Source of the DNA: a virus
Reading direction: 5' to 3' (one strand)
Length of the DNA: 35,851 bases
Virus record (IMG/VR): IMGVR_UViG_3300046005_001359
Span: 1-35,851 of that record
The stretch's first letter is position 1. Each line of letters starts with the position of its first letter. The translations under genes and the position numbers were made by a program. The notes beneath the pieces are model-generated. The model was not told where the DNA came from. It ran no database searches and was given only the letters and a program-made list of their open reading frames with translations. This document shows, piece after piece, positions 1 to 35,851 of the stretch.

Positions 1-1
1 G

Positions 2-733
2 AGCCTCGCCGTCCTAGTGGCGAAAAAGCACAAGCTCGAAACGGTGCGCGTCGCTTTGGTTCAACCGCTCAAAGGCAAGCCGACAACGGCAGACTTTGCT
101 GGGCACGGTTTAAAGCTCGCGGAGTCGTGGCTTCTCGCCGCTCTCGATGCCGAGATTGAAGCTGGGCCGGATGATCGCAGGGCTGGCAAGTGGTGCACCT
201 ACTGCAAAGCGCAGCCGGGATGCTGGGCATGGAAGAAACACGCGGAGAGGGCGCGAGACACAAAGCTAGTGCCGACTGATTCTTTGCTCGCTCAATCCAT
301 GAATCCTCAAGACATAGCCGAGTTTGACGCCTTTTGTTCGCACGTCATAACGCAGGCGAAAAGAGGCAAGGCATGGGTGCAGGCTTTGGTTCTAAAAGAC
401 CCAAGCCGCTACGCTTCACACTTCACCACCGACACTACCGAAGGCCGCGCAACCATCACAGACCTGAGCACAGTCTGGCAGCGTGTTGAACAAGACGGGA
501 TGCCGCACGATAAATTCCTCGCGTGCCTCACAGCGCGTAAGGATGACAGCAAGGCGACGGGCCTTCCCGGACTCAAAGGCGAGCTTCGCCGCGCCTTAAA
601 ACTCAAAGGCCGCGCCCTTGATAATAAGCTCGATGCAGTCCTTGACGGCTGCATTACTGAGGGCAAGAAGAAAACCATCGCCGTCCGAATCGGGGCCGAC
701 TCGATTGAAGACGGAGATGGACAGTTGGAATAA
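2..733 (+). CDS. RecB/Cas4-like phage nuclease, C-terminal part (DUF2800-like), 5' partial
   Basis: The reading frame is open from the window edge, so the gene is 5'-truncated; a GTG at 17 is only an internal candidate start. Counting from that GTG, a cysteine cluster at residues 60, 63 and 69 (KWCTYCKAQPGCWA) matches the Fe-S/zinc cluster at the end of DUF2800 and Cas4-type PD-(D/E)XK nucleases, and the preceding VRVALVQP strand also fits that family. The catalytic core would lie upstream of the window. In the family these proteins process DNA ends for phage recombination. The last ~120 residues (after PQDIAEF) are an extension I do not recognise. The helicase follows 24 nt downstream. The family call rests on the cysteine cluster and context. 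Confidence 0.65.
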   Translation, partial: SLAVLVAKKHKLETVRVALVQPLKGKPTTADFAGHGLKLAESWLLAALDAEIEAGPDDRRAGKWCTYCKAQPGCWAWKKHAERARDTKLVPTDSLLAQSMNPQDIAEFDAFCSHVITQAKRGKAWVQALVLKDPSRYASHFTTDTTEGRATITDLSTVWQRVEQDGMPHDKFLACLTARKDDSKATGLPGLKGELRRALKLKGRALDNKLDAVLDGCITEGKKKTIAVRIGADSIEDGDGQLE

Positions 734-757
734 CGAACAAAACACCACACGACCAAG

Positions 758-2131
758 ATGGACTTGAAAACACTGTTAGAAAGGAAACGTCATGCCTATG
801 ACGACCTTGGATTTGATCCGCTATGGATGCCGGATAAGGCATTCGACTTCCAAAAGGCGCTCATTACTTGGGCTGTAAAAAAAGGCAGGGCCGCAAAGTT
901 TGCAGATTGCGGGCTTGGGAAATCTTTGATGCAACTCACGTTCGCTGAAAACGTGGTGCGCAAAATGAACCGTCCGGTTCTGGCTCTGACTCCGCTAGCG
1001 GTATCTCCACAAATGGTGGAAGAGGCCGAGAAGTTTGGAATTGAGGCCATGAGGTCTAACGATGGCAAGTTTCCCGCTGGTGCTCGTGTCGTGGTCACAA
1101 ATTACGAGCGGCTTCACCACTTCAACCCGAATGATTTCGTCGGAGCTGTGTGTGACGAGTCCAGTATTCTCAAGAATTGCGACGGCATCATTAAGGCTCA
1201 AGTCACAGACTTTATGCGTAAGATGTCGTTTCGCCTGCTTTGCACAGCCACGCCATCGCCAAACGATTTGATTGAGCTTGGCACTTCATCCGAGGCTCTT
1301 GGTTACATGGGATTCAACGACATGCTGACAACCTTTTTCAAGAAGGATCAGGACCGCAAGACTCACAGCCGCAAAGACGAGTTTCGCGCCGGAGTGTGGC
1401 GCTTCAAAGGCCATGCCGAGGAGCATTTCTTTCGCTGGGTTTGCTCATGGGCGCGAGCCGTTCGCAAGCCTTCTGACATTGGATTCTCAGATGAAGGGTT
1501 TGACCTTCCCGAACTCATCACTCGCGAGACTACTGTGATTAATGAATCACCGCTTGAAGGCTTTCTATTTACGATGCCAGCGGTAGGGCTATCAGAGCAG
1601 CGCAAGGAGCGCCGAGTTACGATTGAGAAGCGATGCGAGCAGGCGGCAAGAGTTTCTAATGCGCACGATGGCGCGACGGTTTCATGGTGCCAGTTGAATG
1701 ACGAGGGCGACGAGCTTACGCGAATGATTCCTGGGGCCGTGCAAGTTAGCGGATCCGATTCGATGGAGTTTAAAGAGGAAGCCTTCACGGGATTTGCCAA
1801 AGGACAGTTCACCAAACTCGTCACCAAGCCTGACATCGCTGGGTTCGGTTTAAACTGGCAACACTGCCACCATCAAACATTCTTCCCGTCTCACTCTTTC
1901 GAGCAGCTTTATCAAGCCATCCGCCGTAGCTGGCGCTTTGGTCAAAAGCATCCAGTCACGATTGACCTTATCACTTCCGAAGGCGAGCAGGGCGTTCTAA
2001 AAAACGTCATGCGCAAGTCTCACAATGCTGAACTCATGTTTGCGAATCTCGTTCGTAACATGGGCAGCGAAAACCATCTCGTCACAGAGAGGCAGCATAC
2101 CCGCGACGTGGTTATTCCTTCTTGGTTATAA
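758..2131 (+). CDS. SNF2-type DEAD/DEAH-box helicase
   Basis: A 457-residue superfamily 2 helicase/translocase. Visible motifs in order: Q-motif region FQKALITWAVKKG (31-43), Walker A variant ADCGLGKS (49-56), DExx box DESS (133-136), motif III TATPSPND (163-170), and motif VI in the second RecA domain, YQAIRRSWRFGQ (385-396). The arrangement is that of compact phage SNF2/DEXD helicases found beside RecB-like nucleases, which translocate on duplex DNA during replication or recombination. It lies between the nuclease and the HNH/methyltransferase genes. The ATG at 758 has no strong Shine-Dalgarno, but the fold begins close to it, so no longer start is needed. Confidence 0.9.
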   Translation: MDLKTLLERKRHAYDDLGFDPLWMPDKAFDFQKALITWAVKKGRAAKFADCGLGKSLMQLTFAENVVRKMNRPVLALTPLAVSPQMVEEAEKFGIEAMRSNDGKFPAGARVVVTNYERLHHFNPNDFVGAVCDESSILKNCDGIIKAQVTDFMRKMSFRLLCTATPSPNDLIELGTSSEALGYMGFNDMLTTFFKKDQDRKTHSRKDEFRAGVWRFKGHAEEHFFRWVCSWARAVRKPSDIGFSDEGFDLPELITRETTVINESPLEGFLFTMPAVGLSEQRKERRVTIEKRCEQAARVSNAHDGATVSWCQLNDEGDELTRMIPGAVQVSGSDSMEFKEEAFTGFAKGQFTKLVTKPDIAGFGLNWQHCHHQTFFPSHSFEQLYQAIRRSWRFGQKHPVTIDLITSEGEQGVLKNVMRKSHNAELMFANLVRNMGSENHLVTERQHTRDVVIPSWL

Positions 2132-2141
2132 ATGTTTTACA

Positions 2142-2169
2142 TTGACGCTTAAACGTTTTATTGTAAAAT
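2142..2169 (+). promoter_or_regulatory. Sigma70-like promoter before HNH gene
   Basis: TTGACG (2142-2147), a 16-nt spacer, then TAAAAT (2164-2169), in an AT-rich gap 9 nt before the HNH start at 2178. This would give the HNH gene its own transcript, as expected for a mobile homing gene. Seen by consensus match only. Confidence 0.5.
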
Positions 2170-2177
2170 AAACAGCC

Positions 2178-2570
2178 ATGACAATAGAAGAAGCTCAACA
2201 GTTAACAGCAAGCCGCAGATCGTATTTGCGCCGTTGCGGAATACATGTCCCCCTTTTGCCAAGGGGGGCAAAGCCCGGATATAAACAAAGCGCTGACCAT
2301 ATAAAAAAGCGCATTAAATCAGGGTCAAGCCATCCAAATTGGAAAGGCGAAAACGTGTCAGTAAGAGGAGGCAGAACAAGGGCTGAAAGAATGTATCCAA
2401 AAATAGGACCTTGCACAATTTGTGGAAACAAAAAATCAGAAAGACATCACAGAGATGGGGACACATCAAACAACAGTCCTTTTAATATAGTTATCCTTTG
2501 CCGAAAATGCCACATGACCGAGGACGGCAGACTCGAAAAATTTAAGTTAGTTAACAAGAAAAAACATTAA
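2178..2570 (+). CDS. HNH homing endonuclease (NUMOD3-like)
   Basis: A 130-residue protein with an HNH module: zinc-binding C79/C82 and C108/C111, a His pair H90-H91 and an Asn in SPFNIV, ending CRKCH. Before it, SGSSHPNWKGE (48-58) resembles the NUMOD3 DNA-binding motif common in intron and free-standing homing endonucleases. Such enzymes nick or cut a specific site to spread their own gene. It sits between helicase and methyltransferase, has its own promoter-like element, and is visibly more AT-rich than its neighbours, all of which suggest recent insertion. The target site is unknown. Confidence 0.85.
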   Translation: MTIEEAQQLTASRRSYLRRCGIHVPLLPRGAKPGYKQSADHIKKRIKSGSSHPNWKGENVSVRGGRTRAERMYPKIGPCTICGNKKSERHHRDGDTSNNSPFNIVILCRKCHMTEDGRLEKFKLVNKKKH

Positions 2571-2572
2571 TT

Positions 2573-3553
2573 ATGATCCAAGAACAAATAACGACAGATA
2601 AGTATTCTCTATTTTTAGGCGATTGTATCGCTGTCATGCAAGACCTTCCCAACGAGTCAATTCATCTTTCGATTTACTCGCCGCCGTTCTGCGCCCTTTA
2701 CACTTACTCGAACGACCTTCGCGACCTATCCAATTCGCGCAACTATGACGAGTTTATGGATCACTACCGGCTCGTTGTGGAGCAAATCGCACGCATCACA
2801 AAGCCGGGCCGATGCACGGCCGTTCACGCGATGGACGTTCCTGATTCTTGCAATCTTGGTAACTTCCTCAAAGACTTTCCCGGCGACATCATCCGCCTCC
2901 ATGAAAGTCTCGGTTTCAAGTATGTGGCGCGGCATCACATATGGAAGGAACCGCTTGCCGTTCGCAATCGCACGATGGCAAAAGGACTGGCTCACAAGAC
3001 GGTCTGCGTTGACGCTTCCTTGTGTGATGTGGCTGGGGCTGACTACTTACTCATGTTCCGCAAGGAAGGTCAAAATGAGGTTCCCGTGAGCCATGAGCGC
3101 GGATTATTCGAATACTTTGGCGAAGATCAACCTCCCCATGATCTTCATCATCTGCGCGGCATGGAAGGCGACCAAAAGCTGAACCGTTACTCTCATTGGT
3201 GTTGGAGGCGCTACGCCTCTTCATCGTGGCATGACATTCGTATCTCGAATTGCCTGCCATACCAAGAGGCCCGCGATACTGACGATGAGAAACACGTTCA
3301 CCCTCTCCAGTTGGATGTGATCGCCCGTGCTATTGAGCTTCGCAGCAATCCCGGCGAGATCGTGCTAACGCCATTTATGGGTGTGGGCAGCGAAGTTTAT
3401 CAGGCCGTTGTGATGGGCCGTAAGGCTCTCGGCGCTGAGTTGAAGCCGACATACTTCCGGCAGGCTGTGCGCAATCTGGAAATGGCAGGCCAGAAACGCG
3501 AGCAAGATGAGATGCCGCTTTTTGCCAACGCTGAAAAGGAGGACATGGATTAA
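2573..3553 (+). CDS. DNA methyltransferase, N4-cytosine/N6-adenine type
   Basis: A 326-residue beta-order aminomethyltransferase: the catalytic motif IV YSPPF lies at 35-39 and the SAM-binding FMGVG at 268-272, followed by ELKPTYF (279-285), so the catalytic motif precedes the SAM site. The region between (about 50-260) holds the target-recognition part. No restriction enzyme is adjacent, so it is an orphan phage methylase, probably protecting phage DNA from host restriction or marking it for replication or packaging. Its stop overlaps the RusA start by one nucleotide (3553). The specificity cannot be read from sequence. Confidence 0.9.
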   Translation: MIQEQITTDKYSLFLGDCIAVMQDLPNESIHLSIYSPPFCALYTYSNDLRDLSNSRNYDEFMDHYRLVVEQIARITKPGRCTAVHAMDVPDSCNLGNFLKDFPGDIIRLHESLGFKYVARHHIWKEPLAVRNRTMAKGLAHKTVCVDASLCDVAGADYLLMFRKEGQNEVPVSHERGLFEYFGEDQPPHDLHHLRGMEGDQKLNRYSHWCWRRYASSSWHDIRISNCLPYQEARDTDDEKHVHPLQLDVIARAIELRSNPGEIVLTPFMGVGSEVYQAVVMGRKALGAELKPTYFRQAVRNLEMAGQKREQDEMPLFANAEKEDMD

Positions 3554-3921
3554 TGGATTTCATCACCATCACCTTCCCGATGCCCGACTCGAATCTCTCG
3601 CTCAACTCCCGCATTCATTGGGCAGTCAGGCAGAAGCTAGCGAGGGCAGCACGCAGCACGGCTAGAATCGCATCCCTTGCCGCTCTGGCAGGCCGCACGC
3701 CCCCCGGCTGGGTCAAAGCTCGCTACGACTTGAAAGCCTACTTTAAAACGATGGCATTCCCAGATCCTGACAACCTCACCACTCGGCTCAAGTCGAGCTT
3801 GGATGGCATCGCCGACAGCGGCGTCATCCGCGACGACAAATCACTTTGGCCAGAGCGGCCCGAGTTCTTCAAAGACGCAAGAAACCCACGAATCGAAATC
3901 ACCATCTATCCTGAACCATGA
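3553..3921 (+). CDS. rusA: RusA-family Holliday junction resolvase
   Basis: A 122-residue protein at the usual RusA length. The conserved acidic pattern is intact: DPDN (71-74), D84 in the following helix, and IRDD (92-95), corresponding to the RusA metal ligands. The family acts as a dimer that resolves four-way junctions and branched replication intermediates before packaging. It overlaps the methyltransferase stop by one nucleotide and the next gene by four, so it is translated as part of the recombination operon. Confidence 0.88.
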   Translation: MDFITITFPMPDSNLSLNSRIHWAVRQKLARAARSTARIASLAALAGRTPPGWVKARYDLKAYFKTMAFPDPDNLTTRLKSSLDGIADSGVIRDDKSLWPERPEFFKDARNPRIEITIYPEP

Positions 3922-4313
3922 AGAAACTAAACATCAGCATCAACCTGCTCCAACTCCAAGGAGCGACACGTCTCAAATCCCAAAGCGGCAAAGATTGCAT
4001 CGTGATCGATCTCGCTGCATCTCGCGCCAAGCCGCATCAAAACGGCAAGGTGTATCTTAACCTTGAGGCCATCTCGAACCGTGATGGCGAGGATCAATAC
4101 GGCAACTCACATTTCATCGCAGAGCCGGTCACGAAGGACGAGCGGCAGAACGGCTTGAAGCTACCCATTATCGGCAACGGTAAGGAGTGGACGAATGAAG
4201 ATCACGCCCGCCAAAAGATGCACGGCAGCGAAGCCCCAGCACGCACCACGCGGAACATCCCACGGGCGCAGCCTCAGCAGGAATCTGAAGATGATCAAGA
4301 AATCCCGTTCTGA
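3918..4313 (+). CDS. Putative ssDNA-binding protein with SSB-like acidic tail
   Basis: A 131-residue protein. The N-terminal part (1-85) is beta-rich (LNISINLLQLQ, KDCIVIDLA, KVYLNLEAI), followed by a polar linker rich in Arg, Pro and Gln and a C-terminal tip EDDQEIPF. That tip closely resembles the acidic DDDIPF tail by which bacterial SSB recruits replication and repair partners. I infer a phage SSB or SSB mimic; the N-terminal part resembles phage proteins I have seen but cannot name. The ATGA overlap with rusA supports a role in the same recombination/replication operon. Confidence 0.5.
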   Translation: MKKLNISINLLQLQGATRLKSQSGKDCIVIDLAASRAKPHQNGKVYLNLEAISNRDGEDQYGNSHFIAEPVTKDERQNGLKLPIIGNGKEWTNEDHARQKMHGSEAPARTTRNIPRAQPQQESEDDQEIPF

Positions 4314-4315
4314 CC

Positions 4316-4684
4316 ATGCAAAACGAGCGAGACAAACGCTTCTACCAAAAGCTAAAATGTGATCCCGAAAAATGGGAAGCGCGCATGGAAGCTCAACGGA
4401 AACGCAGGGCACAAGTAGGCATCCGCGATGCTGAAAACAAGTCTGAACGTGAACGTTGGGCATCGCTGCCGAAAGATCATCCTCGCAAAACTCGCAAACC
4501 AAAGCGCAACCCAGAAACATTCAAAGCTCAGCGCAAACGATACACTGAGAGGTTGCCTGATTCCGTCGTGGCTAATCGCTACCTGCACATGCCGGTCAGC
4601 GAATGCCCGCCAGAATTGATCGAACTGAAAAGACATCACATCCGACTATCCCGCAAACTAAACACCAGCATAAAGACATTATGA
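4316..4684 (+). CDS. Conserved phage protein, basic, function unknown
   Basis: A 122-residue highly basic protein, rich in Arg and Lys. The C-terminal segment LPDSVVANRYLHM...PPELIELKRHHIRLSRKL is a pattern seen in small phage proteins next to replication genes, with a long amphipathic helix at the end; no enzymatic motif is visible. It starts two nucleotides after the SSB-like stop and overlaps the next gene by four. A nucleic-acid-binding role is possible from its charge, but this is inference. Confidence 0.6.
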   Translation: MQNERDKRFYQKLKCDPEKWEARMEAQRKRRAQVGIRDAENKSERERWASLPKDHPRKTRKPKRNPETFKAQRKRYTERLPDSVVANRYLHMPVSECPPELIELKRHHIRLSRKLNTSIKTL

Positions 4685-4890
4685 ACAACATCGAAAAACT
4701 CAGAGAGAAGATGGCGCGCACCGTTGACGCGCTCGAAAACAAAAGCATCAGCGCCGAGGAAGCCATGGCTATCTGCCGCGCTGGCGCCGTCATCATCGGC
4801 TCACTCCGCGTTGAACTGGAATACCGGCAATCACGCGCTGAATATCCTGTCATTGGATTCATGGGCAATTCTAAAACTCGCGAAAAATGA
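4681..4890 (+). CDS. Small conserved helical phage protein
   Basis: A 69-residue protein starting at the ATG (4681) that overlaps the previous stop by four nucleotides; the frame extends further upstream, but those codons lie inside the previous gene. It is predicted helical (IEKLREKMARTVDALENK, then SLRVELEYRQ) and resembles small phage proteins with the theme ISAEEAMAICRAGAVIIGSLRVELEY located near replication initiators. No known function. Confidence 0.6.
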   Translation: MNNIEKLREKMARTVDALENKSISAEEAMAICRAGAVIIGSLRVELEYRQSRAEYPVIGFMGNSKTREK

Positions 4891-5066
4891 TCACCCGCAC
4901 CATCGTCCAATCCCTGCCCAAGTCCGAAGTCCTACGCCACGTCAAACGCTGGCGCTTCTTCAGGTCTTCCGGACTGTCGATCGACAACACTGCCAAGCGC
5001 GTCGGCTTCACTTTCGAGAAGCTCACCAGATTGGCGAAACCTTGGGGGGTCACTTTTGAGAAGTGA
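4887..5066 (+). CDS. Small HTH-like protein
   Basis: A 59-residue protein that overlaps both neighbours by four nucleotides (start 4887, stop 5064-5066). The C-terminal half, SIDNTAKRVGFTFEKLTRLA, has helix-turn-helix spacing, so it may bind DNA; the N-terminal half is basic. The chain of start/stop overlaps is the main evidence that it is a real gene. Function unknown. Confidence 0.55.
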   Translation: MITRTIVQSLPKSEVLRHVKRWRFFRSSGLSIDNTAKRVGFTFEKLTRLAKPWGVTFEK

Positions 5067-5284
5067 GCACACTCGACCTTATTCCTATTCTCATGGCTGA
5101 CATACATACTCCAGTTGAGCCCAAACAACTCCACCCGCTTCTTTTGGAAAACTCGATAGCTGGCAAGCTCATTGCCTTTGATTACCGTGATAAGTCCATC
5201 ACAATTCAGGCTGATGAAATGCCGGAAGGAAAGCGACTTTGCTCCCGCGTGATGCTTGTTTTTCTTCCTGATTCACCAACATGA
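5063..5284 (+). CDS. Small hypothetical protein
   Basis: A 73-residue protein. The GTG at 5063 gives a four-base overlap with the previous gene and lies a few bases after a G-rich stretch; an ATG at 5093 (MADIHTPVEP) is the alternative start and would give 63 residues. The sequence alternates short strands (KLIAFDYRDKSITIQ, RVMLVFLPD), suggesting a small beta fold. It overlaps the next gene by four nucleotides. No family recognised. Confidence 0.45.
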   Translation: MSTLDLIPILMADIHTPVEPKQLHPLLLENSIAGKLIAFDYRDKSITIQADEMPEGKRLCSRVMLVFLPDSPT

Positions 5285-5433
5285 GCATTCCTCAAAAGAC
5301 ATGCCCGCGCTGCCTCGGTAAAGGGCGCATTCTTGTCAACTCCGGCACCGGCAGAGTCGAAACCTGCCCACGCTGCAAAGACAAGCCGCACAAACTCAAC
5401 GGTTCCGTTTGCCTTCCCGCAGAGGGTAAATAG
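5281..5433 (+). CDS. Small zinc-ribbon protein
   Basis: A 50-residue protein whose ATG overlaps the previous stop. It has two CxxC knuckles, CPRCLGKG (8-15) and CPRCKDK (29-35), giving a DnaJ-like zinc ribbon. Such small zinc proteins are common in phage early operons and usually bind nucleic acid or protein partners; the exact role here is unknown. It is the last gene before the structured leader of the HNH gene at 5572. Confidence 0.6.
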   Translation: MSIPQKTCPRCLGKGRILVNSGTGRVETCPRCKDKPHKLNGSVCLPAEGK

Positions 5434-5440
5434 ACTCGAA

Positions 5441-5560
5441 TTGCCGAGAGGCAAAGCCGACTGGAAACGGCTATCGCATCATGAACCAAAGTAATAAAAC
5501 GCCCCCAGCCCGTGAGGAACACCGCAGCGATACGGTTTCCAGCCTCGCGGTCCTGGGGGC
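5441..5560 (+). ncRNA. Candidate structured RNA leader upstream of HNH gene
   Basis: Three consecutive hairpins occupy most of the 138-nt gap. (1) TTGCC-GAGA-GGCAA (5441-5454), with a GNRA-type loop. (2) AGCCG / CGGCT (5455-5459 / 5468-5472). (3) A long compound stem: GCCCCCAG (5501-5508) with CTGGGGGC (5553-5560), CCGTGAGG (5510-5517) with CCTCGCGG (5543-5550) including one G-U pair, and ACCG / CGGT (5521-5524 / 5533-5536). The HNH start is 11 nt beyond the last stem. It could be a regulatory leader, a terminator (a weak T-rich run follows) or a mobile-element RNA; the function is unknown. Confidence 0.45.
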
Positions 5561-5571
5561 ACCTTTTGTTT

Positions 5572-6216
5572 ATGAATCAAACCCATTTACAGACCAAATG
5601 CTGCACAAAGTGTAGACTAGATAAGCCTGTGTCAGATTTCGCACCTCAGAAATTGGGCAGATTTGGCGTGACCTCAAAGTGTCGTCCGTGCGCTCGCAAA
5701 GCTGTATCGGATTGGGCTAAAGCCAATAGACTTAAATTGTCCAAAAAACTCAGCGCGTGGAGGGCTGATAATCGTGAAAAGGTCAAATTAGATGGGCGTG
5801 CATATTATGCCCACACAAAAGAAAAGCGCATACGTTCTGTTATTGAGTGGCAGCAACGCAACCCGCAAAGTAAGCGCATGTTTGGAGCCGCTTATCGTGC
5901 AAATCACAAAAACGCACTCAAGGAGTGGCGTTATAAGAACAGGGGTTTGGTTTATCAGCACAATGATAGCCGGGAAGAGATGAAGCGTCACGCGACTCCA
6001 ATATGGCTGACCAAGCGCGATCGGCTCCTGATCAAGACTATTTATCAAATGAGCAACCGCTTATCTAAATGCACCGGCATTCATCATCATGTGGATCATA
6101 TTCACCCGTTAAACGCGGTTGGCAGTTGCGGGCTTCATGTCCCTTGGAATCTGCGAGCCATTCCGGCGCGTCTAAATCTCAAAAAGAAAAATTCATTAGG
6201 AGGTAACGAGTATTAA
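5572..6216 (+). CDS. HNH homing endonuclease with N-terminal zinc ribbon
   Basis: A 214-residue protein from the ATG at 5572; an earlier in-frame ATG at 5512 lies inside the leader hairpin and would add 20 unlikely residues. A zinc ribbon (C11, C14, C37, C40) is followed by a basic Trp/Arg-rich helical region and a C-terminal HNH core HHHVDHIHPLN with the partner Asn in VPWNLRAI. This resembles phage HNH enzymes that recognise DNA through the zinc ribbon. The gene sits between the zinc-ribbon gene and the replication initiator; its last codons carry the initiator's Shine-Dalgarno and its stop overlaps the initiator's first codons, consistent with insertion at that junction. Confidence 0.85.
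   Translation: MNQTHLQTKCCTKCRLDKPVSDFAPQKLGRFGVTSKCRPCARKAVSDWAKANRLKLSKKLSAWRADNREKVKLDGRAYYAHTKEKRIRSVIEWQQRNPQSKRMFGAAYRANHKNALKEWRYKNRGLVYQHNDSREEMKRHATPIWLTKRDRLLIKTIYQMSNRLSKCTGIHHHVDHIHPLNAVGSCGLHVPWNLRAIPARLNLKKKNSLGGNEY
6198..6214 (+). promoter_or_regulatory. Shine-Dalgarno that fixes an ATT start
   Basis: AGGAGG at 6198-6203 lies 8 nt before ATT at 6212. It is the strongest ribosome site seen in the window and points at a codon that begins the conserved initiator N-terminus. An in-frame TAG at 6197-6199 rules out a longer start, and no ATG, GTG or TTG occurs in frame before 6275. Confidence 0.6.
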
Positions 6217-6901
6217 AAGATTCACCGAAACGAACAAGTGGGAAGATCCGTGGTTCAGAAGACTGAAGCCAGAAATGAAACTGCTTTGGGCGTGGCTTTT
6301 GGATAGCTGCGACAACGCCGGAGTGATCGACCTTGATATTGAACTGGCATCGTTTCAGGTAGGGTATCAATACCCTATAGATACCCTTTCGGAGTTTGGT
6401 CAAAGGGTGATCAAATTACCATGTGGGAAGTTCTTTATTCCCAAGTTTATTGAGTTCCAATACGGCAACTTGTCTCCCGATTGTAAGGCTCACAATCCTA
6501 TCTTCTCAAGTTTGGAAAAACATGGATTGAAAGGGTATCCAAAGGGTATCCATACCCTACAAGAAAAGGAAAAGGAAAAGGAAGAGGAAACGGAAACGGA
6601 AAAGGTGCCGAAAAAACCGAAATCCGAAAAGATCCTCAAACCTTCCGAAATCCCAGACGACGAATGGATAGCATCACTCAAAACTAATCCAGACCACGAA
6701 GGTAAAAACATCGACTCCGAATTTAGACGAGCGCATGAATGGTGCCTGAAAAACAACCGCCAGAATACCAGACGCTTTTTTGAGAACTGGCTTTCGAAGG
6801 TTGAAAAGCCTCTCACGATCAAACCTAAACCAGCCGCCCACGTTTACGGCTCTTCACTTGGGCATTCCGGACCTTGGCCGAAAGGACACTCGTTTTTATG
6901 A
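6212..6901 (+). CDS. Phage replication initiator (DnaD/winged-helix N-domain)
   Basis: About 229 residues if translation starts at ATT 6212. The N-terminus KRFTETNKWEDPWFRRLKP followed by KLLWAWLLDSCDNAGV is the conserved opening of phage replication initiators with a winged-helix domain. The ATG at 6275 would remove this motif, so I prefer the ATT behind AGGAGG. A charged Glu/Lys linker follows (near QEKEKEKEEETETEK), then a DnaD/DnaT-like C-terminal part, EFRRAHEWCLKNN...RRFFENWL, which probably loads helicase. The gene carries iteron-like repeats and overlaps dnaB by four nucleotides. In the family it binds the origin and recruits DnaB. Confidence 0.8.
   Translation: MKRFTETNKWEDPWFRRLKPEMKLLWAWLLDSCDNAGVIDLDIELASFQVGYQYPIDTLSEFGQRVIKLPCGKFFIPKFIEFQYGNLSPDCKAHNPIFSSLEKHGLKGYPKGIHTLQEKEKEKEEETETEKVPKKPKSEKILKPSEIPDDEWIASLKTNPDHEGKNIDSEFRRAHEWCLKNNRQNTRRFFENWLSKVEKPLTIKPKPAAHVYGSSLGHSGPWPKGHSFL
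6361..6560 (+). repeat. GGGTATC iterons, candidate replication origin
   Basis: Copies of GGGTATC or its complement lie inside the initiator gene: GGGTAT 6362-6367, ATACCC 6370-6375, GATACCC 6380-6386, GGGTATC 6533-6539, GGGTATC 6544-6550 and ATACCC 6552-6557, plus a diverged AAAGGGTGATC near 6402. The first pair forms the palindrome AGGGTAT-CA-ATACCCT. A purine-only tract follows from about 6561 to 6600. This parallels the lambda O gene, where the initiator's binding sites lie within its own coding sequence next to an easily opened tract. Confidence 0.6.
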
Positions 6902-8175
6902 CCCTCCCACACTCCCACGAGGCCGAAAGCTCCCTGCTCTCCTGCTTCCTTCAAGACCCCGTGAACCGCATCGGTGAAGCGAGGAACACCTTGAACGTCT
7001 CCGCCTTCCACTCCGAAGCTCACAGGCGAATCTTTACCGCCCTCGTCTCGCTTTACGACGCCGGGACGCCAATCGACCCGCCACTACTGACTCAGCACTT
7101 CCGAAACAAGGGCGAACTGGATGCCATCGGCGGGCCTGCTTACATCATGGAGCTTTTCGGCTACATTCCCGGCCCTGCCCATTACCTCGAATACAAGCGC
7201 ATCGTCGCCGACAAATACCTCGCCCGCAGGAACATTGAAGCTCACACGCTGGCGCTCGAAGCATTCCAAGACGAGGCCATTCCGGTAGCCAATGCCATCG
7301 AAAAGGCACAGGCCGCTCTGGATGCCGTGGACAACGCTATCGTGCGCAAGCTCTCACGAATCACGATCAAGGATGCCATCTGCGAGACAATGGACGAGAT
7401 CGAGGAACGAATGAAGCGAGGGGGCGCAATTCCAGGATTCACGACTGGCTTTCCATCCATTGATGATAAATGCGGAGGACTCCAAAAAGGCAGAGTGACC
7501 GTATTCGCTGGACTGCCATCGGACGGGAAAAGCGCCATCATGCAAAACTGCGCTCGAAACGCACTCAGGGCAGGGGCTCGCGTGGCATGGTATTCGCTGG
7601 AAATGCCCACCACGGAGCAGACAATGAGGCTTTTGTGCGAAGATAGCGGAGTTGAGAACGGAGCGCTTTACAACGGCCTTATGAGCCGCAGTCAGCAAGA
7701 AATGCTCTCACGATCCATTCGCCAACTCTCGGAGCTGGGATGCGATCTTGTGAACACCGACAACGCTACGGCGTCGGACATCCTAGCCGACATCGAACAC
7801 GGAGGGTATGACGTGGCCGTTGTCGATTACCTGCAACTTATGGAGGACGAGGGCCGCAAAGGTGCCACGCGAGAGGAAATTATTGCTCGAATCTCCCGCC
7901 GCATGAAGAACGTGGCAAAGCGCACAGGAACTCACATTCTTACAGCCTCGCAGCTAAACGACTCTGGCAAGCTCCGCGAATCTCGCGCCATCGGACAGGA
8001 TGCGGACGGCGTTTTCATTATCTCGAAAGTTGAAGTCGAAGGAGGAACCGACGACACGCAGCGCAAGCTATGGTGCGAAAAGAACCGTGGAGGGAAACGC
8101 CACTGGATTCTGCCACTGGCATTCTCAGGCCCGACGTTCACATTCAAGGAGATGCCGCCAGATGAATTGTCTTGA
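6898..8175 (+). CDS. dnaB: Replicative DNA helicase, DnaB family
   Basis: 425 residues from the ATG at 6898, which overlaps the initiator stop (ATGA) and follows a GAAAGGA ribosome site; the TTG at 6874 is an unnecessary extension. The N-terminal domain HSHEAESSLLSCFL is typical of DnaB. In the RecA-like domain, Walker A GLPSDGKS lies at 205-212, SLEMP follows, and Walker B VVDYLQL lies at 308-314. The hexameric ring unwinds the fork and recruits primase. Gene order initiator then helicase is the usual theta-replication module. No separate primase is seen in the window. Confidence 0.95.
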   Translation: MTLPHSHEAESSLLSCFLQDPVNRIGEARNTLNVSAFHSEAHRRIFTALVSLYDAGTPIDPPLLTQHFRNKGELDAIGGPAYIMELFGYIPGPAHYLEYKRIVADKYLARRNIEAHTLALEAFQDEAIPVANAIEKAQAALDAVDNAIVRKLSRITIKDAICETMDEIEERMKRGGAIPGFTTGFPSIDDKCGGLQKGRVTVFAGLPSDGKSAIMQNCARNALRAGARVAWYSLEMPTTEQTMRLLCEDSGVENGALYNGLMSRSQQEMLSRSIRQLSELGCDLVNTDNATASDILADIEHGGYDVAVVDYLQLMEDEGRKGATREEIIARISRRMKNVAKRTGTHILTASQLNDSGKLRESRAIGQDADGVFIISKVEVEGGTDDTQRKLWCEKNRGGKRHWILPLAFSGPTFTFKEMPPDELS

Positions 8176-8219
8176 CAGAATCTCCATAAAGTTTGGCTCA
8201 AAATAACCCGATTAAAATA

Positions 8220-8240
8220 AATGCACTTTTAATTTGCATT
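8220..8240. promoter_or_regulatory. Small inverted repeat, possible operator
   Basis: AATGCA (8220-8225) and TGCATT (8235-8240) form a 6-bp inverted repeat in the AT-rich gap after dnaB (8176-8295). A TTGACA at 8172-8177 precedes it but has no -10 box at normal spacing. Regulator binding is possible but unproven. Confidence 0.3.
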
Positions 8241-8295
8241 GCGTTTTAATTCTGGCAGTGTGGAGGTGTTCAGCAACAACGAACACCACAACAAT

Positions 8296-8508
8296 ATGAT
8301 CACACTCACAAACACATTCAGCAGTTCCATCATTAGCCGTCACCGCACGATTGCCGCCGCCGTTGCTGCCCGCATCAAGCACTCCAAAGCAATCAGGAAG
8401 CGCAGCCCAAATAGCTACACCACATATAGCATCACTGATCGTGACGGCAAAGCAGTGGATCGCAAAGACATCGAAAATGCCGAGGCTGTGATGCACGGTT
8501 GGAAATAA
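8296..8508 (+). CDS. Small hypothetical protein
   Basis: 70 residues from the ATG at 8296; an in-frame TTG at 8239 would run through the inverted repeat and is less likely. The N-terminal half is basic and Ser/Ala-rich (SSSIISRHRTIAAAVAARIK); the C-terminal half contains SYTTYSITDRDGKAVDRK, which looks like a small beta hairpin. No known family. It opens a short cluster of small genes after dnaB. Confidence 0.5.
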   Translation: MITLTNTFSSSIISRHRTIAAAVAARIKHSKAIRKRSPNSYTTYSITDRDGKAVDRKDIENAEAVMHGWK

Positions 8509-8534
8509 CCCGCAAAACTGGCAGCACTGCAACC

Positions 8535-8753
8535 ATGAAACAGCACGGAAACACCGGCAAGCGCAACGCCGCCAAAGCGCCCGAAAAGGTCAAAAGCATC
8601 ATAAAGTGCATTCGATTCACCAGCGCCGAGATTGACGCTCAAGACAAGGCCAGAGGCTCCGTCTCGTGGTCAAAGTGGGCAAGGGCCGCTCTCATCCTAG
8701 CCGTCACAGATTTTGCCGACAGCGGCAGAAACCCAAGCAACGAACACCAATGA
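8535..8753 (+). CDS. Ribbon-helix-helix-like small regulator
   Basis: 72 residues from the ATG at 8535; the TTG at 8499 lies inside the previous gene. After a basic arm (MKQHGNTGKRNAAK), KSIIKCIRFTSAEID reads as the beta-strand of a ribbon-helix-helix fold and SVSWSKWARAALILA as its second helix. The opening is shared by other small phage RHH-like proteins. It probably binds DNA as a dimer and regulates phage genes. It overlaps the next gene by four nucleotides. Confidence 0.55.
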   Translation: MKQHGNTGKRNAAKAPEKVKSIIKCIRFTSAEIDAQDKARGSVSWSKWARAALILAVTDFADSGRNPSNEHQ

Positions 8754-9142
8754 AAACACGAACACCCGCTAACCTCGTGCGACGCCATGACTTGTCATCC
8801 GCCGCGCTAACAGCTCAAAGCCTGCGTTCTCCGCGTCCGCAGTCAGAGCCCGCAGTCTTCATCTTGCCACCTTCCGCCAAAGCGCGGGAAGCGGCAAAGC
8901 TGGAGGCAATTAAGACCACCGCCGAACTGCTCGCCCGCATCCATGCGCTCGAATCGGAAAAGGCGGAGATGATCAACCGCGCCCATCGTGAGGAGCGCGT
9001 TAAAGCCATCACCTGCCGAGTGGTGGATAATCGCACCTCATGGCGCGCAAAGATGGGCTTCCGTGAAGCACATGCTACGAGCACCATCGTCACTACGCAG
9101 GCCATGCGCGTTGTGGATTACCTGCCCAACGTGGCGGAGTAA
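8750..9142 (+). CDS. Hypothetical protein with central coiled coil
   Basis: 130 residues from the ATG at 8750, which overlaps the preceding stop. A probable coiled coil runs through AREAAKLEAIKTTAELLARI and the following ESEKAEMINRAHREER; the C-terminal part is mixed. No recognised family. It is the last gene before the terminator at 9157, so it closes the early operon. Confidence 0.5.
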   Translation: MKTRTPANLVRRHDLSSAALTAQSLRSPRPQSEPAVFILPPSAKAREAAKLEAIKTTAELLARIHALESEKAEMINRAHREERVKAITCRVVDNRTSWRAKMGFREAHATSTIVTTQAMRVVDYLPNVAE

Positions 9143-9156
9143 ACCGGCCTCGAATT

Positions 9157-9186
9157 AGCCCGTCCTCACAAGGGGCGGGCTTTTTT
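9157..9186 (+). terminator. Rho-independent terminator
   Basis: A stem AGCCCGTCC / GGGGCGGGCT with a short loop is followed directly by six T (9181-9186). It ends the early transcription unit 15 nt after the gene at 8750-9142 and just before a strong promoter. Confidence 0.85.
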
Positions 9187-9206
9187 GTGCCTATGGACGA
9201 ATAAGC

Positions 9207-9236
9207 TTGACACATTTTTCATAATCAAGGTAAAAT
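9207..9236 (+). promoter_or_regulatory. Strong sigma70 promoter
   Basis: TTGACA (9207-9212), an 18-nt spacer, then TAAAAT (9231-9236), right after the terminator and about 50 nt before the gene at 9288. It is the best promoter match in the window and probably drives the middle genes and possibly the packaging genes. Confidence 0.75.
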
Positions 9237-9287
9237 CTTGCATTCACGGATAATCCGCTGACATTCGACAAACCCAAGATCAACCCA

Positions 9288-9836
9288 ATGCTTCGCGACC
9301 CTTCCGAATATGTCGAAGCCTCATACGAGGTTGATCCCTCAGCGGCCTGTGACTCCATCGAAGATCATCTCCGCGAACTGCTGGCGAGGCGAATGAAGAC
9401 GGTGGACGCGAGGCTTGTGAAGCTCATCGCTGGAGTGGTGAATGACTTACTGACAGAGAACCGGCTTGCCGCTCTGGTGGACGTGAACCGGCTCACAGGA
9501 AAGGAGACGCTGGCGCGATTAGTAGGCGAGATCGTAGATGCTCCACAGCCGCGACTGATGGCGTGCTGCGTGGATTTCGTGTTCGGCCTCGGCGTTCAGA
9601 TCGCGAAGAACGAGACTGAGATCGCCAATGATCACAGCGTGACCAAGGCGACCGTCAGCCGCTACTGTGTCCACCTGAAGCACGTTTATCTTGCTGGCAT
9701 TCCAGCGCCAGGAATGAAGTCCGCTGAAGCCGTGGAAAGCTACCGGGCAGGCAGGACAGGCAAAAGCTCACGACCCGCCAGAACCGAGTGGGCATTCCAA
9801 AACGTGATCAAAGACACATTCAACCGGGCATCATAA
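9288..9836 (+). CDS. HTH protein, probable phage transcriptional regulator
   Basis: A 182-residue protein. A helix-turn-helix fits ETEIANDHSVTKATVSRYC (about residues 109-127), with TKATVSRY as the recognition helix, similar to sigma-like and resolvase-like HTH units. The N-terminal two thirds are helical (HLRELLARRMKTVDARLVKL). As the first gene after a strong promoter and shortly before the packaging genes, it is a good candidate for a middle/late regulator. No ligand or catalytic domain is seen. Confidence 0.55.
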   Translation: MLRDPSEYVEASYEVDPSAACDSIEDHLRELLARRMKTVDARLVKLIAGVVNDLLTENRLAALVDVNRLTGKETLARLVGEIVDAPQPRLMACCVDFVFGLGVQIAKNETEIANDHSVTKATVSRYCVHLKHVYLAGIPAPGMKSAEAVESYRAGRTGKSSRPARTEWAFQNVIKDTFNRAS

Positions 9837-9839
9837 ACA

Positions 9840-10340
9840 ATGGCACAAACTGACTATCAACCCTCTCAAGACGAGCTAGACCAACTGCTACAACTCGTCA
9901 GCGAGGCCAACGCTGTCGGCACCAGTGCGGCCTCAATGAGCGCAGAACGCCTGAGGAAGTGCGTCGAAGCCGGGCTCTGTCTGCTCAGGTGGAAGACGAC
10001 GATTCCACGAGGTCAATGGGAAACCTGGGTGGACAATCATATCCCTGCCCTCACCCGTGCTACTCGCTGCCGATGGATGCAACTCGCTCAACTATCACGC
10101 GAGGGGAAGCTCGACCTAGACTCAGCACGCGGCCTTCGTCATGCCTACCAACTCGCGCAACTCCTGCCCGAAGCAGACAGCACAGGCACAAAGGCCAGCG
10201 TCAAAAGCAGCTACATCACCCACCTCGCACGGCTCGTTTCTAGCCTCGCAATTCTCGATGTGGGCAAGATGTCAGAGAGCGAACGAAACACGCTCAAACA
10301 GCGCCTAGCGCCCGTTGTGGAGGTGTTCAAGAGGCTATGA
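9840..10340 (+). CDS. DUF3102-like phage protein
   Basis: A 166-residue helical protein. CLLRWKTTIPRGQWETWVDN and the following ALTRATRCRWMQLAQ resemble DUF3102, which has G-x-(F/W)-x-x-W and a helical tail and is common on phages and plasmids near replication or partition genes. The biochemical role is not known. It starts three nucleotides after the HTH gene and overlaps the HNH gene by four, so it belongs to the same transcript. Confidence 0.5.
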   Translation: MAQTDYQPSQDELDQLLQLVSEANAVGTSAASMSAERLRKCVEAGLCLLRWKTTIPRGQWETWVDNHIPALTRATRCRWMQLAQLSREGKLDLDSARGLRHAYQLAQLLPEADSTGTKASVKSSYITHLARLVSSLAILDVGKMSESERNTLKQRLAPVVEVFKRL

Positions 10341-10963
10341 AACCAGCACCATCACTTATCGGCCAGACGTTTGGCAGGCTTACCGTCATTGCTCATGATG
10401 GAGTGAGGCCGTTGAAGCAAGGTCCAAAGAGATACACGTTTTGGCGCTGCGTTTGTAGTTGTGGCACAACGAAGGCAGTATCAGGGAAGCACCTTCTTGC
10501 CGGTGGTTATATATCATGTGGATGCGCCAAGATTGAGCGGCTCAGATCGCCAGAAAATAGAAAGAGACAAAGCAACAGTGCACGACTTCAATTCAATTCA
10601 GACGATCCTAAGATGATCGAGTTTCGCAGGATAAAAGCAAGGCTTCACGAGTCTGCGAGATCGGCAATTAACCGCGTGAAAAAGGCTGGAGGAATCAAAT
10701 CAGACAGAACTATCAACTACATTGGATGCACTGTATCTGAGTTGAAGGCTCACATCGAAGCTCAATTCAAACCCGGTATGACATGGGAGAATCACGGGAA
10801 GGAATGGCACATAGATCACATCATGCCTCTCGCTAAGTTCGACCTCACGAACCAAGATCACATCCGTCTTGCCATGCGATACACCAACCTTCAACCATTG
10901 TGGGCCGATGATAATCTAGCCAAGAGTGACGCCATCATCGACCATCAAGCATTGTTGATATAG
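10337..10963 (+). CDS. HNH endonuclease with N-terminal zinc module
   Basis: A 208-residue protein. The N-terminal IGQTFGRLTVI...WRCVCSCG...GYISCGC has four cysteines and is a module found in many phage HNH/AP2 homing enzymes. The C-terminal HNH core is EWHIDHIMPLAKF (156-168), with the partner Asn in YTNLQPLW. It overlaps the previous gene by four nucleotides and sits directly before the small terminase, a common homing position that can influence packaging genes. It is unrelated in architecture to the other two HNH genes. Confidence 0.85.
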   Translation: MKPAPSLIGQTFGRLTVIAHDGVRPLKQGPKRYTFWRCVCSCGTTKAVSGKHLLAGGYISCGCAKIERLRSPENRKRQSNSARLQFNSDDPKMIEFRRIKARLHESARSAINRVKKAGGIKSDRTINYIGCTVSELKAHIEAQFKPGMTWENHGKEWHIDHIMPLAKFDLTNQDHIRLAMRYTNLQPLWADDNLAKSDAIIDHQALLI

Positions 10964-10998
10964 GTATGCCCCCTATAAGTATTCTTTTAGACATCACC

Positions 10999-11014
10999 CC
11001 GCCTAAGCGGTTTT
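10999..11014 (+). terminator. Short hairpin plus T-run, possible terminator
   Basis: CCGC-CTAA-GCGG followed by TTTT lies in the 98-nt gap between the HNH gene and terS. The stem is only 4 bp, so it is weak. Downstream (11024-11047) the AT-rich ATGC...GCAT stretch may hold a late promoter, but no clean -35/-10 pair is visible. Confidence 0.35.
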
Positions 11015-11061
11015 AACGTCTCCATGCGTAAATTTGCATATTAGCATAAAAAAGCCGTCCC

Positions 11062-11706
11062 ATGACAGAAGCCACCTCCCATGAACTGCCGACAAACGTG
11101 CGATTCGTGCGGACTTATGACGAGCTTTCCCGGCATCTTGGCTGCTCTAGGAAGACGATTCAGCGCATCCAAAGGGATCGGGCGGACTACCCGTCACCGA
11201 GGGCGGACGGGCGGCACAATGTCGCGGAGTGGATGAAATTTTTCACTGACAACGCGATTGCCAAGACTGACCCAGAGGGCGCAGACGAAGACAAACCCGT
11301 GACCGTTGCCGACTGGAAAGCCCGTGAACTTCAGCTCAAATGCCAGAAGCTCGAAATCGAAACGATGAAGATTCTGGGGAAGCTAGTGGACGCAAACGCA
11401 GTAGAAGCTGGAATCTCAGTGATCATGGGCGCGGCCCGGCAGGCGCTCAATAACCTGCCCGGCTCGCTCGCGCAGAAGATGCTGCACCTCACTGACTTCC
11501 ACGAGGCGGAAGAGATCGTGCAGGGCGCGGTTGATACCGTGCTCCGAACCTTGGAGCGATGCGAGTTCTTCGCGGAGGATGGCCCCACGGCGCCACCGGT
11601 TGAAGACGAGGAAGATGACGACGACTCCGACCTTGATGACGAGCCTTTGAGCATCACGAAACGAGCAACGAAACAGGCGAAGAAACGAGGGAGGTCGCGC
11701 AGGTGA
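11062..11706 (+). CDS. terS: Terminase small subunit (Nu1-like)
   Basis: A 214-residue protein. The N-terminal RTYDELSRHLGCSRKTIQRIQ is a winged-helix/HTH of the Nu1 type that binds the packaging site. The middle is helical (KLEIETMKILGKLVDANAV), and the C-terminus is very acidic (DEEDDDDSDLDDE) followed by a basic KKRGRSRR tail. It recognises phage DNA and hands it to TerL. The end overlaps the terL start (GTGA). Length and order match lambda-type terminases. Confidence 0.85.
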   Translation: MTEATSHELPTNVRFVRTYDELSRHLGCSRKTIQRIQRDRADYPSPRADGRHNVAEWMKFFTDNAIAKTDPEGADEDKPVTVADWKARELQLKCQKLEIETMKILGKLVDANAVEAGISVIMGAARQALNNLPGSLAQKMLHLTDFHEAEEIVQGAVDTVLRTLERCEFFAEDGPTAPPVEDEEDDDDSDLDDEPLSITKRATKQAKKRGRSRR

Positions 11707-13637
11707 AGACTGACATTGACCCTTCGCACCTCGCCAGCTTCGCGACGATTGCCCGCAAGGTGATCAAATCGACGATGCAGGTCCGGCCCGTGCAGCGAGT
11801 CTGGGAATGGATTGATAAGAACGTGGTGATCCCGCAGATCATCGGCTCGCTGAATCCAGGTCCGCTCGACACATCCCTCATGCCCTTTTGGCGTGGGATT
11901 TACGACATCTACTGGCAGAAAAAAACGCATCACATCACGCTTTGCTGTTCTGCTCGATGCGGCAAGACACTGTTTTCCATCGCCGTCGTGCTTCACAAAA
12001 TCGCCGTTTGGCCCGGCCCGATTCTTTGGGTGGACCCGACGCGCAAGACGGCCATGCAGTTCAGCCGGACAGAACTTCAGCCTCACATCATGGAGTGCGT
12101 GCCTTGTGCCGAGAAGGCCATTATCGACCGCACACATTGGATCACGCTCTTGATGCACTTTGTGGGCATGGTGTTTCGCGTCGTGGGCGGCGGGAGTGCG
12201 GCGGAGCTTGCCGGGTTTCAAGCTGAGTTGATCGTGCTCAACGAGTCCGACAAAGTGAAGCACACGACGGACGGAGAGGCGAACACGCAAGACCTTGCCA
12301 TTGCCCGCTCGAAACAGTTTCGCTTCACGCGGAAGATCGTGGAGAACTCAACGCCTACGACTGAATGGGCGCGGACGTGGACGAGGTTCAAAGCAGGTTC
12401 CCAGACGCACGTTTATTTGCCCTGCCCGCATTGTAAAACAATGCAGCGCATGACCTTTTTCAGCGAAGAAAAGGAGGTTCCATTCGGCCCCGACGGAAAG
12501 CCACTGGCGGAAGGTGAAAAGCATGTGGAAAAGACCGGGCGCTTCAAGTTCGAGTCGTGCAAGACGCCGGGCGGCAGCTATGACCTCGAAGCCGTGGAAC
12601 GTGGCACCGTTTACGAATGCGGCTCCTGCCTTGCCGAGATCGATCAGAGCCATCAATCGTGGATGCTTCGCCGTTACGAGCTTCGCAGCCATAACCCAAA
12701 GGCGGCAGTGGATCACGCCAGCTTCCATGTGTGGGCGGCTCTCTCGCCGTTTGAAGGCTGGGGGATCATCGCGAAAGAGTTTCTCCTAGCCCGTGGGAAC
12801 GTCTCGCGGATGCATAACTTTTACAACTCGACCCTGGGCTTGCCGTTCATCCGCAAGGCCACGGACGTTAAGCAAACCGATCTTGATTCAGCGATTGCCC
12901 GCTCGCCTGAATACCTGATCAAGGAAATCCCGCGCAAGCCGGAGATTCTGACCATGTGCGTTGACGTTCAGGGCGCGTGCTTTTGGTGGAGTATTCGAGC
13001 CTGGGGGCTGGCCTTTGATCAGCCTGAGTGCCCCGTGTGGTCCTCCCTTGTGGACTACGGCAGCGCCGTTTCGTGGGATCAGATCGAAGAACTGGCAGGT
13101 ATCAAACCAGACAGCCACGGAGAACAGAACGGTTACTTTTTCGCGGGCGAGAAATACAGCGTTTATGCTGGCCTCATTGACTCCGGCTTTGAATCTCAGA
13201 TCAATAAAAAGGTCTATGAGTTCACGCGGAAAAACGCCGATGTCTTCAGCCCATCGAAAGGGGGCGGGTGGGCTCAGCTTCGCGGAAATGATGTCCGAAT
13301 GTCGCCCGTGGATGATGATCAGCAAGACCTTGTCTGGTATTACGATGAGGGCGCGAAACAACAGTTCTATTACGGGTGCATTAAGGAGCATAAAACGCTC
13401 TGGTGGCTACCTCGTAACGTTGGCAACGATTACCGAGATCAGATGTGCAATGAGCACACGGAAGAAAAGATGATGCCCGATGGCACAACGAAACTCGTCT
13501 GGGTTTGCACTGGCGACAACCATCTCGCCGATACTGAAAAGATGCACCAAGTAATGAGCGGCATCATTGAAACGAAGTTCTTGGAGACGATCCGCGAGGA
13601 GTGGCTTTCGAAGAATGCGCCAGCCGTTGAAGAGTAA
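11703..13637 (+). CDS. terL: Terminase large subunit (GpA family)
   Basis: 644 residues, the usual GpA length, starting at GTG 11703. ATPase: Walker A CSARCGKT (82-89), then LIVLNESD (176-183) at the Walker B position, followed by the family's NSTPT block. A zinc-ribbon-like region (CPHC...CGSC) and the nuclease domain opening MCVDVQGACFWW follow. The protein pumps DNA into the prohead and cuts it at the ends. Oddity: the Walker B acid that is normally Asp is Asn180 here, with Glu181 retained. Confidence 0.93.
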   Translation: MKTDIDPSHLASFATIARKVIKSTMQVRPVQRVWEWIDKNVVIPQIIGSLNPGPLDTSLMPFWRGIYDIYWQKKTHHITLCCSARCGKTLFSIAVVLHKIAVWPGPILWVDPTRKTAMQFSRTELQPHIMECVPCAEKAIIDRTHWITLLMHFVGMVFRVVGGGSAAELAGFQAELIVLNESDKVKHTTDGEANTQDLAIARSKQFRFTRKIVENSTPTTEWARTWTRFKAGSQTHVYLPCPHCKTMQRMTFFSEEKEVPFGPDGKPLAEGEKHVEKTGRFKFESCKTPGGSYDLEAVERGTVYECGSCLAEIDQSHQSWMLRRYELRSHNPKAAVDHASFHVWAALSPFEGWGIIAKEFLLARGNVSRMHNFYNSTLGLPFIRKATDVKQTDLDSAIARSPEYLIKEIPRKPEILTMCVDVQGACFWWSIRAWGLAFDQPECPVWSSLVDYGSAVSWDQIEELAGIKPDSHGEQNGYFFAGEKYSVYAGLIDSGFESQINKKVYEFTRKNADVFSPSKGGGWAQLRGNDVRMSPVDDDQQDLVWYYDEGAKQQFYYGCIKEHKTLWWLPRNVGNDYRDQMCNEHTEEKMMPDGTTKLVWVCTGDNHLADTEKMHQVMSGIIETKFLETIREEWLSKNAPAVEE

Positions 13638-14080
13638 ATCCTCATCTCAATCCAAACCCCTCCCTCCTCCCCAGCAAATAGGAACCCTGCCAGCTTTGTT
13701 TATCCTCGCGCCAGCACAGCACTTGCCGCTCCCTGCGAGTAATCCACGATTGGCGCGGTGGATGGCACTGGAGTTCTCACCTCCTGCATTTGCGCGCTGC
13801 TGGCGTCTCCGCTTCGCTGCCCTGTTTGATGGACGGTGGGCAAGTAACCAACAAAAAAGCCGACCTCTGGCAGATGATCGGCTTTGTTGCGGTGTTCCCG
13901 TGAGGAAGTCGCTTTAGAAGGGCGATGGTTCCTGCCAGAGTGTCAACCTATTTGTAATTTGACACTGGCGGCAGTTTAGGCTAACTGCAAGCAGAAATTT
14001 ACTTTCGTCTTTCAGTTAGCGGGAAAACCTAATCTCTCACATGTGAGATTTTGCAACCTTTGACAGGTTCCGCCTCGTAA
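13638..14080. other. 443-nt intergenic region rich in inverted repeats
   Basis: No convincing gene: a frame at 13567-13917 that continues out of terL is a low-complexity shadow. The first 200 nt are pyrimidine-rich with no clear element. The rest is dense in dyad symmetry: AAAGCCGA/TCGGCTTT (13856-13885), CTCTGGCAG/CTGCCAGAG (13865-13873/13932-13940), the stem CTGCC..AGTGTCAA/TTGACACT..GGCAG (13932-13974), GCTAACTG/CAGTTAGC (13980-13987/14013-14020), the palindrome TCTCACATGTGAGA (14035-14048) and AACCT/AGGTT (14055-14069). Candidate packaging (cos/pac) site or late regulatory region. Confidence 0.6.
13856..13885. terminator. Symmetric hairpin, possible terminator after terL
   Basis: AAAGCCGA / TCGGCTTT with a 14-nt loop, preceded by an A-run and followed by TTTG. 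It is terminator-like on both strands but the T-run is short. It could separate terL from the head genes. Confidence 0.4.
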
Positions 14081-14380
14081 ATGACCGCCGACGACTTTGT
14101 AAACATCCTTGTCACAGAAATGGAGGCCGATGCTTCCACGGCTCTGTGCGATAAACTGATGAAGGACGCGAGGGCTTCCATTCTCAGCGGCAAGGGAACC
14201 ATTGGACACCTCACCAGCTCGTCTCTGAACGGCAAGAGCTTCCAGCGGAACGTTCAATTCTCAGCTTTGGAGGTTATGAATTGCTGCCGCCGCGCTCTGA
14301 CGATGTATGCCAGCACAGACGGCGATGATGACGGCACCGTTTCGGCAACCCGCCCTGATTTCCGAGGATTCCAGCCATGA
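14081..14380 (+). CDS. Small head protein (gpW-like position)
   Basis: A 99-residue protein between terL and portal, where lambda has the head-tail joiner gpW. A helical N-terminus (TADDFVNILVTEMEADA) and the segment SSLNGKSFQRNVQFSALEVMNCC are visible; no strong motif. TTGACA at 14060 lies 15 nt before the ATG. It overlaps the portal gene by four nucleotides. Role by position only; gpW-like joining or a terminase accessory function are both possible. Confidence 0.45.
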   Translation: MTADDFVNILVTEMEADASTALCDKLMKDARASILSGKGTIGHLTSSSLNGKSFQRNVQFSALEVMNCCRRALTMYASTDGDDDGTVSATRPDFRGFQP

Positions 14381-15813
14381 GTGATATTACCGCAGGCATG
14401 GGCGCAGCCGCATACGACGCCACCACCGATTCGCCAACACGGCGCAGCTTCATAGCGTTCCCGACGAACAGCCGCAGGGAGCTAACGCCGTGGACTCGGC
14501 GCGAAGTGATCAAAAAGCACCGCGCACTCGAAGCTAACTGCGCATTCTTAACCCGCATCAAAAGCAAATTCGCCCGGCAGGCCATCGGCACCGGCATCCA
14601 TTTTCGATTCGAGACGGAAGATCAGGCGTTTAACGACGCAGCCCGCCGCGATGTCGAAACGTGGTGGAACAACAAAGACGCCTACAGCATCGACGGCAGT
14701 GTTGACGGCTGGGAATCGAAGCGCCTCGCCGCCGAAACGATCATCTTGGACGGCGAATACAACGCCGTCATGGTCAAAGGAGAGTCGGGATGGCCGATGA
14801 TTCAGCCTCTCGACGTGTTCGAGATCGAAACGCCACCGCTCGGCAAGGGTGATTCACCCGCGATGTGGGACGATGGCGTGAAAGTGAACGAGTTCGAGCG
14901 CCCGCTGGCCTATTCGGTCCGATCCCTGCCCAAAACGGGCAACGAAGCCTTCCGACTCATCGCCAAACAGGACGTTATTCACCTCTTCAAACGCCGCCGC
15001 GCCCGTGGACATCGTGGGATGCCTTGGGGTTACTCTGGCTTGAATCAGGGCATCGACGCCCTCGACCTCAACGCGCTCGTCACCGGCACCGCGAAGCTGC
15101 ATTCGGCCCTTGCCGTCGCTGTGAAAGGCACTGGCAAGCGTGGGAAGAAGGGCGCGTTTAACAAGATCGAGACCGGCAATGCCACCGATCCAACGAACAC
15201 ACAGCCTCTCGAAAAGGTATTCGGTTCAATGGTGAACTACCTCGGCGAGCATGGAGAATTGCAGCTTTTGACGAGTAATCACCCAGGGCAGAACGTGCTG
15301 GAGTTCATTAAACTGCTTTTCCAGCAAATGTGCCTTGGCTATGACCTGCCTTTTTCCGTCATGTGGTCAATGACTGAAGGCGGAGGCACTTCCGTTCGTT
15401 ACGACGCTGAAGATGCGCAGTCTGCCTTTGATCAGCTTGGCGACCTCGTGACGTGGCAATTTGTCCGCCGTGAGATCATCTGGAAGGTGGCGACATCCAT
15501 CAAATCAGGCCGCATCGCGCAACCAAAAGACCCGTTTTGGTTTGATAAGATCCTTTTCCGTGGCCCTCGCAAGATCACCGTGGACGTGGGCAGGATGGCG
15601 AACGCCTTCAAGACGCTCACGCGCAACTGCGGCATGTCCATTCCTCGCTTTCTCGAAGAGCAGGGACTCGACGCCGATGCCGAGATGTCCGATCAAATCC
15701 GATTCCTCGCCCGCACCAAAGCGAAGTGCGAAGCCGAAGGCGTTGACTTCAATATGCTCTATGAGCCTACGCCCGGCGTGATCAACCAACTCAATATGCA
15801 GTCCCAGGAATGA
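14377..15813 (+). CDS. Portal protein (lambda gpB-type)
   Basis: A 478-residue protein. The N-terminal RREVIKKHRALEANCAFLTR and the later GWESKRLAAETIILDGEYNA are typical of the lambda portal family. It forms the dodecameric ring at one vertex through which DNA enters and leaves. Overlaps: ATGA with the 99-residue gene before and with the S49 protease after, the same order as lambda B-C. No truncation is seen. Confidence 0.92.
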   Translation: MSDITAGMGAAAYDATTDSPTRRSFIAFPTNSRRELTPWTRREVIKKHRALEANCAFLTRIKSKFARQAIGTGIHFRFETEDQAFNDAARRDVETWWNNKDAYSIDGSVDGWESKRLAAETIILDGEYNAVMVKGESGWPMIQPLDVFEIETPPLGKGDSPAMWDDGVKVNEFERPLAYSVRSLPKTGNEAFRLIAKQDVIHLFKRRRARGHRGMPWGYSGLNQGIDALDLNALVTGTAKLHSALAVAVKGTGKRGKKGAFNKIETGNATDPTNTQPLEKVFGSMVNYLGEHGELQLLTSNHPGQNVLEFIKLLFQQMCLGYDLPFSVMWSMTEGGGTSVRYDAEDAQSAFDQLGDLVTWQFVRREIIWKVATSIKSGRIAQPKDPFWFDKILFRGPRKITVDVGRMANAFKTLTRNCGMSIPRFLEEQGLDADAEMSDQIRFLARTKAKCEAEGVDFNMLYEPTPGVINQLNMQSQE

Positions 15814-16679
15814 AAACTTACCCTCACCTTTTCTCGAAGCTCTTTTGTTCGGCGCTGATGCTCCGTCCGATTGAGCGAAACGCCTTCGAGCAGCACCTTT
15901 TGCAGCACATGGGACTGACTGGCGCTCCCGGCCCGATGATTATCGGCGGTCAAGCCATCGGACATCCTGAACCAAAGGCGATGGATGAACGCGAGGCCAC
16001 CTACCGGCGTGGGCGCGTCTTCGAGAAGTTCGGAGACGTGGCAGTTATTCACATCGACGGAGTGATCGACAAGCGCGTTTCGATGTTTGACCTCGACTGC
16101 TACGGCGGCGTTGACCTTGCCGACGTTGATGCCGCGCTTTCCCGCGTGGCAGGTGACGCCAGCATCTCCAAAGTCGTGCTCGACATCAATTCACCCGGCG
16201 GCTCCGTTGTGGGTGTTCACGAAACCTTCACCCGCGTTCGTGAACTTGCCGAAACCAAGGAAATTCACGCCTACGTCAACTGTCTTTGCTGCTCTGCGGG
16301 CTATTACATCGCCTCCGCCGCTGACGTGATCGCCGCCGCTCCATCGGCCATCGTTGGCAGCATCGGCGTCTATATCGCCATGCTGGACGCCTCGAAATGG
16401 GCAGAGATCGAAGGACTTTCGATGCAAATGATCAAGGCTGGCAAGTGGAAGGACACAGGCTCTCCGTGGCGTCCGCTCACTGACGAAGAAAAAGCCAAGC
16501 TCCAAGCCTCCGTTGATTCGATGCACGCTCAATTCCGCGCCGCCGTCCGCACCAACCGCGACGTTGAGGATGACGCGATGGAAGGCCAATGGATGCCAGC
16601 CGAGGAAGCCGAAAAGCTCGGACTCGTTGACAGCCTAACCATTGAGACCCTCGACGAATACGTTTCGCGCCTGCTCTAA
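15810..16679 (+). CDS. S49-family prohead protease (gpC-like)
   Basis: A 289-residue serine peptidase of the SppA/gpC type. The core runs from VAVIHIDGVID (78-88) through DINSPGGSV (125-133), the nucleophile S162 in CCSAGYY, GSIGVY (183-188) and the Lys region GKWKDTGSPWRPLT (211-224; K212 or K214). In lambda-type phages it matures the prohead by cleaving scaffold and portal. The N-terminal ~65 residues are an extra domain with no motif. It overlaps the portal by four nucleotides and is followed by the scaffold gene. Confidence 0.9.
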   Translation: MKTYPHLFSKLFCSALMLRPIERNAFEQHLLQHMGLTGAPGPMIIGGQAIGHPEPKAMDEREATYRRGRVFEKFGDVAVIHIDGVIDKRVSMFDLDCYGGVDLADVDAALSRVAGDASISKVVLDINSPGGSVVGVHETFTRVRELAETKEIHAYVNCLCCSAGYYIASAADVIAAAPSAIVGSIGVYIAMLDASKWAEIEGLSMQMIKAGKWKDTGSPWRPLTDEEKAKLQASVDSMHAQFRAAVRTNRDVEDDAMEGQWMPAEEAEKLGLVDSLTIETLDEYVSRLL

Positions 16680-16708
16680 TTTTGACACCATCGAAACAAA
16701 TTAATCCT

Positions 16709-17098
16709 ATGTTCACGTCCACTAAAATTGCAGACCTTCAGACCAAAGTCGGGAATCTTGAGTCCCAGCTTGCCGAGTCTGCCGACGCTCTCGCCTCTCT
16801 CCGCGCTGATTTTGAGGCAACCTCTGCCAATCTCGCCACCGCTGAAGCTCAAGTAACGGCACACGCTGCCACGATTGCCAGCCTTGAAGCTGCATCCGTG
16901 CAGGCCGCCGCTGACTTTGAAGCTGCGGTGAATACTGAAGTTACCGCCCGCCTCGCTGGAGCTGGTGCAGATCCCGTTGCCCGTGATCCTCAAGCCCGCA
17001 CCGGCGAGCCAAAGGAACTTACCCGCGCCGAGTTCCGCAAACTCAAGGCTGGCGAAAAGCGCGAGTTCTGCGCTGCTGGCGGAAAAGTCACCGACTAA
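16709..17098 (+). CDS. Putative scaffolding protein (coiled coil)
   Basis: 129 residues from the ATG at 16709; the TTG at 16682 lies in the TTGACA motif and is not preferred. Residues 5-75 form a long coiled coil (IADLQTKVGNLESQLAESAD, then Ala-rich heptads), and the basic C-terminus LTRAEFRKLKAGEKREF could bind the coat. Position between prohead protease and coat matches lambda Nu3-type scaffolds. The function is inferred from coiled-coil character and order. Confidence 0.65.
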   Translation: MFTSTKIADLQTKVGNLESQLAESADALASLRADFEATSANLATAEAQVTAHAATIASLEAASVQAAADFEAAVNTEVTARLAGAGADPVARDPQARTGEPKELTRAEFRKLKAGEKREFCAAGGKVTD

Positions 17099-17134
17099 CC
17101 AATCACTCCCAACACTCTCACCTAGAAAACCAAT

Positions 17135-18268
17135 ATGGCTAATACCCTCTCAAATCTCATTCCTGACGTTTATGCCGCGCTTGACGTGGTTTCTCGCGAA
17201 CTCGTCGGCTGCATTCCCGGCGTCTCCCGCGACCCGAAGGCAGACCGACTTGCCACGAATCAAACCCTGCGCGTTCCGCAGACTCCGGTCAATACAACCG
17301 CGACGTTCACGCCTGCTATGGCTGTGCCTTCCGCGATTGATCAGACCATTGCCAACGCCACCGTCACGCTCAGCAAAAACAAGTATGCCGGGTTCTCTTG
17401 GACTGGCGAAGAAGTCGGCAGCATGGACGCAGGTCCTGGCTTCCTGACCATCAAGCAAGGCCAGATCGCTCAGGCTTTCCGCGTTCTCGTCAATGAGATG
17501 GAGAACGACCTTTGCGACGCCATCGCCGCTGGCGCATCCCGTGCTTACGGCACCGCAGGCACAACTCCCTTCGCCTCCACCCTTGGCGACTCTGCCCAGG
17601 TGCGCAAGATTCTCGATGACAACGGCGCTCCAAGTTCAGGCCGCTCGCTCGTGATCAATACCGCCGCTGGCGCTGCTCTCCGCACTCTCGGCCAACTCAC
17701 GAAAGCCAACGAAGCCGGAAACAGCATGACTCTCCGCGATGGCGAACTGCTCAACCTGCACGGGTTCAGCGTTCGTGAGTCCGCTCAGATCAACGGCGCA
17801 ACCGCTGGCACTGGCGCGAGCTACCTCATTAACGAGGCTGGCGGTTATGCCGTGGGCTCTACCGCCCTGACGCTCGACACCGGCACCGGAACCATTCTGG
17901 CTGGCGACATCATCACCATCGGCAATCACAAATATGTCGTGGCCTCCGCTCTCGCCGCCAACGTCGTGACCATCGCCGCTCCCGGCCTTGTCGCTGCCGT
18001 GGCAAACAATGACGCCGTGACGGTGAACGCAACCAGCGCCCGCAACCTCGCCTTCACCAGCGACTCCACGGTTCTCTGCACTCGCCTGCCAATGTTCCCG
18101 ACTGAAGGCGACCTCGCCATCGACAACGAAGTGATCACCGATCCTCGCACTGGTATCAGCTTCGACCTTCGTGTTTATCCCGGCGACGGCATGGTGCTCT
18201 ATCGCATTCATGCTCTCTGGGGCTTCAGTGTCCTCAAGAAAGCTCACGCTGCGATTCTTCTCGGCTAA
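17135..18268 (+). CDS. Major capsid protein (P22 gp5-like)
   Basis: A 377-residue coat protein. The opening IPDVYAALDVVSRELVG and the block KYAGFSWTGEEVGSM, followed by VLVNEMENDLCDAIAAGA, fit the P22 gp5 coat family (HK97 fold). An inserted Gly/Ala/Thr-rich stretch around residues 225-300 (GSTALTLDTGTGTILAGD) may be an added surface domain. It follows the scaffold by 36 nt and is closed by a strong terminator, consistent with high, separately controlled expression. Confidence 0.88.
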   Translation: MANTLSNLIPDVYAALDVVSRELVGCIPGVSRDPKADRLATNQTLRVPQTPVNTTATFTPAMAVPSAIDQTIANATVTLSKNKYAGFSWTGEEVGSMDAGPGFLTIKQGQIAQAFRVLVNEMENDLCDAIAAGASRAYGTAGTTPFASTLGDSAQVRKILDDNGAPSSGRSLVINTAAGAALRTLGQLTKANEAGNSMTLRDGELLNLHGFSVRESAQINGATAGTGASYLINEAGGYAVGSTALTLDTGTGTILAGDIITIGNHKYVVASALAANVVTIAAPGLVAAVANNDAVTVNATSARNLAFTSDSTVLCTRLPMFPTEGDLAIDNEVITDPRTGISFDLRVYPGDGMVLYRIHALWGFSVLKKAHAAILLG

Positions 18269-18307
18269 TTCATTTCTGGATGTGGTGTCCAGTTTGTTGC
18301 ATGGGAC

Positions 18308-18336
18308 AGCGGCCTCGAAAGGGGCCGCTCTTTTTT
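18308..18336 (+). terminator. Rho-independent terminator after coat gene
   Basis: AGCGGCCTC-GAAA-GGGGCCGCT followed by CTTTTTT: a 9-bp stem with two G-U/G-C closing pairs and a GAAA loop. It lies 40 nt after the coat stop and likely limits read-through into the neck genes. Confidence 0.85.
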
Positions 18337-18360
18337 GTGGCGTGACACTTCGCGCAAAGC

Positions 18361-18684
18361 ATGAGTGATTTTTCAGACTTTGCGGATTTCGGCATGAACG
18401 AGGCCGAAGATGTATTCGGGCTAACGACGTGGACGATGGACGGAAAGAGTTACTCCGGCGTCTTGAACGAATACGAAGGCGAGCAGGAGATCGAGATGGA
18501 TGGACTACTCGCCAGCTACAACGCCACGTTGGTCTGCTCCAAGGCTCAATTCAGGATGCTCGCCAAACCGCTTCAGAGCACGTTCCGAAATAAGACAATC
18601 ATCATCGACGCCGTGAGCTATAAGACCGCCCGCGTTTCTGTGGATAGTAGCTCTGTAACCCTTGGACTGAAGATCGCACGATGA
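18361..18684 (+). CDS. Head-tail connector/head completion protein
   Basis: A 107-residue protein right after the coat gene. Beta-rich (KSYSGVLNEYEGEQEIEMDG, then NKTIIIDAVSYKTARVSV) like the FII/gp16-type head completion proteins that close the portal and dock the tail. The family is not certain. It overlaps the next gene by four nucleotides. Confidence 0.55.
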   Translation: MSDFSDFADFGMNEAEDVFGLTTWTMDGKSYSGVLNEYEGEQEIEMDGLLASYNATLVCSKAQFRMLAKPLQSTFRNKTIIIDAVSYKTARVSVDSSSVTLGLKIAR

Positions 18685-19490
18685 TCATGGGAAAGATCAG
18701 GACGGAGCGTTTGCAGCGCATCATCCGCGAGTTTCCGCGTGAGACTGAGGCGGAGATGGATGCGTTCCTGACCAATAACGTCCGCGTTCTGATTTCCTCG
18801 TCTGGCAAGGTTCCCGGCCTTGTGCAAGTCACGCCACCGTTTCACAAAGGCGTTGAAGGAAAGGCCGCTCAAACGCACGGGCAGGCCAAGATTAAAGGCG
18901 ACATCAAACGAGTTTTTGCATCGGCAAGCTACGCATTCAAGATGATCGCGGCTAAGTCACCGATCATGGCGGAGGTTTTCTGGCGTCACTTGAAGCGCCG
19001 CGAGTTCGTCAAAGCTCAAGCCGTGCTCAGCAAATATAGCTCAAACGTGAGGCTCAGAGGTGCCGCTGTGGTATCAGCGCCAGACGTGACCTTGCACGAA
19101 AAAGCGCGAGGCAAAAACACGGGCGCAGTTCCCAAAAGTCGCCACGTCGCGCAGGTCATCGCCAACGAAGGAAAGCTCAATTCCTACATTCGCAAAAAGC
19201 AAAGCCGAGTCGGCTATCTTGCATCAAGCATTCCGGTAGCCGTTGGCGGTCAATTCGGAAACCTGCGAGGCATCCCGGCATGGGTAATGAAGCAAAAGTC
19301 ACGTCTAGGCTATGTGAAGCGGCGGAAAAGCGGGCAGAAAAAGAGCGTTACTTTGGGTATCAACTCCGGCGCGTATGGCGTTCAACGGCGCTTTGATTAT
19401 GTGCTCAGCTATCGGCTAAGCGCAATGGAGCGTGAACTTCCATACATCGCATCTAGGCTCGAAAAGAAACTCCGCGCCCGCCTTTCCTAA
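18681..19490 (+). CDS. Neck/minor tail protein (gpZ or HK97 gp10-like)
   Basis: A 269-residue basic protein. The opening RIIREFPRETEAEMDAFLTN and the C-terminal VQRRFDYVLSYRLSAMEREL recall tail-completion proteins of the gpZ/HK97-gp10 group; the middle is Lys/Arg-rich (KQKSRLGYVKRRKSGQKK). By order (connector, then this, then tail terminator) it belongs to the head-tail interface. The family assignment is moderate. Confidence 0.6.
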   Translation: MIMGKIRTERLQRIIREFPRETEAEMDAFLTNNVRVLISSSGKVPGLVQVTPPFHKGVEGKAAQTHGQAKIKGDIKRVFASASYAFKMIAAKSPIMAEVFWRHLKRREFVKAQAVLSKYSSNVRLRGAAVVSAPDVTLHEKARGKNTGAVPKSRHVAQVIANEGKLNSYIRKKQSRVGYLASSIPVAVGGQFGNLRGIPAWVMKQKSRLGYVKRRKSGQKKSVTLGINSGAYGVQRRFDYVLSYRLSAMERELPYIASRLEKKLRARLS

Positions 19491-19509
19491 CTGACAAGCT
19501 CTCCGAAAT

Positions 19510-19980
19510 ATGACGAACACCGAAACACTCATCCCGCAGCTTTTGTCCGACTACGCCACCACACGGCGAACGGACTTATCCTTGCCTGATTCGACGGCGC
19601 TTCCTTTCGTCGTTGCGCCTTACATCGGCGAGCAGCTATTCCCTCGAATCGTGTTCGTGACGACCTCTGTCGAATCGAAGCACCCGAAGCGCATGAGCCT
19701 GACGATTTCCGTGGAGCTTCAGACCGCTGGCGAAGATCAGGCCACGGCAGAGGAGAACACCTGGACGGCTGGCATTCGCTATATCCTCGCCGATGCGGCA
19801 GCTTTTGAGGCGTGGCTACAGGCTCAGACTACCGCCGTCCGCACTGGTTTTTGGATCACGAAGTATCGCATCGCGCCCGAAGTCGCCAGCATGGGCATCG
19901 AAGGAGACAGGCGCGGACGCAAGACGGAAGTGATCGTGAATGTTCGAACCGATGAACTCGCGCCCGAAGCACTCGCTTAA
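19510..19980 (+). CDS. Tail terminator protein (gpU-like)
   Basis: A 156-residue alpha/beta protein with central beta-strands FPRIVFVTTSVESK and RMSLTISVELQTA, then a long helix. This fold and its position after the neck genes match tail-terminator proteins, which cap the growing tail tube. CTGACA at 19491 lies 13 nt before the start. No catalytic motif. Confidence 0.6.
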   Translation: MTNTETLIPQLLSDYATTRRTDLSLPDSTALPFVVAPYIGEQLFPRIVFVTTSVESKHPKRMSLTISVELQTAGEDQATAEENTWTAGIRYILADAAAFEAWLQAQTTAVRTGFWITKYRIAPEVASMGIEGDRRGRKTEVIVNVRTDELAPEALA

Positions 19981-20004
19981 ATTTGACACACCTCCCGAAA
20001 CGAT

Positions 20005-20493
20005 ATGAAGCGATTCCTCCTCTCCCTCTTTCTCGCCGTCTCCGCGCTCTCCCAAGCTGCCGACATCTCAATCACCGCCGCCAACGTGGTTCCAAGCTCG
20101 AGCGCCGTTATTCGTTACGCAACGGCAGGCGCAACCGTGACCGCTGGACAGCTTGTTTACCTCGACACCGCTGATACTGACGCTCAGGGCATCGGCAAGG
20201 CCAAGCTCTCCGACGCCAATGGAGCCGCAGCCCTCCGCGTTATCGACGGAATCGCGGTCAACTCGGCATCCGCCGGGCAGGTGATCGCCTACGTCGTTTA
20301 TGATCCCGCTCTCGTCATCGCTGCCTCCGGTTTGACGGCGAACCAGATTCTCATTTCGTCCGCTACCGCTGGCGGCATTGCTCCAAGTGCCGACCTGACT
20401 ACGGGCTGGTATTTGACCGTCATTGGCGTCGTGAAGTCTGGAACGACCATCTTTTTCAGAGCACCCGGCCACGTCTCCGGCGCGGCTTCCTAA
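20005..20493 (+). CDS. DUF2190-like decoration/structural protein with signal peptide
   Basis: A 162-residue protein. Residues 1-18 (MKRFLLSLFLAVSALSQA) are a clear Sec signal peptide with a likely cut after A18. The mature part VTAGQLVYLDTADTD and the following Ala/Gly/Ser-rich strands resemble DUF2190-type capsid decoration proteins. In siphoviruses a structural protein at this place normally stays in the cytoplasm, so the signal is odd. TTGACA at 19983 lies 16 nt before the ATG. It may be a virion decoration protein of unusual route, or an exported protein of other function. Confidence 0.6.
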   Translation: MKRFLLSLFLAVSALSQAADISITAANVVPSSSAVIRYATAGATVTAGQLVYLDTADTDAQGIGKAKLSDANGAAALRVIDGIAVNSASAGQVIAYVVYDPALVIAASGLTANQILISSATAGGIAPSADLTTGWYLTVIGVVKSGTTIFFRAPGHVSGAAS

Positions 20494-20524
20494 TCACCCT
20501 TTCAACCTCTGACTTCCTACCACT

Positions 20525-20920
20525 ATGGCAGCACCCGCAGCAGTTCACATCCACGGATCAGCCGACTCGCTGAACGATCTCCAAGACGAGGAGAATCTCG
20601 ACGTTGAGGAGTTCAAGGCGAAGACCTCGCGTGAGACTCGTGACCGTAAAAACCGTCACGGCAACATTCGCCGCCGCGAGTATTTCAACCCGATGGTTTC
20701 CATCAGCCTGACCGCGTTCATCATCACGCAGGCTGGCTTGGCAGATCAGCATCCCGGCACTCGCGTCACTGCTTTGGTCAACTTCGCGGCCTCCCGTCGC
20801 GGTATGGACCCCGCAGTCGGCACGATGATGCTGGACGACACTGAAGAAACCTTGAGCCTTGAAGAAGACCTCAAGACGAGCATGAACATCACGCACGCTC
20901 CGTTCGTCATCACCGCGTAA
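20525..20920 (+). CDS. Putative tail protein
   Basis: A 131-residue protein in the position where a tail tube gene is expected. The N-terminal half is highly charged (DEENLDVEEFKAKTSRETRD); the middle has beta strands (FNPMVSISLTAFIIT). No clear tube-family motif is visible, and no other gene in the window is an obvious tail tube, so this and the gene at 20005 are the candidates. Function inferred from position. Confidence 0.45.
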   Translation: MAAPAAVHIHGSADSLNDLQDEENLDVEEFKAKTSRETRDRKNRHGNIRRREYFNPMVSISLTAFIITQAGLADQHPGTRVTALVNFAASRRGMDPAVGTMMLDDTEETLSLEEDLKTSMNITHAPFVITA

Positions 20921-20940
20921 CCCGCTTCTCCAGCCCCAGC

Positions 20941-21744
20941 ATGAAGATCAATCGAGCCGCTCCGGCTTATACGCGAACCACAAACGTAGAACTCGGAGCG
21001 GCTCTTTCCGTTTTGGGCATTGAGATCAAATTGGATCACTCCGTTGATAAGCTCTCAGGGCAGGCGTGGAAGACGCTGCTCATCGGCCTTGATTCCGTGC
21101 CTTTCGAGGCCATTGGAGCAACGAACGCGGACGGCGAAGCGCCGATGCCGTCGCACAACACGCAGCTAGTCTTGGGGCTGCTCAAAAAAGGAATGCTCCA
21201 AGAAAAAGACCCGACGCACCCGGCGCTAGATGTCCTGCGTGCGTGCAAAGCTGCCGACGCTCTACGGCTTTGGTGCAAAGGCACAGAGCACGTTCTGACC
21301 AAGGTCAAAGGCGTGGAGAGATGGGCGCTAGTGCCCGGCCAGATTCCGCCGTCGCTCAAGTCTGGCACAGCTCTTTTCGGCACGCGGGATTTGAAGCTCG
21401 CGGCCTGCCTTTGTGTGCTCGGCTTTCCCATCGCGAGGCTTGAAGGCAACGCGCCCGACACGCTATTTTGTTTCCAAGGCCAAAGCCTCACAATGCCGCC
21501 CGCAGTCGCATCCGATCTTGCGCAGGCAGTCCGCACGCAGAGGTTGCAGGCCGAGTCTCCTGAACACCCGTTACTCTGGATGATGCAAGGGCTTCTCAAT
21601 CGTGACGCCATCGGCGAGATGATGCGCTCGCGGGCACCTCTTGTGCTCATCCGCGCCCCCGGCACCGGCAGAGCTTCCCTTGTCAGCGCCAAGGCCAAAG
21701 GACGAACAATGGACAGAGTTAAACGACACCTCAGAATCCCATGA
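20941..21744 (+). CDS. Structural protein with internal duplication
   Basis: A 267-residue protein containing two related halves. TNVELGAALSVLGIEI (14-29) aligns with TRDLKLAACLCVLGFPI (148-164), and QEKDPTHPALDVL (87-99) aligns with QAESPEHPLLWMM (203-215), with DA-(L/I) following in both. This suggests tandem duplication of an ~80-95-residue unit. No family recognised. It lies just before the tail chaperone gene and overlaps it by four nucleotides, so it is probably a tail component or tail assembly protein. Confidence 0.5.
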   Translation: MKINRAAPAYTRTTNVELGAALSVLGIEIKLDHSVDKLSGQAWKTLLIGLDSVPFEAIGATNADGEAPMPSHNTQLVLGLLKKGMLQEKDPTHPALDVLRACKAADALRLWCKGTEHVLTKVKGVERWALVPGQIPPSLKSGTALFGTRDLKLAACLCVLGFPIARLEGNAPDTLFCFQGQSLTMPPAVASDLAQAVRTQRLQAESPEHPLLWMMQGLLNRDAIGEMMRSRAPLVLIRAPGTGRASLVSAKAKGRTMDRVKRHLRIP

Positions 21745-22310
21745 CACCCAAAGAACACGAAGAAGACTTCACCCTTCCCGAGTCGGAATCCTCCGCCATC
21801 GCCGCGCCCATTATGGTCATTGACGGCGTTACCAACGACGAAAGCACCAAGCCGGAGGAAGTGCAGAACGCCTTTGGAGCCGCCCCTTTTTTCTGGAAGG
21901 ACAAGGAGTTGGCACCGTTCGCCATTGATCGAGAGGGCGACTGGCTACGTCATCGCGAGATGCTCGAAGATGCGCCCCTTGATGAAGTGATTCGCAAGCC
22001 GTTTGCAATGGTTCCCGACGCTCTCCGCCTGCTTTGGTTCCTCTCGCATGAGCCGAACGATTGGCTTGGAATCCCCGGCATGAAGGAAGTGGAAACGGAA
22101 GACGGCGGCACTCGCTGGATTCGTCTCACCGGCAAAGATCGCGCCATTGAACTCGAAACCCGAATCAGGGCATGGGCGAATGAGAACGTGACGCACTCAG
22201 AGGCAACGATGGCTGTGGGCATGTTCTACGACATCTATAACCGCGCTCAAACTACCCGCGCCATTGCCAAACCCAGCGAACGCCACGACGCGCAGAAATC
22301 AAAAAACTAG
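21741..22310 (+). CDS. Tail assembly chaperone, short form (gpG-like)
   Basis: A 189-residue protein directly upstream of the tape measure gene, the conserved place of lambda G. Acidic N-terminus, then a helical part (LRLLWFLSHEPNDWLGIPG, IELETRIRAWANENVTH). It ends in a -1 frameshift site: the last two sense codons plus one base make A-AAA-AAC, followed at once by TAG. A fraction of ribosomes would read on in the -1 frame to give the long form. In lambda, G and GT wrap the tape measure during tail assembly. Confidence 0.75.
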   Translation: MTPKEHEEDFTLPESESSAIAAPIMVIDGVTNDESTKPEEVQNAFGAAPFFWKDKELAPFAIDREGDWLRHREMLEDAPLDEVIRKPFAMVPDALRLLWFLSHEPNDWLGIPGMKEVETEDGGTRWIRLTGKDRAIELETRIRAWANENVTHSEATMAVGMFYDIYNRAQTTRAIAKPSERHDAQKSKN

Positions 22311-22369
22311 CCCGCCCGGCGACGAGTGCCGCTTACATCTCACTTGTCAGCCGGGCATGTCCCGCACTT
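22301..22369 (+). promoter_or_regulatory. Programmed -1 ribosomal frameshift signal
   Basis: Slippery heptamer A-AAA-AAC at 22301-22307 in the correct phase, stop TAG 22308-22310, a 6-nt spacer, then a perfect GC-rich stem GCCCGGC (22314-22320) / GCCGGGC (22350-22356). The loop segment GAGTGC (22324-22329) can also pair with GCACTT (22364-22369), so a pseudoknot is possible. Confidence 0.75.
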
Positions 22370-22528
22370 AATGAACACTTCATCCGCTACCATCTGCCGC
22401 AAGAGCGAGGCTGGAGCTACATCCACCAGTTACTTCTCGAAGGCGGCGCGGAGATGCGCTGGCCTAAAAGTGAAGACAACGCCGAGGGCCGATGGTGGAA
22501 GCGCGTCCTCAAGTCGTTTGGCCTTTGA
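22307..22528 (+). CDS. Tail assembly chaperone extension (T part of gpGT-like fusion)
   Basis: A clean -1 frame reading of 73 codons from the slip site (CTA 22307) to TGA 22526-22528, with no start codon of its own near the front. The residues are protein-like: ARPATSAAYISLVSRACPAL, then HLPQERGWSYIHQLLLEGG and RWWKRVLKSFGL. It fills the gap between gpG-like and tape measure exactly as lambda T does. The fusion would be about 262 residues. An independent start at one of the internal Met codons is unlikely. Confidence 0.72.
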   Translation, partial: LARPATSAAYISLVSRACPALNEHFIRYHLPQERGWSYIHQLLLEGGAEMRWPKSEDNAEGRWWKRVLKSFGL

Positions 22529-22545
22529 CAGTCTAACCTGATTAC

Positions 22546-24474
22546 ATGAGCGCAGAAGTCACACTAGGATGGAACAACGCACGGCTCGCCGCTGGTGCAA
22601 GGCAGGCCAGCGCAATCGTGGATTCAACCACGTCAAAGATGCGTTCGGCATTTGCCAGCATCGCTGCCGCTGGCGTCGGATTTATAGGCGTTCGTGAGAT
22701 CGTTGACGCCACGGTTAAATACGACTCACTGCGTCTCGGCATGGTAAGCCTGACCGGCAGCGTTGAGGACGCAACGGATCGCATGAGCGAACTACGCACG
22801 CTCGCAAAAGACCCCGGCCTTGGATTCGCTCAAGTCGTTGAAACGGACATCCGCCTGCGTTCTGCGGGCATCTCCGCCAGCGTGTCAGAACGTGCTATTC
22901 GCGAGTTCGGAAACGCTCTGGCAGTCGTCGGCAAAGGCAAAGAAGAACTCGACGGCGTGGCGCTGGCATTGTCCCAGATTGCCAGTAAGGGCAAAGTCAG
23001 CGCCGAGGAAATCAATCAGATCGCCGAGCGCGTGCCTCAAATCCGAACAGTGATGAAGGATGTCTTCGGCACTGCCGACACTGAGAAGTTGCAAAAGATG
23101 GGCATCACATCGGAAGAGTTTATCGACCGCGTAGTGAAGGGCTTGGAAAAGATTCCTCGCGCCATTGTGGGCTTGCAAGGCAAGTGGGACAATCTCACAG
23201 ACTCAATGACATCGCGTCTTGCCGATATTGGAACCGGCATTGCTCAAGGCATTTTAGGGCCAATGGAGAACACCACTGAAGCTCTCGAAAACTCAAGGAT
23301 TCAGGCTGAAGGATTCGGCCAATCAGTCGGCAGTTTAATCGGTATTATTTTTGATCTTGGGAAAGGTTTTGGATTTGTCGTTGATGAAGTGGGGCAATTC
23401 GCCGCCGTTGCCGCCAACCTCGCTGGCGACACTCTGGCAAAATACATTCCAGCTCTCTCCGACTGGAAACAAGAGGTCAAAGAGTTCAACGAGGCCGAAT
23501 TACTCTCTGCTGACGCCGTTCGCAAACTGGCGGAGGAGGAGCGTATTTGCGTCGCCATCCAAAAGGCGCTAGCGGCATCCGAAGACGCTCTAACCAAAGC
23601 GGCAAATGATCGAGCTGAAGCTGAAATTAAAGCGACCCGCGCCATCATCGAGAAAAACAAAGCCGCCGAAGATAGCTTCAGGACGCAGCTTCAAAAGACT
23701 GAAGATTCACGTCTAACGGATGAAGAAAAGCTCGAAAAAGTGAAGGCCAAAATTCTTCAAATCGACCGCGAATTGAACGCAGTCAGCGGGCAAGTCGGAG
23801 GCACAGAGATTGCTTTCAAGCTAAATGAAGAACGTCTAAAAACAATGGACGAACTTGACAGGCTTTCAAAGTCGATTCAGAAAACCAACGAAGAAAGCAA
23901 TAAAACGGAAGCCGAGAAACAGGCCAAGATGGCGGAGGAAGTCGCTGCAAAAGAGCAAGCCATGCAGCTATTCGCACTTGAGCTAGCCATTGCCGAAGCC
24001 GCTAGCCGTGGGCAGGACGCGAAGGTTGCGAAGCTCGAACGTGAACGTGACATCATCGAACAGACCACCCGGCTGATGAATGAACTCGGCATCGGTTATG
24101 ACGAAGCCGCCAAGATGGCAGAGCGCCTTGTGAACGCCGAGACGAAAGCCGAAGCTCGAAAGAACGGCGGAGACGGCGAACGCTCGAAGATTCGCGGCTA
24201 CTCACAAGACCAAGGTGACGCAGCTGCCGCACGAACACGGGCAGGCGGACGAGTGGACGAAGCGCGGGCAAACGCCACTGCCGCCACCGCTCGCGGATTC
24301 TCGTCTTTTGCCGAGATCGACGCAGCGCAAAAGACCAAGTTCGGCAATGCTTTTGGAAACGCGCCAGCCGAGCAAGCCGCAGTCAAAACAGAGTCGCCAC
24401 TGACTCAAGTTATGGACCGCCTCGACAAGTGGGCGAACTCCACCAGTGAAACCATCGAAAAAGCCTTCCAGTAA
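22546..24474 (+). CDS. Tape measure protein
   Basis: A 642-residue protein. The conserved tape-measure domain lies near residues 141-166 (ALSQIASKGKVSAEEINQIA), preceded by YDSLRLGMVSLTG. The N-terminal ~50 residues are helical with a hydrophobic AAAGVGFIGV; a long Ala/Glu/Lys coiled coil covers roughly 320-560. Such proteins set tail length at about 0.15 nm per residue, which here suggests a tail near 95 nm (inference). TTGACA at 22525 lies 15 nt before the ATG. The stop and next start share one base (TAATG). Confidence 0.9.
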   Translation: MSAEVTLGWNNARLAAGARQASAIVDSTTSKMRSAFASIAAAGVGFIGVREIVDATVKYDSLRLGMVSLTGSVEDATDRMSELRTLAKDPGLGFAQVVETDIRLRSAGISASVSERAIREFGNALAVVGKGKEELDGVALALSQIASKGKVSAEEINQIAERVPQIRTVMKDVFGTADTEKLQKMGITSEEFIDRVVKGLEKIPRAIVGLQGKWDNLTDSMTSRLADIGTGIAQGILGPMENTTEALENSRIQAEGFGQSVGSLIGIIFDLGKGFGFVVDEVGQFAAVAANLAGDTLAKYIPALSDWKQEVKEFNEAELLSADAVRKLAEEERICVAIQKALAASEDALTKAANDRAEAEIKATRAIIEKNKAAEDSFRTQLQKTEDSRLTDEEKLEKVKAKILQIDRELNAVSGQVGGTEIAFKLNEERLKTMDELDRLSKSIQKTNEESNKTEAEKQAKMAEEVAAKEQAMQLFALELAIAEAASRGQDAKVAKLERERDIIEQTTRLMNELGIGYDEAAKMAERLVNAETKAEARKNGGDGERSKIRGYSQDQGDAAAARTRAGGRVDEARANATAATARGFSSFAEIDAAQKTKFGNAFGNAPAEQAAVKTESPLTQVMDRLDKWANSTSETIEKAFQ

Positions 24475-25361
24475 TGCCAGCACCCGCACAATGCCTATCC
24501 TACGGCGCACTTGAGGAACAAATCGGAGGATTGCGTTGGAGACTCCGCGCCCGTGATTTCGATTCGTGCATCTACTCCGTCGATTCGTCGGATGAGGATT
24601 TTGTTGTCCCCGGCTCGTCATTGCCCGGCTACGTTCACATGAAGGCGACCGATGTTCAGCCGGAGCAAGTCGGCGACGTGTGGGTTTTCAATGGCACCGA
24701 ATACAAGGGATTCAAATCGCCGACTGAGATGTGGCGGAAATTCGCGCAGACGAAAGCCTCGCCCTCTGAGGGCTTTGATAACATCGCGCTCACCATCGGC
24801 ACTCGCACTCCGAATGATGCCATCTTCGCTCGTGGCGCGACGGCTCCTACGGCAGATATGGTTTCACCGGAGTTCCCGAATATGTTCATTATGGACAAGT
24901 CGGAAGAAGATACGGACGTTGACGGATACAAGATTCTCAACCTTCAGCTTCGCGGGCTTATCGGCGACAAGCCCTATACCCGCCGCGTTTCTTGTGCTGC
25001 GCAGACGATCACACCAGAGGGCAACTGGACAATCTACTCGACCTACAACGAAGAAGGCGAAGTCGTGACCGGACTATCTGCCCACGGCTCCGTTCCCGTG
25101 GAAGTCTCGCTTGCCAAGCTCGTCGTCACAGATTCATTCGTGACGTTGACGGAGCCTCCATTCGGCGGCATTCCCGGCAACCTCACGCCCGACGATGCGC
25201 CAACCTTTACCGACTTTGATTTCTGGACTACCGGCAGCGTCCGCTACCATTGGCCTTTCGGCTGGCGTCGTGCTTCCATCACTGCCGAGAAACTGCCCGG
25301 CGTGTCCGTTTGGTTCTGGTCCGTTGTTTATGAGTTCCAGCAAAAAGTGCTCCCCGATTGA
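24474..25361 (+). CDS. Distal tail/tail-tip protein, family unclear
   Basis: A 295-residue protein immediately after the tape measure, where distal-tail or minor tail proteins sit. It is beta-rich with many aromatic residues (CIYSVDSSDEDFVVPG, VRYHWPFGWRRAS, VSVWFWSVVYEFQQ). No family recognised by eye. Position suggests the tail tip or adaptor that holds the fibres encoded downstream. Confidence 0.5.
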   Translation: MPAPAQCLSYGALEEQIGGLRWRLRARDFDSCIYSVDSSDEDFVVPGSSLPGYVHMKATDVQPEQVGDVWVFNGTEYKGFKSPTEMWRKFAQTKASPSEGFDNIALTIGTRTPNDAIFARGATAPTADMVSPEFPNMFIMDKSEEDTDVDGYKILNLQLRGLIGDKPYTRRVSCAAQTITPEGNWTIYSTYNEEGEVVTGLSAHGSVPVEVSLAKLVVTDSFVTLTEPPFGGIPGNLTPDDAPTFTDFDFWTTGSVRYHWPFGWRRASITAEKLPGVSVWFWSVVYEFQQKVLPD

Positions 25362-25364
25362 TCT

Positions 25365-25631
25365 ATGAAAACTAGCAAACCCAAAGCCGCACCAAAGGAC
25401 GAATCTCCCGAACTGCCACCCATTAGCGAGATGATGCAGAAGCTCTTGAAAGGCTTCCAAGCACAGCCCGGCCATTGGTTCTACCACATTGACCAGTTCG
25501 CCGCCGATGTCGAAGCGCAGCTTGTGAGCCGTGGCCTCGTCATCCGTGACGAGATCGAAAGCAAAGGCCGGACGCTCGTCCGCTACTGTGGAAAACCCGA
25601 CGCGAACACGCCCCCAGCCGTTGAATTGTGA
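25365..25631 (+). CDS. Small hypothetical tail-region protein
   Basis: An 88-residue protein starting three nucleotides after the tail-tip gene. A winged-helix-like layout can be read (ISEMMQKLLKGFQAQPG, then DVEAQLVSRGLVIRDEIESK), but it may simply be a small adaptor. No recognised family. It is followed 12 nt later by the first collagen-like gene. Confidence 0.5.
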   Translation: MKTSKPKAAPKDESPELPPISEMMQKLLKGFQAQPGHWFYHIDQFAADVEAQLVSRGLVIRDEIESKGRTLVRYCGKPDANTPPAVEL

Positions 25632-25643
25632 GACTGACCAACC

Positions 25644-26378
25644 ATGGCAATCCCTCGTTATCGACTCCGCAGGACTCGCGGCTTCGCAACCGTCCGAGAT
25701 TTAAAGGACTGGCTGACTTGGCTCGCGCCCAAGATGGAAGCGATGGGAAAGATAGATGTGCGAGGCGCGAAGTCGTCAACCGTGCAGGCGGACGGAACGA
25801 CGCATTATAGGATCGAAGCGGCTTCGCACGTTGGACCGCCCGGCCCTGACGGCTCGCCAGTCCCAGGCCCAGATGGCCCGCCCGGCCCGACAGGTGGCCC
25901 CGGTATCCCTGGCATGTTCTCACCTCCCGGCCCAGAAGGACCAGCGGGACCGCCCGGCCCCGCAGGACCGCCAGGATTGCCCGGCGTTCCCGGCGAACCT
26001 GGGGACGAATCAAAGACGGCCATCGTTGAGAACGATCTTGGAATCTACGGATTCGCTGCCGTGGAATGTGGCGAGGCGCTCTTTCGGGATCATCTCATTT
26101 TCACGCACCAAGGATCTATGATGCGCGTGGCGATGGACGAACGCTGGCTTGTCACGGTATCGGATGTGAAGATTGAAAGCGTGGTGACGAGTGAGCCCGC
26201 GAAGGTTTCCGTCACGTTGGAATCGTCATTGATCCTCATCGAAGTTTCCAGCCCCGTAACCGTCACCGTTACACTCTGCGGCATCCGTCGCGGATTCGAG
26301 TCCGCCGCATGGCCGCGATTTACAGCCGATCAAATGCGCGCTAACAATGCGTTTTACGCGGCAGCACATCGCCCATGA
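25644..26378 (+). CDS. Collagen-like tail fibre protein, copy 1
   Basis: 244 residues in three parts: an N-terminal module ([20 protein letters not shown]), a collagen segment of Gly-X-Y triplets rich in Pro (about 64-121), and a C-terminal beta-rich domain after ESKTAIVE. The triplets are broken by SPVP (71-74) and MFSPP (91-95). Several Pro lie in the Y position ([13 protein letters not shown]), the site hydroxylated in animal collagen. Collagen segments trimerise; in phages they form fibre shafts. The C-terminal ends with GIRRGF...[13 protein letters not shown], shared with copies 2 and 3. No signal peptide. Confidence 0.85.
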
Positions 26379-27082
26379 AAGCAGACCAACAACGGCAATA
26401 CAAATTCCCAAAACCGGGACTCCTTCACGCCGAAGCTCTGGCGCGCATGATTCAATGGGTAGGCGGCGTGCTCGGCTACGATACGACCTACTACAACGCG
26501 AAGCAGGACGATACCATTTACGACGGCAGCAAGCTCGTGGATTTCCGCAACCTCGGAGCCCCCGGCCCTCCCGGCACAGATCAACCCGGCCCGCCCGGCC
26601 CTCCCGGCGACCCAGGTCCGTATGGCCCCGACGGCCCCGACAATCTCATCCCCGGCCCTCCCGGCCCCACGGGGCCAACAGGAGGCCCAGGCCCGCCCGG
26701 CCCCGGCGGAGCACCCGGCGAGCCCGGCGATAAATTCGCCATCGTGGAAGCTGGCGGGATGTTCGTCGGCATGGCCGCGCTCGAAGCGCCGCGCCCTTAT
26801 TTCATCGAACGTCTCACCTTCAAAGCCAATGAGAGTGCCGTCACTATCCCGGCCCTTTTTCTCGGCACGATTGAGCTTTCATCCCTGCGCGTCATGGCTT
26901 GCAACGTGCCCGCCGTGGGCGTGAGAATTGACGGCATTTCCGTCGCCATCTCCAGCAAGCATTCGGGAGGCATCGTGACCGTGATTGGCATCCGCCGTGG
27001 ATTCAACGGGTGGCATTTCAAGGACTACACCATTGACCAAAAGCGGAACAATGATCAGTTCTACAACTCCGCGCACGCATGA
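26375..27082 (+). CDS. Collagen-like tail fibre protein, copy 2
   Basis: A 235-residue paralogue of the preceding gene, overlapping it by four nucleotides. N-terminal module [20 protein letters not shown], collagen segment about 61-119 with breaks at TDQP (68-71) and PDNLIP, then [12 protein letters not shown] and a C-terminal domain ending [20 protein letters not shown]. The N-terminal module is more diverged than the collagen and C-terminal parts. It likely forms homo- or heterotrimers with copies 1 and 3. Confidence 0.85.
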
Positions 27083-27819
27083 AGACGGCCTATAAACTCA
27101 AACGCAAAGGCGGATTCGCCTACGTTTCGGACGCCCGCGAGTCGATGGCTTGGATCATCAAGAACATGCCGAACGGCGCATCATTCGAGCCGATGAAGTC
27201 TGAGAGTGTAGGGTTCGTGCGTGTGGACTTGCCCGCAGGCACTACCGGCCCCGCAGGCGACAATGCAGTTGATCCCGGCCCTCCCGGCGACCCAGGTCCC
27301 GCAGGGCCTCCCGGCCCTCCTGGACCCCTTGGAGCATCCGTTCCCGGTGATCCCGGCCCGCCCGGCCCATTGGTTCCCGGCCCTGCGGGTGTTCCCGGCG
27401 AACCGGGCGCAAAGCTAGCCATCGTTGAAAGCGGGAGCGAAGTCGTGGGCTTGCATGTCGTCGAACAGCCGGAGATGCGATTCATGGATTGCCTTGATTG
27501 GCGTATTCGCAAAGGCGAGCGATTCGCGTTCGTCCGCATTCCTGAGAGGTTCATGGCCGCCGTGAGGCCATCCATCATCGTGACCGGGCTAACCTGCGAA
27601 ACGGCGGGAGAACTCGGCGCATCGGTCTTCAGTGACTTCATCCAGATCGAGGCCAATCGGTCATGGTTCAGCCGGAAGGAAAAGCGAGGAACAGTGACCA
27701 TTTCCGCACTTGCCAAGCATTGCCATCGCGGCAGATTCCCGCAGTTCACGGAAGATCAAAAGCGCCGCAATGACGAGTTTTGGGGCCGTGCTCTAACACC
27801 CAAGCTCACCACATTATGA
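27079..27819 (+). CDS. Collagen-like tail fibre protein, copy 3
   Basis: A 246-residue paralogue, overlapping copy 2 and the following oxygenase by four nucleotides each. N-terminal [20 protein letters not shown] matches copy 1 ([18 protein letters not shown]). The collagen segment is about 57-111, with breaks NAVD, ASVP and PLVP, ending [12 protein letters not shown]. The C-terminal domain ends [19 protein letters not shown], the DQ-x-R-x-N-x-x-F signature of the set. Being the last of the three and coupled to the hydroxylase, it fixes the operon order fibre, fibre, fibre, enzyme. Confidence 0.85.
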
Positions 27820-28385
27820 CGCGCAATCAATGGTATCACTCGCCCGGCGTATTGACGCCGAAGGAATGCGTAATGCTTTTGAAGTATTGCAACAAACGGT
27901 ATCCGTCACAACCCGCAGTTGTCGGGCACGGTGGACAGACTCGGACTGACAATCAACTCAGGCGCTCCACGGTGCGATGGCTTGATTTTGCCGACCTTGA
28001 TTTGCTCTGGTTTTTCCGCCGCATTGAACGCGAGACGCTGAAGGCAAACGCTACTTTTGGACTCGACATCCAGCACGCATCTACTGAGTGGCAGTTGACC
28101 GAATACGACAGCGCAGATCGTGGGCTTTACGACTGGCATCAAGATTCGTCAGAGCTTTGTAAAGACCCGTTCGAGCGGAAGCTAACCCTCGTCATGCAGC
28201 TCACGCCACCCGACAAATACGAAGGCGGTCAATTCGAGATCAAAGGCGATCAGCTACCAGCGAACTACTTTCGTAACGCAGGCGACCTGCTCTTTTTCCG
28301 GTCAAACCTCTGGCACCGGGCAACCGAAGTCACCCAAGGGAAGCGGCACTCCCTCGTTTCATGGGTCAAAGGGCCGCGCCGTTGA
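27816..28385 (+). CDS. 2OG-Fe(II) oxygenase, prolyl-4-hydroxylase-like
   Basis: 189 residues from the ATG at 27816, which overlaps the collagen gene stop; an in-frame TTG at 27780 lies inside that gene. The double-stranded beta-helix core is complete: H108-x-D110 (DWHQDSS), distal H167 (NLWHRATEV) and R177 (GKRHSLVSW) for 2-oxoglutarate, with LTLVMQL and YEGGQFEI between. It resembles the P4H/PiuC branch, which uses Fe(II), O2 and 2-oxoglutarate to hydroxylate substrates, often prolines. Coupling to three Gly-X-Pro-rich genes suggests their prolines are the substrate; that link is inference, and other 2OG oxygenases in phages act on other targets. Confidence 0.88.
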   Translation: MTRNQWYHSPGVLTPKECVMLLKYCNKRYPSQPAVVGHGGQTRTDNQLRRSTVRWLDFADLDLLWFFRRIERETLKANATFGLDIQHASTEWQLTEYDSADRGLYDWHQDSSELCKDPFERKLTLVMQLTPPDKYEGGQFEIKGDQLPANYFRNAGDLLFFRSNLWHRATEVTQGKRHSLVSWVKGPRR

Positions 28386-28403
28386 CAAACTAACCAGACA
28401 AAT

Positions 28404-29090
28404 ATGGACATCATCTTTGACCTCGCCACGAATGAGCTAACGACCGACGCGGAAGAGCTAGGGCTGAAGTGGCGGAGTCGTGAGCCTGCCCGTTTGAAGT
28501 TCGAGCGCGCCGGAGTCGCTGAATTGCTCCCGACTGGCTACGGCCTCGCTCTCTACATCGTGAAGGATGGCGAACTATTGGCAGAGGTGACTAGCTGGGA
28601 AACGCCCGGCAGCACCGCAGGCTATTACGAGGGAGAACTGATTCTCCACACGGCAGAGCTTACGGCGGCCTTTGCAACCGCTACCGTCCTGCGCATCACG
28701 ACGGCTCTGGAGATTCACTGGTGGGCATCCGGCGAGGCTTCAACGCCTGCCATCTCGGACACCGATACAATCTGCCACATTGACCGCCCCGCCATTGAGC
28801 CGGAACCGGGCAGCGTGGAAGTGCTCACCGGCGGCGAGGAATGGCTCGAAGAACGCGCTCCACGTTGGTATCCGGCAATCACGGGACTCACCGGCGGCGG
28901 CTCGACGAAACTTGACGGACTCATCACCGCTGGCAAATCCTCGCTCCTAACTTCCATCTACGTCTCGTCAGAACTTCAAGACTGGATTCTGTTCTCAGGC
29001 ACCAACGCGGAGGATTCAGCCAATGGCATCGTTCGCCCTGACGATTACGACGCCAGCACGAACGCCCAAGTCTGGAAGCGCGTCCGCTAA
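28404..29090 (+). CDS. Tail protein, baseplate-like, family unclear
   Basis: A 228-residue protein after the oxygenase. Beta-rich N-terminal half (LKWRSREPARLKFERAGV, GYGLALYIVKDGELLAEV), a Pro/Glu linker, and a Gly/Ser/Thr C-terminal half with SELQDWILFSGTNAED and VWKRVR at the end. It resembles upper-baseplate or fibre-adaptor proteins by composition only. TTGACA at 28382 lies 16 nt before the start and overlaps the oxygenase stop. Confidence 0.45.
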   Translation: MDIIFDLATNELTTDAEELGLKWRSREPARLKFERAGVAELLPTGYGLALYIVKDGELLAEVTSWETPGSTAGYYEGELILHTAELTAAFATATVLRITTALEIHWWASGEASTPAISDTDTICHIDRPAIEPEPGSVEVLTGGEEWLEERAPRWYPAITGLTGGGSTKLDGLITAGKSSLLTSIYVSSELQDWILFSGTNAEDSANGIVRPDDYDASTNAQVWKRVR

Positions 29091-29111
29091 TTCAAACCCC
29101 ATTTTTACGAC

Positions 29112-30797
29112 ATGAAAACCGCCATCCTACTCATCACCGCAGCCGCCTTTGTGCTCCTGCCCGTGCTCGCCTTTGGGCAGACTAAAACCGTGCTCAAGAA
29201 CGTCAGTGGAAACACGATCACGGAGAGCTTGACCATCGGCAGCGGCAAGACGCTCACAATTGCCAGTGGGGCAACGATTGACGCCACTGGCGCTACAGTG
29301 ACGGGATTTACCGCCTCCGCTGCGTGGGATTCCATCACTGGCAAACCCGCGAACATTACCGCCATTGCCGGACTAACCAGTGCCACAGATACCATGCCCT
29401 ATTTCACCGGAAGCGGGACGGCGGCAATTACGACACTCACAAGCACAGCTCGAACTTTGCTGGACGATACGTCGGCATCCGCTATGCGCACGACTTTAGG
29501 GCTAGGCGATTACGCTCCTTCTGGGATTAACTATGGCATTCAGTTTATCTTGGACGCCTCCGCAGGCTCAATTACCAGCCAAGGTGACATCGAGGCTAAT
29601 TCGTTTTCAGGAATCGGCACAGCATTAACCGCGCTGAACGGCTCGAACATCTCCAGCGGCACCGTCGCCGACGCCCGACTCTCCGCCAACGTCTCGCTGC
29701 TCGGCCAAACCATCTCCCTCGCCACGGAAGTCACTGGAAACCTGCCCGTCGCAAACCTCAACTCCGGCACCTCTGCCAGCGCCTCGACGTTCTGGCGCGG
29801 TGACGGGACGTGGGCAACTCCTGCGGGTGGCAGTCCCGGTGGAAGCTCTGGACAGGTGCAATACAACAACGCATCCAGCTTTGGTGGCGTCACTGGACTA
29901 ACTTTGACCACGGGCACACTCAGTGCGGCATCTATCGCGGGCGGCACCGTAACCGCCTCCGCTCCGATGCTGGCCATGAGCCAGACTTGGAACGGCGCGG
30001 CAGTAGCGTTCGAGGGTATGACTATCGACATCACGGACACATCTTCTCCAGCTTACTCTACAACTTGGGCCAATGTTCCCAAGTCGCTCAATGTGAGAAC
30101 AGGCGGAGTCACTAAGTTTGCGGTCATCCCCAAAGGCTCAGAGTCTAGCGCCATGATCCGACTCGGCGGCACAGATGGTGCGCACGCATTGCTAAAAGAC
30201 AGCACGACGGGAGCTTTCATTTTTAGGCGGTCTGACGGCATTGATTGTGCGGTAGCTGGCTGGCTCATTACCCAGCTTGGCTTGGTTGTCGCATCCGGCG
30301 CGGCTGGAGGTATTTATCCTGGAGTTATTGGTTTTAACAGCACCACTAATAACATGTCTGGAGGCAACGCCGATGCGGATACCTACTTTACGAGACAGGC
30401 CGTCAACGTGATGCAGTTCGACCGGGACGTTGATGCTAATGCCGATGACTACACGCTTAAATCGCCGGACGGCATCACAGGAACAGACCGCAGCGGCGGA
30501 GATTTAACGCTGGCAAGCGGCGACAGCACCGGGGCAGGCACGAGTGCCGTGATCATCTCAACACCGGCTGCGGGATCAACTGGCACAACAACGCGAGCAG
30601 CCGCAGAGCGCGTGCGCATCTCATCGGCTGGCATTCAGATCAACAGCGGCCCCATTTGGTCAAGTGGCACCGGCAGTCCTGAAGGAGCCGTGACCGCAGG
30701 CGTCGGCAGCATCTACACCCGCACGGACGGCGGAGCATCCACTACCCTTTACGTCAAAGAATCTGGCACAGGAAATACCGGATGGATTGCCAAGTGA
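29112..30797 (+). CDS. Large tail fibre protein with signal peptide
   Basis: A 561-residue protein. Residues 1-22 ([20 protein letters not shown]) form a Sec signal peptide with a cut near FG|Q. The rest is a fibre: Thr/Ala/Gly-rich beta repeats ([20 protein letters not shown]), typical shaft segments ([20 protein letters not shown]) and a C-terminal end ([20 protein letters not shown], then GNTGWIAK) common in phage fibres. A signal peptide on a fibre is unusual because tails assemble in the cytoplasm. It may form the receptor-binding end beyond the collagen fibres. Confidence 0.82.
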
Positions 30798-30830
30798 TCA
30801 TTCACAAATACACTCAGAGTCAGCCATGAC

Positions 30831-31349
30831 ATGCCTCCCCTTGACCTTGCCCAGTATGAGGCCCTCTGGGCCATCTCAGAAATCCCGATGGCCATTGTCG
30901 ATCTTGATGATCGCTTTGTTAGATGCAACCGTGCGTTCTGTGGCATTGTTGGCTACGCTCAACACGAACTCAGACTCAGGACATGGAAGCAGATCACACA
31001 TCCCGACGATCTCGAAGGAGACATTGCCAGCGTTGAATCCCTCAAGGCTGATAATGAGTCCGACGGTTACGGGCTTACAAAGCGATACATCACCAAGGAT
31101 GGGCGAATCATTTTCGTCAGGCTTTCAGTCCTTCCCGTGCGTGATGAATCCGGCAACTGCGTTGGATTTTTCGTCTCTGCCCTGCCCATCCTCGCCGAAT
31201 ACGCCACCGGAAAGGCCGTTGAAAAGTTCAGACTTATTGAGTGGATCACAAAAAACAAAAAGGATGCCGCAATCGTCACTCTTGGCGGAGGGCTGTTTTT
31301 AGGGCGTGACACGATCATCGAATTGCTTAAACTGTGGCTGACAAAGTAA
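30831..31349 (+). CDS. PAS-domain protein in the lysis region
   Basis: A 172-residue protein. A single PAS fold fills residues 10-125: EIPMAIVDLDDRFVRCNRAF, GYAQHELRL, the S-box THPDDLEGD (56-64), then YITKDGRIIFVRLSVLPVRD and VGFFVSALPI. A basic linker KNKK (141-144) leads to a hydrophobic C-terminal helix AAIVTLGGGLFLG...LLKLWL (146-170), perhaps membrane-associated. There is no kinase, cyclase or DNA-binding output. It stands directly before a holin-like gene, so it may sense a small ligand, redox state or light and report to the lysis proteins (inference). A +1 frame over the same bases is a shadow. Confidence 0.85.
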   Translation: MPPLDLAQYEALWAISEIPMAIVDLDDRFVRCNRAFCGIVGYAQHELRLRTWKQITHPDDLEGDIASVESLKADNESDGYGLTKRYITKDGRIIFVRLSVLPVRDESGNCVGFFVSALPILAEYATGKAVEKFRLIEWITKNKKDAAIVTLGGGLFLGRDTIIELLKLWLTK

Positions 31350-31353
31350 CACT

Positions 31354-31530
31354 ATGAAAAACTATAAAACGACTTTCATTGGCGCTGCTCTGGCAGTGCT
31401 CACAGTCGTGCAAAGCCACACAGAGAGTGGCGCGTCATTGACAGACTGGAAAACTTACCTGATCCCGGCACTACTGGCTTTGTTTGGCTATTTAGCCAAG
31501 GACGCAGGAGTCTCCGGCCCCAAAATCTAA
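31354..31530 (+). CDS. Holin-like membrane protein
   Basis: A 58-residue protein too short for usual ORF cut-offs. Two hydrophobic segments, TTFIGAALAVLTVV (6-19) and LIPALLALFGYLA (36-48), separated by a polar loop, with a charged N-terminus (MKNYK). The size, two-segment topology and place just before a lipoprotein and endolysin fit a small holin, which makes membrane holes at lysis. No family name can be given. Confidence 0.65.
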   Translation: MKNYKTTFIGAALAVLTVVQSHTESGASLTDWKTYLIPALLALFGYLAKDAGVSGPKI

Positions 31531-31534
31531 CGCT

Positions 31535-31702
31535 ATGAAAACCATCCTCGCATTCCTCGCCCTATCCATCGCCTCCTGCACTACGACCACGGAAACGCGG
31601 CCAGACGGCACCGTCGTCAAGACCGAAGGCATCGACAAAGACGCTCTCGCCGCTGGGTCTGCTCTGGCTCAGACACTCGCTGAACGTAACTCGGGCAAGT
31701 AA
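31535..31702 (+). CDS. Small lipoprotein, possible outer spanin
   Basis: A 55-residue protein with a lipoprotein signal: MKTILAFLALSIAS then C15 (lipobox IASC). The mature part is a short Thr/Ala/Glu-rich tail of 41 residues. A tiny lipoprotein in a lysis cassette is what an Rz1-like outer spanin looks like, though it lacks the usual Pro-rich run and no clear inner spanin overlaps it. It could instead be a superinfection-related lipoprotein. Confidence 0.6.
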   Translation: MKTILAFLALSIASCTTTTETRPDGTVVKTEGIDKDALAAGSALAQTLAERNSGK

Positions 31703-31703
31703 C

Positions 31704-31799
31704 ATGGTCCCAGCCGCGCTCTACCTGTTCACAATCGCCTTAATCGGCCTTGTGATCGGGCTCATGTTCTGGTGGGTTGATCCGAATCGGAAGCTATGA
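31704..31799 (+). CDS. Tiny single-span membrane protein
   Basis: 31 residues with one membrane segment (LYLFTIALIGLVIGLMFWWV) and a short charged tail DPNRKL. It begins just after the lipoprotein stop and overlaps the endolysin start by four nucleotides. Pinholin- or antiholin-like by size; the function is unproven. Confidence 0.5.
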   Translation: MVPAALYLFTIALIGLVIGLMFWWVDPNRKL

Positions 31800-32290
31800 A
31801 ACTGGCTCAAAAGCTTACGGAATTGGCGCGCTTTGAACTCGGCACGGAAGAGGTCAACGGCACCAACTGCGGGCCTCGTGTGAACGAATACAAGGCAGCT
31901 ACCAATCTGCCGCCAAAGGAGTCTTGGCCGTGGTGCGCTGCGTTCGTTTGCTGGCTAGTCCGTGAGGCAATGAGGGCCAACGGCATCAAAGAGTCGGACA
32001 CGTTCAAAAGGCCACGCACAGCGGGAGCCTGGGACTTCGAGAATTGGAGCTTGGCTCAAGGCTCCGAGACGATCACGAAAAAGCCGCACCGTGGAGACAT
32101 CCAAGCGGGTGACATCGTGATCTTTAAATTCTCTCACATCGGCATTGCTGAATCAGCCCCTGATAAAAACGGCGAGGTGACGACGATTGAGGGCAATACC
32201 GACGGCGCAGGCAGTCGCGAAGGTGGCGCAGTTCTCCGCAAGAAACGGCGAGTTGATCAAATCAGGAGCCGCATTCGTTTTACTATATGA
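31796..32290 (+). CDS. CHAP-domain endolysin
   Basis: A 164-residue cell-wall hydrolase. CHAP core: nucleophile C47 in WPWCAAFVCW, H114 in FSHIGIAES, and E132/N134 in IEGNTDG; GDIQAGDIVIF precedes the His strand. It cuts peptidoglycan amide or peptide links at lysis. No signal peptide or transmembrane segment, so it would need the holin to reach the wall. It overlaps the small membrane protein genes on both sides by four nucleotides. Confidence 0.9.
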   Translation: MKLAQKLTELARFELGTEEVNGTNCGPRVNEYKAATNLPPKESWPWCAAFVCWLVREAMRANGIKESDTFKRPRTAGAWDFENWSLAQGSETITKKPHRGDIQAGDIVIFKFSHIGIAESAPDKNGEVTTIEGNTDGAGSREGGAVLRKKRRVDQIRSRIRFTI

Positions 32291-32412
32291 GACTCGCGTT
32301 CTGGCAAATCTCCGCCTCGCTGTTTGCCATCACGGCCTTTGGCGTCGGCTATGGGATTCTCGCCATTGTTTGCTTGATGCTCGCTGACATCGTGATTGAG
32401 TGCATCGAATGA
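32287..32412 (+). CDS. Small membrane protein
   Basis: 41 residues, almost all hydrophobic (FWQISASLFAITAFGVGYGI, then LAIVCLMLADIVI), one or two spans. It overlaps the endolysin stop and the next gene's start by four nucleotides. Probably a lysis accessory (antiholin or second holin). Confidence 0.5.
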   Translation: MRLAFWQISASLFAITAFGVGYGILAIVCLMLADIVIECIE

Positions 32413-32615
32413 TCTCCGACTTCGAGAAAATCAGCGCGCATTTTAACAACTCTGCAAAATGCCGCCGCTCCAAAGATGCGAAGCCCCAAGTGCAATACGA
32501 GCCGGGATGCGTGTGGATAGAATGCCAGCACGCGAATTGCGCGTGCCGGACAAACGGCCACGGGGATGAAAGCCTCACGTCTTTTCTTGCGAAGTGGCAG
32601 GAGAGGAATGGTTAG
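32409..32615 (+). CDS. Small hypothetical protein, Cys-rich
   Basis: 68 residues from the ATG at 32409, overlapping the previous stop; a GTG at 32400 is the alternative. Contains a cysteine-rich core (CVWIECQHANCAC) and the C-terminal HGDESLTSFLAKWQERN. Its 3' end overlaps the convergent minus-strand gene by 41 nt (32575-32615), so the two operons collide tail to tail. Confidence 0.5.
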   Translation: MISDFEKISAHFNNSAKCRRSKDAKPQVQYEPGCVWIECQHANCACRTNGHGDESLTSFLAKWQERNG

Positions 32616-32775
32616 CCTTTGGCATTAGGTCACCCCAAAGCAATCCCTCAACTCTAGCAGAAAGAGAAACGCCGTCTTTGTGGCATCTGTCCTTTGCTAA
32701 AATCAAGATCAACGGATTGATCGTGAGCGTTACGACCTTTTTACAGGCTCCGTCTCTCATTTTGGGGCGGCTCAT
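32575..32775 (-). CDS. Ribbon-helix-helix-like small protein
   Basis: A 66-residue protein, last gene of the minus-strand operon. KKVVTLTINPLILILAK reads as an RHH beta-strand and helix, and GVSLSARVEGLLWG as the second helix, so it may be a DNA-binding regulator. It overlaps the upstream gene by four nucleotides and the convergent plus-strand gene by 41 nt. Confidence 0.55.
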   Translation of the reverse strand: MSRPKMRDGACKKVVTLTINPLILILAKDRCHKDGVSLSARVEGLLWGDLMPKANHSSPATSQEKT

Positions 32776-33374
32776 TTGAGGAAAGGTTTAAGTTTGGCGA
32801 GGGCGAGGGCCGCGTTATAGCGCATGGTCTCTTCAAAGATGTCGTTTAGTTGGATGCTCTGGAGTCTTTTCGAGACTTCATTGATCGCCTCCCGCATCTC
32901 CGCATTCTCGCGGCGGTAGTGGTCGCGTTCGCCGTTGGAGACGGAGAGTTCGGCTTCTGCATCTGCTAGCTTCCGCAAAACGTAGTCGTCTGCGGGCTCA
33001 AGGCCGATGGTGTCTTGATTGCCGAATCCTTCTTTGCAGATGCGTGATAGCTGATCGTGGGCTAAATCGCGTTCGCGCTCCAATCGGTCAAATCGGTCGT
33101 GTTGAACATCGCTGACGCGCTCAAGGTTTTGAAGGTGTGTAAGCGAGTCAATAAATCCGTCTGGATGGTTGCGGTTGATCCATTGGAAAACGGCTGATAG
33201 CTTTGCGAGCGCCTCGTCTCGCTCGCGTTCGAGTCGGCGGGCGAAGTCAGCCATTACAACGTCGCCGTCAGGAGACTTGTAGTAGTCCCATTGTCGCAAC
33301 GTGATAGTGCATCCCTGCTCTTTAAATGAGCCGTCCATTGTTTCGGCATCTGTTTCTGGCGTGTTGGTGTTCAT
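32772..33374 (-). CDS. Coiled-coil hypothetical protein
   Basis: A 200-residue protein. After a polar N-terminus (MNTNTPETDAETMDG), it is dominated by heptad-like Arg/Glu/Leu helices (RRLERERDEALAKL, RLERERDLAHDQLSR). Proteins with this ARRLERERDEA pattern are common on phages and in metagenomic early regions but have no assigned function. It starts at ATG 33374 behind GGAGG, inside the codons for the upstream gene's last residues. Confidence 0.6.
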   Translation of the reverse strand: MNTNTPETDAETMDGSFKEQGCTITLRQWDYYKSPDGDVVMADFARRLERERDEALAKLSAVFQWINRNHPDGFIDSLTHLQNLERVSDVQHDRFDRLERERDLAHDQLSRICKEGFGNQDTIGLEPADDYVLRKLADAEAELSVSNGERDHYRRENAEMREAINEVSKRLQSIQLNDIFEETMRYNAALALAKLKPFLK

Positions 33375-33646
33375 TTCGTTTCCTCCAATTTCATTTTAAT
33401 TTTAGTCGGCGGCACAGGCTTAACCTTGCGCACCACTTGGACGATAATATATTCATCACCCCATGCTTGCGGGTCGCCAGTTCGCAGGCATCCGCAGGAA
33501 CTTAGCCAGTCTTCGGCGGATGTGTCTTTGAGCCACTGTTCAGCGCCGACTTGCGTAGGGTATGGCCCGTGAGCTTGCAGCGTCCCCGCTGACATGCCAG
33601 CGGTTCCGGTGTCGAGAATCCAGAACTGAGTTTGTTTTTTATTCAC
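33371..33646 (-). CDS. Small hypothetical protein
   Basis: 91 residues from a GTG at 33646, with GGGAGG eight nucleotides upstream. It contains FWILDTGTAGMSAG and EEYIIVQVV-like beta strands, and ends KLEETK. No family recognised. It overlaps both neighbours by four nucleotides. Confidence 0.55.
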   Translation of the reverse strand: MNKKQTQFWILDTGTAGMSAGTLQAHGPYPTQVGAEQWLKDTSAEDWLSSCGCLRTGDPQAWGDEYIIVQVVRKVKPVPPTKIKMKLEETK

Positions 33647-34020
33647 TTCGTTTCCTCCCAGAGGTTTAGGAGTTGCTGGAGCGTCTCTTGGGCGAGTTTT
33701 GAATCTTGGTCGTAAGCTCGAAGCATTTCATCCGAGCACTCGACGTTCACCCCCATTGACATAGCTTCGATGTGTTCCACCGCCACCAACATCATCTTCG
33801 CCATCGTCGGCGAGATGTTGCGGGAGCGGGCGATGAATGAGGCGCGAGCTTCGGCAACTTCCTCGGGCTCATTTGTGAGTTTGTGAAGGTCAGCAAAGTA
33901 TTTTTCTGCGCTGAGTTCCCATCCCCAATCTTTTTCTTCGAGTGTCCAGGTGGTTGACCCAAGCATCTCACTCAGTTTGATGAACTCCGCGAGTTCGGTT
34001 TTAATTTGGTCGATGGTCAT
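33643..34020 (-). CDS. Small helical hypothetical protein
   Basis: 125 residues from the ATG at 34020; the frame extends further upstream inside the previous gene. Predicted helical (QIKTELAEFIKLSEMLGS, KMMLVAVEHIEAMSMG, KLAQETLQQLLNLW). No known function. The end WEETK encodes the next gene's Shine-Dalgarno. Confidence 0.55.
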   Translation of the reverse strand: MTIDQIKTELAEFIKLSEMLGSTTWTLEEKDWGWELSAEKYFADLHKLTNEPEEVAEARASFIARSRNISPTMAKMMLVAVEHIEAMSMGVNVECSDEMLRAYDQDSKLAQETLQQLLNLWEETK

Positions 34021-34241
34021 TGTTTGGTTTCCTTTCGTGCTGCGATCATGGCGTCCGCGTATTCGTATGCGCACTTAGCTGTGTGAGTCGGAGTAAAATG
34101 CTCCGATGACGACTCAATACTCCAAGACGCTATCCAGCCGCTCAAAGCCTGCCCTGCGAACCAGTCGCGGAGGGTCATGCCAGGGCGGTCCATTCGTAGT
34201 GATGGAAACGCAAGCTCGTTGTTGTCTGTTGATGCATTCAT
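34017..34241 (-). CDS. Small hypothetical protein
   Basis: 74 residues from the ATG at 34241, chosen because AAGGAGG stands just upstream; a longer frame to 34442 is a shadow. Contains MTLRDWFAGQALSGWIASW and a helical end CAYEYADAMIAARKE, a combination seen in many small phage proteins of unknown role. Confidence 0.6.
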   Translation of the reverse strand: MNASTDNNELAFPSLRMDRPGMTLRDWFAGQALSGWIASWSIESSSEHFTPTHTAKCAYEYADAMIAARKETKQ

Positions 34242-34756
34242 GGCTGTTCCTCCTTGGCTGGTGTGAGGCAGGCGAGCGGAACGCACAAATAGCAAGGGCA
34301 TCCACCAGTCAGACCGACACAACGCCATTGGTTCTTTTCGGCGTCGTATTCCGTCACGGTCAATACGTCCCCGCCCGACTTGAGCCGCACCACGTCGCCT
34401 ACGGCTGGCGTCCAAAGTGGGGTTGTATCGTTGGCGTTCCATACGCTTTCCAGTTCTGCCTGAAACTTGGCGTGAGCTTTTGCGTTTTCGACTGGATCAA
34501 CCGTTGGAGCTGCTGGAGTTGGCGCTTCGTCTGTCATGTAGCCGACATAGGCAGGCTGGCTGTCCTGGCTGGCGGCAGGGCTCGGCAGGCGTTCGAGCAG
34601 GCCACGGGCCAGGGAGAGGCGGGATGGGGCTTCGTTTTTCCAGTGTCCATCGTGTTTGTCGCGAGTGTCCAAACTTCCCCACGGGACGTTTGATTGCGTG
34701 TTAAAAGCCGCGTCAATGGCGGCTTGGATTTGTTCGTCGGTGTAGTCGTGTTTCAT
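34238..34756 (-). CDS. DUF2158-like (YodC-type) protein
   Basis: 172 residues from the ATG at 34756 (the frame starts earlier at 34786). The N-terminal MKHDYTDEQIQAAIDAAF is a small helical module; a Pro/Ala linker follows; the C-terminal GDVVRLKSGGDVLTVTEYDA matches the small SH3-like barrel of DUF2158/YodC, with CCXXC-like cysteines after it (GCPCYLC). Function not known. It overlaps neighbours by four nucleotides on both sides. Confidence 0.65.
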   Translation of the reverse strand: MKHDYTDEQIQAAIDAAFNTQSNVPWGSLDTRDKHDGHWKNEAPSRLSLARGLLERLPSPAASQDSQPAYVGYMTDEAPTPAAPTVDPVENAKAHAKFQAELESVWNANDTTPLWTPAVGDVVRLKSGGDVLTVTEYDAEKNQWRCVGLTGGCPCYLCVPLACLTPAKEEQP

Positions 34757-35022
34757 GAGAGTGAGTAGATAAAGGTTGCTCCGCAAAGGAATGAGAAAAG
34801 AGCTTTGCCCTCAGACTCAATCCAGTTTGACGCTTCTTTAGCGTCCATCTTAAAGAAGTCGCATCCGACGCTATGGGCGAAGCGTGCGAGCAACTGCTTT
34901 CCTTCGTCCGTGAGAAGAAGGACTTGGTAATGTGATGCATCCAAGGCGTGACGCGCCTCAGAGTTAAAGCGTGCTGCGGAGTTTGGCGCTCCGACTGATA
35001 AGGCTCCTGATTCTGTTTTCAT
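34753..35022 (-). CDS. Small hypothetical protein, first gene of minus-strand operon
   Basis: 89 residues from the ATG at 35022; an ORF start at 35061 would run into the operator-like repeat. Helical middle (HYQVLLLTDEGKQLLARFAH) and a hydrophobic C-terminus. No recognised family. It heads a seven-gene operon read leftward. Confidence 0.5.
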   Translation of the reverse strand: MKTESGALSVGAPNSAARFNSEARHALDASHYQVLLLTDEGKQLLARFAHSVGCDFFKMDAKEASNWIESEGKALFSFLCGATFIYSLS

Positions 35023-35051
35023 ATTGTGGTGTAGCTCATTTGAGCGGCTCC

Positions 35052-35084
35052 AGTTTTGCACGACGGAAAAAAGAATGCAAAACT
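35052..35084. promoter_or_regulatory. Operator-like inverted repeat in divergent region
   Basis: AGTTTTGCA (35052-35060) and TGCAAAACT (35076-35084) are a perfect 9-bp inverted repeat with 15 nt between, lying between the divergent genes at 35022 (minus) and 35151 (plus). On the minus strand it overlaps a TTGCAT-17 nt-AAAACT promoter-like pair. A regulator dimer site is a good guess. Confidence 0.5.
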
Positions 35085-35096
35085 TTATTTATTTAT

Positions 35097-35125
35097 TTGA
35101 CGACATAAAAAAGGTGTGGTTTTAG
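35097..35125 (+). promoter_or_regulatory. Possible rightward promoter
   Basis: TTGACG (35097-35102), 17 nt, TTTTAG (35120-35125), 26 nt before the gene at 35151. The -10 match is moderate. Confidence 0.4.
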
Positions 35126-35150
35126 TGCCGCGTTCCCAAACAACACCACT

Positions 35151-35429
35151 ATGAAACTCACTCCTTACACCGCCCAAGCCCGTAAACGCGCCAAGTCTCT
35201 TTTGGCAGATCACAAGGCGGGCAATATCCAAATCTGGAAAACAAACAAAGGTTTTCAAGTTGTGACTTTTGAGCGCCCTGGAAACACTTACACCTCCGAT
35301 CCTTTTGCCACTGCTATTTTGGCATTCCGACACATTCTTTGCCGTGCCGCCAATACCGGCAATGACATGATGCGATTTAAAGCAATCGCCGAAAAGTATG
35401 CTGCCAGATATGGAGTCGCTACTCGCTAA
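35151..35429 (+). CDS. Small hypothetical protein, first rightward early gene
   Basis: A 92-residue basic protein (TAQARKRAKSLLADHKAG, then FKAIAEKYAARYG). Mixed alpha/beta with IQIWKTNKGFQVVTF. No family recognised. It follows the divergent promoter region and is likely an early gene leading toward the recombination genes. Confidence 0.5.
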   Translation: MKLTPYTAQARKRAKSLLADHKAGNIQIWKTNKGFQVVTFERPGNTYTSDPFATAILAFRHILCRAANTGNDMMRFKAIAEKYAARYGVATR

Positions 35430-35485
35430 CCTTTCCCACGGGGGCTGCGCATCCTACACGCGGAAAACCAAAACTACAGCAACCC

Positions 35486-35656
35486 ATGATTACCATCGAC
35501 GTTCCATACGACCTTCACATGAAGGCAAAGGCTCACGCTCTCCAGCGCGGGATTACACTGAAAGCCCTCGTTAATGAGGCGCTCTCCGACCTGCTTAAAC
35601 GCAAGCAGGCCAAGCAAGGCAACCCTCTGCGTCTGCGGAAGGGGGACAGCGTATGA
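35486..35656 (+). CDS. Ribbon-helix-helix protein
   Basis: A 56-residue protein below usual length cut-offs. MITIDVPYDLHMKAKAHALQ and RGITLKALVNEALSDLL give the classic RHH layout: strand, helix, turn, helix. Such dimers bind DNA as antitoxins or phage regulators. A basic tail follows. It overlaps the next gene by four nucleotides; candidate ligand of the operator at 35052. Confidence 0.7.
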   Translation: MITIDVPYDLHMKAKAHALQRGITLKALVNEALSDLLKRKQAKQGNPLRLRKGDSV

Positions 35657-35851
35657 AACTTCCGCCAAACTTGCAACCCTGGATTGAATGCCTGGCAACT
35701 CGCGACGTTCGCCGCCGTGCGTTCTTCACTCACATCTTCAACCGGCTGGACGAACTTGGTTTCAAACTTCAAAACGAAGATGCCATATCTGGCGGCTACC
35801 GTTTGGAGTTTCGCAAAGGAGACTCTCACGTTGTCGCGGATCGCTACATGC
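35653..35851 (+). CDS. Hypothetical protein, 3' partial at window end
   Basis: The frame opens at ATG 35653 (overlapping the RHH stop) and runs to the window edge, at least 66 residues. MKLPPNLQPWIECLATRDVR and the following FFTHIFNRLDELGFK are helical; no family recognised. The rest of the gene is missing. Confidence 0.55.
   Translation, partial: MKLPPNLQPWIECLATRDVRRRAFFTHIFNRLDELGFKLQNEDAISGGYRLEFRKGDSHVVADRYM

Follow-up and report, generated by a model that had tools for sequence, protein, structure and literature searches.

Hydroxyproline at the Y position stabilizes collagen triple helices. Bacteria and viruses have been said to lack both collagen prolyl hydroxylases and a preference for proline at the Y position (PMC3368898), and prokaryotic collagens are homotrimers according to a review (PMC8968730). 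Phage fibers with a collagen shaft are described from E. coli O157 prophages, where EPclA/B form trimers with terminal domains; they have a single chain type, no Y-proline preference, and no hydroxylase (PMC3368898). Mimivirus, in the review's account of Luther 2011, encodes a collagen together with a lysyl hydroxylase/glycosyltransferase that hydroxylates it (PMC8968730). It thus pairs a viral collagen with its hydroxylating enzyme, as proposed here, but the enzyme as recounted there targets lysine, and the virus is a giant virus of amoebae.

Prolyl 4-hydroxylases (P4Hs) are described from several related settings. PBCV-1 vCPH (PDB 5c5t) is a small, single-domain, virus-encoded P4H with an HxD...H core, although it comes from a eukaryotic algal virus. 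Pseudomonas putida PPHD (PDB 4iw3, 4j25) is bacterial but was solved with EF-Tu rather than collagen. The P4H of Bacillus anthracis (PDB 3itq, 5hv0), a species with collagen-like proteins, is cellular and is reported to hydroxylate (Pro-Pro-Gly)n peptides (PMC8968730). Phage 2OG-Fe(II) oxygenases are usually described as metabolic helpers (PMC3037559, PMC4164917, PMC9602691), and those of phages, PHROG 61 included, were reported in 2026 to resemble human PHD3 (PMC12774648). We found no published link between them and collagen fibers in the literature searched, which covers little of the subscription literature, and we make no claim of priority.

Three collagen-like genes and an oxygenase in a phage tail module

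The window, a virus record analyzed over its whole length of 35,851 bases, is siphovirus-like, with genes for a helicase, large terminase, portal, protease, major head protein, and tape measure. Just after the tape measure gene, inside the tail module, lies a run of ATGA-overlapped genes, three paralogous Gly-X-Y genes (25644-27819) and then a 2OG-Fe(II) oxygenase (27816-28385), arranged exactly as a sequence-only reading had described them. This cassette and its surroundings comprise the following features.

22546..24474, plus strand: tape measure gene (phrog_2335, 2.7e-18), context that places the cassette in the tail module
25644..26378, plus strand: col1, collagen-like chain 1, 244 aa, Gly-X-Y, dN/dS 0.03-0.06
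25833..26018, plus strand: col1 Gly-X-Y segment and linker, 62 residues
26375..27082, plus strand: col2, collagen-like chain 2, 235 aa, paralogue of col1 and col3
26555..26737, plus strand: col2 Gly-X-Y segment and linker, 61 residues
26738..27079, plus strand: col2 C-terminal beta-rich domain, common to the three chains, with a K-x-AIV start and an F/Y-T-x-D-Q-x-R-x-N-x-x-F/Y end
27079..27819, plus strand: col3, collagen-like chain 3, 246 aa, paralogue
27238..27417, plus strand: col3 Gly-X-Y segment and linker, 60 residues
27816..28385, plus strand: prolyl-hydroxylase-like 2OG-Fe(II) oxygenase, 189 aa from ATG (PF13640, 2.4e-13; phrog_61, 1.3e-20; AlphaFold/Foldseek)
28404..29090, plus strand: tail-module gene downstream of the cassette, 228 aa, no family match, context
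29112..30797, plus strand: hypervariable tail-fiber gene, likely receptor-binding (tail-fiber PHROGs)

Since 10 of the 33 neighboring gene pairs in the window share a 4-bp overlap, overlap alone is weak evidence, and we rejected it as an argument for a cassette. The whole cassette is also present in four IMG/VR contigs from this species of phage, and codon comparison with them gave dN/dS values of 0.01-0.06 (collagens) and 0.03-0.05 (oxygenase); the cassette genes are real and under strong purifying selection. Between these contigs the fiber gene at 29112-30797 is 42-44% identical and its flanking genes 97-99%. The low dN/dS of the collagens, set beside this divergence, therefore identifies them as conserved structural parts and the downstream fiber as the fast-changing one, probably the receptor-binding, hypervariable locus. 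Beyond it, near an endolysin-like gene, is a PAS-domain protein (30831-31349, 172 aa; PF08447, E=8.5e-14), a sensory domain unusual in that position. A tblastn search of 50,697 phage records returned no match to the collagens, and the terminase found only matches of 22-27%; in GTDB genomes the oxygenase had none, the single match being a chance one in a non-oxygenase.

The three collagens are paralogues with common N- and C-terminal domains. In col1, an N part of 63 aa precedes the Gly-X-Y segment and linker, which has two interruptions, and a beta-rich C-terminal domain of 119 aa. Against the Pfam Collagen cutoff (PF01391, 27.2 bits), col1 passes at 30.5 bits; col2 (19.0) and col3 (19.6) fall under it, and their interrupted Gly-X-Y runs are plain in the sequence. 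We propose that the shared C-terminal domain serves in trimerization or attachment; its AlphaFold model (pLDDT 76.5) weakly resembles phage tail and collagen proteins and has no PDB match at E ≤ 0.001. On our reading, the three genes supply the chains of a tail fiber, or of an appendage at the tail tip, in which a short collagen triple helix would form the shaft, and the fourth would supply an enzyme that modifies this shaft; chains and enzyme are presumably made by coupled translation of one message.

Family, fold, and active site of the oxygenase

The residues on which the assignment of the enzyme depends lie at the following positions.

28128..28145, plus strand: Y105-D-W-H108-Q-D110, P4H active-site Tyr and HxD iron motif (alignment; rule of PMC4396695)
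28176..28178, plus strand: R121, counterpart of Arg161 in algal P4H and Arg322 in PHD2, which binds the substrate-proline backbone (PMC4396695)
28314..28316, plus strand: H167, third iron ligand
28344..28346, plus strand: R177, 2-oxoglutarate-binding basic residue, Lys in animal collagen P4H (Lys511 in C-P4H-II)

With 51.3 bits against PF13640 (cutoff 27; E=2.4e-13), an iron triad, and a distal basic residue, the protein belongs to the 2OG-Fe(II) oxygenase superfamily. H108, D110, H167, and R177, already picked out in the sequence-only reading, do not vary across an alignment of 52 phage relatives, and neither does R121. Y105 precedes the His of HxD by three residues, a spacing shared with algal P4H, and is present in at least 90% of the phage relatives; R121 aligns with the conserved active-site-opening Arg of algal P4H. 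The marks of a P4H are this opening Arg, common to prolyl 3-hydroxylases (P3Hs) too, and a Tyr (Tyr140 in algal P4H, Tyr310 in PHD2) that is Leu in P3Hs (PMC4396695). Y105 and R121 are both present, and we therefore call the enzyme P4H-like. A P3H of the OGFOD1 type was rejected, as Tyr105 stands where P3Hs have Leu. The enzyme is also not an animal-type C-P4H alpha subunit, because it is a single 189-aa domain, without the dimerization and peptide-binding domains, and has Arg177 in place of Lys at the 2OG site.

The AlphaFold model (pLDDT 93, pTM 0.89) has the double-stranded beta-helix fold of P4Hs, which are its top Foldseek matches. Among PDB entries it matches PPHD of P. putida best (E=1.2e-11, TM 0.77/0.73, 20% identity), next the collagen prolyl hydroxylase of PBCV-1 (E=1.2e-9, TM 0.72/0.75, about 18% identity), and after these algal P4H and PHD2. 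A profile built from 63 phage relatives and searched against solved structures matched chlorovirus P4H (5e-14), algal P4H (7e-12, full length), the more weakly matching B. anthracis P4H (2.5e-10), and PHD2 (5e-8). PKHD/PiuC gave the lowest profile E-value (1.3e-17), over residues 92-186 only, and a weaker fold match (TM 0.50-0.65). Sequence and predicted structure support an enzyme built like the protein prolyl hydroxylases, and P4H-like among them.

These comparisons bear on a nucleic-acid or small-molecule oxygenase, such as an AlkB-like repair enzyme or a 2-oxoglutarate drain for nitrogen signaling. Roles of this kind have been proposed in the literature for cyanophage 2OG oxygenases, and PhyH matches the protein weakly in Pfam (E=4.6e-6). 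No nucleic-acid oxygenase is found among the 50 best Foldseek matches, however, and the only enzyme of either kind among these or the sequence-profile matches is one EctD (E=4e-4); the gene, moreover, sits in the tail module. This explanation is disfavored and very improbable. The sequence-only reading had left the choice between such enzymes and the prolyl hydroxylases to structure and phylogeny, and fold and sequence come down on the side of the latter.

Linkage to collagens and the candidate target residue

The pairing of a collagen-like fiber with a 2OG oxygenase, which the sequence-only reading took to be new for a siphovirus, is not unique to this phage. It recurs in other uncultured phages, and its linkage in related phages is borne out by two further lineages that carry the cassette. 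In the second lineage (G001/L113; IMGVR 3300043103_000226 and 3300027973_000139/3300010885_033719), an oxygenase 79-81% identical to that of the window follows three orthologous collagens; in the third (L124/L125; IMGVR 3300010885_036151/3300027736_000008), an oxygenase of 53% identity accompanies two paralogous collagens. In G001 (IMGVR_UViG_3300043103_000226) a stretch of the oxygenase, about codons 45-84, is repeated at the two contig ends, so that the contig looks like a closed circular assembly; its record has no completeness value. In the two-chain lineage an extra mini-collagen gene of 130 aa (L124:8132-8524) lies between the oxygenase and the fiber gene. Every collagen homologue found by a profile search with the C-terminal domain sits on a cassette contig, two of which end inside the oxygenase. 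At greater distance, the oxygenase of phage L353 is 41% identical and lies 80 bp downstream of a GPP-rich collagen gene, and in L324 and L325 GPP collagens are paired with another oxygenase subfamily.

The conserved run also bears on whether the enzyme modifies a host protein, such as EF-Tu or another translation protein, or aids host takeover, with the collagens adjacent by accident. The best fold match, PPHD, was bound to EF-Tu, and the 2OG oxygenases of phages usually go under the heading of auxiliary metabolic genes; yet the run with collagens has been kept in three lineages while the collagen C-terminal domains diverged to about 40% identity, and we regard this explanation as improbable. 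The PHROG 61 oxygenases of cyanophages and pelagiphages belong to the same family, and some lie in tail or fiber regions, but they are 24-41% identical to the window's enzyme and carry the auxiliary metabolic label; we found no fiber role proposed for them in the literature searched.

For a wider comparison, 122 non-redundant phage oxygenases were set against 69 T4-like neck-gene loci. A collagen gene lies within 2 kb upstream at 32 of the 122 oxygenase loci and at 3 of the 69 controls (p=8e-5), a difference to be read with the bias that the second half of the oxygenase set was fetched with a family in which several oxygenases were already known to lie near collagens. Of the same-strand genes that lie upstream of the 122 oxygenases at a distance of up to 2 kb, 33 of 320 are collagens; the figures are 3 of 188 for genes farther upstream and 6 of 578 for downstream genes. 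Among the first 80 relatives, the first half of the set, collagens were not enriched near oxygenases overall, and the linkage therefore belongs to particular clades; collagen-linked oxygenases are scattered on the tree. A two-by-two test of oxygenase against collagen inside the T4-like neck-gene loci was not significant, with too few cases. Many relatives have non-collagen fibers or other oxygenases as neighbors, and for most GPP-type phage collagens there is no oxygenase of this kind in the vicinity. At one phage locus (L028:5533-10474), three radical-SAM-like genes (CxxxCxxC) close to one another precede a 2OG oxygenase and the neck genes by a short distance, possibly as a protein-modification cluster.

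Proline occupies about half of the Y positions in the window's repeats (0.47-0.56 per chain). The Y-proline fraction is 0.34-0.71 in six independent oxygenase-linked collagen sets and has a median of 0.25 among 28 GPP-type phage collagens that lack such a linkage (p=0.0005); the richness of the linked sets fits a Y-proline hydroxylase. Selection for Y-proline over X-proline was not detected between G001 and L113, where 51 of 61 and 50 of 60, respectively, are conserved. Lysyl hydroxylation as a shared function was rejected for the window's lineage: outside the end linker the window's repeats are free of Lys, and in L353 and L324 it is missing from the Y positions.

Elsewhere in the family the picture is different. 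A large related clade around L018 has adjacent collagens with Pro at X, Thr or Lys at Y, and Y-proline near zero, so the enzyme there must act on something else, and Y-proline 4-hydroxylation cannot be assumed family-wide. GQK/GPT collagens lie within 2 kb upstream of a 2OG oxygenase at L016, L213, L214, L217, L231, L241, L268, and L281, with Lys at a fraction of 0.21-0.31 of Y positions and Pro at X only; this clade could include lysyl or X-prolyl hydroxylases. At L051, L071, L074, L084, L070, L078, and L091 the oxygenase directly follows fiber-like genes, several of them poly-Gly-tipped, without collagen, which suggests a wider fiber-modification role. Relatives directly downstream of such non-collagen or poly-Gly fibers, and of GPT/GQK collagens without Y-proline, would suit a tail-module hydroxylase that acts on X-proline, Asp/Asn, or terminal or neighboring fiber domains instead of these Y-prolines. 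In the window's own clade, however, the collagens are the only constant neighbor, Y-proline is unusually high for phages, and the active site has the P4H Tyr and Arg; for this enzyme we think a different target unlikely.

A self-contained fiber with its own prolyl hydroxylase is thus the explanation we favor, with fair though not high confidence. The fold, residues, and linkage partly support the earlier proposal of a collagen-modification system encoded by the phage; as a description of the whole family, hydroxylation of Y-prolines fails on the L018-clade collagens. For the window we infer that the oxygenase hydroxylates prolines of the unfolded collagen chains, most likely Y-proline in X-Pro-Gly. 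The reaction would take place in the aerobic cytoplasm of the host and use O2, Fe(II) from host iron, and host 2-oxoglutarate, and the hydroxyprolines would then raise the stability of a shaft that is short, at about 60 residues.

Three chains of matched length

The sequence-only reading had passed over the matched lengths of the three chains. In a phylogeny of the C-terminal domains, chains 1, 2, and 3 of one three-chain lineage each group with their own counterpart in the other (bootstrap 65, 96, and 92), and the duplication therefore appears older than the split of these lineages. Within each genome, however, the collagen segment with its linker is of nearly the same length from chain to chain: 62/61/60 residues for the window, 157/156/149 for G001, and 146/146 for L124. 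Separately inherited genes have thus changed length together, as expected if the chains share one triple helix. In the window, the interruptions of the three chains fall at roughly corresponding places. The second (P 0.004-0.05) and third (0.02-0.07) lineages show partial complementarity of charge blocks in an N-anchored register; these values come from a test made after the pattern had been noticed, in two lineages, and dependent on N-end anchoring in one of them, and are supportive only. Charge complementarity is absent in the window, where the repeats are almost without basic residues.

Three independent homotrimeric fibers of coincidentally equal length would also be compatible with a hydroxylase, and we put this alternative a little short of an even chance. 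It agrees with the homotrimeric state of characterized prokaryotic collagens (PMC8968730) and with the one-chain trimer of the E. coli O157 prophage collagen (PMC3368898), but the parallel length shifts of the separately inherited orthologues, the rough alignment of interruptions, and the complementary charges speak against it. The matched lengths of separately inherited chains instead point to a heterotrimeric phage collagen, a reading new here. We infer that the chains trimerize probably as an A-B-C heterotrimer, probably nucleated by the shared C-terminal domain; the two-chain lineage would then need an A2B assembly. Animal C1q has three adjacent paralogous collagen chains that are likewise matched. 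We use it as a works-like analogy only, for adjacent genes and three matched chains, and claim no homology; unlike C1q, the phage C-terminal domain has no support for a C1q/TNF-like fold among its PDB matches.

The virus probably makes a hydroxylated collagen and perhaps a three-chain one. We know of no bacteriophage for which either has been shown. That this is the first with a dedicated, hydroxyproline-modified A-B-C heterotrimeric collagen and a phage P4H in the same gene run is a tentative proposal, which we hold to be possible rather than probable. The cassette genes could break two published statements, that bacteria and viruses have no collagen prolyl hydroxylase or Y-proline preference (PMC3368898) and that prokaryotic collagens are homotrimers (PMC8968730), and a compact bacterial system for hydroxylated, chain-specific collagen would serve recombinant collagen production. 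They also offer a testable function for the very common phage 2OG-Fe(II) oxygenases, usually explained as metabolic helpers: a large share of those labeled auxiliary metabolic genes may be fiber hydroxylases.
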